Shown here: piece after piece, positions 1 through 35,974 of the stretch
How the letters are laid out: each line of letters opens with the position of its first letter
Position numbering within the stretch: position 1 is the stretch's first letter
NCBI GenBank assembly: GCA_016870915.1
Contig: VFZY01000042.1
Coordinates: forward strand, 1-35,974
Direction: 5' to 3'
Origin: Acidobacteriota bacterium
Lineage (GTDB): Bacteria > Acidobacteriota > Terriglobia > Bryobacterales > Bryobacteraceae
DNA: 35,974 bases
The notes under the pieces: generated by a model
What the model was told of the DNA's origin: nothing
What the model saw: the letters and a program-made list of their open reading frames with translations, nothing else
Databases searched by the model: none
Position numbers and translations under genes: made by a program

Positions 1-60
1 GGGAGAGGTGTCGAAAGAACTGCTGGAAACAGGCATGTTGTCAGTTTTCGTTTTTGTGCG

Positions 61-159
61 ATGGTCGAAAGAAGCCATCCGCAGGCACTGGCCCGCCCTC
101 GGAAAGGGGATTCTGATCAAATCCGGCACGGGAGTGAGGCGTTGGTGTAGACTGTTGGG
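61..159. repeat. Left copy of a 99-bp direct repeat
   Basis: Bases 61-159 match 35876-35974 with two mismatches: position 150 is G here and T in the right copy, and position 156 is T here and C there. The first 89 bases are identical. Homology starts abruptly at ATGGTCG in both copies, because the flanking bases 44-60 and 35859-35875 differ. In this copy the repeat ends 46 bases before the start of a TonB-dependent receptor gene and contains its probable -10 box. I saw no terminal inverted repeats or transposase, so this is not obviously a mobile element. Confidence 0.95.
148..153 (+). promoter_or_regulatory. Candidate -10 box of the first TonB-dependent receptor gene
   Basis: TAGACT lies about 52 bases upstream of the receptor start. 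The same position in the right repeat copy reads TATACT, the better match to a sigma-70 -10 element. No convincing TTGACA-like -35 is seen at 16-18 bases. This is an inference from sequence only. Confidence 0.4.
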
Positions 160-205
160 GTCCGGGAGACCCAAAATGGAAATCCCGGAGAAAAGGGGTT
201 GTTGC

Positions 206-3200
206 ATGCGATCGATCCAAATCCTTTCCCTCATCCTTCTCAGCAGCGCGAGCCTCCGGGCGCAAACGGCGACATCTCAGATTTCCGGCGTCGTCCGGGA
301 CGGCTCTGGCGCGGTAGTACCCGCCGCCACGGTCACGCTCACGCACGAATCCACCGGAGTGGCGCAGAAGCAGGACACCACGGAAGCCGGCGTCTATGCC
401 TTCCCGGCGATCAACGCCGGTACGTACACGCTGCGTGTTGTGGCCAACGGCTTCAAGGCTGCTGTGCGCACGGGCGTTTCCGCGCTGGTGAACTCACCCG
501 TTGCGCTCGATTTCACGCTTGAGGTGGGCGCGGCCACGGAAAGCGTCCAGGTGAGCGCCTCGGCCGAACTGATCCAGACGTCGAACGCCACGATCGGCAA
601 CGTCGTCGAACAGAAAGCCATCGTCAACCTGCCGCTCAACGGCCGCAATCCTCTCACGCTGATCATGTTCGAACCGGGCGTCACGCAGCGCAGCGGCAAC
701 ACAGTGAATGTCAACGGCGCACGCTCGACGGCCGTGAACGTCACGATCGATGGCATCGACGCCAACGAAAGCACCAACCCGAACCCCACCAACAACGTCT
801 TCCGCCTGAACCCGGACAATGTGCAGGAGTTCAAGGTGACGACCAACAACCCCACGCCCGAAGAAGGCCGCAATTCCGGCGCCAACGTCTCCATTGCCAC
901 GCGTTCCGGCACCAATCAATTTCACGGTACGCTGTTCGAGTTCTTCCGCAACACCGCCCTGAACGCACAGGATTTCTATTCGAGTGCACAGGGCGCTCCC
1001 AAACCCATCATCCAGTTGAACCAGTACGGCCTGGAACTGGGCGGCCCCATCCGCCGCAACAAGACCTTTTTCTTTGTCAGCTGGCAAGGCCAGAAGGTCA
1101 ACTTCGCCGACCCGGTGGACAAGGCTTTCGGCGAATCCGTGGATCTTTACACGCCCAGTGCCCTGAGCGGGGCCTTCCGGTACTGGGTGAACGACCCTCG
1201 CACGCCATTCACGCTCAACGGCGTGCGTGTCACGCAGAATTCGCCCAATCTGATCAACCCGGCCACGGGCGGCCTGGCCTCGGGGGTCCGGGCCTGCACT
1301 TCGCCCGGCGATTCCAACTGCGTGGCCACGTTCAACATCTTCACGGCGGACCCGCTGCGCCGCGGCCTGGACTCCGCCGTACGCGGCGTCCTGGGCAGGT
1401 ATCCGGCGCCCAACTCGATCAACAGCGGCGATGGACTGAACACCGGCGGATTCCAGTGGAACACCCCGTTCCGTGTCCGCGGGCCTCAGGGCATGGCCCG
1501 CATCGACCATACGATCAACGACAAGCACTCTCTGTTCGCCCGATGGCTGGGCGCGGAGCAACAGACGCTGGGCGGCGACCCGATCAATAGCCGGCCGGTG
1601 GTGCTTCCAGGCTTTCCTCCACGGGGGGAAGTCTTCCGGCCAGCGCTCAACGTGGCCGTGGGGCTGCGCAGCGTGCTATCGCCGCGCCTGGTCAACGAAC
1701 TTACGCTCGGCTATTCGCGGTGGAGCTTCCTGTTCACGCAGGGTGAAGCCAATCCCGCGTTTCCAAACTCGCCGCGCTTCACCTTCAACAATTCGGACGT
1801 TGATTACACCGCGAACCCGCGTACTTTCCGTGCGGTCAACACGCCGCAGATCGTGGAGAACCTGAGCTACCTTTCCGGGTCCCACGTCATGCGTTTCGGC
1901 GCGAACCTCCGCTTCTACCAGCACAACGACCAGCGCGGCGACGTGGGCGGCACCAGCCTCACTCCGGCCATCACGCTTTCCCGCACAACGCGGCCGCCCT
2001 CGGGTTTCACGCTCCCGGCGCTTGCCACGGCCACCACACCGGGAATCGCCGCGGTCGATCTTAACCGGCTTCAGGGCGCCATCAACGATCTGCTGGGAAT
2101 CCCGGCCGGGCTCACCCAGGTTTTCCTGGGCGATCTGCGCAGTGACACCTTCCTGCCGTTCCGGTCGGGCGAAAAGGCGGTAACGCTTTGGGCCCAGGGC
2201 CAGCGGTCGAAGCAATACAACTTCTTTGCCCAGGATGAGTGGAAATTGCGGCGCAACGTGACGTTGAGCTATGGCGTGCGTTGGGAGGTGAACCCGCCGG
2301 CGACGGAAGCGGGTGGACGGGTTTATGTGCCCAACCGTTCCATTGAAGGCGGCGACGGCCCGGTCACGTTCGTCAAAGCTGACCGGTGGTACCGCAACTT
2401 CAACTGGGGCGCGGTTGCTCCGCGCCTGGGGATCGCGTGGTCGCCTGGAAGCTCGGGCCGGATGGTGGTTCGCGCGGGCTATGGCACAGCGTTCGACGCA
2501 CTCAACTCGTTCCAGGTGACTTCGGTGGCGGCATCGGTTCCCGGGCAGAACTTCCGTTGCAGCTCCCAGTTTTCAGGCGCCGGCGGAGCGATTGTGACCA
2601 CGCAAGGCTGCCAGGCCGTCACGAACATCCGGCTGGGCGACGGCTTCCCGAACGAGATGGCCCCGCCCACCGTAAAGCCCTCCACGTTCCTGACTCCCCC
2701 GGCCCAGGTCTCGGCGAACGCGGCCCCGGTCCGCGTGTTCGATCAGAACCTGAAGATGCCCACCGTGCACCAGTGGAACCTCACCCTGCAGCGCGAGTTG
2801 GGGCAAGGCTACGTCGCCTCCGCCGCCTACGTCGGGCGCCGCGGCACGCGCCTCTACCGCGCGCTTGATGTCAACCAGATCGACGTGCGGCCCCTGCTCC
2901 CTTCCTTCGCCGCCATGCAGCGAAACGTGGCCATCCCCGGCTGCCGCCCCGATGGCACGCTGGCTAATAACACGGCGTGCCCCGGTGCGTCCGCCATCCC
3001 CATGATTCAATCCGGGGTGATGACCGCCGCATTCGCCAACGGCGCGGCGTCTATTACGGACCTTAACCAGAACGCCGCGGGCAACATGGGTATGCGCCTC
3101 GAGCAGGCCACACTTGCGGGCCGCCTGCGTCCCAACCCGCAGTTCGCCCAGATCCTGCTCATCGACAACGGCGGCGATTCGAACTATCACGCGGGCCAGT

Positions 3201-4006
3201 TCACGCTGCGCAAGCGTTTCGATCAGGCCGGGCTCCTGTACAACGCGGCATACACCTGGTCTAAGTCGATTGATGTGCTTTCGCTTGACCCGGTGTTGGC
3301 CACGGTGGGCGGCGGCCTCACAACCACGTCCGCCCGCACGGCGGCCGATGCCCGCAATTACCGCAACGAACGCGCCCGCAGTGACTTTGATCAGCGGCAC
3401 GTGATCAACATGACCGGCATCTACGAACTGCCGTTCGGGAAGGGTAAGCGCCTGCTGGCGAATGCTCCACGGGCGGTGAATTTTCTGGCCGGCGGCTGGA
3501 GCCTGAATGGCATCTACACGTTCCAGTCCGGCGAGCCGTTCACGGTCCGCAGCGGCGTGCTGACTCACAACGGCACAGCGCAATCCCGGGCCGCGCTCAA
3601 GCCCGGCGTAGCGCTGCCCAAGGCCAAACTTCAAGAGGTGGGCAACACGACGGGCCCGGTCTTCTTCCCCGATGCTTCGGCCTTCGCGATTCCAGGCCCT
3701 GGAGAGGTTGGCCTGGGCCGCAACCTCTTTCAGGGGCCCAGCTACTGGAACCTGGATGTGGGCATCACCAAGGGATTCCAGGTGACGGAGCGGGTGCGGG
3801 CCGTGTTCCGCACGGAGATGTTCAACGCGCTCAACCACGCCAACTTCCGCAACCCGCGGGATGCCAGCGTCGGCAGCCCGGCCATCACCTCCACCGTCTT
3901 CGCCCAGGCTTGTTGCGTGACGCTTTCCACGGCTGGCTCCGCCACAACGAATCAGAACGGAGAAAGCTGGCGTGTGATTCAGCTTGCCCTGAAGGTGACG
4001 TTCTAG
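206..4006 (+). CDS. TonB-dependent receptor, Oar-like, with carboxypeptidase-regulatory-like N-terminal domain
   Basis: Encodes 1266 residues if started at ATG 206. That start is preceded by a purine-rich AAAAGGGG and opens a clear signal peptide (MRSIQILSLILLSSASLRAQ, likely cut after LRA). The reading frame stays open upstream to position 8, but that extension has no signal peptide and runs through the repeat, so I reject it. Residues about 25-105 form a carboxypeptidase-regulatory-like beta sandwich (SGVVRDGSGAVVPAATVTL). Residues about 110-220 look like the plug (LPLNGRNPLTLI, IDGIDANES). The rest is an outer-membrane barrel ending in aromatic F (LALKVTF). The family imports large substrates across the outer membrane using TonB energy; the substrate cannot be told from the sequence. 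It is convergent with the DUF1501 gene, 4 bases apart. Family confident, substrate unknown. Confidence 0.93.
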   Translation: MRSIQILSLILLSSASLRAQTATSQISGVVRDGSGAVVPAATVTLTHESTGVAQKQDTTEAGVYAFPAINAGTYTLRVVANGFKAAVRTGVSALVNSPVALDFTLEVGAATESVQVSASAELIQTSNATIGNVVEQKAIVNLPLNGRNPLTLIMFEPGVTQRSGNTVNVNGARSTAVNVTIDGIDANESTNPNPTNNVFRLNPDNVQEFKVTTNNPTPEEGRNSGANVSIATRSGTNQFHGTLFEFFRNTALNAQDFYSSAQGAPKPIIQLNQYGLELGGPIRRNKTFFFVSWQGQKVNFADPVDKAFGESVDLYTPSALSGAFRYWVNDPRTPFTLNGVRVTQNSPNLINPATGGLASGVRACTSPGDSNCVATFNIFTADPLRRGLDSAVRGVLGRYPAPNSINSGDGLNTGGFQWNTPFRVRGPQGMARIDHTINDKHSLFARWLGAEQQTLGGDPINSRPVVLPGFPPRGEVFRPALNVAVGLRSVLSPRLVNELTLGYSRWSFLFTQGEANPAFPNSPRFTFNNSDVDYTANPRTFRAVNTPQIVENLSYLSGSHVMRFGANLRFYQHNDQRGDVGGTSLTPAITLSRTTRPPSGFTLPALATATTPGIAAVDLNRLQGAINDLLGIPAGLTQVFLGDLRSDTFLPFRSGEKAVTLWAQGQRSKQYNFFAQDEWKLRRNVTLSYGVRWEVNPPATEAGGRVYVPNRSIEGGDGPVTFVKADRWYRNFNWGAVAPRLGIAWSPGSSGRMVVRAGYGTAFDALNSFQVTSVAASVPGQNFRCSSQFSGAGGAIVTTQGCQAVTNIRLGDGFPNEMAPPTVKPSTFLTPPAQVSANAAPVRVFDQNLKMPTVHQWNLTLQRELGQGYVASAAYVGRRGTRLYRALDVNQIDVRPLLPSFAAMQRNVAIPGCRPDGTLANNTACPGASAIPMIQSGVMTAAFANGAASITDLNQNAAGNMGMRLEQATLAGRLRPNPQFAQILLIDNGGDSNYHAGQFTLRKRFDQAGLLYNAAYTWSKSIDVLSLDPVLATVGGGLTTTSARTAADARNYRNERARSDFDQRHVINMTGIYELPFGKGKRLLANAPRAVNFLAGGWSLNGIYTFQSGEPFTVRSGVLTHNGTAQSRAALKPGVALPKAKLQEVGNTTGPVFFPDASAFAIPGPGEVGLGRNLFQGPSYWNLDVGITKGFQVTERVRAVFRTEMFNALNHANFRNPRDASVGSPAITSTVFAQACCVTLSTAGSATTNQNGESWRVIQLALKVTF

Positions 4007-4010
4007 CGCG

Positions 4011-5543
4011 TCAGGCCAGAATGTTCCGGACAACGCGGGCCGGTTCCACGCCGGTCAAGCGTTGGTCGAGCCCCTGGAACCGGTAAGTGAACTTTTCATG
4101 GTGCACGCCGAAAAGATGCAGCAGGGTTGCCTGCAGGTCGCGCACATGCACCGGGTCACTCACAATGTTGTAGGAAAATTCGTCGGTCTCTCCATGCACG
4201 GTGGCGCCCTTGATGCCGCCGCCGGCCAGCCACAGTGAGAAGCAGCGCGGGTGGTGATCCCGGCCGTAATCGGTAGCGGTGAGTTTGCCCTGCGAATAGA
4301 TAGTGCGGCCAAACTCGCCGCCGAAAATCACCAGCGTATCGTCGAACATACCCCGCGATTTCAGGTCCTGCACAAGGCCAAACACAGCCTGGTCGACATC
4401 CTTGCACTGGCTGGGCAACACTTCCGGCAACTGCCCGTGCACATCCCACCCGCGCTGGTACACCTGAATGAACCGCACGCCGCGCTCAGCCAGACGGCGC
4501 GCCATCAGGCAGGTGTTGGCGAACGTGCCAGGCTTCTTGGCCTCTTCACCGTACAACGAGTAGGTGGATGCGGGCTCTTTGGAAAGGTCGGTCAGTTCCG
4601 GCACGGAGGTTTGCATTCGGAACGCCATCTCATACTGGGCGATGCGAGCCAATGTTTCGGGGTCGCCGGTCTGCTGGTGCTGAATCTGATTCATTTCGCC
4701 CAGGGCGTCCAGCATCCGGCGCCGCACCGGGGACGGCACGCCATCCGGGTTGTTCAGATACAGCACGGAGTCCCCCGAGGACCGCAGCGCCACGCCGGCA
4801 TACTGCGCCGAAAGAAATCCCGCGCTCCAGAGCCGGGCGGAGATGGCCTGCACGTTGGCCCGCGGATGGCTGTGGCTGGCATGCAGAACGACGAAGGACG
4901 GCAGATCCTGGTTCATGCTTCCCAGGCCATACGAAGTCCAACTGCCGATGCAGGGCCGCCCCGCGATCATGCTGCCTGTCTGCATGAACGTGATGGCGGG
5001 CTCATGGTTGATCGCCTCTGTGTTCATGGTGCGTATCAGGGCGATGTCGTCGGCCATGCGGCCGGTGTACGGAAGCAGTTCCGAAAGTGCCATGCCGCTC
5101 TTGCCGTGCTGCTTGAACTGAAAGACGGAGGGTGCAATGGGAAAACGGCTCTGGCCTGAGGTCATGGTGGTGAGACGCTGGCCACGCCGGATGGAGTCCG
5201 GCAGGTCCTTGTCGAACCAGTCCTTCATGCCCGGCTTGGGATCGAACAGATCGATCTGTGGCGGGGCTCCCACCAGATGGAGGTAGATGCATCTCTTCGC
5301 CTTCGGGGCATGATGCGGCAGCCCTGGTTGGCCGCCAATGGCTTCGCCCCTGGTGGCCGCCGCTTCGCCCATCAGGGAAGCCAGGGCCAGGCCGCCCAAG
5401 CCACGCGCTGAACGTCCGAAGAACTGGCGGCGCGTTTCGGCCGCCACCGTCTCCTCAATCAGCCGCTGAGGCAGGTGCCGCGCCAGCCGGCGCGCCGCCG
5501 GAGTGATCTCATCACCGTGAAGACCGGAATTTTCGTTGTTCAT
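4011..5543 (-). CDS. DUF1501 protein, Tat-exported
   Basis: A 510-residue protein of the DUF1501 family (alkaline-phosphatase/sulfatase-like fold, function not established). A twin-arginine leader is visible around residues 38-57 (RRQFFGRSARGLGGLALASL), so export in folded form is likely. The leader is preceded by about 37 residues, which is long but common in this family. Family hallmarks present are LHLVGAPPQIDLFDPKP near residue 90, GGEFGRT and DYGRDHHPRCFSLWLAGGG in the C-terminal third, and a closing LLHLFGV block. It lies 9 bases downstream of the DUF1549/DUF1553 gene on the same strand, the usual pairing of these families in Planctomycetes and Acidobacteria, and is almost certainly co-transcribed with it. 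The role is unknown; a periplasmic hydrolase acting with the partner is a guess. Confidence 0.9.
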   Translation of the reverse strand: MNNENSGLHGDEITPAARRLARHLPQRLIEETVAAETRRQFFGRSARGLGGLALASLMGEAAATRGEAIGGQPGLPHHAPKAKRCIYLHLVGAPPQIDLFDPKPGMKDWFDKDLPDSIRRGQRLTTMTSGQSRFPIAPSVFQFKQHGKSGMALSELLPYTGRMADDIALIRTMNTEAINHEPAITFMQTGSMIAGRPCIGSWTSYGLGSMNQDLPSFVVLHASHSHPRANVQAISARLWSAGFLSAQYAGVALRSSGDSVLYLNNPDGVPSPVRRRMLDALGEMNQIQHQQTGDPETLARIAQYEMAFRMQTSVPELTDLSKEPASTYSLYGEEAKKPGTFANTCLMARRLAERGVRFIQVYQRGWDVHGQLPEVLPSQCKDVDQAVFGLVQDLKSRGMFDDTLVIFGGEFGRTIYSQGKLTATDYGRDHHPRCFSLWLAGGGIKGATVHGETDEFSYNIVSDPVHVRDLQATLLHLFGVHHEKFTYRFQGLDQRLTGVEPARVVRNILA

Positions 5544-5552
5544 CGCCGTCCC

Positions 5553-8500
5553 CTATTTCGCCAGTACTTCATCCAGATTCATGAACTGATTCGACAGCAT
5601 GGTCAGCGCGGCCAGTGGCACGTTGGGCAGCTTGCCGTCCACGGCGATTTCGCCGGCGGCCAGCAGTTTCCGCGCATCTTCCTGGTTACTGTCGTAGTGG
5701 CGCAGGAAATCCACATAGGCGCGGCGCGCCACATCGCGTTCGCGGGCGGCGAGCGGCCGCGCCAGCAACCGCTCCGCGATGGTGCCGATCTGCCTTTCCA
5801 CATCGCCCGGCGCCGCCTGCATGGCGCTCTCGGCCAGCCGCCGCGCCGCTTCGACGAACTGGACATCGTTCATGGTGACCAGCGCCTGGAGCGGCGTATT
5901 GGTGCGTTCACGCCGCACGGAACAGTTTTCGCGCGTGGGCGCGTTGAAGATCTCCATGGCGGCCGGCGGCGCGCTCCGCTTCCAGAAGGTATAAAGGCTG
6001 CGGCGGTACAACTTGTCGCCTTCATCGCGCTTGTAGAAACGCGTGTTGCTGCCCAGCATCGCCACCGCCTCCCATACGCCTTCCGGCTGATATGGCTTCA
6101 CGCTTGGACCGCCCAGCCGCGGCGAAAGCAAACCCGCCGAGGCCAGTGCGTAGTCACGGATCATCTCGCCATCCATCCGGAACCGTGGGCCGCGCGCCAG
6201 CAGCTTGTTCTCCGGGTCTTCCTTCAACTTCTTCTCCGTTGCCTGCGCCGACTGGCGGTAGGTGGCGGAACTCACCATCAGCTTGAAAAGCCGCTTGACA
6301 TCCCAGCCTGATTCCCGGAAGTCCACCGCCAGCCAATCCAGCAGTTCGGGATGCGTCGGCGCGGTCCCCTGGGAGCCGAAGTCCTCAGAGGTCTTGACCA
6401 GGCCTGTCCCGAACAACTCCTGCCAGAAGCGGTTTACCGTGACGCGGCTTACCAGCGGATTGGCCGGGTCCACCAGCCACTGCGCCAGCCCCAACCGGTT
6501 GCGAGGCATCGACGCCGTCATGGGGGGCAGCACGGAAGGCACGGCCGGCTCCACCTTGTCCCGGGGCTGATCGTACATGCCGCGATAGAGGATGTGGGCC
6601 ATCGGCTGCCGGTCCGATCGCTCCTGCATCACGTGCGTGATCGCGCCCCGCCGCCGCATCGCCCGGCGCTCATCGCGAAGCGCCGCAAGCTGCCCCACCA
6701 GGGCCCGGTACGGCGCGTCCTGCGTGTTCAGATAGTGCAGAAGCAGCGCTTCCCGTTCGCTCGCGTTCAGCGCTGGTGCGGCTTTCTCCCGGGAGGCCTC
6801 CAGCTGCGCCCACTGGCCGTCCAGGCGGGCTTCCTCCGCGCTCAGAATGCGGTTGTAGATGCGCAGTTCGGCCAGCGCGCCCCCGGCGAGGCCGCGCGTG
6901 GAATCGTGGCCCAGCCTGAGAGGCTGACCATTGTTGATCGAGCCCTTGAGAACGATCATGGAATCGCCGCCTTGGGCCAAGGCTGTCTTGCCATTCACCA
7001 GCAGCGTCATGCCGGGCTGTTCCCGCGTTCCATCATAGGTGGCTACAACGTGGTTCCAGGTGCCCGGCTTCAACTGCTCCAGGTGCCCGGCGCGAATCTG
7101 AATGGACCGCCCGTCATCCGCTGTGATCCTCAGCGCGATCACCCGGCCCAGCACTTCCATCACCCACCCGCGGCCCTTGTCTTTTCCGTCGGATTGGCTG
7201 GCCACAACATAGGCATCGTCCCCCTTGGGCATCAGAAACAGAGCCGATACCGAGAACGGCTTGCCTGCATCCACCGCCGCGACGTTGGGCAGTTCGATGC
7301 CCGTCTTGGCTTCAAAGTGGACCGCTTTGCGTTCCGCCTCGCGCCCCGCACCTAGCTTCGTGCTGGCGGCCAGGGTCACCGACGCCGGGTCCAACGAGTA
7401 CACCTGCGCGGCGGCATCCACCGGCGCTTTGATATTGCGGCGGCCCGTGCCGTCAAGCCATGACGCAAACTCAGCCGGCCCGGCGGCGCGCCGTGCGTCC
7501 ATGCGGGCGTGCGCCGCCTGCTCATCTTCGGCCAGGCGGCTCCAGCGCGGACGGTCTTCGTCCGACGGCACCACGATCACCGGTGGCGTGTCGGGAATGT
7601 TCCCGTCCATGGCGTTCTGCGTGGTATTCCTGAAAAACGCCGCCATGGAGTAGAAGTCGCGCTGGGCGATCGGGTCAAACTTGTGATCGTGGCAGGTGGC
7701 GCAGCCGACGGTGAGGCCGAGGAAAACCGTGCCCGTCGTGTCCACCCGATCCTTGGCGTAGATCGCCTCCACCTCATCGATGATCACGCCGGCTTCGTTG
7801 GTGGTTACATTGCAGCGATGGAACCCCGAGGCGATCTGTTGATCGAGCGTCCGGTTCGGCAACAGATCGCCCGCGATCTGCTCCACCGTGAACTGGCTGA
7901 ATGGCATGTTGCCGTTGAACGCCTTGATCACCCAGTCGCGGTAGGGCCACATTTCGCGGTAGTTGTCGACATGAATGCCGTGGGTGTCGGCATAGCGCGC
8001 CGCGTCCAGCCAGTAGCGCGCGCGGTGCTCACCCCATCGCCCGGACGCCATCAGGCGATCGACATACCGGTCGTAGTAGTCCTTCGACTGGTCGTTGACA
8101 AAGGCTTCCACATCGGCCGGCGCGGGCGGCAAACCGGTAAGATCCAGAGCCAGGCGCCGCGCGAGCGTCCGGCGATCGGATTCCGGCGCCGGAGCCAGCC
8201 CCGCCGCCTCCATGCGCGCCAGCACGAACCGGTCAATGGCATTGCGAACCCATTCCGTATTCTTCACGGGCGGCAGCGGCGTGCGCACCGGGGTCTTGAA
8301 CGCCCACTGTTCCTGCCACTGAGCTCCCTGCTCGATCCACCGCCGGACCACGTCCTTTTCCGCATCGGTCAAGGTTTTGTGCGAGGCAAGCGGCGGCATC
8401 CGCAGTCCGGTGTTTGGATGGTTGATGCGCTGCCAAATTAGACTCTTGTCAGGGTCGCCGGGTGTGACAGGAAGGCCCGCCTTGCGCGTCTCAGCAAGGC

Positions 8501-8747
8501 CTTCGCGTGTATCCAGCCGCAGCCCCGCCATGCGTGTCTGCGGATCAGGACCATGGCACGCAAAGCAGTTGCCTGAAAGGAACGGCCGCACTTCACGCTG
8601 GAAGTCCACCGGTTTGCCGGCCGGCTTGCCGGCAGTCTTCGCAGCGCTGCGGACCACGGGTTTCGCGGCGACGCCTTGGGACTTCTGGGCGGAGGCAGCC
8701 ACATAGACGAGGGCTCCGCAAGTGATTACGATCAGGACACGCGACAT
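5553..8747 (-). CDS. DUF1549/DUF1553 protein with planctomycete-type cytochrome C domain and inserted LamG-like domain
   Basis: Encodes 1064 residues from ATG 8747, chosen because it opens a signal peptide (MSRVLIVITCGALVYVAASA). The 54-residue upstream extension in frame is arginine-rich and unlike a leader. Domains in order: an Ala/Lys/Pro linker (about 23-47); a PSCyt1-type cytochrome domain with heme motif CFACH (C61, C64, H65); DUF1549 (about 140-350) with a second CxxCH, CATCHDHKF; a concanavalin/LamG-like sandwich (about 430-640; VASQSDGKDKGRGWVMEV, LAELRIYNRILSAEEARL); and DUF1553 (about 710-1040; NPLVSRVTVNRFWQELFGTG, NAPTRENCSVRRERTNTPLQ). Probably an exported, heme-carrying protein; the LamG part suggests carbohydrate binding. 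First gene of a two-gene operon with the DUF1501 gene at 4011-5543. Function uncharacterised. Confidence 0.92.
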   Translation of the reverse strand: MSRVLIVITCGALVYVAASAQKSQGVAAKPVVRSAAKTAGKPAGKPVDFQREVRPFLSGNCFACHGPDPQTRMAGLRLDTREGLAETRKAGLPVTPGDPDKSLIWQRINHPNTGLRMPPLASHKTLTDAEKDVVRRWIEQGAQWQEQWAFKTPVRTPLPPVKNTEWVRNAIDRFVLARMEAAGLAPAPESDRRTLARRLALDLTGLPPAPADVEAFVNDQSKDYYDRYVDRLMASGRWGEHRARYWLDAARYADTHGIHVDNYREMWPYRDWVIKAFNGNMPFSQFTVEQIAGDLLPNRTLDQQIASGFHRCNVTTNEAGVIIDEVEAIYAKDRVDTTGTVFLGLTVGCATCHDHKFDPIAQRDFYSMAAFFRNTTQNAMDGNIPDTPPVIVVPSDEDRPRWSRLAEDEQAAHARMDARRAAGPAEFASWLDGTGRRNIKAPVDAAAQVYSLDPASVTLAASTKLGAGREAERKAVHFEAKTGIELPNVAAVDAGKPFSVSALFLMPKGDDAYVVASQSDGKDKGRGWVMEVLGRVIALRITADDGRSIQIRAGHLEQLKPGTWNHVVATYDGTREQPGMTLLVNGKTALAQGGDSMIVLKGSINNGQPLRLGHDSTRGLAGGALAELRIYNRILSAEEARLDGQWAQLEASREKAAPALNASEREALLLHYLNTQDAPYRALVGQLAALRDERRAMRRRGAITHVMQERSDRQPMAHILYRGMYDQPRDKVEPAVPSVLPPMTASMPRNRLGLAQWLVDPANPLVSRVTVNRFWQELFGTGLVKTSEDFGSQGTAPTHPELLDWLAVDFRESGWDVKRLFKLMVSSATYRQSAQATEKKLKEDPENKLLARGPRFRMDGEMIRDYALASAGLLSPRLGGPSVKPYQPEGVWEAVAMLGSNTRFYKRDEGDKLYRRSLYTFWKRSAPPAAMEIFNAPTRENCSVRRERTNTPLQALVTMNDVQFVEAARRLAESAMQAAPGDVERQIGTIAERLLARPLAARERDVARRAYVDFLRHYDSNQEDARKLLAAGEIAVDGKLPNVPLAALTMLSNQFMNLDEVLAK

Positions 8748-8751
8748 GGCC

Positions 8752-8757
8752 AGGATA
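8752..8757 (-). promoter_or_regulatory. Weak candidate -10 box before the DUF1549 operon
   Basis: TATCCT on the minus strand ends 4 bases before ATG 8747. GATACA lies a little further upstream and would give a leader of roughly 15 bases. The 85-base gap 8748-8832 holds no other feature I can support. No clear Shine-Dalgarno sequence is visible. Confidence 0.2.
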
Positions 8758-8832
8758 CCTACTGTATCCAGTTTGCACCAGGAATGCGCTGCGTGCTCCC
8801 GCGTAGAAACGGGGGCCACCCTGCGATCATGT

Positions 8833-9201
8833 CTATCTGAGAGGCAAGAGGCGGACCCTGAATGACCGGCGATTGGCCGAGACGACGGCTCCCGCCGCCA
8901 GCAAAGCATCGCAACGCGCGCAGATCGAGGTGATCAAGTCCGCCTGCTCCGCTGTGGTCAGCCCTTCGATGCGGAGAAGAATGACAGATGGCCGGCCCTG
9001 GCCAGTAATCGCCAAATGAGCGTGGAAATCGTGATCCAGGGTCACGCAAACGCGGTCCTGAAGCCGGGCCGCGGCCATGATGTCCGAATCTTCCGCTCGA
9101 TCCAGACCGATTTCCATGACGTGGATCGTGTCAAATCCCTGCTGCCGTAGGATTGCCGCCGCACCCGGCGCGAGGCCCTGGTCAAGCAGGAGCGCGATCA
9201 T
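8833..9201 (-). CDS. DUF5615 PIN-like toxin of a type II toxin-antitoxin pair
   Basis: A 122-residue protein matching the DUF5615 (PIN-like, VapC-related) pattern: N-terminal ALLLDQGLAPGAAAILRQQG, central DSDIMAAARLQDRVCVTLDHDFH with conserved acidic residues, then a GRPSVILLRIEG strand. These acidic positions are those expected to hold a metal ion in a PIN-like nuclease. Length is normal for the family. Its ATG overlaps the stop of the DUF433 gene by 4 bases (ATGA), so translation is probably coupled. DUF433-DUF5615 pairs are a recognised putative toxin-antitoxin module; nuclease activity here is inferred from the family. Confidence 0.85.
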   Translation of the reverse strand: MIALLLDQGLAPGAAAILRQQGFDTIHVMEIGLDRAEDSDIMAAARLQDRVCVTLDHDFHAHLAITGQGRPSVILLRIEGLTTAEQADLITSICARCDALLAAGAVVSANRRSFRVRLLPLR

Positions 9202-9440
9202 GCGACGCGATCTATTCCAAAGCTCTCATCGTCAACCGCCGCCGCCGCAAAAAGTAGCGCCTGATTGAGGTCTTCGGATTCGAGGAATGGGTACTCGGCT
9301 AGCAGCGCATCACGATCAGGGTAGGACGATAGCAACTCCAGGACGCGCCGGACCGTAATTCGCATTCCGCGGATGCACGGCTTCCCGCCACACTTTCCGG
9401 GCTCGACGGTGATTCGGTCGAACGACGCGACTGAGGCCAT
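9198..9440 (-). CDS. DUF433 antitoxin
   Basis: An 80-residue protein with the DUF433 signature: ITVEPGKCGGKPCIRGMRIT near residues 10-29, then VRRVLELLSSYPDRDALLAEYPFLESEDLNQALLF as a short helical, winged-helix-like DNA-binding part. The family acts as antitoxin and probable autorepressor for the DUF5615 partner encoded downstream with a 4-base overlap. The start at ATG 9440 sits 7 bases after a TAGACT box, with no Shine-Dalgarno sequence in between, so the message may be leaderless. Divergent from the gene at 9515, with 74 bases between starts. Confidence 0.87.
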   Translation of the reverse strand: MASVASFDRITVEPGKCGGKPCIRGMRITVRRVLELLSSYPDRDALLAEYPFLESEDLNQALLFAAAAVDDESFGIDRVA

Positions 9441-9447
9441 ACTCTTC

Positions 9448-9453
9448 AGTCTA
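9448..9453 (-). promoter_or_regulatory. Candidate -10 box for the DUF433/DUF5615 operon
   Basis: TAGACT on the minus strand, with 7 bases before ATG 9440. A transcription start about 7 bases downstream would coincide with the start codon. The hexamer is the same as in the left repeat copy at 148-153. Confidence 0.4.
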
Positions 9454-9501
9454 AGCTACGCGTGCGGACCCCAGACCCCGAATCCTCACGGAGGACCGCG
9501 T

Positions 9502-9507
9502 CATAAT
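9502..9507 (+). promoter_or_regulatory. Candidate -10 box for the hexosaminidase-like gene
   Basis: CATAAT, then 7 bases, then ATG 9515. There is no purine-rich ribosome binding site in the 7 bases, so a leaderless transcript is possible. No -35 match stands out. Confidence 0.35.
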
Positions 9508-9514
9508 CATAACG

Positions 9515-11854
9515 ATGCAGCACCCTCTTACCCGCGTCCTCCTCCCCCTCTGCGCCGCCGTTTCCACGCTCGCCCTGGACCTCCGCCAGGCGTCCATCGT
9601 GATCAACCCCCAAGCCAAACCTCGCGAGCGCATGACCGCCCGCCTCATCGCGGAAGAAGTGGAGAAACGAACCCACCTCCGCTGGCCCATTGTCACAGCG
9701 CGCCCTGCATCGGGACCCTCCATTTCCCTCACGACCCGCGCCATGCCGCCGGCCGAAGGCTTCACAGTCCGCGCGGAAGGCGGCGGTATCGCCATTGAGG
9801 GCAACGATGAGCGCGGCACCCTGTTCGGCGCGGGCTGGCTGCTGCGGCAACTCAATCTCGACCGCCTCACCGCCACGGCCCCCGACGGTCTTGCCGTCAC
9901 CACGGCCCCCAGGTACCGGCTGCGCGGCCACCAGATCGGCTACCGCCCCAAAGTCAATTCCTATGACGGCTGGACCCCGGCCCAAATGGAGCAGTACTTC
10001 CGCGACCTCATCGTCTTTGGCGCCAACGCCGTCGAACTGATCCCGCCGCGCAGCGACGACGATGACGACAGCCCCCACTTCACGCTCCCCAAGCTCGACA
10101 TGATGGCCGAAGCCTCGCGCATCCTCGACTCCTACGGCGTCGACGTGTGGATCTGGTATCCCGCCATGGACAAGGACTATTCGGATCCCGCCACGGTGGA
10201 GTTCGCACTCAGGGAATGGGAAACCGTCTACAAGCGCCTGCCCCGGATCGACGCCATTTTCGTCCCGGGCGGCGACCCCGGCCACACGCAGCCGCGCTAT
10301 CTGATGGCTCTTCTTGAACGCCAGACTCAGCTCCTGCGCAAGTATCATCCGAAGGCCCAGATGTGGGTCTCCCCGCAGAGCTTCTCCCGGGAGTGGCTGG
10401 ACGAGTTCATCGAGATCCTGCGCAAAGGCCCGGCCTGGCTGGATGGCGTGGTGTATGGCCCACAGGTCCGCGTGGACCTTGCCGAGTTGCGAAAGCTGGT
10501 TCCCGCGCGCTACCCGATTCGCAACTACCCCGACATCACTCACAGCCGCCACTGCCAATTCCCCGTGCCCGGCTGGGACCTTGCCTACGCCATCACCGAA
10601 GGCCGCGAAGTGATCAACCCGCGCCCCACCCAGATGACGCGCATCTTCGAACTCCAGCAGCCCCACACCATGGGCTTTCTCACCTACTCGGAAGGGGTCA
10701 ATGACGATGTGAACAAGGCCGTTTGGAGCGCATTGGGCTGGAACCCCGAAACCCGCCCTGAGGCCACGCTGCGCGAATTCGCACGCTACTTTTTCGGCCC
10801 CCGCCACGCCGGTGACCTGGCCCAGGCACTGCTGGGGCTTGAGAGGAACTGGAGCGGCCCGCTGCTTGCCAATCAGGGTGTGGAGTCACTGCTCCAACGC
10901 GTGCGCGCCATTGAACAGACCGCTCCGCCCGCCCTGCTTGCCAACTGGCGCTTCCAGCAGATCCTCTACCGCGCCTACTACGACGCCCATGTCCGGCGGC
11001 GCCTGATCGCCGAACGGGCCGCCGAACAGCAGGCTTACGAAGCTCTGGAACGCGCCGCCGAAACCGGGGCCGGCGCGGCCCTGGATGCCGCCGCGCGAGC
11101 CCTGGCCGCCCCGCCCGCCTCCCAGGACCTCCGCGCCCGTCTGGGTGAACTGGCCGAAGCCATGTTCCAGTCGATCCGCGCCCAGTTGAGCGTCAGCCGC
11201 TACCGCGCCATCGCCACCGAACGCGGCGCCAACCTTGACACCTCCGGTATGCCTCTCAACAACCGCATCTGGCTGACGGCCCGCTTCACCGTCATCCGGC
11301 AGCTTGCCACTGAACCCGAGCGTCTCCGTGAGATCCGGGCTCTGGTGAATCGCGCGTCTCCGGGACCCGGCGGCTACTACGACGATCTGGGCGATCCTTC
11401 CAATCAGCCCCACGTCGTGCCCGGGCCCGGCTTCCAGGATGACCCCGAATTTCGCCGCAGCCGTCTGATCAGCTTTGGCCTGCGCGGCACAGGCGCCGCA
11501 TTCGGCGGCCGTAACTACCTGGATTACCCCATGCAATGGTGGCGTCACGCCGAAGCCCTGCACGATCTTGAATTGACGCTGGACTACCCGGACCTGGACC
11601 CCGCAGCGGCGTACCGGCTCCGCGTGGTCTACACCGGTGACCGCACCGAGCCCCGCGTCCGCGCCGTGGCCAACGGAACTGTCGAGATCCACCCGCTCAT
11701 GGCCCGGCCCGTTCCCTTCGCCCCGCTTGAGTTTGATATCCCGCCCGCCGCCACCACCAGCGGCCGCCTCCGGCTCACCTTCCATCGCGAAAAGGGGCTG
11801 GGCGACGCCGGGCGCGGCATGGCGGTGAGCGAGGTGTGGCTACTCCGCAAGTAG
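9515..11854 (+). CDS. Exported glycoside hydrolase-like protein with GH20-type N-terminal domain
   Basis: A 779-residue protein. A short leader (MQHPLTRVLLPLCAAVSTLA) suggests export. Residues about 25-130 resemble the zincin-like domain that precedes the barrel of GH20/GH84/GH67 enzymes (RLIAEEVEKRTHLRWPI, FTVRAEGGGIAIEGNDERG, LFGAGWLLRQL). The barrel appears to start at about 133 (YRLRGHQIGYRPKVNSYDGW, YFRDLIVFGANAVELIPP), with later blocks YGVDVWIWYPAMDKDY, IDAIFVPGGDPGHTQPRY and NYPDITHSRHCQFPVPGWD. A helical region follows, then a C-terminal sandwich. The usual hexosaminidase Asp-Glu pair is not evident to me, so activity and substrate are uncertain. An acidic run (SDDDDDS, 180-186) sits in an early loop. 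The 3' end overlaps the convergent pseudouridine synthase gene by 15 bases. Confidence 0.72.
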   Translation: MQHPLTRVLLPLCAAVSTLALDLRQASIVINPQAKPRERMTARLIAEEVEKRTHLRWPIVTARPASGPSISLTTRAMPPAEGFTVRAEGGGIAIEGNDERGTLFGAGWLLRQLNLDRLTATAPDGLAVTTAPRYRLRGHQIGYRPKVNSYDGWTPAQMEQYFRDLIVFGANAVELIPPRSDDDDDSPHFTLPKLDMMAEASRILDSYGVDVWIWYPAMDKDYSDPATVEFALREWETVYKRLPRIDAIFVPGGDPGHTQPRYLMALLERQTQLLRKYHPKAQMWVSPQSFSREWLDEFIEILRKGPAWLDGVVYGPQVRVDLAELRKLVPARYPIRNYPDITHSRHCQFPVPGWDLAYAITEGREVINPRPTQMTRIFELQQPHTMGFLTYSEGVNDDVNKAVWSALGWNPETRPEATLREFARYFFGPRHAGDLAQALLGLERNWSGPLLANQGVESLLQRVRAIEQTAPPALLANWRFQQILYRAYYDAHVRRRLIAERAAEQQAYEALERAAETGAGAALDAAARALAAPPASQDLRARLGELAEAMFQSIRAQLSVSRYRAIATERGANLDTSGMPLNNRIWLTARFTVIRQLATEPERLREIRALVNRASPGPGGYYDDLGDPSNQPHVVPGPGFQDDPEFRRSRLISFGLRGTGAAFGGRNYLDYPMQWWRHAEALHDLELTLDYPDLDPAAAYRLRVVYTGDRTEPRVRAVANGTVEIHPLMARPVPFAPLEFDIPPAATTSGRLRLTFHREKGLGDAGRGMAVSEVWLLRK

Positions 11855-12568
11855 GGCGCGCAGATCGGCGGGCACAGGCGCCCGGAAGTGCAGCCCGGCT
11901 TCTTCGCAGATCCACTCGGAGCAGTGGAGCGCATGACGGCGCAGTTCAAGCAGCGCCTCGTGCCGCTCCGTCCATCCGTGCTCGGCGAACTCGATGTAGA
12001 GCAGTTCGTCGGGGCCGTAGATCTTGTCGCCCGCCAGGGGATGGCCCAGCCACGCCGCATGCACCCGGATCTGATGAGTCCTGCCGGTAAGCGGCCGGGC
12101 TTCGGCGAAGGTGAAGCCGTTCCCCCAGGCCACCGGCGTAAACTCAGTCACCGCGGGCTGGCCCCCTTCCACCACGCCATGACGGAACGGAACCCGCGCT
12201 CCGGGCACACGGCCCACCGGTTGATCCACCGTGACGGCGGCGGTCAGGTGTCCCCGCATCGTCGCGTGGTAGACCTTGCGAACGCGCCGCGCGGCCATGG
12301 CAACGCCCAGTTGCCGCGCCATGGCCTCCGTTCTTGCCACTACCACGATGCCGCTGGTCTCCCGGTCGATGCGCGACGGCAGCCGGACCTTGTCCAGCCC
12401 CCACACCTCACGGCATGCCCCGGCCAGACTGGACCACGGGCCGTGTTTTGAAGGATGCACCACCACCAGCGCGGGCTTGTTGAACACCAGAAGATCGCTG
12501 TCTTCGCGCAGTACCCAACTCCGGATCTCATCCGGTGACACCTGCCAGCCCCAGGGCGCTTCGGGCAT
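11840..12568 (-). CDS. RluA-family pseudouridine synthase, no S4 domain
   Basis: Encodes 242 residues from ATG 12568. The family isomerises uridine to pseudouridine in RNA. The catalytic motif SRIDRETSG lies at 65-73, with D68 as the expected nucleophile; the family usually has HRLD, so His to Ser and Leu to Ile here are within known variation. GRTHQIRVHAAWLGHPLAGD is the conserved C-terminal block. There is no N-terminal S4 domain, so it resembles RluA/TruC rather than RluD. The start was chosen because ATG overlaps the stop of the upstream isomerase gene by one base (TAATG) and protein similarity begins there. The frame continues upstream only as a shadow of the isomerase gene. The target site cannot be told from sequence. 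Confidence 0.87.
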   Translation of the reverse strand: MPEAPWGWQVSPDEIRSWVLREDSDLLVFNKPALVVVHPSKHGPWSSLAGACREVWGLDKVRLPSRIDRETSGIVVVARTEAMARQLGVAMAARRVRKVYHATMRGHLTAAVTVDQPVGRVPGARVPFRHGVVEGGQPAVTEFTPVAWGNGFTFAEARPLTGRTHQIRVHAAWLGHPLAGDKIYGPDELLYIEFAEHGWTERHEALLELRRHALHCSEWICEEAGLHFRAPVPADLRALLAE

Positions 12569-13398
12569 TACTTCCGCATCTTGCGGTAGGTGGCCAGGCA
12601 CCGCTCCGCGGTGTCGAACGGCGTGAAGTCGCTGCCTTCCTGCTCGATGAGGTAGAACTCGATGCCGCCGGTCTTTTCCGCGGCGTCGAAGATGGCTTTC
12701 CACGGGGCGGCGCCATCGGCGAAAAGCGCCTTGTACCCGGTGGTCTTCGACCATTCCTTCAGATGCATGGACGCGATGCGCCCCGGGTTCTGGCGAATCC
12801 ACGTCACCGGGTCAGACCCGGCCTCCACGCATGTGCCCACGTCCAGTTGCAGCACCACGTCCCGCGGCGTATTCTTGGCCAGCACTTCCATGGGACGCAC
12901 GCCGTCAATCGGCCTGAACTCGGCGGCGTGGTTGTGGAAGCCCGCCCGCATGCCCGCACTCTTCAGCTTCGCGGCGCCCTCGGTGAGTTGGGAAGCCACC
13001 TGCTTCCAGCCGTCCAGGGTGTCGATGCGGCGGCCGGCGCTCGCCATCACCACCAGGCGGCTGCCGATGATCTGGTTCAGCTCAATGGCATGGCCGATGT
13101 TCTCCGGCAGGAATGAACGGGCGCTGTTGTGGGTGGAATAGCATTTCACGCCCAGATCATCCAGCAGGGCGCGGATCTCCTTGGCTTGGGCGGCGGTCCA
13201 TTCGAAATACGGGGAGTAGAACTCCACGCATTCGTAGCCCATCTTGGCCACGGCGCGCACGGTGCCCGGAAGGTCCTTCTTCAACTCCTCGCGGACGGAA
13301 TAGAGTTCCAGGCCCACCGGAATCTTCCGGGCTCCAAGAGCTGGAAAAGAGGCCGCGGCCGAAGCCAGCACGGAACGGCGGGTGAACGTGGAAGACAT
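12568..13398 (-). CDS. Sugar phosphate isomerase/epimerase family protein (xylose isomerase-like TIM barrel), probably exported
   Basis: A 276-residue protein of the AP-endonuclease-2/xylose-isomerase-like barrel family. A Tat-like leader is seen (TRRSVLASAAASFPALGA, residues 6-23), so it probably acts outside the cytoplasm, as many acidobacterial members appear to. Family blocks are VGLELYSVREELKKD, MGYECVEFYSP, FHNHAAEF, VVLQLDVGTCVEAG, ASMHLKEW and IEFYLIEQEG. Glu, Asp, His and Glu residues of these blocks are the expected metal ligands. The substrate is unknown. It has a candidate -10 box 6 bases before its ATG and is followed by the pseudouridine synthase with a one-base overlap, so the two are likely co-translated despite unrelated functions. 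Confidence 0.88.
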   Translation of the reverse strand: MSSTFTRRSVLASAAASFPALGARKIPVGLELYSVREELKKDLPGTVRAVAKMGYECVEFYSPYFEWTAAQAKEIRALLDDLGVKCYSTHNSARSFLPENIGHAIELNQIIGSRLVVMASAGRRIDTLDGWKQVASQLTEGAAKLKSAGMRAGFHNHAAEFRPIDGVRPMEVLAKNTPRDVVLQLDVGTCVEAGSDPVTWIRQNPGRIASMHLKEWSKTTGYKALFADGAAPWKAIFDAAEKTGGIEFYLIEQEGSDFTPFDTAERCLATYRKMRK

Positions 13399-13404
13399 CC
13401 CTAC

Positions 13405-13410
13405 AGCGTA
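13405..13410 (-). promoter_or_regulatory. Candidate -10 box for the isomerase gene
   Basis: TACGCT on the minus strand, 6 bases before ATG 13398. The following bases CTGTAGGG resemble those after the M48 gene box (CTGTAGG) and the repeat box (CTGTCGGG). It may give a leaderless message. Confidence 0.35.
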
Positions 13411-13444
13411 CTCAAAACCACCCCCGTACGCTCGGGCGTGCCGC

Positions 13445-14509
13445 TTACTGCGGGCGGCGCTTCAGCGTGGGCCGCTCTTCTTCATCCGCGCGCGGCTTCT
13501 TGCCATCCTCGTCGGCATCCACGGTGGTGGTGCCGCCGCCGGGCTGGCGCCGCAGACGCGGCCGGTTGGGATCCTGAGGATCCACCTTGCGCCGGTTCTG
13601 CAGCATCGCCAGACGGTTCTTCACGTCGTGGAACTCGCTGGTGGTCACCACGTACTCCGGCCGCTCCTCGAGCAACTGCTCGATGTTCTTCTGCGAATCC
13701 TTGATGCGGTCATCGGTCGGCGGATGGGAACTGAACAGCTTGCCCATCGTGCCAGGCTTGCGCTTTTCCTTGGATTGCAGTTTCTCGAAGAAGTCGACGA
13801 AGGCCCCGGGGTCGTAGCCGGACTTGTAGAGATATTGCAGGCCCAACAGGTCGGCTTCCGCCTCGAAGCCGCGCGTAAAACTCAGAAAGCCCATCGGGAT
13901 GGCGACGCTGGCCGCTTGCCGGATTCCGAATCCGGTCCAGCCGCCCATGAAGATCAGAGGAATGGTGGCCAGGTTGACGATCTGGCCGCGGGTCTGGCCG
14001 CGGGTGCCGTGCCGTGCGGCGATATGGGCGATTTCGTGCGCCATGACGCCGGCCAGTTCAGCTTCCGATTCGGCCGAGAGGATCAGGCCCGTGTTCACGA
14101 AGAAAAATCCACCCGGCAGGGCGAACGCGTTCACTTCCTCGCTGTCGATCACCTTGATGGTGAACGGCACCTTCGCATCCGAGTTCCGCACCAGATTCTG
14201 GCCCAGGCGGTTCACATACTCGGCCACCACCGGGTCATCCACAATCTTCGCCTGGCGCTGAATGTCGTCGGCATAGGCCTTGCCCATCGCGATCTCTTTC
14301 TCGATGGAGTAGAAATTCACGCCCTTGCCGACGTCCCGGTTGCCGATCTGCTCCGGATCTTTCTTCGACGGCTTCTTCTTGTCGTCGTTATCCTTGGCGG
14401 CCGCCTTTGAGTTGTCCTTCTTCGCTGGGGCATCCTTGGTGTCGGCCCAACCCGGCGCAGCCAACGCCAGGGCGATCGTCAAAGACCCGGAAAGTATGCG
14501 CTTCGTCAT
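13445..14509 (-). CDS. M48 family zinc metalloprotease, exported
   Basis: Encodes 354 residues from ATG 14509, which has a good ribosome binding site (GGGAGG, 14515-14520) and opens a signal peptide (MTKRILSGSLTIALALAAPG). An upstream ATG at 14539 in frame lacks these. Residues 22-55 are a Lys/Asp-rich disordered linker. The peptidase domain covers about 60-270, with zinc motif HEIAH (H158, E159, H162) and downstream FEAEAD (215-220) supplying the third ligand. ALPGGFFFVNTGLI precedes the motif as in BepA/YfgC-type enzymes. The tail (about 290-354) is charged and low in complexity. The likely role is periplasmic protein quality control or outer-membrane protein turnover, by analogy with BepA. 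Monocistronic, with its own promoter, and divergent from the aminotransferase gene. Confidence 0.92.
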   Translation of the reverse strand: MTKRILSGSLTIALALAAPGWADTKDAPAKKDNSKAAAKDNDDKKKPSKKDPEQIGNRDVGKGVNFYSIEKEIAMGKAYADDIQRQAKIVDDPVVAEYVNRLGQNLVRNSDAKVPFTIKVIDSEEVNAFALPGGFFFVNTGLILSAESEAELAGVMAHEIAHIAARHGTRGQTRGQIVNLATIPLIFMGGWTGFGIRQAASVAIPMGFLSFTRGFEAEADLLGLQYLYKSGYDPGAFVDFFEKLQSKEKRKPGTMGKLFSSHPPTDDRIKDSQKNIEQLLEERPEYVVTTSEFHDVKNRLAMLQNRRKVDPQDPNRPRLRRQPGGGTTTVDADEDGKKPRADEEERPTLKRRPQ

Positions 14510-14543
14510 CTCAGCCTCCCAAGGGACCGTTTCTGCCACCTAC

Positions 14544-14549
14544 AGTATA
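14544..14549 (-). promoter_or_regulatory. Probable -10 box of the M48 protease gene
   Basis: TATACT on the minus strand, followed by GTAGG and a leader of about 28 bases carrying the GGGAGG ribosome binding site. The core GTATACTGT is shared with the right repeat copy at 35962-35970. No -35 consensus is seen. Confidence 0.5.
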
Positions 14550-14593
14550 CCCCCGCGGCGCTCCCCCGGCGGGCATACTCACCTACTGGAACG

Positions 14594-14599
14594 TATCCT
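14594..14599 (+). promoter_or_regulatory. Candidate -10 box for the aminotransferase gene
   Basis: TATCCT, then 7 bases (GAGAACA), then ATG 14607. An alternative is CATACT at 14574-14579, with a 27-base leader. Neither has a clear -35. Confidence 0.3.
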
Positions 14600-14606
14600 G
14601 AGAACA

Positions 14607-15743
14607 ATGGGTTTCGACAATCTGGCCACGGCCTTCGCGGCGGAGTTCCCCGTCCGCGACCACCTGATCTACCTGAACCATGCCGCCGTGGCGCCGCTTC
14701 CCGCAAGCGTTGCCCAAGCCATGAGCGGATTTTCCCGGGAGGCGAGCCTCTACGGCTCACGCCACTACGACCGCTGGATGCGGCTCTATGAAGACCTGCG
14801 GGAATCGGCCGCCCGGCTCATCGGCGCTTCGCCGCGCGAGATCGCCATCACCAAGAACACTTCCGAGGGGGTCTCGATGGTGGCGCAAGGCATTGATTGG
14901 CAGCCCGGCGATCGCGTGGTGGCTTTCCGGGAGGAGTTTCCGTCCAACTTCTATCCCTGGCGCCGCCTGGAAGACCGCGGCGTTCAGGTGGAATGGCTTT
15001 CGATCCATGATCCGCTGGAGCGCATCGAATCGGCCGTGCGCGGCGCCCGGCTGCTCGCCATCAGTTTCGTCAACTACCTGAGCGGGCATCGCGTGGATCT
15101 TGAGGCCATCGGCGCCCTCTGCTCCGCGGCCGGGTGCTTCTTCTTCGTGGACGCCATTCAGGGTCTGGGGGCCTTCCCCCTGGACGTGGAACGCGCACGC
15201 ATCGATGCCTTGGCGGCTGACGGCCACAAGTGGCTGCTCGGCCCCGAAGGCTGCGCCATCCTCTACGTCCGGCGCGAACGCCAGAGCGAGATCTTCCCCG
15301 TGGAGTTCGGATGGACCACCCCGGCGGGCCACCAGGATTATGCCTCCCGGGACGAGCGCTTGCGCGACGACGCCGGCCGCTATGAGTGCGGAACCCTGAA
15401 CACCATCGGCTGCTTCGGCCTGAAGGCCGCGCTCGATCTGATCCTGGCCGCGGACGTCGAACGGATTGGACTCCGCGTGCTCAGCCTGGCGGACCAACTG
15501 GCGGAGGGCGCCGTCGGGGCGGGGTATCAGCTCATGCTGCCCCGGGACGGCGCTTCTTCGTCGGGCATTCTGTGCGTCCGCCACCCTGATGCCGACAGCG
15601 GCCAGGTGGTTCGGTTCCTGCGGGAAAACAACGTCATGGCCGCGCCCCGGCAGGGCTGGATACGCCTTTCGCCCCATTTCTACCTGGACGAAAGCGACAT
15701 CGCGCGCGCCGTGGGGTTCTTGAGGGCAGCCCTGAAAGGCTAG
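14607..15743 (+). CDS. Class V aminotransferase (PLP-dependent)
   Basis: A 378-residue PLP enzyme of the cysteine desulfurase/isopenicillin-N-epimerase-like group. It opens with DHLIYLNHAAVAPLPASVA, the usual N-terminal substrate loop. NTSEGVS (84-90) contacts the cofactor phosphate, VDAIQGLGAFPLDV (181-194) contains the Asp that pairs with the pyridine nitrogen (D182), and DGHKWLLGPEG has the Schiff-base Lys at about residue 208. RYECGTLNTIG is the conserved Arg/Glu/Gly/Thr block. ATG 14607 was chosen because the longer in-frame extension reaches into the divergent M48 gene. Reaction and substrate cannot be fixed; no SufE/IscU partner is nearby, so cysteine desulfurase is only one option. 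It is followed after 27 bases by the TPR gene. Confidence 0.88.
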   Translation: MGFDNLATAFAAEFPVRDHLIYLNHAAVAPLPASVAQAMSGFSREASLYGSRHYDRWMRLYEDLRESAARLIGASPREIAITKNTSEGVSMVAQGIDWQPGDRVVAFREEFPSNFYPWRRLEDRGVQVEWLSIHDPLERIESAVRGARLLAISFVNYLSGHRVDLEAIGALCSAAGCFFFVDAIQGLGAFPLDVERARIDALAADGHKWLLGPEGCAILYVRRERQSEIFPVEFGWTTPAGHQDYASRDERLRDDAGRYECGTLNTIGCFGLKAALDLILAADVERIGLRVLSLADQLAEGAVGAGYQLMLPRDGASSSGILCVRHPDADSGQVVRFLRENNVMAAPRQGWIRLSPHFYLDESDIARAVGFLRAALKG

Positions 15744-15770
15744 AATCGTAGTTTCGGCGTCTTTGGAACG

Positions 15771-16460
15771 ATGACTCGCACCCTTGTATTGACCTGTTTT
15801 CCTCTTCTGGCATCCGCCGCCGCTTCTCGCGACGGCCTGGAGGACGCCCGGGACCGCCAGGACCGGGCAGCGCTCCAAAAGATCGCAAGTGATCGTCTGG
15901 CTCAGGCCGAAGGCAACGCCGGGAACGGACGCGCTCTCTACCAGGCTGCTGTCGCGCATCTCTATCTTGCGGAAGTCGCCCTCGAAGTCCGGGACCGGAA
16001 TGCGGCCAAGGGCGCGGCTGAAACCGGCATCCGGGCGGCGGAGAAGGCGGTGGCCCTGCAGCCCGCCAATGCCGAATACCATCGCGTGCTGGGGACGCTG
16101 TGCGGCCAGATCATCCCGGCCAACGTGCTGGCGGGCTTCAAGTACGGCCGGTGCGCGATGGAAGAGGTCAACAAGGCCGTTGAGCTGGCGCCCAAATCGG
16201 CGGAAGCGTTCATGAGCCGGGGGGTTGGCAACTACTATCTGCCGGCGTCGTTCGGGGGAGGCCCCGAACTGGCTCTCAAGGACCTGGAACGGGCGGCGCA
16301 ACTGGACCCCAAATCCTCGGACGTTCAGGTCTGGCTGGGCCTGGTGCTCCGCAAGCTGAACCGGAATACCGACGCGCGGAAAGCATTCCAGCGCGCGCTG
16401 GAGCTGAATCCCAACCGCCTGTGGGCGAAGCAGCAACTGGAAAAGACTCCGGCGCCGTAG
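15771..16460 (+). CDS. TPR-repeat exported protein
   Basis: A 229-residue protein with a short N-terminal signal (MTRTLVLTCFPLLASAAAS) and then tetratricopeptide-like helices. Recognisable repeats are YQAAVAHLYLAEVALEVRDR, GIRAAEKAVALQPANAEYHR, AMEEVNKAVELAPKSAEAFM, ALKDLERAAQLDPKSSDVQV and ARKAFQRALELNPNRLWAKQ. Such proteins act as scaffolds; no enzymatic motif is seen. TAG of the upstream gene overlaps a TAGAAT box (15741-15746) that could serve as a separate -10. The gene ends directly at the ATG of the membrane protein (TAG then ATG, no gap), suggesting one operon. Confidence 0.8.
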   Translation: MTRTLVLTCFPLLASAAASRDGLEDARDRQDRAALQKIASDRLAQAEGNAGNGRALYQAAVAHLYLAEVALEVRDRNAAKGAAETGIRAAEKAVALQPANAEYHRVLGTLCGQIIPANVLAGFKYGRCAMEEVNKAVELAPKSAEAFMSRGVGNYYLPASFGGGPELALKDLERAAQLDPKSSDVQVWLGLVLRKLNRNTDARKAFQRALELNPNRLWAKQQLEKTPAP

Positions 16461-18122
16461 ATGCTCAGCAACCTTGCCGTCGCCGCCGCGCTATTGGCGC
16501 TGTCGATCATTGGGTTCGTTCAGTACCCCGGCCGCGCCTGGTTGAGTTCCGACACCCAGATCTACATCGCGGTGCTTGAGCACCTGTTTGACCGCGGCGT
16601 GCTCGCGCGCGACCTGTTGGCCTCCGGCGCACACGTCTCATTCACCGCGTACGACGACATCGCCATCGCACTGCGGCGCCTGACCGGGCTTAGCTTTGAA
16701 ACGGTGTTGATGGCGCAGTTGTTCCTTTTCCGGGTGACACAACTCACCGGAGCCTGGCTGTTTGCCACCGGGGCCGGGTTGGGCCGCGTGCAGGCCATTT
16801 TCCTCACCTCTGTCTACGCCCTCAACTCCTGGATTCTCGGTCCGTCGGTGATCAGCTTTGAAGTGGAGCCCATACCGCGAGGTTTCGCCACCGCCTGCGC
16901 GGTGCTGGCCATCGGGCTCATGGCCCACCGGCGCTACGTAGCGGCCGGGTGCGCGGCTGCGTTGGGTTTCCTCTACCATGCCCCAGCCGTGTACATGCTG
17001 TGGGCCGGATGGCTGGTGGTGTGCCTGACACGAGGCGACCGGTCGCGATGGCGGGCCTTCCTGCCCCTGGGCGCTGCGGTGCTGGTGCTGGGTGCGCTGA
17101 CGGCCGGCCAGACCGGAGTGGTTGAACGGCAGCCGTTCTTCAGCCGCATTGAACCCGAAGTCGCCGAACTGCAGCAGATGCGCGCGGTTTACAACTGGAT
17201 CTCGCGCTGGCAGCCGGGCGCCATTCCGAACTACCTCATCCTGGCCGCCGTCACCGCTCTTGCGCTGCTGCGGCTGCGAGGCGTGCTGGGGCATGAGATT
17301 CGCTGGCTCGCCGGTACGATGACCGCCGGGGCGCTGTTGACCATGCCCCTTTCTTACCTTCTGCTGGAACAGTGGCGCTGGGCGCTGGTGCCGCAAGTTC
17401 AGCCCATGCGCGCGCTTCTCTTTGTGGTGCTGTTCGCGGTGCTCTTGGCGCTGGTGGCCGCATTGCGCGCCGGTTCGGTCTGGGAGGCTATTGGTTGGTT
17501 GATTGTTCCGTTCGCGCTGCCGTTGAGCCAGATGCGGCTCACCACGCTTGCCACCAGCGCCGCCGATCCAGTGTGGCGAACGCGGCTGCTCCTGGTCTGC
17601 GGCCTGGCAGCCGTTTGCGGCACTTGCCTTTGGCTGAGCGTGCGGCTGGGCCGGGGTTGGAAGCCGTGCCTCCCGCTCGCCGCGGCCATCGCTTGCGTCA
17701 TCTGGGGCTGCTGGCTGATCCCGTTGCACGGAGGAATCCGCTTCCTGGCGCGCCTCAAGACAGACGATGTGGCCGCGCTGGCGGCGTGGGCACGCGCCGG
17801 CACCGCCCCGGAGGATATCTTTCTGTTCCCACAGGCGCGGGAAGGCCTGCACCCGGGTCTCTTCAGGGCCTTCGCCTTGCGCCCGGTCTACGTGGATTGG
17901 AAATCCGGCGGACAGGTGAACTACTTCACGCGATACTCAAAGGAGTGGTGGAACCGGTGGCGCGAGACCATGGCGGCGCCGTTCGCGGGCGGCTCGACAC
18001 GGCCGCTCGCCGAACGGGGCATCCGGTATCTGGTGTTGGAGAAGGACACCCCGGTGACCGATGCGCGGTTAGTCTACAGCAACGCTGTGTACAAGGTCTA
18101 CGATCTGCTGCCCGGACGCTGA
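16461..18122 (+). CDS. Multi-pass integral membrane protein (glycosyltransferase-C-like topology)
   Basis: A 553-residue protein with about ten to twelve hydrophobic segments, starting with NLAVAAALLALSIIGFV. The first periplasmic loop carries SSDTQIYIAVLEHLFDRG, including an Asp in the place where GT-C mannosyl/arabinosyltransferases keep theirs, and the C-terminal part is soluble (DVAALAAWARAGTAPEDIF, RYLVLEKDTPVTDARLVY). This resembles DUF6798-type and other lipid-linked-sugar transferase-like membrane proteins, but no family is certain. The ATG directly follows the TPR stop, and its TGA overlaps the probable CTG start of the receptor gene. Proposed role: envelope polysaccharide or glycolipid assembly (inference). 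Confidence 0.75.
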   Translation: MLSNLAVAAALLALSIIGFVQYPGRAWLSSDTQIYIAVLEHLFDRGVLARDLLASGAHVSFTAYDDIAIALRRLTGLSFETVLMAQLFLFRVTQLTGAWLFATGAGLGRVQAIFLTSVYALNSWILGPSVISFEVEPIPRGFATACAVLAIGLMAHRRYVAAGCAAALGFLYHAPAVYMLWAGWLVVCLTRGDRSRWRAFLPLGAAVLVLGALTAGQTGVVERQPFFSRIEPEVAELQQMRAVYNWISRWQPGAIPNYLILAAVTALALLRLRGVLGHEIRWLAGTMTAGALLTMPLSYLLLEQWRWALVPQVQPMRALLFVVLFAVLLALVAALRAGSVWEAIGWLIVPFALPLSQMRLTTLATSAADPVWRTRLLLVCGLAAVCGTCLWLSVRLGRGWKPCLPLAAAIACVIWGCWLIPLHGGIRFLARLKTDDVAALAAWARAGTAPEDIFLFPQAREGLHPGLFRAFALRPVYVDWKSGGQVNYFTRYSKEWWNRWRETMAAPFAGGSTRPLAERGIRYLVLEKDTPVTDARLVYSNAVYKVYDLLPGR

Positions 18123-21100
18123 CGCTCGCCGTTGCCCTGGCGCTCACCGCCCGGGGCCAATCCACCCAGGGTCTGGTGGCCGGACGCGTCACGGACGCAG
18201 GCACCGGGACTCCCGTAGCCGCCTCCACCGTCCGCTACTTCCAACTGGAGACCAACACATCTGGCCTGGTGCGCGCCTCGCCGGCCGGCCGGTTCGTGAT
18301 CCTGCTGTTGCCGCCGGGGCGATACCGTCTGCGGGCTGAAGCCGCGGACTATCAGCCCCAGGAAGTCTTCGAAATGCGCGTGCCGGTGGCCGGGCGTCTG
18401 GATGTGGTGTTTCGATTGCGCCGCCGGTCCGATGTGTGGAATGACCGCCGGTACAGCGGCGGAGCGCCTGGCCAGAATCAACCCGTGGTCACTTTCTACG
18501 GGCCCGATGTCGATACCAGCCGGCGGGCTTCCTTCGCACCGCCGCCCTCCGAGCAGGGCGCGCTCGAAGCCACGCTTTCCACCGTGGTGGACCCTGTGGC
18601 GATGCGAGACCTGCCGCTGGCCGGCCGCGATGCCTACACCGCGCTGCTGGGCCAGCCCGCTGTCACCACGGAAACCGGCACATCGCGTGGACTCGGCTTG
18701 AGCGCCAACGGCCAACGCGCCACCTCCGCCAATTACCTTCTGGATGGCGTCGAGAACAACAACTACCTCGCCACCGGAGCGCTGGCCGCCGTGGCTCCGG
18801 AAGCGATTCAGGAGTACCGTGTGTCCATCTCGAACTTCGCCGCGGAGTTCGGCCGCACGTCGGGCCTGGTGGCTAACGCCGTCACGCGGTCGGGCGGCGC
18901 GGGCTGGCACGGCATCGGCTATCACAACTTTCAGCACAAGCTGCTGGGGGCAAACAGCTTTCAGGGCAACCTGCGCGGCTCGCCGCGGCTGGATTTTCTG
19001 GAGAATCAGAGCGGCGGGCAACTGGGCGGCGCCCTCAGGTCAGGGCGGCTGTTCGCCTCGGGCGCTTTCGAAACTCTGGACCAGCGCGGCCGGACGGAGC
19101 CCTTTCCGGTCACCTTGCCCAGCACCGCCTTCCGCTCCTTCACAGCACCCGGCAGCGTGGCCCGTCAACTCATCGACCGCTTCCCCGCGCCCGCCGCCGC
19201 CAACGGCGCCTTCCCCGTGGCCGAATACCTGTTCGCTCCCCGCACGGCGGTCACCCGGCGGCTGGGACTGGCCCGTGTGGACCTCCGCCGGGGAGAATCC
19301 CAGTGGATGGGGCGGTTCGCGGCGGGCTCGCTCGATCTGCCGGAACTCTTTCCGTCTCCCTACCCCGACTTTGTCACCGGCGCGCGCCAGCGCACCGGCT
19401 CCGCGGCCGTGGCGTGGCAGAAGAATCTCGGCGCCAGGACCGCCGCCGAGGTGCGGGCCGGCTGGGGCAGCTACTCGCTGGCCTGGGAACGCCCCCATCC
19501 TGAGATCCCGCTGCTGTCTGAGCGCAGTTTTCAGACCTGGCTTCCGGGTAACCCGTTCTTCTTCGAACTCGACCACGGGGCGCGCCACGGCGAACTCTCG
19601 GGCGCCATCTCGAAGGTGGCCGGCCGCCACATCGTCAAGGCCGGCGCGGGCGGACTCTGGCGCCGCACCGGAGGTGCCCTGGCGCCGGGCGGCAGCGGGC
19701 AGTACCTGTTCCTGGACATCATCGACTTCACACAGGACATGCCGACGTTCCTCTATGCCCCCTCGCGCAAGAGAGCGCTGCCGCGCTATGAGCCGCCCGC
19801 TCACGCGCGGAGCTATGCGATGTCCCAGTATCATGCCTTCGCCCAGGACACGCTCCGGCTCACCCCCCGGCTCGCCGTGAACCTCGGCCTGCGCTACGAC
19901 TACTTCGGCCCCCCGCGCAACCGCGGCACTGTGCAGGATTCCTGGATTCGGGGCGGCGTCATCGTTCAGGCTCCGCCATCAGCCCCGCTCTGGGCGCCTG
20001 ATCGCAACGGAGTCTCCGTGCGCGCGGGGCTCTCGTATCGGCTTTCGGAAAAGCGTGGTCTGCTTCTCCGCGCCGCTGGGGGCACCTTCACGGACCGCGT
20101 CTTTGATACATACTGGTTGGGCGTTCGCAACAATGACTACGGCCAGACCAGTTTCCTCCTGCCGCGCCAGCCCATCAATTACCTCACCGGCATCGCGAGT
20201 CAGGCTGCCCGCGCCCAGGAAGCCAGTCTGGACCCGAACTTCCCCCGATTCACCGTAGTCGACCAGCGACTGCGCGACCCCTATGCCATCAGCTTCCTCG
20301 GCGGCGTGGAAAAAGCGGCCCCACGCGGCTGGACCGTGCAGTCACTCCTGCTCGGATCCCTGGGACGCAAGCTCCCGGTGACCGACCAGGTAAACCGCGA
20401 TCGCGCCTCCGAACCCAAGCGCGAGTTCCCAACTCTGCCCGACCTCTCCTATCGGGGCAATCAAGGCCTTTCGAACTACTACGCCTGGGTGACGCTCGCC
20501 TCGTGGGCTCATCGCCGCGGGCAGGCACAAGTGGCCTACACGTGGTCGAAGCTCATCGACACCCAGAGCGACCCGGTGGGCGAGGATCTCTTCAGCACCA
20601 GCTTCGCCCGAGTTACCTCCGGGCGCATCCCGGACTTTCCGGGCTTTGCCCGCGCGCGCGACAGCCGCGGCGAACGGGGCCTGGCCGATTTCGACCAGCG
20701 CCACAACCTGGTGGCGATGGCCGTCGCCGAGCCCGGCCTCTGGATTCGTCCGCTCCGTGGCTGGAAGGCCGCAATCATCGGAGCCGCCCGCGCCGGATTT
20801 CCCTACACGGTCTTTGGCCCCAACACAATCGAAGTGGGACAGGGCGTCACGCTGAATAACCGCGCGGACCTGACGGGCGCCGCGCCGCGTGTCAACCGCC
20901 CGGCCGCCGGAGGGCGTCTGCTGCTGGACCGTACCGCTTTCCGTGAACCGGCGGGCCGCGTGGGAACGCTGGGCCGCAATGCCTTCGTGGGACCGGGACT
21001 CTACAGCATGGACGTTTCGCTCAGCCGCGAAATCCAGTTGCGCGAACGGCTGCGGCTGGCGCTGCGCGCCGATGCCTACAACGTGCTCAACCACACCAAC

Positions 21101-21253
21101 CTGGGGCAGCCCGATGCGAACTTCAGCCACGACAATCCGCGCTTCGGTGTCGCCACCTTCGGCCGCACCGGGCGCCAGCAGGGCATCGCGTCGCTCACAC
21201 CCCTTGGCGATACGCCGCGCCGCATTCAGTTGATTGTCCGCCTGATGTTTTGA
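18119..21253 (+). CDS. TonB-dependent receptor, Oar-like, probable CTG start
   Basis: About 1044 residues. Domains: carboxypeptidase-regulatory-like (about 18-100; GLVAGRVTDAGTGTPVAAST), plug (about 150-270; RDLPLAGRDAYTALLG, LDGVENNNYLATG) and a barrel ending QLIVRLMF. The frame is open from 17372, but there it is a shadow of the membrane protein gene. Just upstream of the first domain the translation is LTLAVALALTARGQ, a signal-peptide-like core with no ATG, GTG or TTG before it. CTG 18119 is the only NTG, and it overlaps the upstream TGA (CTGA). A GTG at 18176 would start inside the first beta strand with no signal. A start via CTG or a sequencing error are the main alternatives. The substrate is unknown. 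Confidence 0.82.
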   Translation: MTLAVALALTARGQSTQGLVAGRVTDAGTGTPVAASTVRYFQLETNTSGLVRASPAGRFVILLLPPGRYRLRAEAADYQPQEVFEMRVPVAGRLDVVFRLRRRSDVWNDRRYSGGAPGQNQPVVTFYGPDVDTSRRASFAPPPSEQGALEATLSTVVDPVAMRDLPLAGRDAYTALLGQPAVTTETGTSRGLGLSANGQRATSANYLLDGVENNNYLATGALAAVAPEAIQEYRVSISNFAAEFGRTSGLVANAVTRSGGAGWHGIGYHNFQHKLLGANSFQGNLRGSPRLDFLENQSGGQLGGALRSGRLFASGAFETLDQRGRTEPFPVTLPSTAFRSFTAPGSVARQLIDRFPAPAAANGAFPVAEYLFAPRTAVTRRLGLARVDLRRGESQWMGRFAAGSLDLPELFPSPYPDFVTGARQRTGSAAVAWQKNLGARTAAEVRAGWGSYSLAWERPHPEIPLLSERSFQTWLPGNPFFFELDHGARHGELSGAISKVAGRHIVKAGAGGLWRRTGGALAPGGSGQYLFLDIIDFTQDMPTFLYAPSRKRALPRYEPPAHARSYAMSQYHAFAQDTLRLTPRLAVNLGLRYDYFGPPRNRGTVQDSWIRGGVIVQAPPSAPLWAPDRNGVSVRAGLSYRLSEKRGLLLRAAGGTFTDRVFDTYWLGVRNNDYGQTSFLLPRQPINYLTGIASQAARAQEASLDPNFPRFTVVDQRLRDPYAISFLGGVEKAAPRGWTVQSLLLGSLGRKLPVTDQVNRDRASEPKREFPTLPDLSYRGNQGLSNYYAWVTLASWAHRRGQAQVAYTWSKLIDTQSDPVGEDLFSTSFARVTSGRIPDFPGFARARDSRGERGLADFDQRHNLVAMAVAEPGLWIRPLRGWKAAIIGAARAGFPYTVFGPNTIEVGQGVTLNNRADLTGAAPRVNRPAAGGRLLLDRTAFREPAGRVGTLGRNAFVGPGLYSMDVSLSREIQLRERLRLALRADAYNVLNHTNLGQPDANFSHDNPRFGVATFGRTGRQQGIASLTPLGDTPRRIQLIVRLMF

Positions 21254-21258
21254 TACTA

Positions 21259-21294
21259 CCCGCGTGGCGGGCAACCCGCGTGGCGGGGGTTGCA
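21259..21294 (+). terminator. Tandem 13-bp GC repeat and possible hairpin after the receptor gene
   Basis: CCCGCGTGGCGGG occurs twice, at 21259-21271 and 21275-21287, each able to form a 5-bp stem (CCCGC/GCGGG). A longer pairing GCAACCC/GGGTTGC spans 21272-21294. No T-run follows, so termination is only a suggestion. The remaining gap to 21361 holds the GGAGG ribosome binding site of the next gene and nothing else clear. Confidence 0.35.
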
Positions 21295-21361
21295 ATTCCC
21301 GCCTTCTGGGTGTACCCTTTTCAAAGCTGCCCACGAGCAGTCACAAGTATTTGGAGGACAT

Positions 21362-22189
21362 ATGAACATCGGAGCGCTTGCAGGTTCCCTTTTCCTGGCC
21401 GTGCCAATTTGGGCAGGGTCGGTCTTTCTCACCGGACATGATCCTGATTTTCACGCCCATGTTGGTGGCAACGTGGCGGGTGCGATCAAGATCAACCAAA
21501 CGGCGATTGGCTACGTCACCGACCCGGGTTTCAATCCATTCAAGGCCGGCGGCATCAACAAGTTTCTATTCGTGGAATCGAATATCCCGATTCCCGGCGG
21601 CCATGTTCGCGGGAAGTCGGGAATCGTGGCCAGCGGCTACACCGAAGGCGTGGATTTCGACCACCACGATGCCACCACGCTGAACGCCGCTCTGAACCAA
21701 CTGGGCACCGTGTACAACGCCATCGTTGTGGCTTCCGATTTCGGGGGCACGCTAACCCAGGCCGAGCTCGACATTCTGAACGCCCGCGGCGCGGACATCA
21801 TCGGATTTCTCAACGCCGGCGGCGGCCTGTACGCCATGTCGCAGAGCAACAGCGGCGGGAGCGCCCAACTGACACCCGGAGGCGGGCATTACGGTTTTCT
21901 TCCGTTCATCGTCACCTCAGTCAATCTGGACATGTCGGAGACCGGATACACCGTCACCGCGTTCGGTGCTTCTCTCGGCCTGTCGGACGCCGACGTGAAC
22001 GGGAACTTCTCCCACGCGATCTTCACGTCCACTGGTGGTATGAGCATTGTGGACGTGGATTCGACGGGCCGCATCTTGTCGCTGGCCACCCGGAACAAAG
22101 TGACTCCCACCGGCGTGGTGCCTGAGCCGGGCACCTATGCCATGATGGCCGCCGGGGTGGCACTCCTGCTGCTGCGTCGGCGCCGGTAG
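21362..22189 (+). CDS. PEP-CTERM-anchored exported protein
   Basis: Encodes 275 residues from ATG 21362, preceded by a strong GGAGG about 5 bases upstream; an earlier in-frame codon at 21290 has no such site. The signal peptide is MNIGALAGSLFLAVPIWAGS. The C-terminus has the sorting signal VPEPG (253-257), a hydrophobic helix and a final RRRR, the tripartite PEP-CTERM pattern recognised by exosortase. The body (SGYTEGVDFDHHDATTLNAA, YNAIVVASDFGGTLTQAELD, GADIIGFLNAGGGLYAMSQS) alternates strands and helices and recalls a class I glutamine-amidotransferase-like fold, but I see no catalytic Cys. The function is unknown; surface or exopolysaccharide association is the usual inference for PEP-CTERM proteins. 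No exosortase gene is in the window. Confidence 0.85.
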   Translation: MNIGALAGSLFLAVPIWAGSVFLTGHDPDFHAHVGGNVAGAIKINQTAIGYVTDPGFNPFKAGGINKFLFVESNIPIPGGHVRGKSGIVASGYTEGVDFDHHDATTLNAALNQLGTVYNAIVVASDFGGTLTQAELDILNARGADIIGFLNAGGGLYAMSQSNSGGSAQLTPGGGHYGFLPFIVTSVNLDMSETGYTVTAFGASLGLSDADVNGNFSHAIFTSTGGMSIVDVDSTGRILSLATRNKVTPTGVVPEPGTYAMMAAGVALLLLRRRR

Positions 22190-22571
22190 TCAGGCGCCCG
22201 CGTTCAGAATCCAGTCCACGGCCCCGGTGATTGAATCGGCGAGGAAGGCTGTGTCCTGCCTCGCCAGTTCGATAACGTGCCGATCGGCGGCCCAGCCGGT
22301 ACGAACCAGGCAGCCGCGCGCGCCCAGATTGCGAGCGGCCCGCATGTCGTCCGGGGAATCGCCCACCACGAAGGAGTGGGCCATCTCCAGTTGATGATCG
22401 CTCGCCGCGCGTTCGTAGAGAAACACGTTCGGCTTCCCGCAAACACAAGGCTCGGCGCGGACGTGGGGGCAAACGTAGGGCCCTGTGACCAAAGCTTCCT
22501 GCTGCTTGAGCCCCGTTCAGCGGCAGCACAAGCGTACCGTTGAGATTCAGGAAAACGGCGCGCCGGCCCAT
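22190..22571 (-). pseudogene. Broken HAD-IIIA phosphatase (GmhB/HisB-N-like)
   Basis: The minus strand from ATG 22571 reads MGRRAVFLNLNGTLVLPLNG, the N-terminus of a HAD-IIIA phosphatase. About 25 codons later the frame is lost. In another frame, from about 22492 to the stop at 22190, comes GPYVCPHVRAEPCVCGKPN (zinc-loop-like Cys/His cluster) followed by HSFVVGDSPDDMRAARNLGA, the HAD motif IV region. Intact relatives are about 180-190 residues; here only about 120 remain, so roughly 65-70 codons between motif I and the Cys loop are missing as well as the frame being shifted. Motif I, normally DxD, reads NLN, removing the nucleophile and acid. It is the last gene of the PPC/DUF1549/DUF1501 operon, 7 bases after the DUF1501 stop. 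Confidence 0.82.
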
Positions 22572-22578
22572 GCCACGC

Positions 22579-23841
22579 TCAGCCGCGCAGCAGAGCTTCG
22601 ACGGTCTGGCCTCCGTTGACGATCTTCGACGGCCGGCCGATGGGGGTCTGGAACTCATGCGTCGGGTCGACGCCCAGCACGTTGTAAATGGTGGACAGCA
22701 GATCCTCGGGCTCAACCGGCAGATCGGTTACTTCCACACCCTTGTCATCGGTGGCGCCGAGAATGCGCCCGCCCCGAATGCCCGCGCCGCCAATGGCGAT
22801 GGACCAGGCCTTGTTGTGGTGATCGCGGCCGGCGTCGGCGTTCACCTTCGGCGTGCGTCCGAACTCACCCATGGCGATGACCAGCGTGGAATCGAGCAGG
22901 CCCCGGCGCGACAGGTCCGTGAGCAGGCCGGCGAAGGCGCGGTCGAACTCCGGCAGCAACACCTTCCGCATGGAATTGAAGTTATCGCCGTGGGTATCGT
23001 AGTTGAGCCATCCCTTGGCAACGGTCACGAAGCGGACGCCGCTTTCCACCAGACGGCGGGCGAGCAGACAGCCCTGGCCGACGGGGGTGCGCCCGTACAG
23101 TTCCCGGGTCTCCGCAGGCTCGGCTTCGATGTCGAAGGCCTTCTGCGCGGCGGGAGACCGCATCAGATCATAGGCCTTCTGATGGAAGCGGTCCAAAGCT
23201 TCGATGTCGCCTCGCGTATCCAGCGCCTTGAACTTCGCGTCCATCTGCTTCAGCAGGAACGCGCGGTCACTCACCCGCTGCCAATCAACGTCCACGGGCA
23301 GGGTGAGATCGCGGACCTTGTAGCCGGTGACGTTCGCATCGCCCGAGATGAACGGATTGTATTCCCCGCCCAGGTAGCCTCCCCCGTACGACGGGAAAGT
23401 ATTGGGGACGGCAACATAGGGCGGCATGCCGTTCTTTGAGCCGAGCAGCTTGGAAACCACCGAGCCCATGCTGGGGAACTCGATGGTGGACAGCGGGAGA
23501 TACCCGGTGAGCAGATAGTTGATCGCGCGCTCGTGGTTGTTCTCACGCGACTTCATGGAGCGCAGGATGGTGAACTTGTCCACCTGTCGCGCGGTCAGCG
23601 GAAGGTGCTCGCAGATCTGGATGCCCGGCACGTTGGTGGGGATGGGTTTGAACTCGCCCCGGTATTCAACCGGTGCATCGGGCTTCATGTCGAAGGTATC
23701 CATGTGCCCGGCGCCGCCGGATTGCCAGACCAGGATGCAGGAGATGTCCTTCCGGGGAGCCGCGCGCAGCACGCTGCCCAATGTCACGCCCAACGGGCCT
23801 AGGCTGCCCAGCCGAATGAAGTCACGCCGTCCGAAGATCAT
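22579..23841 (-). CDS. DUF1501 protein, Tat-exported
   Basis: A 420-residue member of the DUF1501 family. The leader at the N-terminus is twin-arginine (RRDFIRLGSLGPLGVTLGS), so translocation in folded form is likely. Hallmarks: ILVWQSGGAGHMDTFDMKPD (the usual GGxSHxDTFDxKP block with Ala for Ser), SMKSRENNHERAINYLLTGY, VAKGWLNYDTHGDNFNSM, MGEFGRTPKVNADAGRDHHN and a closing VLGVDPTHEF. It lies 6 bases downstream of its DUF1549/DUF1553 partner. It is shorter and quite divergent from the other DUF1501 protein in this window (4011-5543), which carries a longer N-terminus. The biochemical role is not established for the family. Confidence 0.92.
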   Translation of the reverse strand: MIFGRRDFIRLGSLGPLGVTLGSVLRAAPRKDISCILVWQSGGAGHMDTFDMKPDAPVEYRGEFKPIPTNVPGIQICEHLPLTARQVDKFTILRSMKSRENNHERAINYLLTGYLPLSTIEFPSMGSVVSKLLGSKNGMPPYVAVPNTFPSYGGGYLGGEYNPFISGDANVTGYKVRDLTLPVDVDWQRVSDRAFLLKQMDAKFKALDTRGDIEALDRFHQKAYDLMRSPAAQKAFDIEAEPAETRELYGRTPVGQGCLLARRLVESGVRFVTVAKGWLNYDTHGDNFNSMRKVLLPEFDRAFAGLLTDLSRRGLLDSTLVIAMGEFGRTPKVNADAGRDHHNKAWSIAIGGAGIRGGRILGATDDKGVEVTDLPVEPEDLLSTIYNVLGVDPTHEFQTPIGRPSKIVNGGQTVEALLRG

Positions 23842-23847
23842 AAGCTG

Positions 23848-26235
23848 TTAGTGATTGTAGATGAATTCCCGGGAGTTCAAAAGGGCCCAGAACACGTCTT
23901 CCAGACCCCGGTGTCCGCGCTTTTCCGCCTGTTCGAGCGCCAGGCGCCGCTCACCGGCATCCGGCGGGCGGGAGACGGTGCGCAGGTAAAGTTCGTCGAT
24001 GACGTCGCCGGCGGGCCGTCCTTTGGCCTTGGCCAGGAACCCTCCGGAATTGGTGATTTTCTTCTGAATGGTGTCGCCGCTGATCAGGTGCAGAGCCTGA
24101 TTGAGCGTGGGCGGCTGCTTCCGTTCGCAGACAATCTGGCGGCTTGGCCGGTCAAACACCTCAAGGAAGTAGGACTCGATTTCGGGCTCAGGCAATTGGG
24201 AGGCTCGGGTTCCCGGATAGAGCGATCTGTATTCTTCCGGCACGCCCGTGGCCTGCGCGATGGAATCCAGCAGTTGCTCCGCCGAAAGGCGCCGCGCGAA
24301 GTAGCGTGAGTAGGCCATGGTGTCGCCTTCACTGCCCGGGGCTGGGGTGCCTGAAAGCTGGTACGCCCGCGAGGCGGTGATCACCCGGATGAGGTGGTGG
24401 AGATCGAAACGGTGAGCGATAAAGTCCTTCGCCAGCGCGTCCAGCAGCGGGGCGTTCGATGGCGGGTTCGTTTCGCGGAAATCGTCCACGGGCTCAACCA
24501 GCCCACGTCCCATGAAGTTGCGCCACATGCGGTTGACGATGGCCCGGGCAAAGAACGGATTCCCGGGCGAGGTCATCCAGTCGGCAAGCAGTTCACGCCG
24601 GTCCGTCTCGTTGCCGGGTGCAAGCACCGGGTCTCCCAGCGGTTTGGGTTGAAAAACCTGCTTGGTGTCGGGATGCGAGAATTGGCGTGCGAAATCGACG
24701 TAGAGCACGCGTTCGTTGTTGCGGGGGCCGGTGCCGTTCTTGTACCTCACCTGGGAGAAGAATGCCGCCATGCCGCTGAAATCGCCCTGGGTCCACTTCT
24801 CCAACGGATGGTTGTGGCAGCGGGCGCATTCGATGCTGATGCCCAGAAAAAGCTGGCTGGTGACGGCAGCCATATCCAATTCCTTTTTCATCAGAGGGTA
24901 GTAGCTGGTGGCAGGAGCGTCGAACATGCCGCCGGATGATGTGAGCAGTTCCCGCGCGAACACGTCATAGGGCATGTTCTTCCGGAAGCTCTCATTCAGC
25001 CACTGGGTGAACGTGTAGGGACCCTTGTTGTAGAGAAGCTGCTTGGTGTTGCTGAGATGGTCCCCCCAGTAGAGTGACCAGAAATCGGCATATTCGGGGC
25101 GCATCAGCAGCTCGTCCACCTTGCGCGCGCGCTTGTCCGGGCGGTTGTCCGCAAGGAACGCACGCACTTCGTCCGCTGCCGGAATCAGGCCCGCGATATC
25201 CAGCGAAGCCCGGCGCAGAAAAGTGGCATCGTCACAAAGCCCGGCGGCGGGAATTTCGAGCTGGCGCAACTTGGCGAACACATGCTGATCGACGAAGTTG
25301 AACCCGGCCACCTGCGGCACGGCTCGACGCTTTGTCACCACGCCAATCTTGGCGGCCGCGGCCAGACCCGGACCCCGCACCACGACAGCCGTTTCGCCGG
25401 CGCGCCCCGCGGTGACCACACCCATGGCATTCACCTTGGCGATGGACTCATCGTTTGACTGGAATTTCACCAGACGGGTGACGTCGCGTTCGCTGCCATC
25501 GGAGAAACGCGCGGTGACAAGCATGCCGCGCTGAGCTTCGGCTCCCACCAGCACGGCGCTTCCGGGCGCGATGCGGAGGGCGGTCATGCGGGGTTCCCTG
25601 GCCGCATCCATCCGGGCGCCTTCGGCAATCCATCGCAGCAGCGTCCGGTAATCGTCGCCATCCGGTGCCAGCAGTTTGCCGCCGCCGTGCTTCACCGCGA
25701 AGGTGGGCTTGCGAAGCAACAGGCTCTGGGCGGGTTCCTTGAGATTGACACGGCGGCCATCGTTCTTCCGGACGATGGCCTCATGATCCAGCGTGGGCTC
25801 GTAGCCAAACAGGGAGAGCTTGAAACCGACCTGTCCGTTCAACGCACCGTGACAACTTCCCCCGTTGCAGCCGTACTTGGTGAGCACCGGAAGAACATCA
25901 CCGTGAAACGTCAGGGGAAGCGCCGCGCCGGCCCACTGCACCAGCGCCGTGGTGGAAGCGGCAAGGCCGTTCCAGGAAGCCGCGATCTCGGCGCCGCCGT
26001 CAGACTGGGCAATAATCGCTCCGTCCGCCACGCTGGCCACCGCCGGCTTCCGGGAGGCAACCGTCGCCTTCTCCGTCACATCCTCAACCCGGCCGTCGCC
26101 AAAGTGCGCCGTGACTCGTAGGGCCTGCCGCGACCCCTTGCCGAACAGAAGCGGGTTCTCCGGCGAAATCTCAATGCGTGCCGGCGCGGCGCCCCAAAGA
26201 GCGCCGGCCAGCAGAAGGCCAGTCCATCTTGTCAT
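23848..26235 (-). CDS. DUF1549/DUF1553 protein with N-terminal Ig-like domain
   Basis: A 795-residue protein with signal peptide (MTRWTGLLLAGALWGAAPA). Residues about 20-100 form a bacterial Ig-like (Big_2) domain (RVTAHFGDGRVEDVTEKATV). A cytochrome-like segment follows with CNGGSCHG (C123, C128, H129), a CX4CH spacing rather than the usual CxxCH but typical of this subfamily. A second Ig-like block sits near 215-300 (VTARFSDGSERDVTRLVKF). DUF1549 covers about 320-490, ending in CARCHNHPLEKWTQGDF, a CxxCH. DUF1553 covers about 550-790 (NPFFARAIVNRMWRNFMGRG, DRPSRQIVCERKQPPTLNQA). Unlike the 1064-residue homologue at 5553-8747 it has no LamG insert. It is 20 bases after the PPC gene and 6 before the DUF1501 gene, within one operon. 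Likely periplasmic or surface; function unknown. Confidence 0.92.
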   Translation of the reverse strand: MTRWTGLLLAGALWGAAPARIEISPENPLLFGKGSRQALRVTAHFGDGRVEDVTEKATVASRKPAVASVADGAIIAQSDGGAEIAASWNGLAASTTALVQWAGAALPLTFHGDVLPVLTKYGCNGGSCHGALNGQVGFKLSLFGYEPTLDHEAIVRKNDGRRVNLKEPAQSLLLRKPTFAVKHGGGKLLAPDGDDYRTLLRWIAEGARMDAAREPRMTALRIAPGSAVLVGAEAQRGMLVTARFSDGSERDVTRLVKFQSNDESIAKVNAMGVVTAGRAGETAVVVRGPGLAAAAKIGVVTKRRAVPQVAGFNFVDQHVFAKLRQLEIPAAGLCDDATFLRRASLDIAGLIPAADEVRAFLADNRPDKRARKVDELLMRPEYADFWSLYWGDHLSNTKQLLYNKGPYTFTQWLNESFRKNMPYDVFARELLTSSGGMFDAPATSYYPLMKKELDMAAVTSQLFLGISIECARCHNHPLEKWTQGDFSGMAAFFSQVRYKNGTGPRNNERVLYVDFARQFSHPDTKQVFQPKPLGDPVLAPGNETDRRELLADWMTSPGNPFFARAIVNRMWRNFMGRGLVEPVDDFRETNPPSNAPLLDALAKDFIAHRFDLHHLIRVITASRAYQLSGTPAPGSEGDTMAYSRYFARRLSAEQLLDSIAQATGVPEEYRSLYPGTRASQLPEPEIESYFLEVFDRPSRQIVCERKQPPTLNQALHLISGDTIQKKITNSGGFLAKAKGRPAGDVIDELYLRTVSRPPDAGERRLALEQAEKRGHRGLEDVFWALLNSREFIYNH

Positions 26236-26255
26236 CGCATCACCCTGTTCATACC

Positions 26256-28292
26256 TCAGTCGACGATCAACCCGATGCGCGGCGCTTCCTGCACCTCGCC
26301 TGTTTCCGTCCGCCCGATCACCAGCACCCTGGCGGCGCGGCCGGGGCTCACATCCGCCGTCGCGCGCAGGCGCAAGATCGCTACCGCCTCGTCCGGCCCC
26401 GCCACCACATCGTCCGCCGAAACGCCCGCCGGCAGCCCTTCGAACCGGAATCGCAGCGGGCTGGTGAAATCCTTGGCGCGTTCGATGTTCACTTTCAGTT
26501 CCGTCTGGCCGCCGCGCACCAGATTCACGGAGTTCAGCGCGGCTTCCAGGGAGAAGCTCGTCGGTTCAACCACCGTCAACTGGGCGCCCGTCAGAACCGC
26601 GTTGGCCGCACCCTCTCCGCCGCCGCCGGCAATGCGAAGCTGCCGCCGGGCAGGAATGCCGCCGCCGCTGACATCAATGGCCGCCGTCAGCCCCGGCGCG
26701 AGCGCCCCGCAGCGCAGAGTCAATTCGGCCTCACCGGCGCCTTCGGCAATCGCCGCTTCGTCCACCGTGATCCCCGCGGGCAGACCCGTCACGCGGATTG
26801 GGATCGGCGCACGATGCCCTTCGCGGCGCGTCGCCGTGACTTTCACCTTGAGAGTTCCATTCGGCTCAATGCGCAGCGAGTCGTTGCCAAGCGCGAGATC
26901 GAACCGCGGGTGGGCGCGCCGGAAGCTGAGTTGGTACGGAAAGTCCTCGCCCGTCACTTTCCACAGGTTGCGTACTTCGAGCGTATAGCCGCCGGGTTCG
27001 GTGAACGTGTGCACCAGCTCGGGATCCTTATTGAACACCACGCCAAAGAAGTTGCCGTCGTCGTTCGCGGCCACCTCGCGGCCCTTCGAGTCGATGACCC
27101 GTAGCGTGAGATCGGCCCTGGTGCCGAATCGCTGCGAACGGCCCTCGAACACCAGAGTTTCCCCCGCTTCGGCCTGGAAGCGGAACCGTTCGGGCCGCCG
27201 GTACACCGCCGTGCCCAGCACTGTTGCGGGCGCCGTGAGCTGGTCCTCCCGGGCGACGGGAGCAGGGTCGATCACCAGCCGGCCCGGATTCGACAGCCCT
27301 TCGGGAGTGACCACGCTGAACTCCACCTCGCCCGGAGCGGCGTCCGCAGCCACGGCAATGCGGGCCAGAGCCGACGTTCCGCGCGCGGAGGTGAGCGTGC
27401 CCTCTATACCCCGCTGCGAGAATCGCAGCGGCAAGCCTGACGCCGTGAACCCCGCTCCGAAAAGCGTCGCCTCCACCTGCGAGCCGGGGCGCAAAGCCAG
27501 CGGCTGCAGGCTCGCGACATGAGGCGAGCGGCGAATATCGAGCTGGTAGGCAAACCCCGGGTCATTGCGCGTGTGCGTGGGCTGAATCACGGCGATGTAT
27601 TCGCCCGTTTCGGCGAAGGTGTGCGCAAAGAATGGATCCCAGACGAAAACGTCCTCGGAATGGTTGAGCTTACGCCCTCGGGCGTCAAGAAGAATCAGAG
27701 CGGCGTCAAGGCCGTTCCCATTGCGGGCCGCGCGCAGGTCGAAGACCAGGGTTTCGCCCCGGGAAGCCTGGAAGCGGAAAAAGTCGAAGTCGCCATCCAC
27801 GGGGAGTTGCCCCTGAATGGTGGCGGGAACCGGCACGGGCTGCGCCCGGTCCAGCGTGGAGTTCGGCTCCGTTTCAGCGACATGGGGAAGCCCGCCGATG
27901 CGGAATAGCAGCACATTCGAGGCGCCGCGCGGCGAAATGACGCGGAAGAAGCGCGGGCCGGGGGGGACTCCTGAGTCAACTCGCAGGCGTAAGCGGAGCG
28001 CACCGTGCGACCCACTGAGGACTTCGCCGGTCACGCCGGGTTCGGTGAAGACAACTCGCGCGGCACGGTCCAGGTACTGGCCCAGAACAGCCGCCTCGAC
28101 GGTCTCGCCGGGACGGGCTCCCTGAGGAAAGACAGCGGAGAGCGCCGGGCCGCGAGCCTGCACCTCCGCCCCCGCCTCCAAGGCGGAGAGCGCCCAGAGG
28201 GAGAATGCCCGGTGAATGATGAGTGTCCGAATGGGTTCAGCATATCCACCCAAGGCGGGCAGCCGCAACCGCCATGGTTCTATTCGCCTCAT
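26256..28292 (-). CDS. Exported PPC-domain (pre-peptidase C-terminal-like) beta-sandwich protein
   Basis: About 678 residues if started at ATG 28292. The start is uncertain: the signal-like stretch AFSLWALSALEAGAEVQA begins some 25 residues later, and no better ATG exists between. The mature part starts near ALSAVFPQGARPGETVEAAV. Two PPC-like domains are evident (AETEPNSTLDRAQPVPVPAT to HTFAETGEYIAVIQP; FRFQAEAGETLVFEGRSQRF to HTFTEPGGYTLEV), separated by an IPT/TIG-like sandwich and followed by further Ig-like regions. No catalytic motif is seen. It is the first gene of the operon leading to DUF1549/DUF1553 and DUF1501, so it may bind substrate or scaffold for them. It shares a 13-bp intergenic region with the divergent SDR gene. 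Confidence 0.78.
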   Translation of the reverse strand: MRRIEPWRLRLPALGGYAEPIRTLIIHRAFSLWALSALEAGAEVQARGPALSAVFPQGARPGETVEAAVLGQYLDRAARVVFTEPGVTGEVLSGSHGALRLRLRVDSGVPPGPRFFRVISPRGASNVLLFRIGGLPHVAETEPNSTLDRAQPVPVPATIQGQLPVDGDFDFFRFQASRGETLVFDLRAARNGNGLDAALILLDARGRKLNHSEDVFVWDPFFAHTFAETGEYIAVIQPTHTRNDPGFAYQLDIRRSPHVASLQPLALRPGSQVEATLFGAGFTASGLPLRFSQRGIEGTLTSARGTSALARIAVAADAAPGEVEFSVVTPEGLSNPGRLVIDPAPVAREDQLTAPATVLGTAVYRRPERFRFQAEAGETLVFEGRSQRFGTRADLTLRVIDSKGREVAANDDGNFFGVVFNKDPELVHTFTEPGGYTLEVRNLWKVTGEDFPYQLSFRRAHPRFDLALGNDSLRIEPNGTLKVKVTATRREGHRAPIPIRVTGLPAGITVDEAAIAEGAGEAELTLRCGALAPGLTAAIDVSGGGIPARRQLRIAGGGGEGAANAVLTGAQLTVVEPTSFSLEAALNSVNLVRGGQTELKVNIERAKDFTSPLRFRFEGLPAGVSADDVVAGPDEAVAILRLRATADVSPGRAARVLVIGRTETGEVQEAPRIGLIVD

Positions 28293-28308
28293 ACTAATAG
28301 GAGGTATG
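28290..28308. promoter_or_regulatory. Compact, dyad-symmetric divergent promoter region
   Basis: The 19 bases from 28290 to 28308 start with CATAC and end with GTATG. Read on +, CATACT (28290-28295) lies 10 bases before ATG 28306; read on -, CATACC (28308-28303) lies 10 bases before ATG 28292. The centre of symmetry is 28299. Each putative -10 box overlaps the start codon of the opposite gene. This depends on the start assumed for the PPC gene. Confidence 0.35.
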
Positions 28309-29082
28309 ACCCCTCCCCTCGAAGGCAAACGCGCGCTGGTCACCGGGGCCAGCAAAGGCGTCGGCAAGGGCATCGCGATCGAGTTGGCCCGCGCGGGCTG
28401 CGACGTGGCCATCAACTACAACAGCGACGCGGAAGGCGCCGCCGAGACCGTGCGCGTGGTGCGCGAAACGGGCCGCCAGGCTACTGCCGTTGGCGGCCAC
28501 GTTGGCCGCGGCGCTGATGTGGAGCGCATGTTCGCGGAAGCCGAAACGGCGCTCGGGCCCATCGACATCCTGGTGAACAACGCCGGTGTGCAGACCTGGA
28601 AGGCCCTGCTGGATCTGACGGAACAGGAATGGGACCGCGTGATGGACACCAACCTCAAAGGCTGCTTCCTGTGCACCAAACGCGCCGCCTCCGCTATGGC
28701 CGCGCGCGGCACAGGGGGCGCCATCATCAACATTGGCTCCGGCTGCAACAAGGTGGCCTTCCCTCATCTGGTGGACTACACAGCTTCGAAGGGCGGAATC
28801 GAGCAGTTCACCAAGGTGGCCGCGGTGGAATTGGGCCGCCATGCCATCCGCGTGAACTGCGTGGCGCCGGGTGCCGTCGAGATCGAGCGGACCAAACTGG
28901 AATCGGGAGACTACGCCAACACCTGGGCCGGGCTCACGCCGCTGGGCCGCGTGGGCTTGCCCGCCGACATTGGACACGCCGTGGTGTTTCTGGCCGGGCC
29001 CCAGGCGGCGTTCATCACCGGACAAACCATCTGGGTGGATGGCGGCCTTTTCGCCAAACCCCACTGGCCCTACGAAACGTGA
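28306..29082 (+). CDS. SDR family NAD(P)-dependent oxidoreductase
   Basis: A 258-residue classical short-chain dehydrogenase/reductase. The cofactor motif TGASKGVG lies at 13-20, NNAG at 91-94, catalytic Asn at about 116 (MDTNLKG), Ser145 (INIGSG), and YTASK with Tyr158 and Lys162. The C-terminal block ITGQTIWVDGGL is the usual 3-oxoacyl-ACP reductase/glucose dehydrogenase-like ending, so the enzyme oxidises or reduces a carbonyl/alcohol with NAD(P). INYNS after beta 2 has no acidic residue, hinting at NADP(H) use. ATG 28306 is preceded by AGGAGGT with only one base between, which is too close for normal ribosome spacing. The stop overlaps the GTG start of the next gene by 4 bases. Confidence 0.9.
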   Translation: MTPPLEGKRALVTGASKGVGKGIAIELARAGCDVAINYNSDAEGAAETVRVVRETGRQATAVGGHVGRGADVERMFAEAETALGPIDILVNNAGVQTWKALLDLTEQEWDRVMDTNLKGCFLCTKRAASAMAARGTGGAIINIGSGCNKVAFPHLVDYTASKGGIEQFTKVAAVELGRHAIRVNCVAPGAVEIERTKLESGDYANTWAGLTPLGRVGLPADIGHAVVFLAGPQAAFITGQTIWVDGGLFAKPHWPYET

Positions 29083-29984
29083 TCGATCTGACGGCCAGAG
29101 AGGAACACCGCGGCCGCCGTCTCGACCAGTTTCTGCAGGACTCTCTGCCACAGTACAGCAGGGCACGCCTGCAGGAATGGATTCGGGGCGGGCGAGTGCG
29201 TGTGGATGGCGAGGCCCGCAAGCCTGCATTCCCGCTGACGCCCGGCGCCGTGATCCGCGTGGATCCGGCGGATCGAGCCCCGCTGGCCGCCGCTCCGGAG
29301 GCCATTCCGCTGGACATCCTTTACGAAGACGAGCACATCGTGGCCGTGAACAAGCCCGCCGGAATGGTGGTGCATGCCGGGGCCGGTGTCGGGTCCGGCA
29401 CCCTCGTGAACGCGGCCCTCCACCGCTTCGGCGAGCTGTCGCAGGGCAGCGAGCAGCTTCGCCCCGGCATCGTGCACCGCCTGGACCGCGATACCAGCGG
29501 TGTGATTCTGATTGCGCGAACGGACCGCGCTCACCGCGCTCTCGCTGAGCAGTTCGCGGCACGCCGGGTGGAGAAGGTCTATGTGGCGCTGGTGGAGCGC
29601 GTTGTCACCCCGGCCGCCGGGCGTATCGACAAGCCAATCGCCCGCGATCCCGTGCACCGCACGCGGATGACCGCACGGCTTGCCACGGGCCGCGCGGCCC
29701 TAACCCAGTACGTCACCTTGGAGCGCTTCCGCCGGCATACTCTTCTGGAAGTTCGGATCGGCACGGGGAGAACCCACCAGATCCGGGTTCACCTTGCCTC
29801 GCTCGGGCATCCCGTGGCCGGGGACCGGCTCTACGGCGGTGCGGCGCACCCAAGCGGCCGGTTCTTCCTGCACGCGCGGTCCATCGCCTTTTCGCCCCCC
29901 GCCGGGGGTGCGCTCCAACGAATCGAGGCTCCACTTCCCCCGGAACTGGAGCAGTGGCTGGCGGATTTGCGATCATCGGAGTAG
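29079..29984 (+). CDS. RluD-type 23S rRNA pseudouridine synthase with S4 domain
   Basis: Encodes 301 residues from GTG 29079, which overlaps the SDR stop (GTGA). An S4 RNA-binding domain lies at about 10-60 (RRLDQFLQDSLPQYSRARLQ, IRGGRVRVDGE). The catalytic core follows, with VNKPAGMVVHAGAG, HRLDRDTSG (133-141; catalytic Asp136) and TGRTHQIRVHLASLGHPVAGD. The domain order fits RluC/RluD rather than the shorter synthase at 11840-12568. It isomerises uridines in large-subunit rRNA; the exact positions cannot be read from the sequence. The GTG start is supported by the S4 domain beginning about ten residues later; the longer open frame upstream is a shadow of the SDR gene. Confidence 0.9.
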   Translation: MIDLTAREEHRGRRLDQFLQDSLPQYSRARLQEWIRGGRVRVDGEARKPAFPLTPGAVIRVDPADRAPLAAAPEAIPLDILYEDEHIVAVNKPAGMVVHAGAGVGSGTLVNAALHRFGELSQGSEQLRPGIVHRLDRDTSGVILIARTDRAHRALAEQFAARRVEKVYVALVERVVTPAAGRIDKPIARDPVHRTRMTARLATGRAALTQYVTLERFRRHTLLEVRIGTGRTHQIRVHLASLGHPVAGDRLYGGAAHPSGRFFLHARSIAFSPPAGGALQRIEAPLPPELEQWLADLRSSE

Positions 29985-29998
29985 GACGCCCGCGCCCC

Positions 29999-30541
29999 AT
30001 GGCAACGGTATTTTTCGACGTCGATACGCAACTCGATTTTCTTTACCCCTCCGGCGCCCTCTATGTGCCCGGTGCCGAGAGCATCGTGCCGGCCGTAGCG
30101 CGACTGAACCAGCATGCCGCTTCGCGGGGAATCCCGCTGATTTCCACCGTCGACGCTCACTCGGAGAACGACCCGGAGTTCCGGTCCTGGCCCCCGCACT
30201 GCGTCACTCACACCCTGGGCCAGCGCAAGCCCGCCGTCACCCTGCCCCCAGCCGATGCGCGCCACCTGGTGATCGAAAAACAGCATGTCGACTGCTTCAC
30301 CAGCCCGGCGCTTGAGCCTGCCTTGGCTAGTCTTGGCGCCACGCATGCCGTGGTCTACGGTGTAGTGACCGAAATCTGTGTGCACAATGCCATCGTTGGG
30401 CTTCAAGCACGCGGGCTCCGCGTGGATGTGGTGGCCGAAGCCGTGCGCCACCTGGCCGAACCCGCCGCCCGCGCCACCCTGGAACGGGTCACCGATCGCG
30501 GCGGGCGCCTTCTTACGACGGCCGAAGCGCTGGCCCTTTGA
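29999..30541 (+). CDS. Nicotinamidase/isochorismatase-family cysteine hydrolase
   Basis: Encodes 180 residues from ATG 29999. Catalytic triad: Asp9 in VDTQLDF, Lys94 in VIEKQHVDCF and Cys127 in GVVTEICVHN. The metal-site pattern DAHSENDPEFRSWPPHCV (Asp52, His54, His67) is the one seen in nicotinamidases, so deamidation of nicotinamide in NAD recycling is the best guess, with other amidases of the family possible. An in-frame ATG at 29954 would add 15 residues overlapping the upstream gene and is less likely. The stop TGA lies inside the ribosome binding site of the following gene. Confidence 0.87.
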   Translation: MATVFFDVDTQLDFLYPSGALYVPGAESIVPAVARLNQHAASRGIPLISTVDAHSENDPEFRSWPPHCVTHTLGQRKPAVTLPPADARHLVIEKQHVDCFTSPALEPALASLGATHAVVYGVVTEICVHNAIVGLQARGLRVDVVAEAVRHLAEPAARATLERVTDRGGRLLTTAEALAL

Positions 30542-30548
30542 GGTAACC

Positions 30549-31622
30549 GTGGAGCCTCGCGCGCGTCAAAGTCTCTTGCGGCGATTTACCCGACTTCTTG
30601 TCCCCATTCTGGCGGTCGCGTCCGCCATGGCACAGCCCCGCATCGGCGCCATCGACTTTTTTGGCGTCCGCGGCGTGGGCGAAGATAAGCTGCGCAAGGC
30701 GCTGGGTGTGCGCGAAGGCGACCCGCTTCCGCCCTCAAAATCTGACCTTGAGGAGAAACTGGAAGAGGTCAAGGGCGTGGTGCGGGCGAACATCGCCGCC
30801 GTGTGCTGCGCGGCGTCCGGCGGACCCATTCTTTACGTGGGCATCGAAGAGCGGCTGGCGCGGCACGCCGACTTTCGCCAGGAACCACCCGGAAACCCAA
30901 TCGAACTTCCCCGGGAGATTCTCGACACGCACGACCGTTTTCTGGAAGCCGTGGCCGAGGCCGCCGAGGCGGGGGATACAACGGAGGACCTTTCCCGTGG
31001 CTATTCGCTGATGCGTTTCCAGGCAGCGCGCGAGCAGCAGCTCAAGTTTCTGGAACTGGCGGCCGCGCACGGAGCCGAGTTGAAGAAAGTGATTCGCGAG
31101 AGTTCAGACTCGCGCCAGCGGGCCATTGCGGCTTTGGTGCTGCCGTACGCTCCGCGGAAGCTGAACGCGCAGGATGACCTGCAGTATGCGCTTCGCGACA
31201 GCGATGACACAGTTCGTACCAATGCGATGCGATCATTGATCGCGGTAGCGGAGCTCGCAAGGCGCGATGTCAGCCTGGGGCTGCGCGTGCAACCGACGTG
31301 GATGATTGAGCTGCTATGGAGCCTGGCTTGGACCGATCGCGACCGGGCGGCACGCAACCTGCTGGACCTGACGGAACACCGCGAACCCACGCTGCTGACG
31401 CAGTTGGTGGAGCGGGCGGCGCAGCCGCTGGCGGACATGGCCCGATGGAAACACCTGCCGCACGCGCTACCGGCGTTCATACTGTTGGGACGGGCGATGA
31501 ACTACAGCGAGGAAGCCATCCATGACCTGTGGAATCGCGGCGAGCGCGAGATTCTGATTCAGGCCGCGGAGAAAAAAGGGAAGCGCGCGCCGGGGCTGCC
31601 GATGCCCAACGTTCGGCCATAA
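30549..31622 (+). CDS. Exported protein with POTRA-like N-terminus and HEAT-like repeats
   Basis: Encodes 357 residues from GTG 30549. This is supported by TGAGGT about 5 bases upstream and by the signal peptide it opens (RRFTRLLVPILAVASAMAQ). After it, IGAIDFFGVRGVGEDKLRKA, LGVREGDPLP and LEEVKGVVRANIAAVCC look like a POTRA domain of the Omp85/FtsQ/ShlB type, with a closing strand ILYVGIEE. From about 150 onward the protein is alpha-helical and shows HEAT-like repeats (ESSDSRQRAIAALVLPYAPR, ALRDSDDTVRTNAMRSLIAV). No barrel follows, so it is not a complete Omp85 protein. I know of no named family with this combination; the role may be protein-protein contact in the periplasm (inference). It ends 12 bases before the convergent GH-like gene. 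Confidence 0.72.
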   Translation: MEPRARQSLLRRFTRLLVPILAVASAMAQPRIGAIDFFGVRGVGEDKLRKALGVREGDPLPPSKSDLEEKLEEVKGVVRANIAAVCCAASGGPILYVGIEERLARHADFRQEPPGNPIELPREILDTHDRFLEAVAEAAEAGDTTEDLSRGYSLMRFQAAREQQLKFLELAAAHGAELKKVIRESSDSRQRAIAALVLPYAPRKLNAQDDLQYALRDSDDTVRTNAMRSLIAVAELARRDVSLGLRVQPTWMIELLWSLAWTDRDRAARNLLDLTEHREPTLLTQLVERAAQPLADMARWKHLPHALPAFILLGRAMNYSEEAIHDLWNRGEREILIQAAEKKGKRAPGLPMPNVRP

Positions 31623-31634
31623 ACGGCGGCCGCC

Positions 31635-32960
31635 TCAGGAGCCCTTTCCCCCCAAGGGCAGTTTCCCGGCCATCCAGGCATTCCATTTCTTGACGACGGC
31701 GACACGGTCGGCAATAGGAGCCTCCGTCGCCGAATCCACGATGCCGACGCGGCCCTGAGGCATCTCGTACCAGGAACACCAGCCGAAGCCGATAATCTGA
31801 GGATGCTCAACGCTCATCCGCATCATTCCGCCATAGACCTCCTCCCACTCCGCAAGGTCGCGGGCCTGATATCCCTGCTTGGGAGGCTCGCCCGCGTAGA
31901 TGGCCGCACCGGTGTCCGCCAGCAGGATGGGGCCGTCCCAATGGCGGGTGGCCGCTTCAAGCACGCCATACACGGTGCGCGGCGGACCCATGACGTTCAC
32001 TGAGAGCACGTCCAGAAAGCGGCGCATGATGTGGAAGGCCCAGGGGGCCGGGGCGGGCTGCAGGTGGAGCGTGTTGCGGTCGCCCAGAATGAGGTGGTTG
32101 GGGTCGTATTTGCGGATGGCGTCGTGATACATCCGGTGCCACTGTTCGCAGATGCGCACCAGGAAGGCCTCGCGGTCCAGACGCGCCCGGGGCTTGGATA
32201 CGTAACCGTTGAGCGGCTGCTTGATTTGTTCAATGTCGGACCACTGCTTGATGGGGATGCCGTAGGTCTCTCGCCACCGCTCGATACTTCCGTACAGGCG
32301 CTGCATCAGGCGGGTCCACTCCTTCAACCCCGCGCTGACGGGCTGCGTGCAGGCGGTAATCCAGTCCTCGGCCGTCGGCGCGTCCATGTTCCAGGGCGGG
32401 TTGTGGCAAAAGTGATAACCGATCAATTGGCGGTTATCCCGCAACGGCGCCACGAACTCGCGGCAGCGTCCGTCCAGAGCTTCGGCAAACTCCGTCCCAA
32501 ACACATCCGGCATGTCCGCGCTCTTGAGCGCTTGAAAATTGAACGGGTCCCTTCCGCCTGCGCCGGCGCGCTTCATTCCGCCGGCGAGAAACGCGGCAAA
32601 GGGATAGTTGAGCGCGACAAAGTCTTCCGCGGGCCATTCGGGGCTGGTGGAAACGCCGCGCGTTTTCGCCCCGGCGCCGTCACTGCCGTGGTCAACGCCG
32701 CCGACGCTGGGAGGCAGGTAGGTAAAGCCCCAATCCCGATGGCGGTCGCGCAACGTCTCGCGCCACTGAACGCTGCCGGTGCCGTAGTGGTTGCAGCCCC
32801 GCATGTGAAAGGGTTTGCCGGCCGGGTCAATCATCCACCACTTGCCGTTACGCTGCTCCAGGTGGAAGAACTTCGCCGCGGCATCACTCTCGCCGGGAAC
32901 AGCAGCAACTGCCGCGCACCCTACGCCAACCCTGCCCAGGAATCCTCTTCGTGAATGCAT
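31635..32960 (-). CDS. Agarase-like glycoside hydrolase-fold protein (paralogue A), Tat-exported
   Basis: Encodes 441 residues from ATG 32960, chosen because it opens a Tat leader (SRRGFLGRVGVGCAAVAAV). An N-terminal block WWMIDPAGKPFHMRGCNHYG (41-60) is the barrel-opening motif seen in agarase-like clan GH-A proteins. Later blocks are RQLIGYHFCHNPPWNM, RKYDPNHLILGDRNT, FLDVLSVNVMGPP, GPILLADTGAA and QIIGFGWCSWYEMPQ. Matching blocks occur at the same relative places in the two proteins on the other strand (33120-34442 and 34426-35565). The position where agarases carry DNE reads HNPP, so the usual acid/base Glu may be absent. Substrate unknown. Its upstream gap (32961-33119) holds the divergent promoters. 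Confidence 0.7.
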   Translation of the reverse strand: MHSRRGFLGRVGVGCAAVAAVPGESDAAAKFFHLEQRNGKWWMIDPAGKPFHMRGCNHYGTGSVQWRETLRDRHRDWGFTYLPPSVGGVDHGSDGAGAKTRGVSTSPEWPAEDFVALNYPFAAFLAGGMKRAGAGGRDPFNFQALKSADMPDVFGTEFAEALDGRCREFVAPLRDNRQLIGYHFCHNPPWNMDAPTAEDWITACTQPVSAGLKEWTRLMQRLYGSIERWRETYGIPIKQWSDIEQIKQPLNGYVSKPRARLDREAFLVRICEQWHRMYHDAIRKYDPNHLILGDRNTLHLQPAPAPWAFHIMRRFLDVLSVNVMGPPRTVYGVLEAATRHWDGPILLADTGAAIYAGEPPKQGYQARDLAEWEEVYGGMMRMSVEHPQIIGFGWCSWYEMPQGRVGIVDSATEAPIADRVAVVKKWNAWMAGKLPLGGKGS

Positions 32961-33014
32961 AGCAGCAGTCCATCTTGCCTTTCTCGAGTCTCGACAATTC
33001 ATGCGTCGTCGAAG

Positions 33015-33020
33015 ATTGTA
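33015..33020 (-). promoter_or_regulatory. Candidate -10 box for paralogue A
   Basis: TACAAT on the minus strand, with a leader of about 48 bases before ATG 32960. No good -35 match and no strong Shine-Dalgarno sequence are seen near the start. Confidence 0.3.
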
Positions 33021-33102
33021 CCCTGCTGAGCGTCCCAACCGGCGTCCTGATTGGCCGAACGGTTCAGCACGCATCAGCACCAACTTGCGTACTCCACAAG
33101 TC

Positions 33103-33111
33103 TGGTATGCT
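33103..33111 (+). promoter_or_regulatory. Candidate extended -10 for paralogue B
   Basis: TGG followed by TATGCT forms an extended -10 (TGn plus hexamer 33106-33111). TTGCGT at 33085-33090 is a possible -35 with a short 15-base spacer. ATG 33120 lies 8 bases after the box with no Shine-Dalgarno sequence, and ATG 33114 only 2 bases after. Confidence 0.4.
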
Positions 33112-33119
33112 GCATGGCC

Positions 33120-34442
33120 ATGAGCCTACTCCGCGGCGCACGGCACGGTCGGATCACGCGCTGCTATCTGCTCGCGGTGTCCGCCGCTCTTGCCGCCGAA
33201 AGGCCCGCTCATGACACCTACGGCGGGTACACCGCCGTCACGCGCAAGGCCACCGGCTGGTTCCGTGTGGAGCAAATCGGGGAACGCTGGACGTTCATCA
33301 CGCCCGAAGGCCATCCTTACATCGCGCTCGGCGCCAATCACGTGGGGAAGTTCTTTCGCGACCCGGAACAGAACGGCGCCATCCTGTCGCGCTTCGGCGG
33401 CAGCCGGGAGAGCGCCGAAGCGGCCGTTCAAGCGGCCGTTCGCGAGCTGAAACTGAACGCCGGGGAGGCGTACGCGCCCCTGCTCGAGAGCCTGAAGCCG
33501 CGCCTGCCGCGCATCGAGGACGTTTCGTACCCCGGCGACAAGACCCGCTTCGATCTCTTCGACCCCTCAGTGCGGGAGGAGATCCGCCGTCATGTGGGCG
33601 CGCAGTGCCGCGCGTTCGCGAACGATCCGTGGGTGCTCGGCATCGGATTTGCCGACCAGCCCGTGTGGACCACACCGCGTATGGTGTACTTCCGGGGGCT
33701 CGCCGCCTCCGCCCCAGGCAAGCGACGCTATGTCGACTGGCTCCGCGCCCGCTATCCGGACCTGCAAGCGCTTAACCAGGCCTACGGGACCGGCTTCAGT
33801 TCATTCGACGATGCGCTTGGACCTTTCACCGCCGATGCGAGCCGCCCCGCCGTGCGGAGCGATGACCCGGAGTTCCTCGCCATCGCCGCCGATTCACTCT
33901 ACTCGCTGCTGCGCGAGACTGTCCGCCAGGCGGCGCCGCATCACCTCTTCTTCGGCGAGAAGTTCGTGCTGCGCCTTCCTCCGGACGCCGTTCTGAAGGC
34001 TGTGGGCAAGCACGTGGATGTCTTCCTCACCCAGGCGCTCATCCTCTCCCCGCGCCGTCCGCCCGAGTGGCAGGCATTTCAGGCGGACGGCTACCGGCGC
34101 GAGCACGCGCTCACCGGCGGAAAGCCGATGATAGTGGTGGATTGGGCCTCGCCCTTCAGCCTCGACGAGACGTATGACACCGAGCGCGGTACGGTGAAGG
34201 CGGAACGCCCCGCGTCGGAAGATTCGGCGCGCTGGCTTGACGCCGCGCTGCGGGAGCCCTACATGGTGGGGGTGTTCATGTGTCAGTTGATCGGGGTCCA
34301 TGGGAACGACCGCTGGTTCCCGGCCGGACGCATGAAGCGCACCTACCTGCGGGACGAAGGGACGGCGTTTTCCACTCGCGCCGCGCTGCTGAGCGCCGCG
34401 CATGAGGCCACGTTGAAGAGGGTCTATGGGACGCTCCGGTAA
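33120..34442 (+). CDS. Agarase-like glycoside hydrolase-fold protein (paralogue B)
   Basis: Encodes 440 residues from ATG 33120 (ATG 33114 is equally in frame). The leader RITRCYLLAVSAALAAE suggests export. The barrel-opening block RWTFITPEGHPYIALGANHV lies at 56-75, then DPWVLGIGFADQPVWTTPR, HHLFFGEKFVLRLP, KHVDVFLTQALILSP, GKPMIVVDWASPF and REPYMVGVFMCQLIG. These line up in order with paralogues A and C, giving an N-to-C series of beta strands typical of a TIM barrel. Where agarases have DNE, this protein has ADQP. A Glu (DETYDTERG) follows the WASPF strand. Function is inferred only at fold level. It overlaps paralogue C by 17 bases, so B and C are co-translated. Confidence 0.7.
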   Translation: MSLLRGARHGRITRCYLLAVSAALAAERPAHDTYGGYTAVTRKATGWFRVEQIGERWTFITPEGHPYIALGANHVGKFFRDPEQNGAILSRFGGSRESAEAAVQAAVRELKLNAGEAYAPLLESLKPRLPRIEDVSYPGDKTRFDLFDPSVREEIRRHVGAQCRAFANDPWVLGIGFADQPVWTTPRMVYFRGLAASAPGKRRYVDWLRARYPDLQALNQAYGTGFSSFDDALGPFTADASRPAVRSDDPEFLAIAADSLYSLLRETVRQAAPHHLFFGEKFVLRLPPDAVLKAVGKHVDVFLTQALILSPRRPPEWQAFQADGYRREHALTGGKPMIVVDWASPFSLDETYDTERGTVKAERPASEDSARWLDAALREPYMVGVFMCQLIGVHGNDRWFPAGRMKRTYLRDEGTAFSTRAALLSAAHEATLKRVYGTLR

Positions 34443-35565
34443 CGCGCTGACACGCCGTGCGCTGCTGGCCGGAACGCCGCTCGCGGCGGTGCGCGGCGCC
34501 GGGAGTTTCTTTCGCATCGGCAAGGTCAAGCGGCGGCAGTGCCTGCTCGACCCCGCGGGCAAGCCCGTGTTCTCGCTCGCCATGAATCACATCGATTCGG
34601 CGGCGCTGCGGCTCACCGCCGCGTGGCAGGAAGAGTTCGGCGGCGACTTGCGTCGCTGGCTGCGCGGCGTGAGGCGGGATCTCGAGGCCTGGGGCTTCAA
34701 CGCGGTGGGTTGGGTGCAGGAGTACGTCGTTATCAACGACCAGCACCATCGCCACTCCCGCAGCTTCACCCCCGAAGAGTACGGCTGGCTGGAGTTCCCG
34801 TATTTTCACCTGCTGCCGTTCATCGAGTCGCACGGGTGGGAGATCGAAACGCGGCTGCCGAAGGTCGACAGCCCGGGGTTCGCCGAATGGTGCGACTACG
34901 TGGCGCGCGACCAGTGCCCTCGTTTCCGCGACGATCCGAGCCTGATCGGTTACTTCTACTCCGATGTGCCGGCCTGGGTGCAGGCCGGGCCGGCCGGCGC
35001 CTGGCGTGGCACGCTGTTCGACGCGCGCGAGTTGGAGTCCGAAACCGGCCGCCGCGAACTGCTCCGGCTGGCGGGCCACTACTACCGGACGCTGCACGCC
35101 GCCATCCGCCGCCACGATCCAAACCATCTGATCTTCGGAGACCGCCTCAACGCCAACACGCGCCTTCCCGAAGAGGTGGTCAAGGCGGCCCTGCCGTACG
35201 TCGACGTCTTGAGTTTTCAGTGCTTCTCGCCGCCCGCGCAGATTCACGACACCTTGGGGCGATGGGCCGGGTTCTCGAACAAGCCCGTGCTCCTCGCCGA
35301 CGCGGCCCACTGGTCGAACGCGGGCCCGGAAGGCTGGCCGCCGAAACAGGACCGCGCACACGATCCCGCGCTCTACGCGAAGACGCTCGAAGGACTGCTC
35401 GACCTGCCGTACTGCGTCGGCTATCACCTCTGCGGCGCCTACTTGAAGAACAACGCGCGCCGCTACGGATTCCGCGACGCGCACAACCGCGTCGAGCCGT
35501 ACGTGGAGGCGATGGCGAAGGCAAATCGCAGGGCCGCGGCGCGCTTCGCCCGGGAGGCCGGATGA
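34426..35565 (+). CDS. Agarase-like glycoside hydrolase-fold protein (paralogue C), Tat-like leader
   Basis: A 379-residue protein. The N-terminus has a twin-arginine-like leader (LTRRALLAGTPLAAVRGAG). The opening block RRQCLLDPAGKPVFSLAMNH lies at 36-55, then FNAVGWVQEY, DPSLIGYFYSDVPAWVQAG, RRHDPNHLIFGDRLNANTRL, YVDVLSFQCFSPPAQ, NKPVLLADAAHWSN and LPYCVGYHLCGAYLKNNARR. The HDPNHLIFGDR block is almost identical to that of paralogue A, while the overall sequence is divergent. The acid/base position of agarases (DNE) reads SDVP. ATG 34426 lies inside paralogue B. The gene stops 61 bases before the convergent small gene, with an inverted repeat between. Confidence 0.72.
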   Translation: MGRSGNALTRRALLAGTPLAAVRGAGSFFRIGKVKRRQCLLDPAGKPVFSLAMNHIDSAALRLTAAWQEEFGGDLRRWLRGVRRDLEAWGFNAVGWVQEYVVINDQHHRHSRSFTPEEYGWLEFPYFHLLPFIESHGWEIETRLPKVDSPGFAEWCDYVARDQCPRFRDDPSLIGYFYSDVPAWVQAGPAGAWRGTLFDARELESETGRRELLRLAGHYYRTLHAAIRRHDPNHLIFGDRLNANTRLPEEVVKAALPYVDVLSFQCFSPPAQIHDTLGRWAGFSNKPVLLADAAHWSNAGPEGWPPKQDRAHDPALYAKTLEGLLDLPYCVGYHLCGAYLKNNARRYGFRDAHNRVEPYVEAMAKANRRAAARFAREAG

Positions 35566-35600
35566 CGGCGCGGGGTTGGCGTGAAAGTCAACGTCCTGCC

Positions 35601-35636
35601 GGCCCGGTAACTCCTCAATGCCGGGTCTACCGGGCC
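35601..35636. terminator. Inverted repeat between convergent genes, possible bidirectional terminator
   Basis: GGCCCGGTA at 35601-35609 pairs perfectly with TACCGGGCC at 35628-35636 across an 18-base loop. It lies between the end of paralogue C (35565) and the stop of the minus-strand small gene (35627-35629), which falls inside the right arm. Only a short pyrimidine stretch follows, so it is not a textbook intrinsic terminator. Confidence 0.45.
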
Positions 35637-35944
35637 TTCTCGATCACCGTGAACTTCGCCGCTTCAGGACCTTCCACCTCGCCCTTCCAGTAATCGAAAT
35701 ACTCCGGCGCCGAACGATAGCCGCCATGCGACTGCACGATCGGTGAGCAATCGGCCAGACGGGTGTTGCCCTTCGTGTTCAACGGATGTTCGGGGCCATC
35801 CAACCCCAGCGCTTTGTCCAACTGGCCGATTGTGAATCCGAACTTAAGGACAGGGTCGTTGGAAGAGTGGAATACATGGTCGAAAGAAGCCATCCGCAGG
35901 CACTGGCCCGCCCTCGGAAAGGGGATTCTGATCAAATCCGGCAC
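35627..35944 (-). CDS. Small protein of unknown function, probably disrupted at its 5' end
   Basis: I do not recognise this protein. The frame reads about 105 residues from GTG 35944, or 88 from ATG 35893; it also stays open to the window edge. The C-terminal part (LKFGFTIGQLDKALGLDGPE, RLADCSPIVQSHGGYRSAPE, YFDYWKGEVEGPEAAKFTVI) has codon use like its neighbours. The N-terminal 23 codons lie inside the direct repeat, use AGA and AGG codons that are rare here, and carry the residues PDLIRIPFPRAGQC. Coding character seems to begin only at about 35850. This suggests a gene whose 5' part was replaced by, or joined to, the repeat, or a shorter gene starting inside it. No signal peptide is visible. 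Confidence 0.45.
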   Translation of the reverse strand: MPDLIRIPFPRAGQCLRMASFDHVFHSSNDPVLKFGFTIGQLDKALGLDGPEHPLNTKGNTRLADCSPIVQSHGGYRSAPEYFDYWKGEVEGPEAAKFTVIEKAR

Positions 35945-35974
35945 GGGAGTGAGGCGTTGGTGTATACTGTCGGG
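35876..35974. repeat. Right copy of the 99-bp direct repeat, running to the window edge
   Basis: Matches 61-159 in the same orientation with two mismatches. It may continue beyond the window. It contains TATACT at 35963-35968 in the place of TAGACT in the left copy, and overlaps the 5' part of the minus-strand small gene. Confidence 0.95.
35963..35968 (+). promoter_or_regulatory. Candidate -10 box in the right repeat copy, pointing out of the window
   Basis: TATACT followed by GTCGGG. The core GTATACTGT is shared with the M48 gene promoter. On the minus strand the same bases read TATACA, so the box is near-symmetric and could fire both ways. By analogy with the left copy, a gene on + may start about 60 bases past the edge. 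Confidence 0.4.

Follow-up and report, generated by a model that had tools for sequence, protein, structure and literature searches.

A direct repeat at both ends of an Acidobacteriota contig belongs to an IS1380-family insertion sequence with right ends in excess upstream of TonB-dependent receptor genes

Why should a nearly identical sequence stand at both ends of one contig, at one of them directly ahead of a TonB-dependent receptor (TBDT) gene? The window, by which we mean the whole stretch of 35,974 nucleotides that was analyzed, is the entire contig C42 of a 6.6-Mb genome in 367 contigs. Its 99-nt direct repeats at 61-159 and 35876-35974, 35,815 bp apart, were re-measured at 97/99 (98%) identity, in agreement with an earlier note on this DNA. 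That note had proposed a genome search with the repeat; when the search was run, the first 22 repeat bases were found at 66 places, while a backward-read control of the same bases gave 0 places in the genome, so the repeat is far beyond chance. The right copy ends at 35974 because the contig ends there. A circular contig or overlap artefact was ruled out, as the left copy begins at base 61 and the right copy has a unique partner contig, C25.

The extent of the repeat was defined by comparison with other contigs. Thirty aligned copies form one continuous sequence that starts within the 3'-terminal part of a transposase gene, continues through its stop codon, and finishes at ...CCCAAAATGGAAATCCCGG, after which the contigs diverge. 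We numbered the 342-base stretch common to the copies as the tail, so that the 99-bp repeat is tail 215-313. Upstream of the left copy, homology runs past base 61 to window base 1; other contigs extend it by another 154 bases, which reach into the terminal part of the transposase gene. The downstream limit is base 188. The sharp left boundaries that had been claimed for both copies therefore stand at 35876, where the claim is true to within one base, and fall at 61, which is no edge of the element. At the right copy, unique hydrolase-gene sequence gives way to the element from 35877, and the A at 35876 is part of a target duplication. Both window ends thus lie inside copies of one insertion sequence. 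A coding role for the repeat was ruled out, as it sits after the transposase stop.

The 99 bp belong, with near certainty, to the right (3') end of an insertion sequence of the IS1380 family. Its left ends start with CCCACATTTCCGTTTTGAG and lead into the transposase start; comparison of CCCACATTTCCGTTTTGAG with CCGGGATTTCCATTTTGGG by eye gave terminal inverted repeats alike at 14/19 positions. The genome's own 97-aa N-terminal transposase piece matched PF13701 above cut-off and, being partial, the NCBIfam IS1380 model below cut-off. The full transposase of a relative (L128, 443 aa) scored 373 bits against NF033539 (cut-off 180) and also matched PF13701. The earlier note had reported neither a transposase nor terminal inverted repeats; both exist, outside the contig. 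Counts across the genome gave 127 left ends (100 of them listed by place) and 94 right ends, from some 130 element copies. A surplus of right ends, as frequent solo right ends would produce, was looked for and the opposite seen. All of the 94 right-end places but one, a divergent right end inside a contig, are at contig ends, which indicates that the element broke the assembly and that a full copy from this genome is absent from it. Its length of ~1.67 kb is therefore taken from a related copy in G070, in which both ends are that far apart. With ~130 copies in the genome, homologous recombination between the two copies in the window, raised earlier as a way to excise or duplicate the block, is nothing special. 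ISEcp1 is a member of the same family. The features are collected in Table 1.

Table 1. Features at the two ends of the window
Feature	Position	Strand	Basis
Right end of IS1380-family element (tail 155-342); remainder beyond contig start	1..188	+	copy alignment
-10-like hexamer TAGACT (TATACT in most copies), putative outward promoter	148..153	+	
Right terminal inverted repeat (IRR) GACCCAAAATGGAAATCCCGG	168..188	+	alignment of ends
Putative target duplication AGAAA	189..193	+	same 5 bases at 1/111 left ends, contig C56 (L158)
TBDT gene, CarboxypepD_reg and OMP_b-brl_4 domains	206..4006	+	domain search
Alpha/beta-hydrolase-like gene, C-terminal part, split by right copy	35627..35876	-	homologues; N-terminal part on contig C25
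Target duplication ATACA (6-base ATACAT if 35877 is included)	35872..35876	+	repeated past fragment on C25
First 98 bases of 127-bp fragment (tail 216-342), right end only; last part on C25	35877..35974	+	
-10-like hexamer TATACT of fragment	35963..35968	+	

Target duplications were evaluated by pairing ends across the genome. Each distinct 40-bp flank was counted as one end, which gave 111 left flanks (of 127 ends) and 92 right flanks (of 94 right-end places), with the common flank of C38 and C95 counted once. Among these, 132 left/right pairs agreed in the 5 element-adjoining bases, compared with 76 ± 9 expected from shuffled columns, while agreement in 6 bases was at chance (7 pairs vs 4.6), which indicates a 5-bp target duplication. 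The target consensus is YTNAR, matched in part only by the two duplications of the window. In relatives' copies for which both ends were examined, no matching target duplication was seen. The AGAAA beside the left copy is probably a target duplication, judged from its recurrence at a single left end, where ~0.06 such matches were expected. The receptor ATG follows 17 bp past the intact right end of the left copy; if this end and the C56 end do pair up, the insertion would lie between a TATAGT and the receptor start codon. Elsewhere in the window, a second TBDT-like gene with CarboxypepD_reg and OMP_b-brl_4 domains (17372-21253) has no adjoining repeat copy, a DUF1501 gene stands beside a DUF1549/DUF1553 cytochrome-type gene at 4011-8909, and one more DUF1549/DUF1553 gene lies at 23848-26235.

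The right copy proved to be of a different kind. The minus-strand frame beside it encodes the last ~80 residues of a hydrolase-like protein with matches in 7 others of 150 genomes; two homologues seen in full length have 285 and 271 residues. The hydrolase label is our reading of these homologues, and a Pfam search of the product gave no match. Extension past the right edge of the window, which the earlier note had suggested, could be followed on C25. This contig begins with tail 217-342, then ATACATAGACC, whereas C42 reads ...GGAATACATGGTCG, and the N-terminal part of the hydrolase gene runs on C25 from base 128 onward. Removal of the fragment and one duplication restored the hydrolase frame, giving RVYV-FHSSND compared with RCFVYHSKND in a homologue (L217). 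The presence of ATACA(T) on both sides, together with the in-frame restoration of the gene, argues that a 127-bp right-end fragment inserted here with a target duplication. From sequence comparison, this unit is very likely a transposed fragment and no artefact; the suspicion that the right copy arose in assembly is countered by the matching duplication and the gene continuity on C25, and the suggestion of a non-autonomous element is borne out by a 127-bp mobile fragment flanked by its target duplication. Another apparent pairing, of C25 with C144 by a shared 5-mer and an open frame, was rejected as coincidence, as the C144 flank carries an unrelated receptor.

Could the right copy instead be a full-length copy that later lost its left part, or an assembly chimera? 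Truncated copies do occur: right-end remnants without visible duplication were seen in G023, the left sides of two contigs of the genome itself (C11 and C284) are truncated with no target motif, and PMC9330008 describes a deletion that left an ISEcp1 remnant of ~200 bp with its promoter retained. A deletion, however, would need to have its end point at precisely the former edge of the insertion, and no matching duplication would come from a chimera, whereas ATACA(T) stands at both junctions and excision restores the hydrolase frame where its homologues continue. We regard deletion or chimerism as very improbable. The transposed 127-bp unit resembles MITEs and other non-autonomous derivatives of insertion sequences in being short, in having no transposase gene, and in its parent-type target duplication, but unlike MITEs it has one terminal repeat only, the right one. 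No other of the 66 places carrying tail 215-236 shares the left boundary of this unit, which rules out a MITE family.

Further junctions suggested that the element is flexible in the choice of its ends. The tail is left early on C89 (at 237, then CTTAG), on C261 (at 193, then CTTAT), and on C158 (at 213 or 214, then GTTAC or TTACT). Contigs C95 (L245) and C38 (L232) share the right end and 80 bp of flank, then diverge, with C95 continuing TTTAC, as if one copy took 80 bp of neighboring DNA along. A T-N-A target core is found at offset 0 in three of the four contigs C89, C261, C158, and C95, and at offset -1 in the remaining one. Left partners that agree in 5 bases at offset 0 were found for C89, C261, and C95, without gene continuity to confirm them, and none was found for C158. 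The 127-bp unit demonstrates that the element can use alternative ends to give end fragments; elsewhere in the genome the observation consists of junctions only.

Both similarities to and differences from described elements are apparent. According to PMC3281130, IS1247 of the IS1380 family has 1672 bp, inverted repeats of 16/13, and a 5-bp target duplication, the family criterion being about 4-5 bp. The element studied here agrees with that description in its transposase family, its ~1.67-kb length (from the relative's copy), the 5-bp target duplication, and imperfect terminal repeats, but differs in having ~130 copies in one genome and an excess upstream of TBDT genes. For ISEcp1 and ISPme1, PMC9330008 describes end points that vary, neighboring DNA that is captured, and an outward promoter. 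In common with them are variable ends and 3' remnants and, putatively, flank carried along past the right end (C95/C38) and an outward 3' promoter; in contrast, most of the alternative right ends here (C89, C158, C261) are inside the element, and one fragment combines the regular right end with an alternative left end.

The association with receptor genes was strong statistically in this genome. Of the 92 right ends, 19 lie no more than 300 bp ahead of an intact TBDT start, compared with 7/1500 random points and 4/1500 motif-matched points; without the window's own copy the count is 18/91. In all, 20/92 right ends precede the start of an intact TBDT gene in the same orientation, compared with 18/1500 random and 12/1500 motif-matched points, and 17 of these 20 are at 11-130 bp. 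For left ends the corresponding numbers are 10/111 in all and 8/111 within 300 bp, so that 27/203 ends (19 right, 8 left) lie within this distance ahead of a receptor start. The right ends are directed toward TBDT genes more often than the left ends (19/92 vs 8/111, p 0.0065). When ends that face any gene start are considered, the gene is a TBDT for 20/44 right ends, 6/35 left ends, 9/190 random points, and 4/182 motif-matched points. Proximity was scored with phmmer and the window's receptor as query, so that very distant receptors are missed in test and control sets alike. Gene starts came from our own simple codon-score caller, with no annotation used, and the random points were drawn from 704 kb, comprising 40 contig-interior stretches and the window.

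The 30 adjoining receptors share a median identity of only ~33% over 434 pairs, with 53% as the highest value, and the insertions therefore look independent. This identity rules out duplication of a receptor block. The proposal of a regulatory cassette duplicated together with receptors thus keeps one half, as the link to TBDT upstream regions is genome-wide, and loses the other, as the receptors are diverged while the repeat is nearly invariant. At genes in general, a first set of intergenic ends gave no clear orientation bias (away vs toward, 30 vs 12 for right ends and 23 vs 17 for left ends), and the idea of a general promoter role, not confined to receptor genes, was rejected on this basis.

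Relatives and relics extend these observations. TBDT-facing right ends were found in four further genera: 3/8 in G023, where one TBDT match is weak (22.7 bits), 2/3 in G047, 1/2 in G121, and 1/2 in G128, which is listed in the same family as the source genome. Two of these seven right ends have just 70-72% identity to the tail. None was found among 21 right ends in G009 or at the single right end in each of G017, G054, G070, and G107. Only right ends flanked by 600 bp or more enter this tally, which leaves out 3/43 loci; within it, L036 and L397 have a common flank, and L395 appears to be an orthologue of L400. A related insertion sequence is abundant in G009 as well, yet has no TBDT link there. 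Across 18 relics, tail block 301-307 (GTATACT) was kept in 93% of cells, compared with 29-86% for other blocks, terminal repeat included; gaps were scored as not kept, and the reference row has TATACT. One relic (L041) stops directly after the -10-like hexamer and is followed by AGGAGG and then the receptor ATG.

The explanation that we consider best overall, and hold with slightly better than even confidence, is that the IS1380 right end acts as a promoter donor retained at receptor genes. The element inserts with a 5-bp target duplication and can use alternative ends; its right end would carry an outward promoter near the conserved GGTGTATACT; and insertion ahead of a receptor gene would replace the native promoter, for which the copy would be retained. 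Promoter donation with selection explains the position of the ends, their orientation bias, the lack of an excess inside genes, and the conserved hexamer. A scan of window 1-260 found no sigma-70 type promoter pair, and the promoter is therefore called putative throughout. Against promoter donation, a right-end promoter leaves the excess of left ends upstream of TBDT genes unexplained. The missing TBDT link in G009 and in the four genomes with one right end each, the incomplete fit of both window duplications to YTNAR, and the lack of a clear orientation bias at other genes also count against the overall explanation. We also considered whether TATACT is commoner ahead of TBDT genes; the difference between TBDT-facing ends (13/18) and others (35/68) was not significant (p 0.18).

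The left-end excess is instead what would be seen if the transposase simply preferred receptor promoters as open, AT-rich, or factor-bound targets, the copies having no effect that matters. Target preference also explains the TATAAT-like hexamers near insertions, present at 5/20 TBDT-facing and 8/72 other right ends compared with 0.7% of random and motif-matched sites; their similar rates in both orientations are what AT-rich target choice would give. The element furthermore avoids genes generally, as seen for ends inside ORFs relative to random points. However, TBDT upstream regions free of the element (13) are not richer in YTNAR or TATAAT-like sites than those of other genes (190), and neither the orientation bias between right and left ends nor the conservation of the hexamer in old relics fits targeting without selection. 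On balance we consider such targeting rather unlikely, though it carries appreciable weight. That insertions near receptors merely survive, the receptors being numerous and dispensable, is disfavored and quite improbable. Receptors are indeed many here, at 20 per Mb in the large contigs sampled and 45 per Mb in the smaller ones, but passive tolerance would give an excess inside receptor genes too, and none was seen for ends at other positions within TBDT genes or antisense to them (16/203 vs 132/1500 points).

Returning to promoter donation, a broader reading is that the IS1380-type element is a spreading promoter cassette that wires many unrelated TBDTs to one common promoter; we put this forward tentatively, at rather less than even confidence. 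It draws on the 27/203 ends ahead of receptor starts in this genome and on right ends ahead of receptors in four other genera, some of which are old relics that preserve the -10-like block. Since fragments with the right end alone are able to transpose, such a promoter could be spread even in the absence of a transposase gene, and the 127-bp fragment, with a target duplication of its own, suggests that the putatively promoter-bearing ends can move by themselves. Activation of single resistance genes by insertion sequences is a familiar phenomenon. If the broader reading is true, an insertion sequence would be building shared control over a gene family, with about one-fifth of its right ends at one class of surface receptor. 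The TBDT link also allows a direct separation of selection from targeting. Regulators and transporters are described as frequent neighbors of insertion sequences in PMC9208149, which contains no word beginning with TonB, and among the titles and abstract beginnings of the matching open-access papers no report linking an insertion sequence to TBDT upstream regions was found.

Several minor features of individual copies were recorded. At L005, a second, degenerate right terminal repeat lies 38 bp past the right end, like a new copy in an older relic. In the related copy L042 (contig C12 of G009), which has both ends, an unrelated frame replaces most of the element's own transposase and, from its sequence, looks like an integrase-type transposase. 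At L052 (contig C315 of G000), a left end of the main element is adjoined by another transposase frame, of 484 aa, which also matches PF13701 but differs from the element's own.
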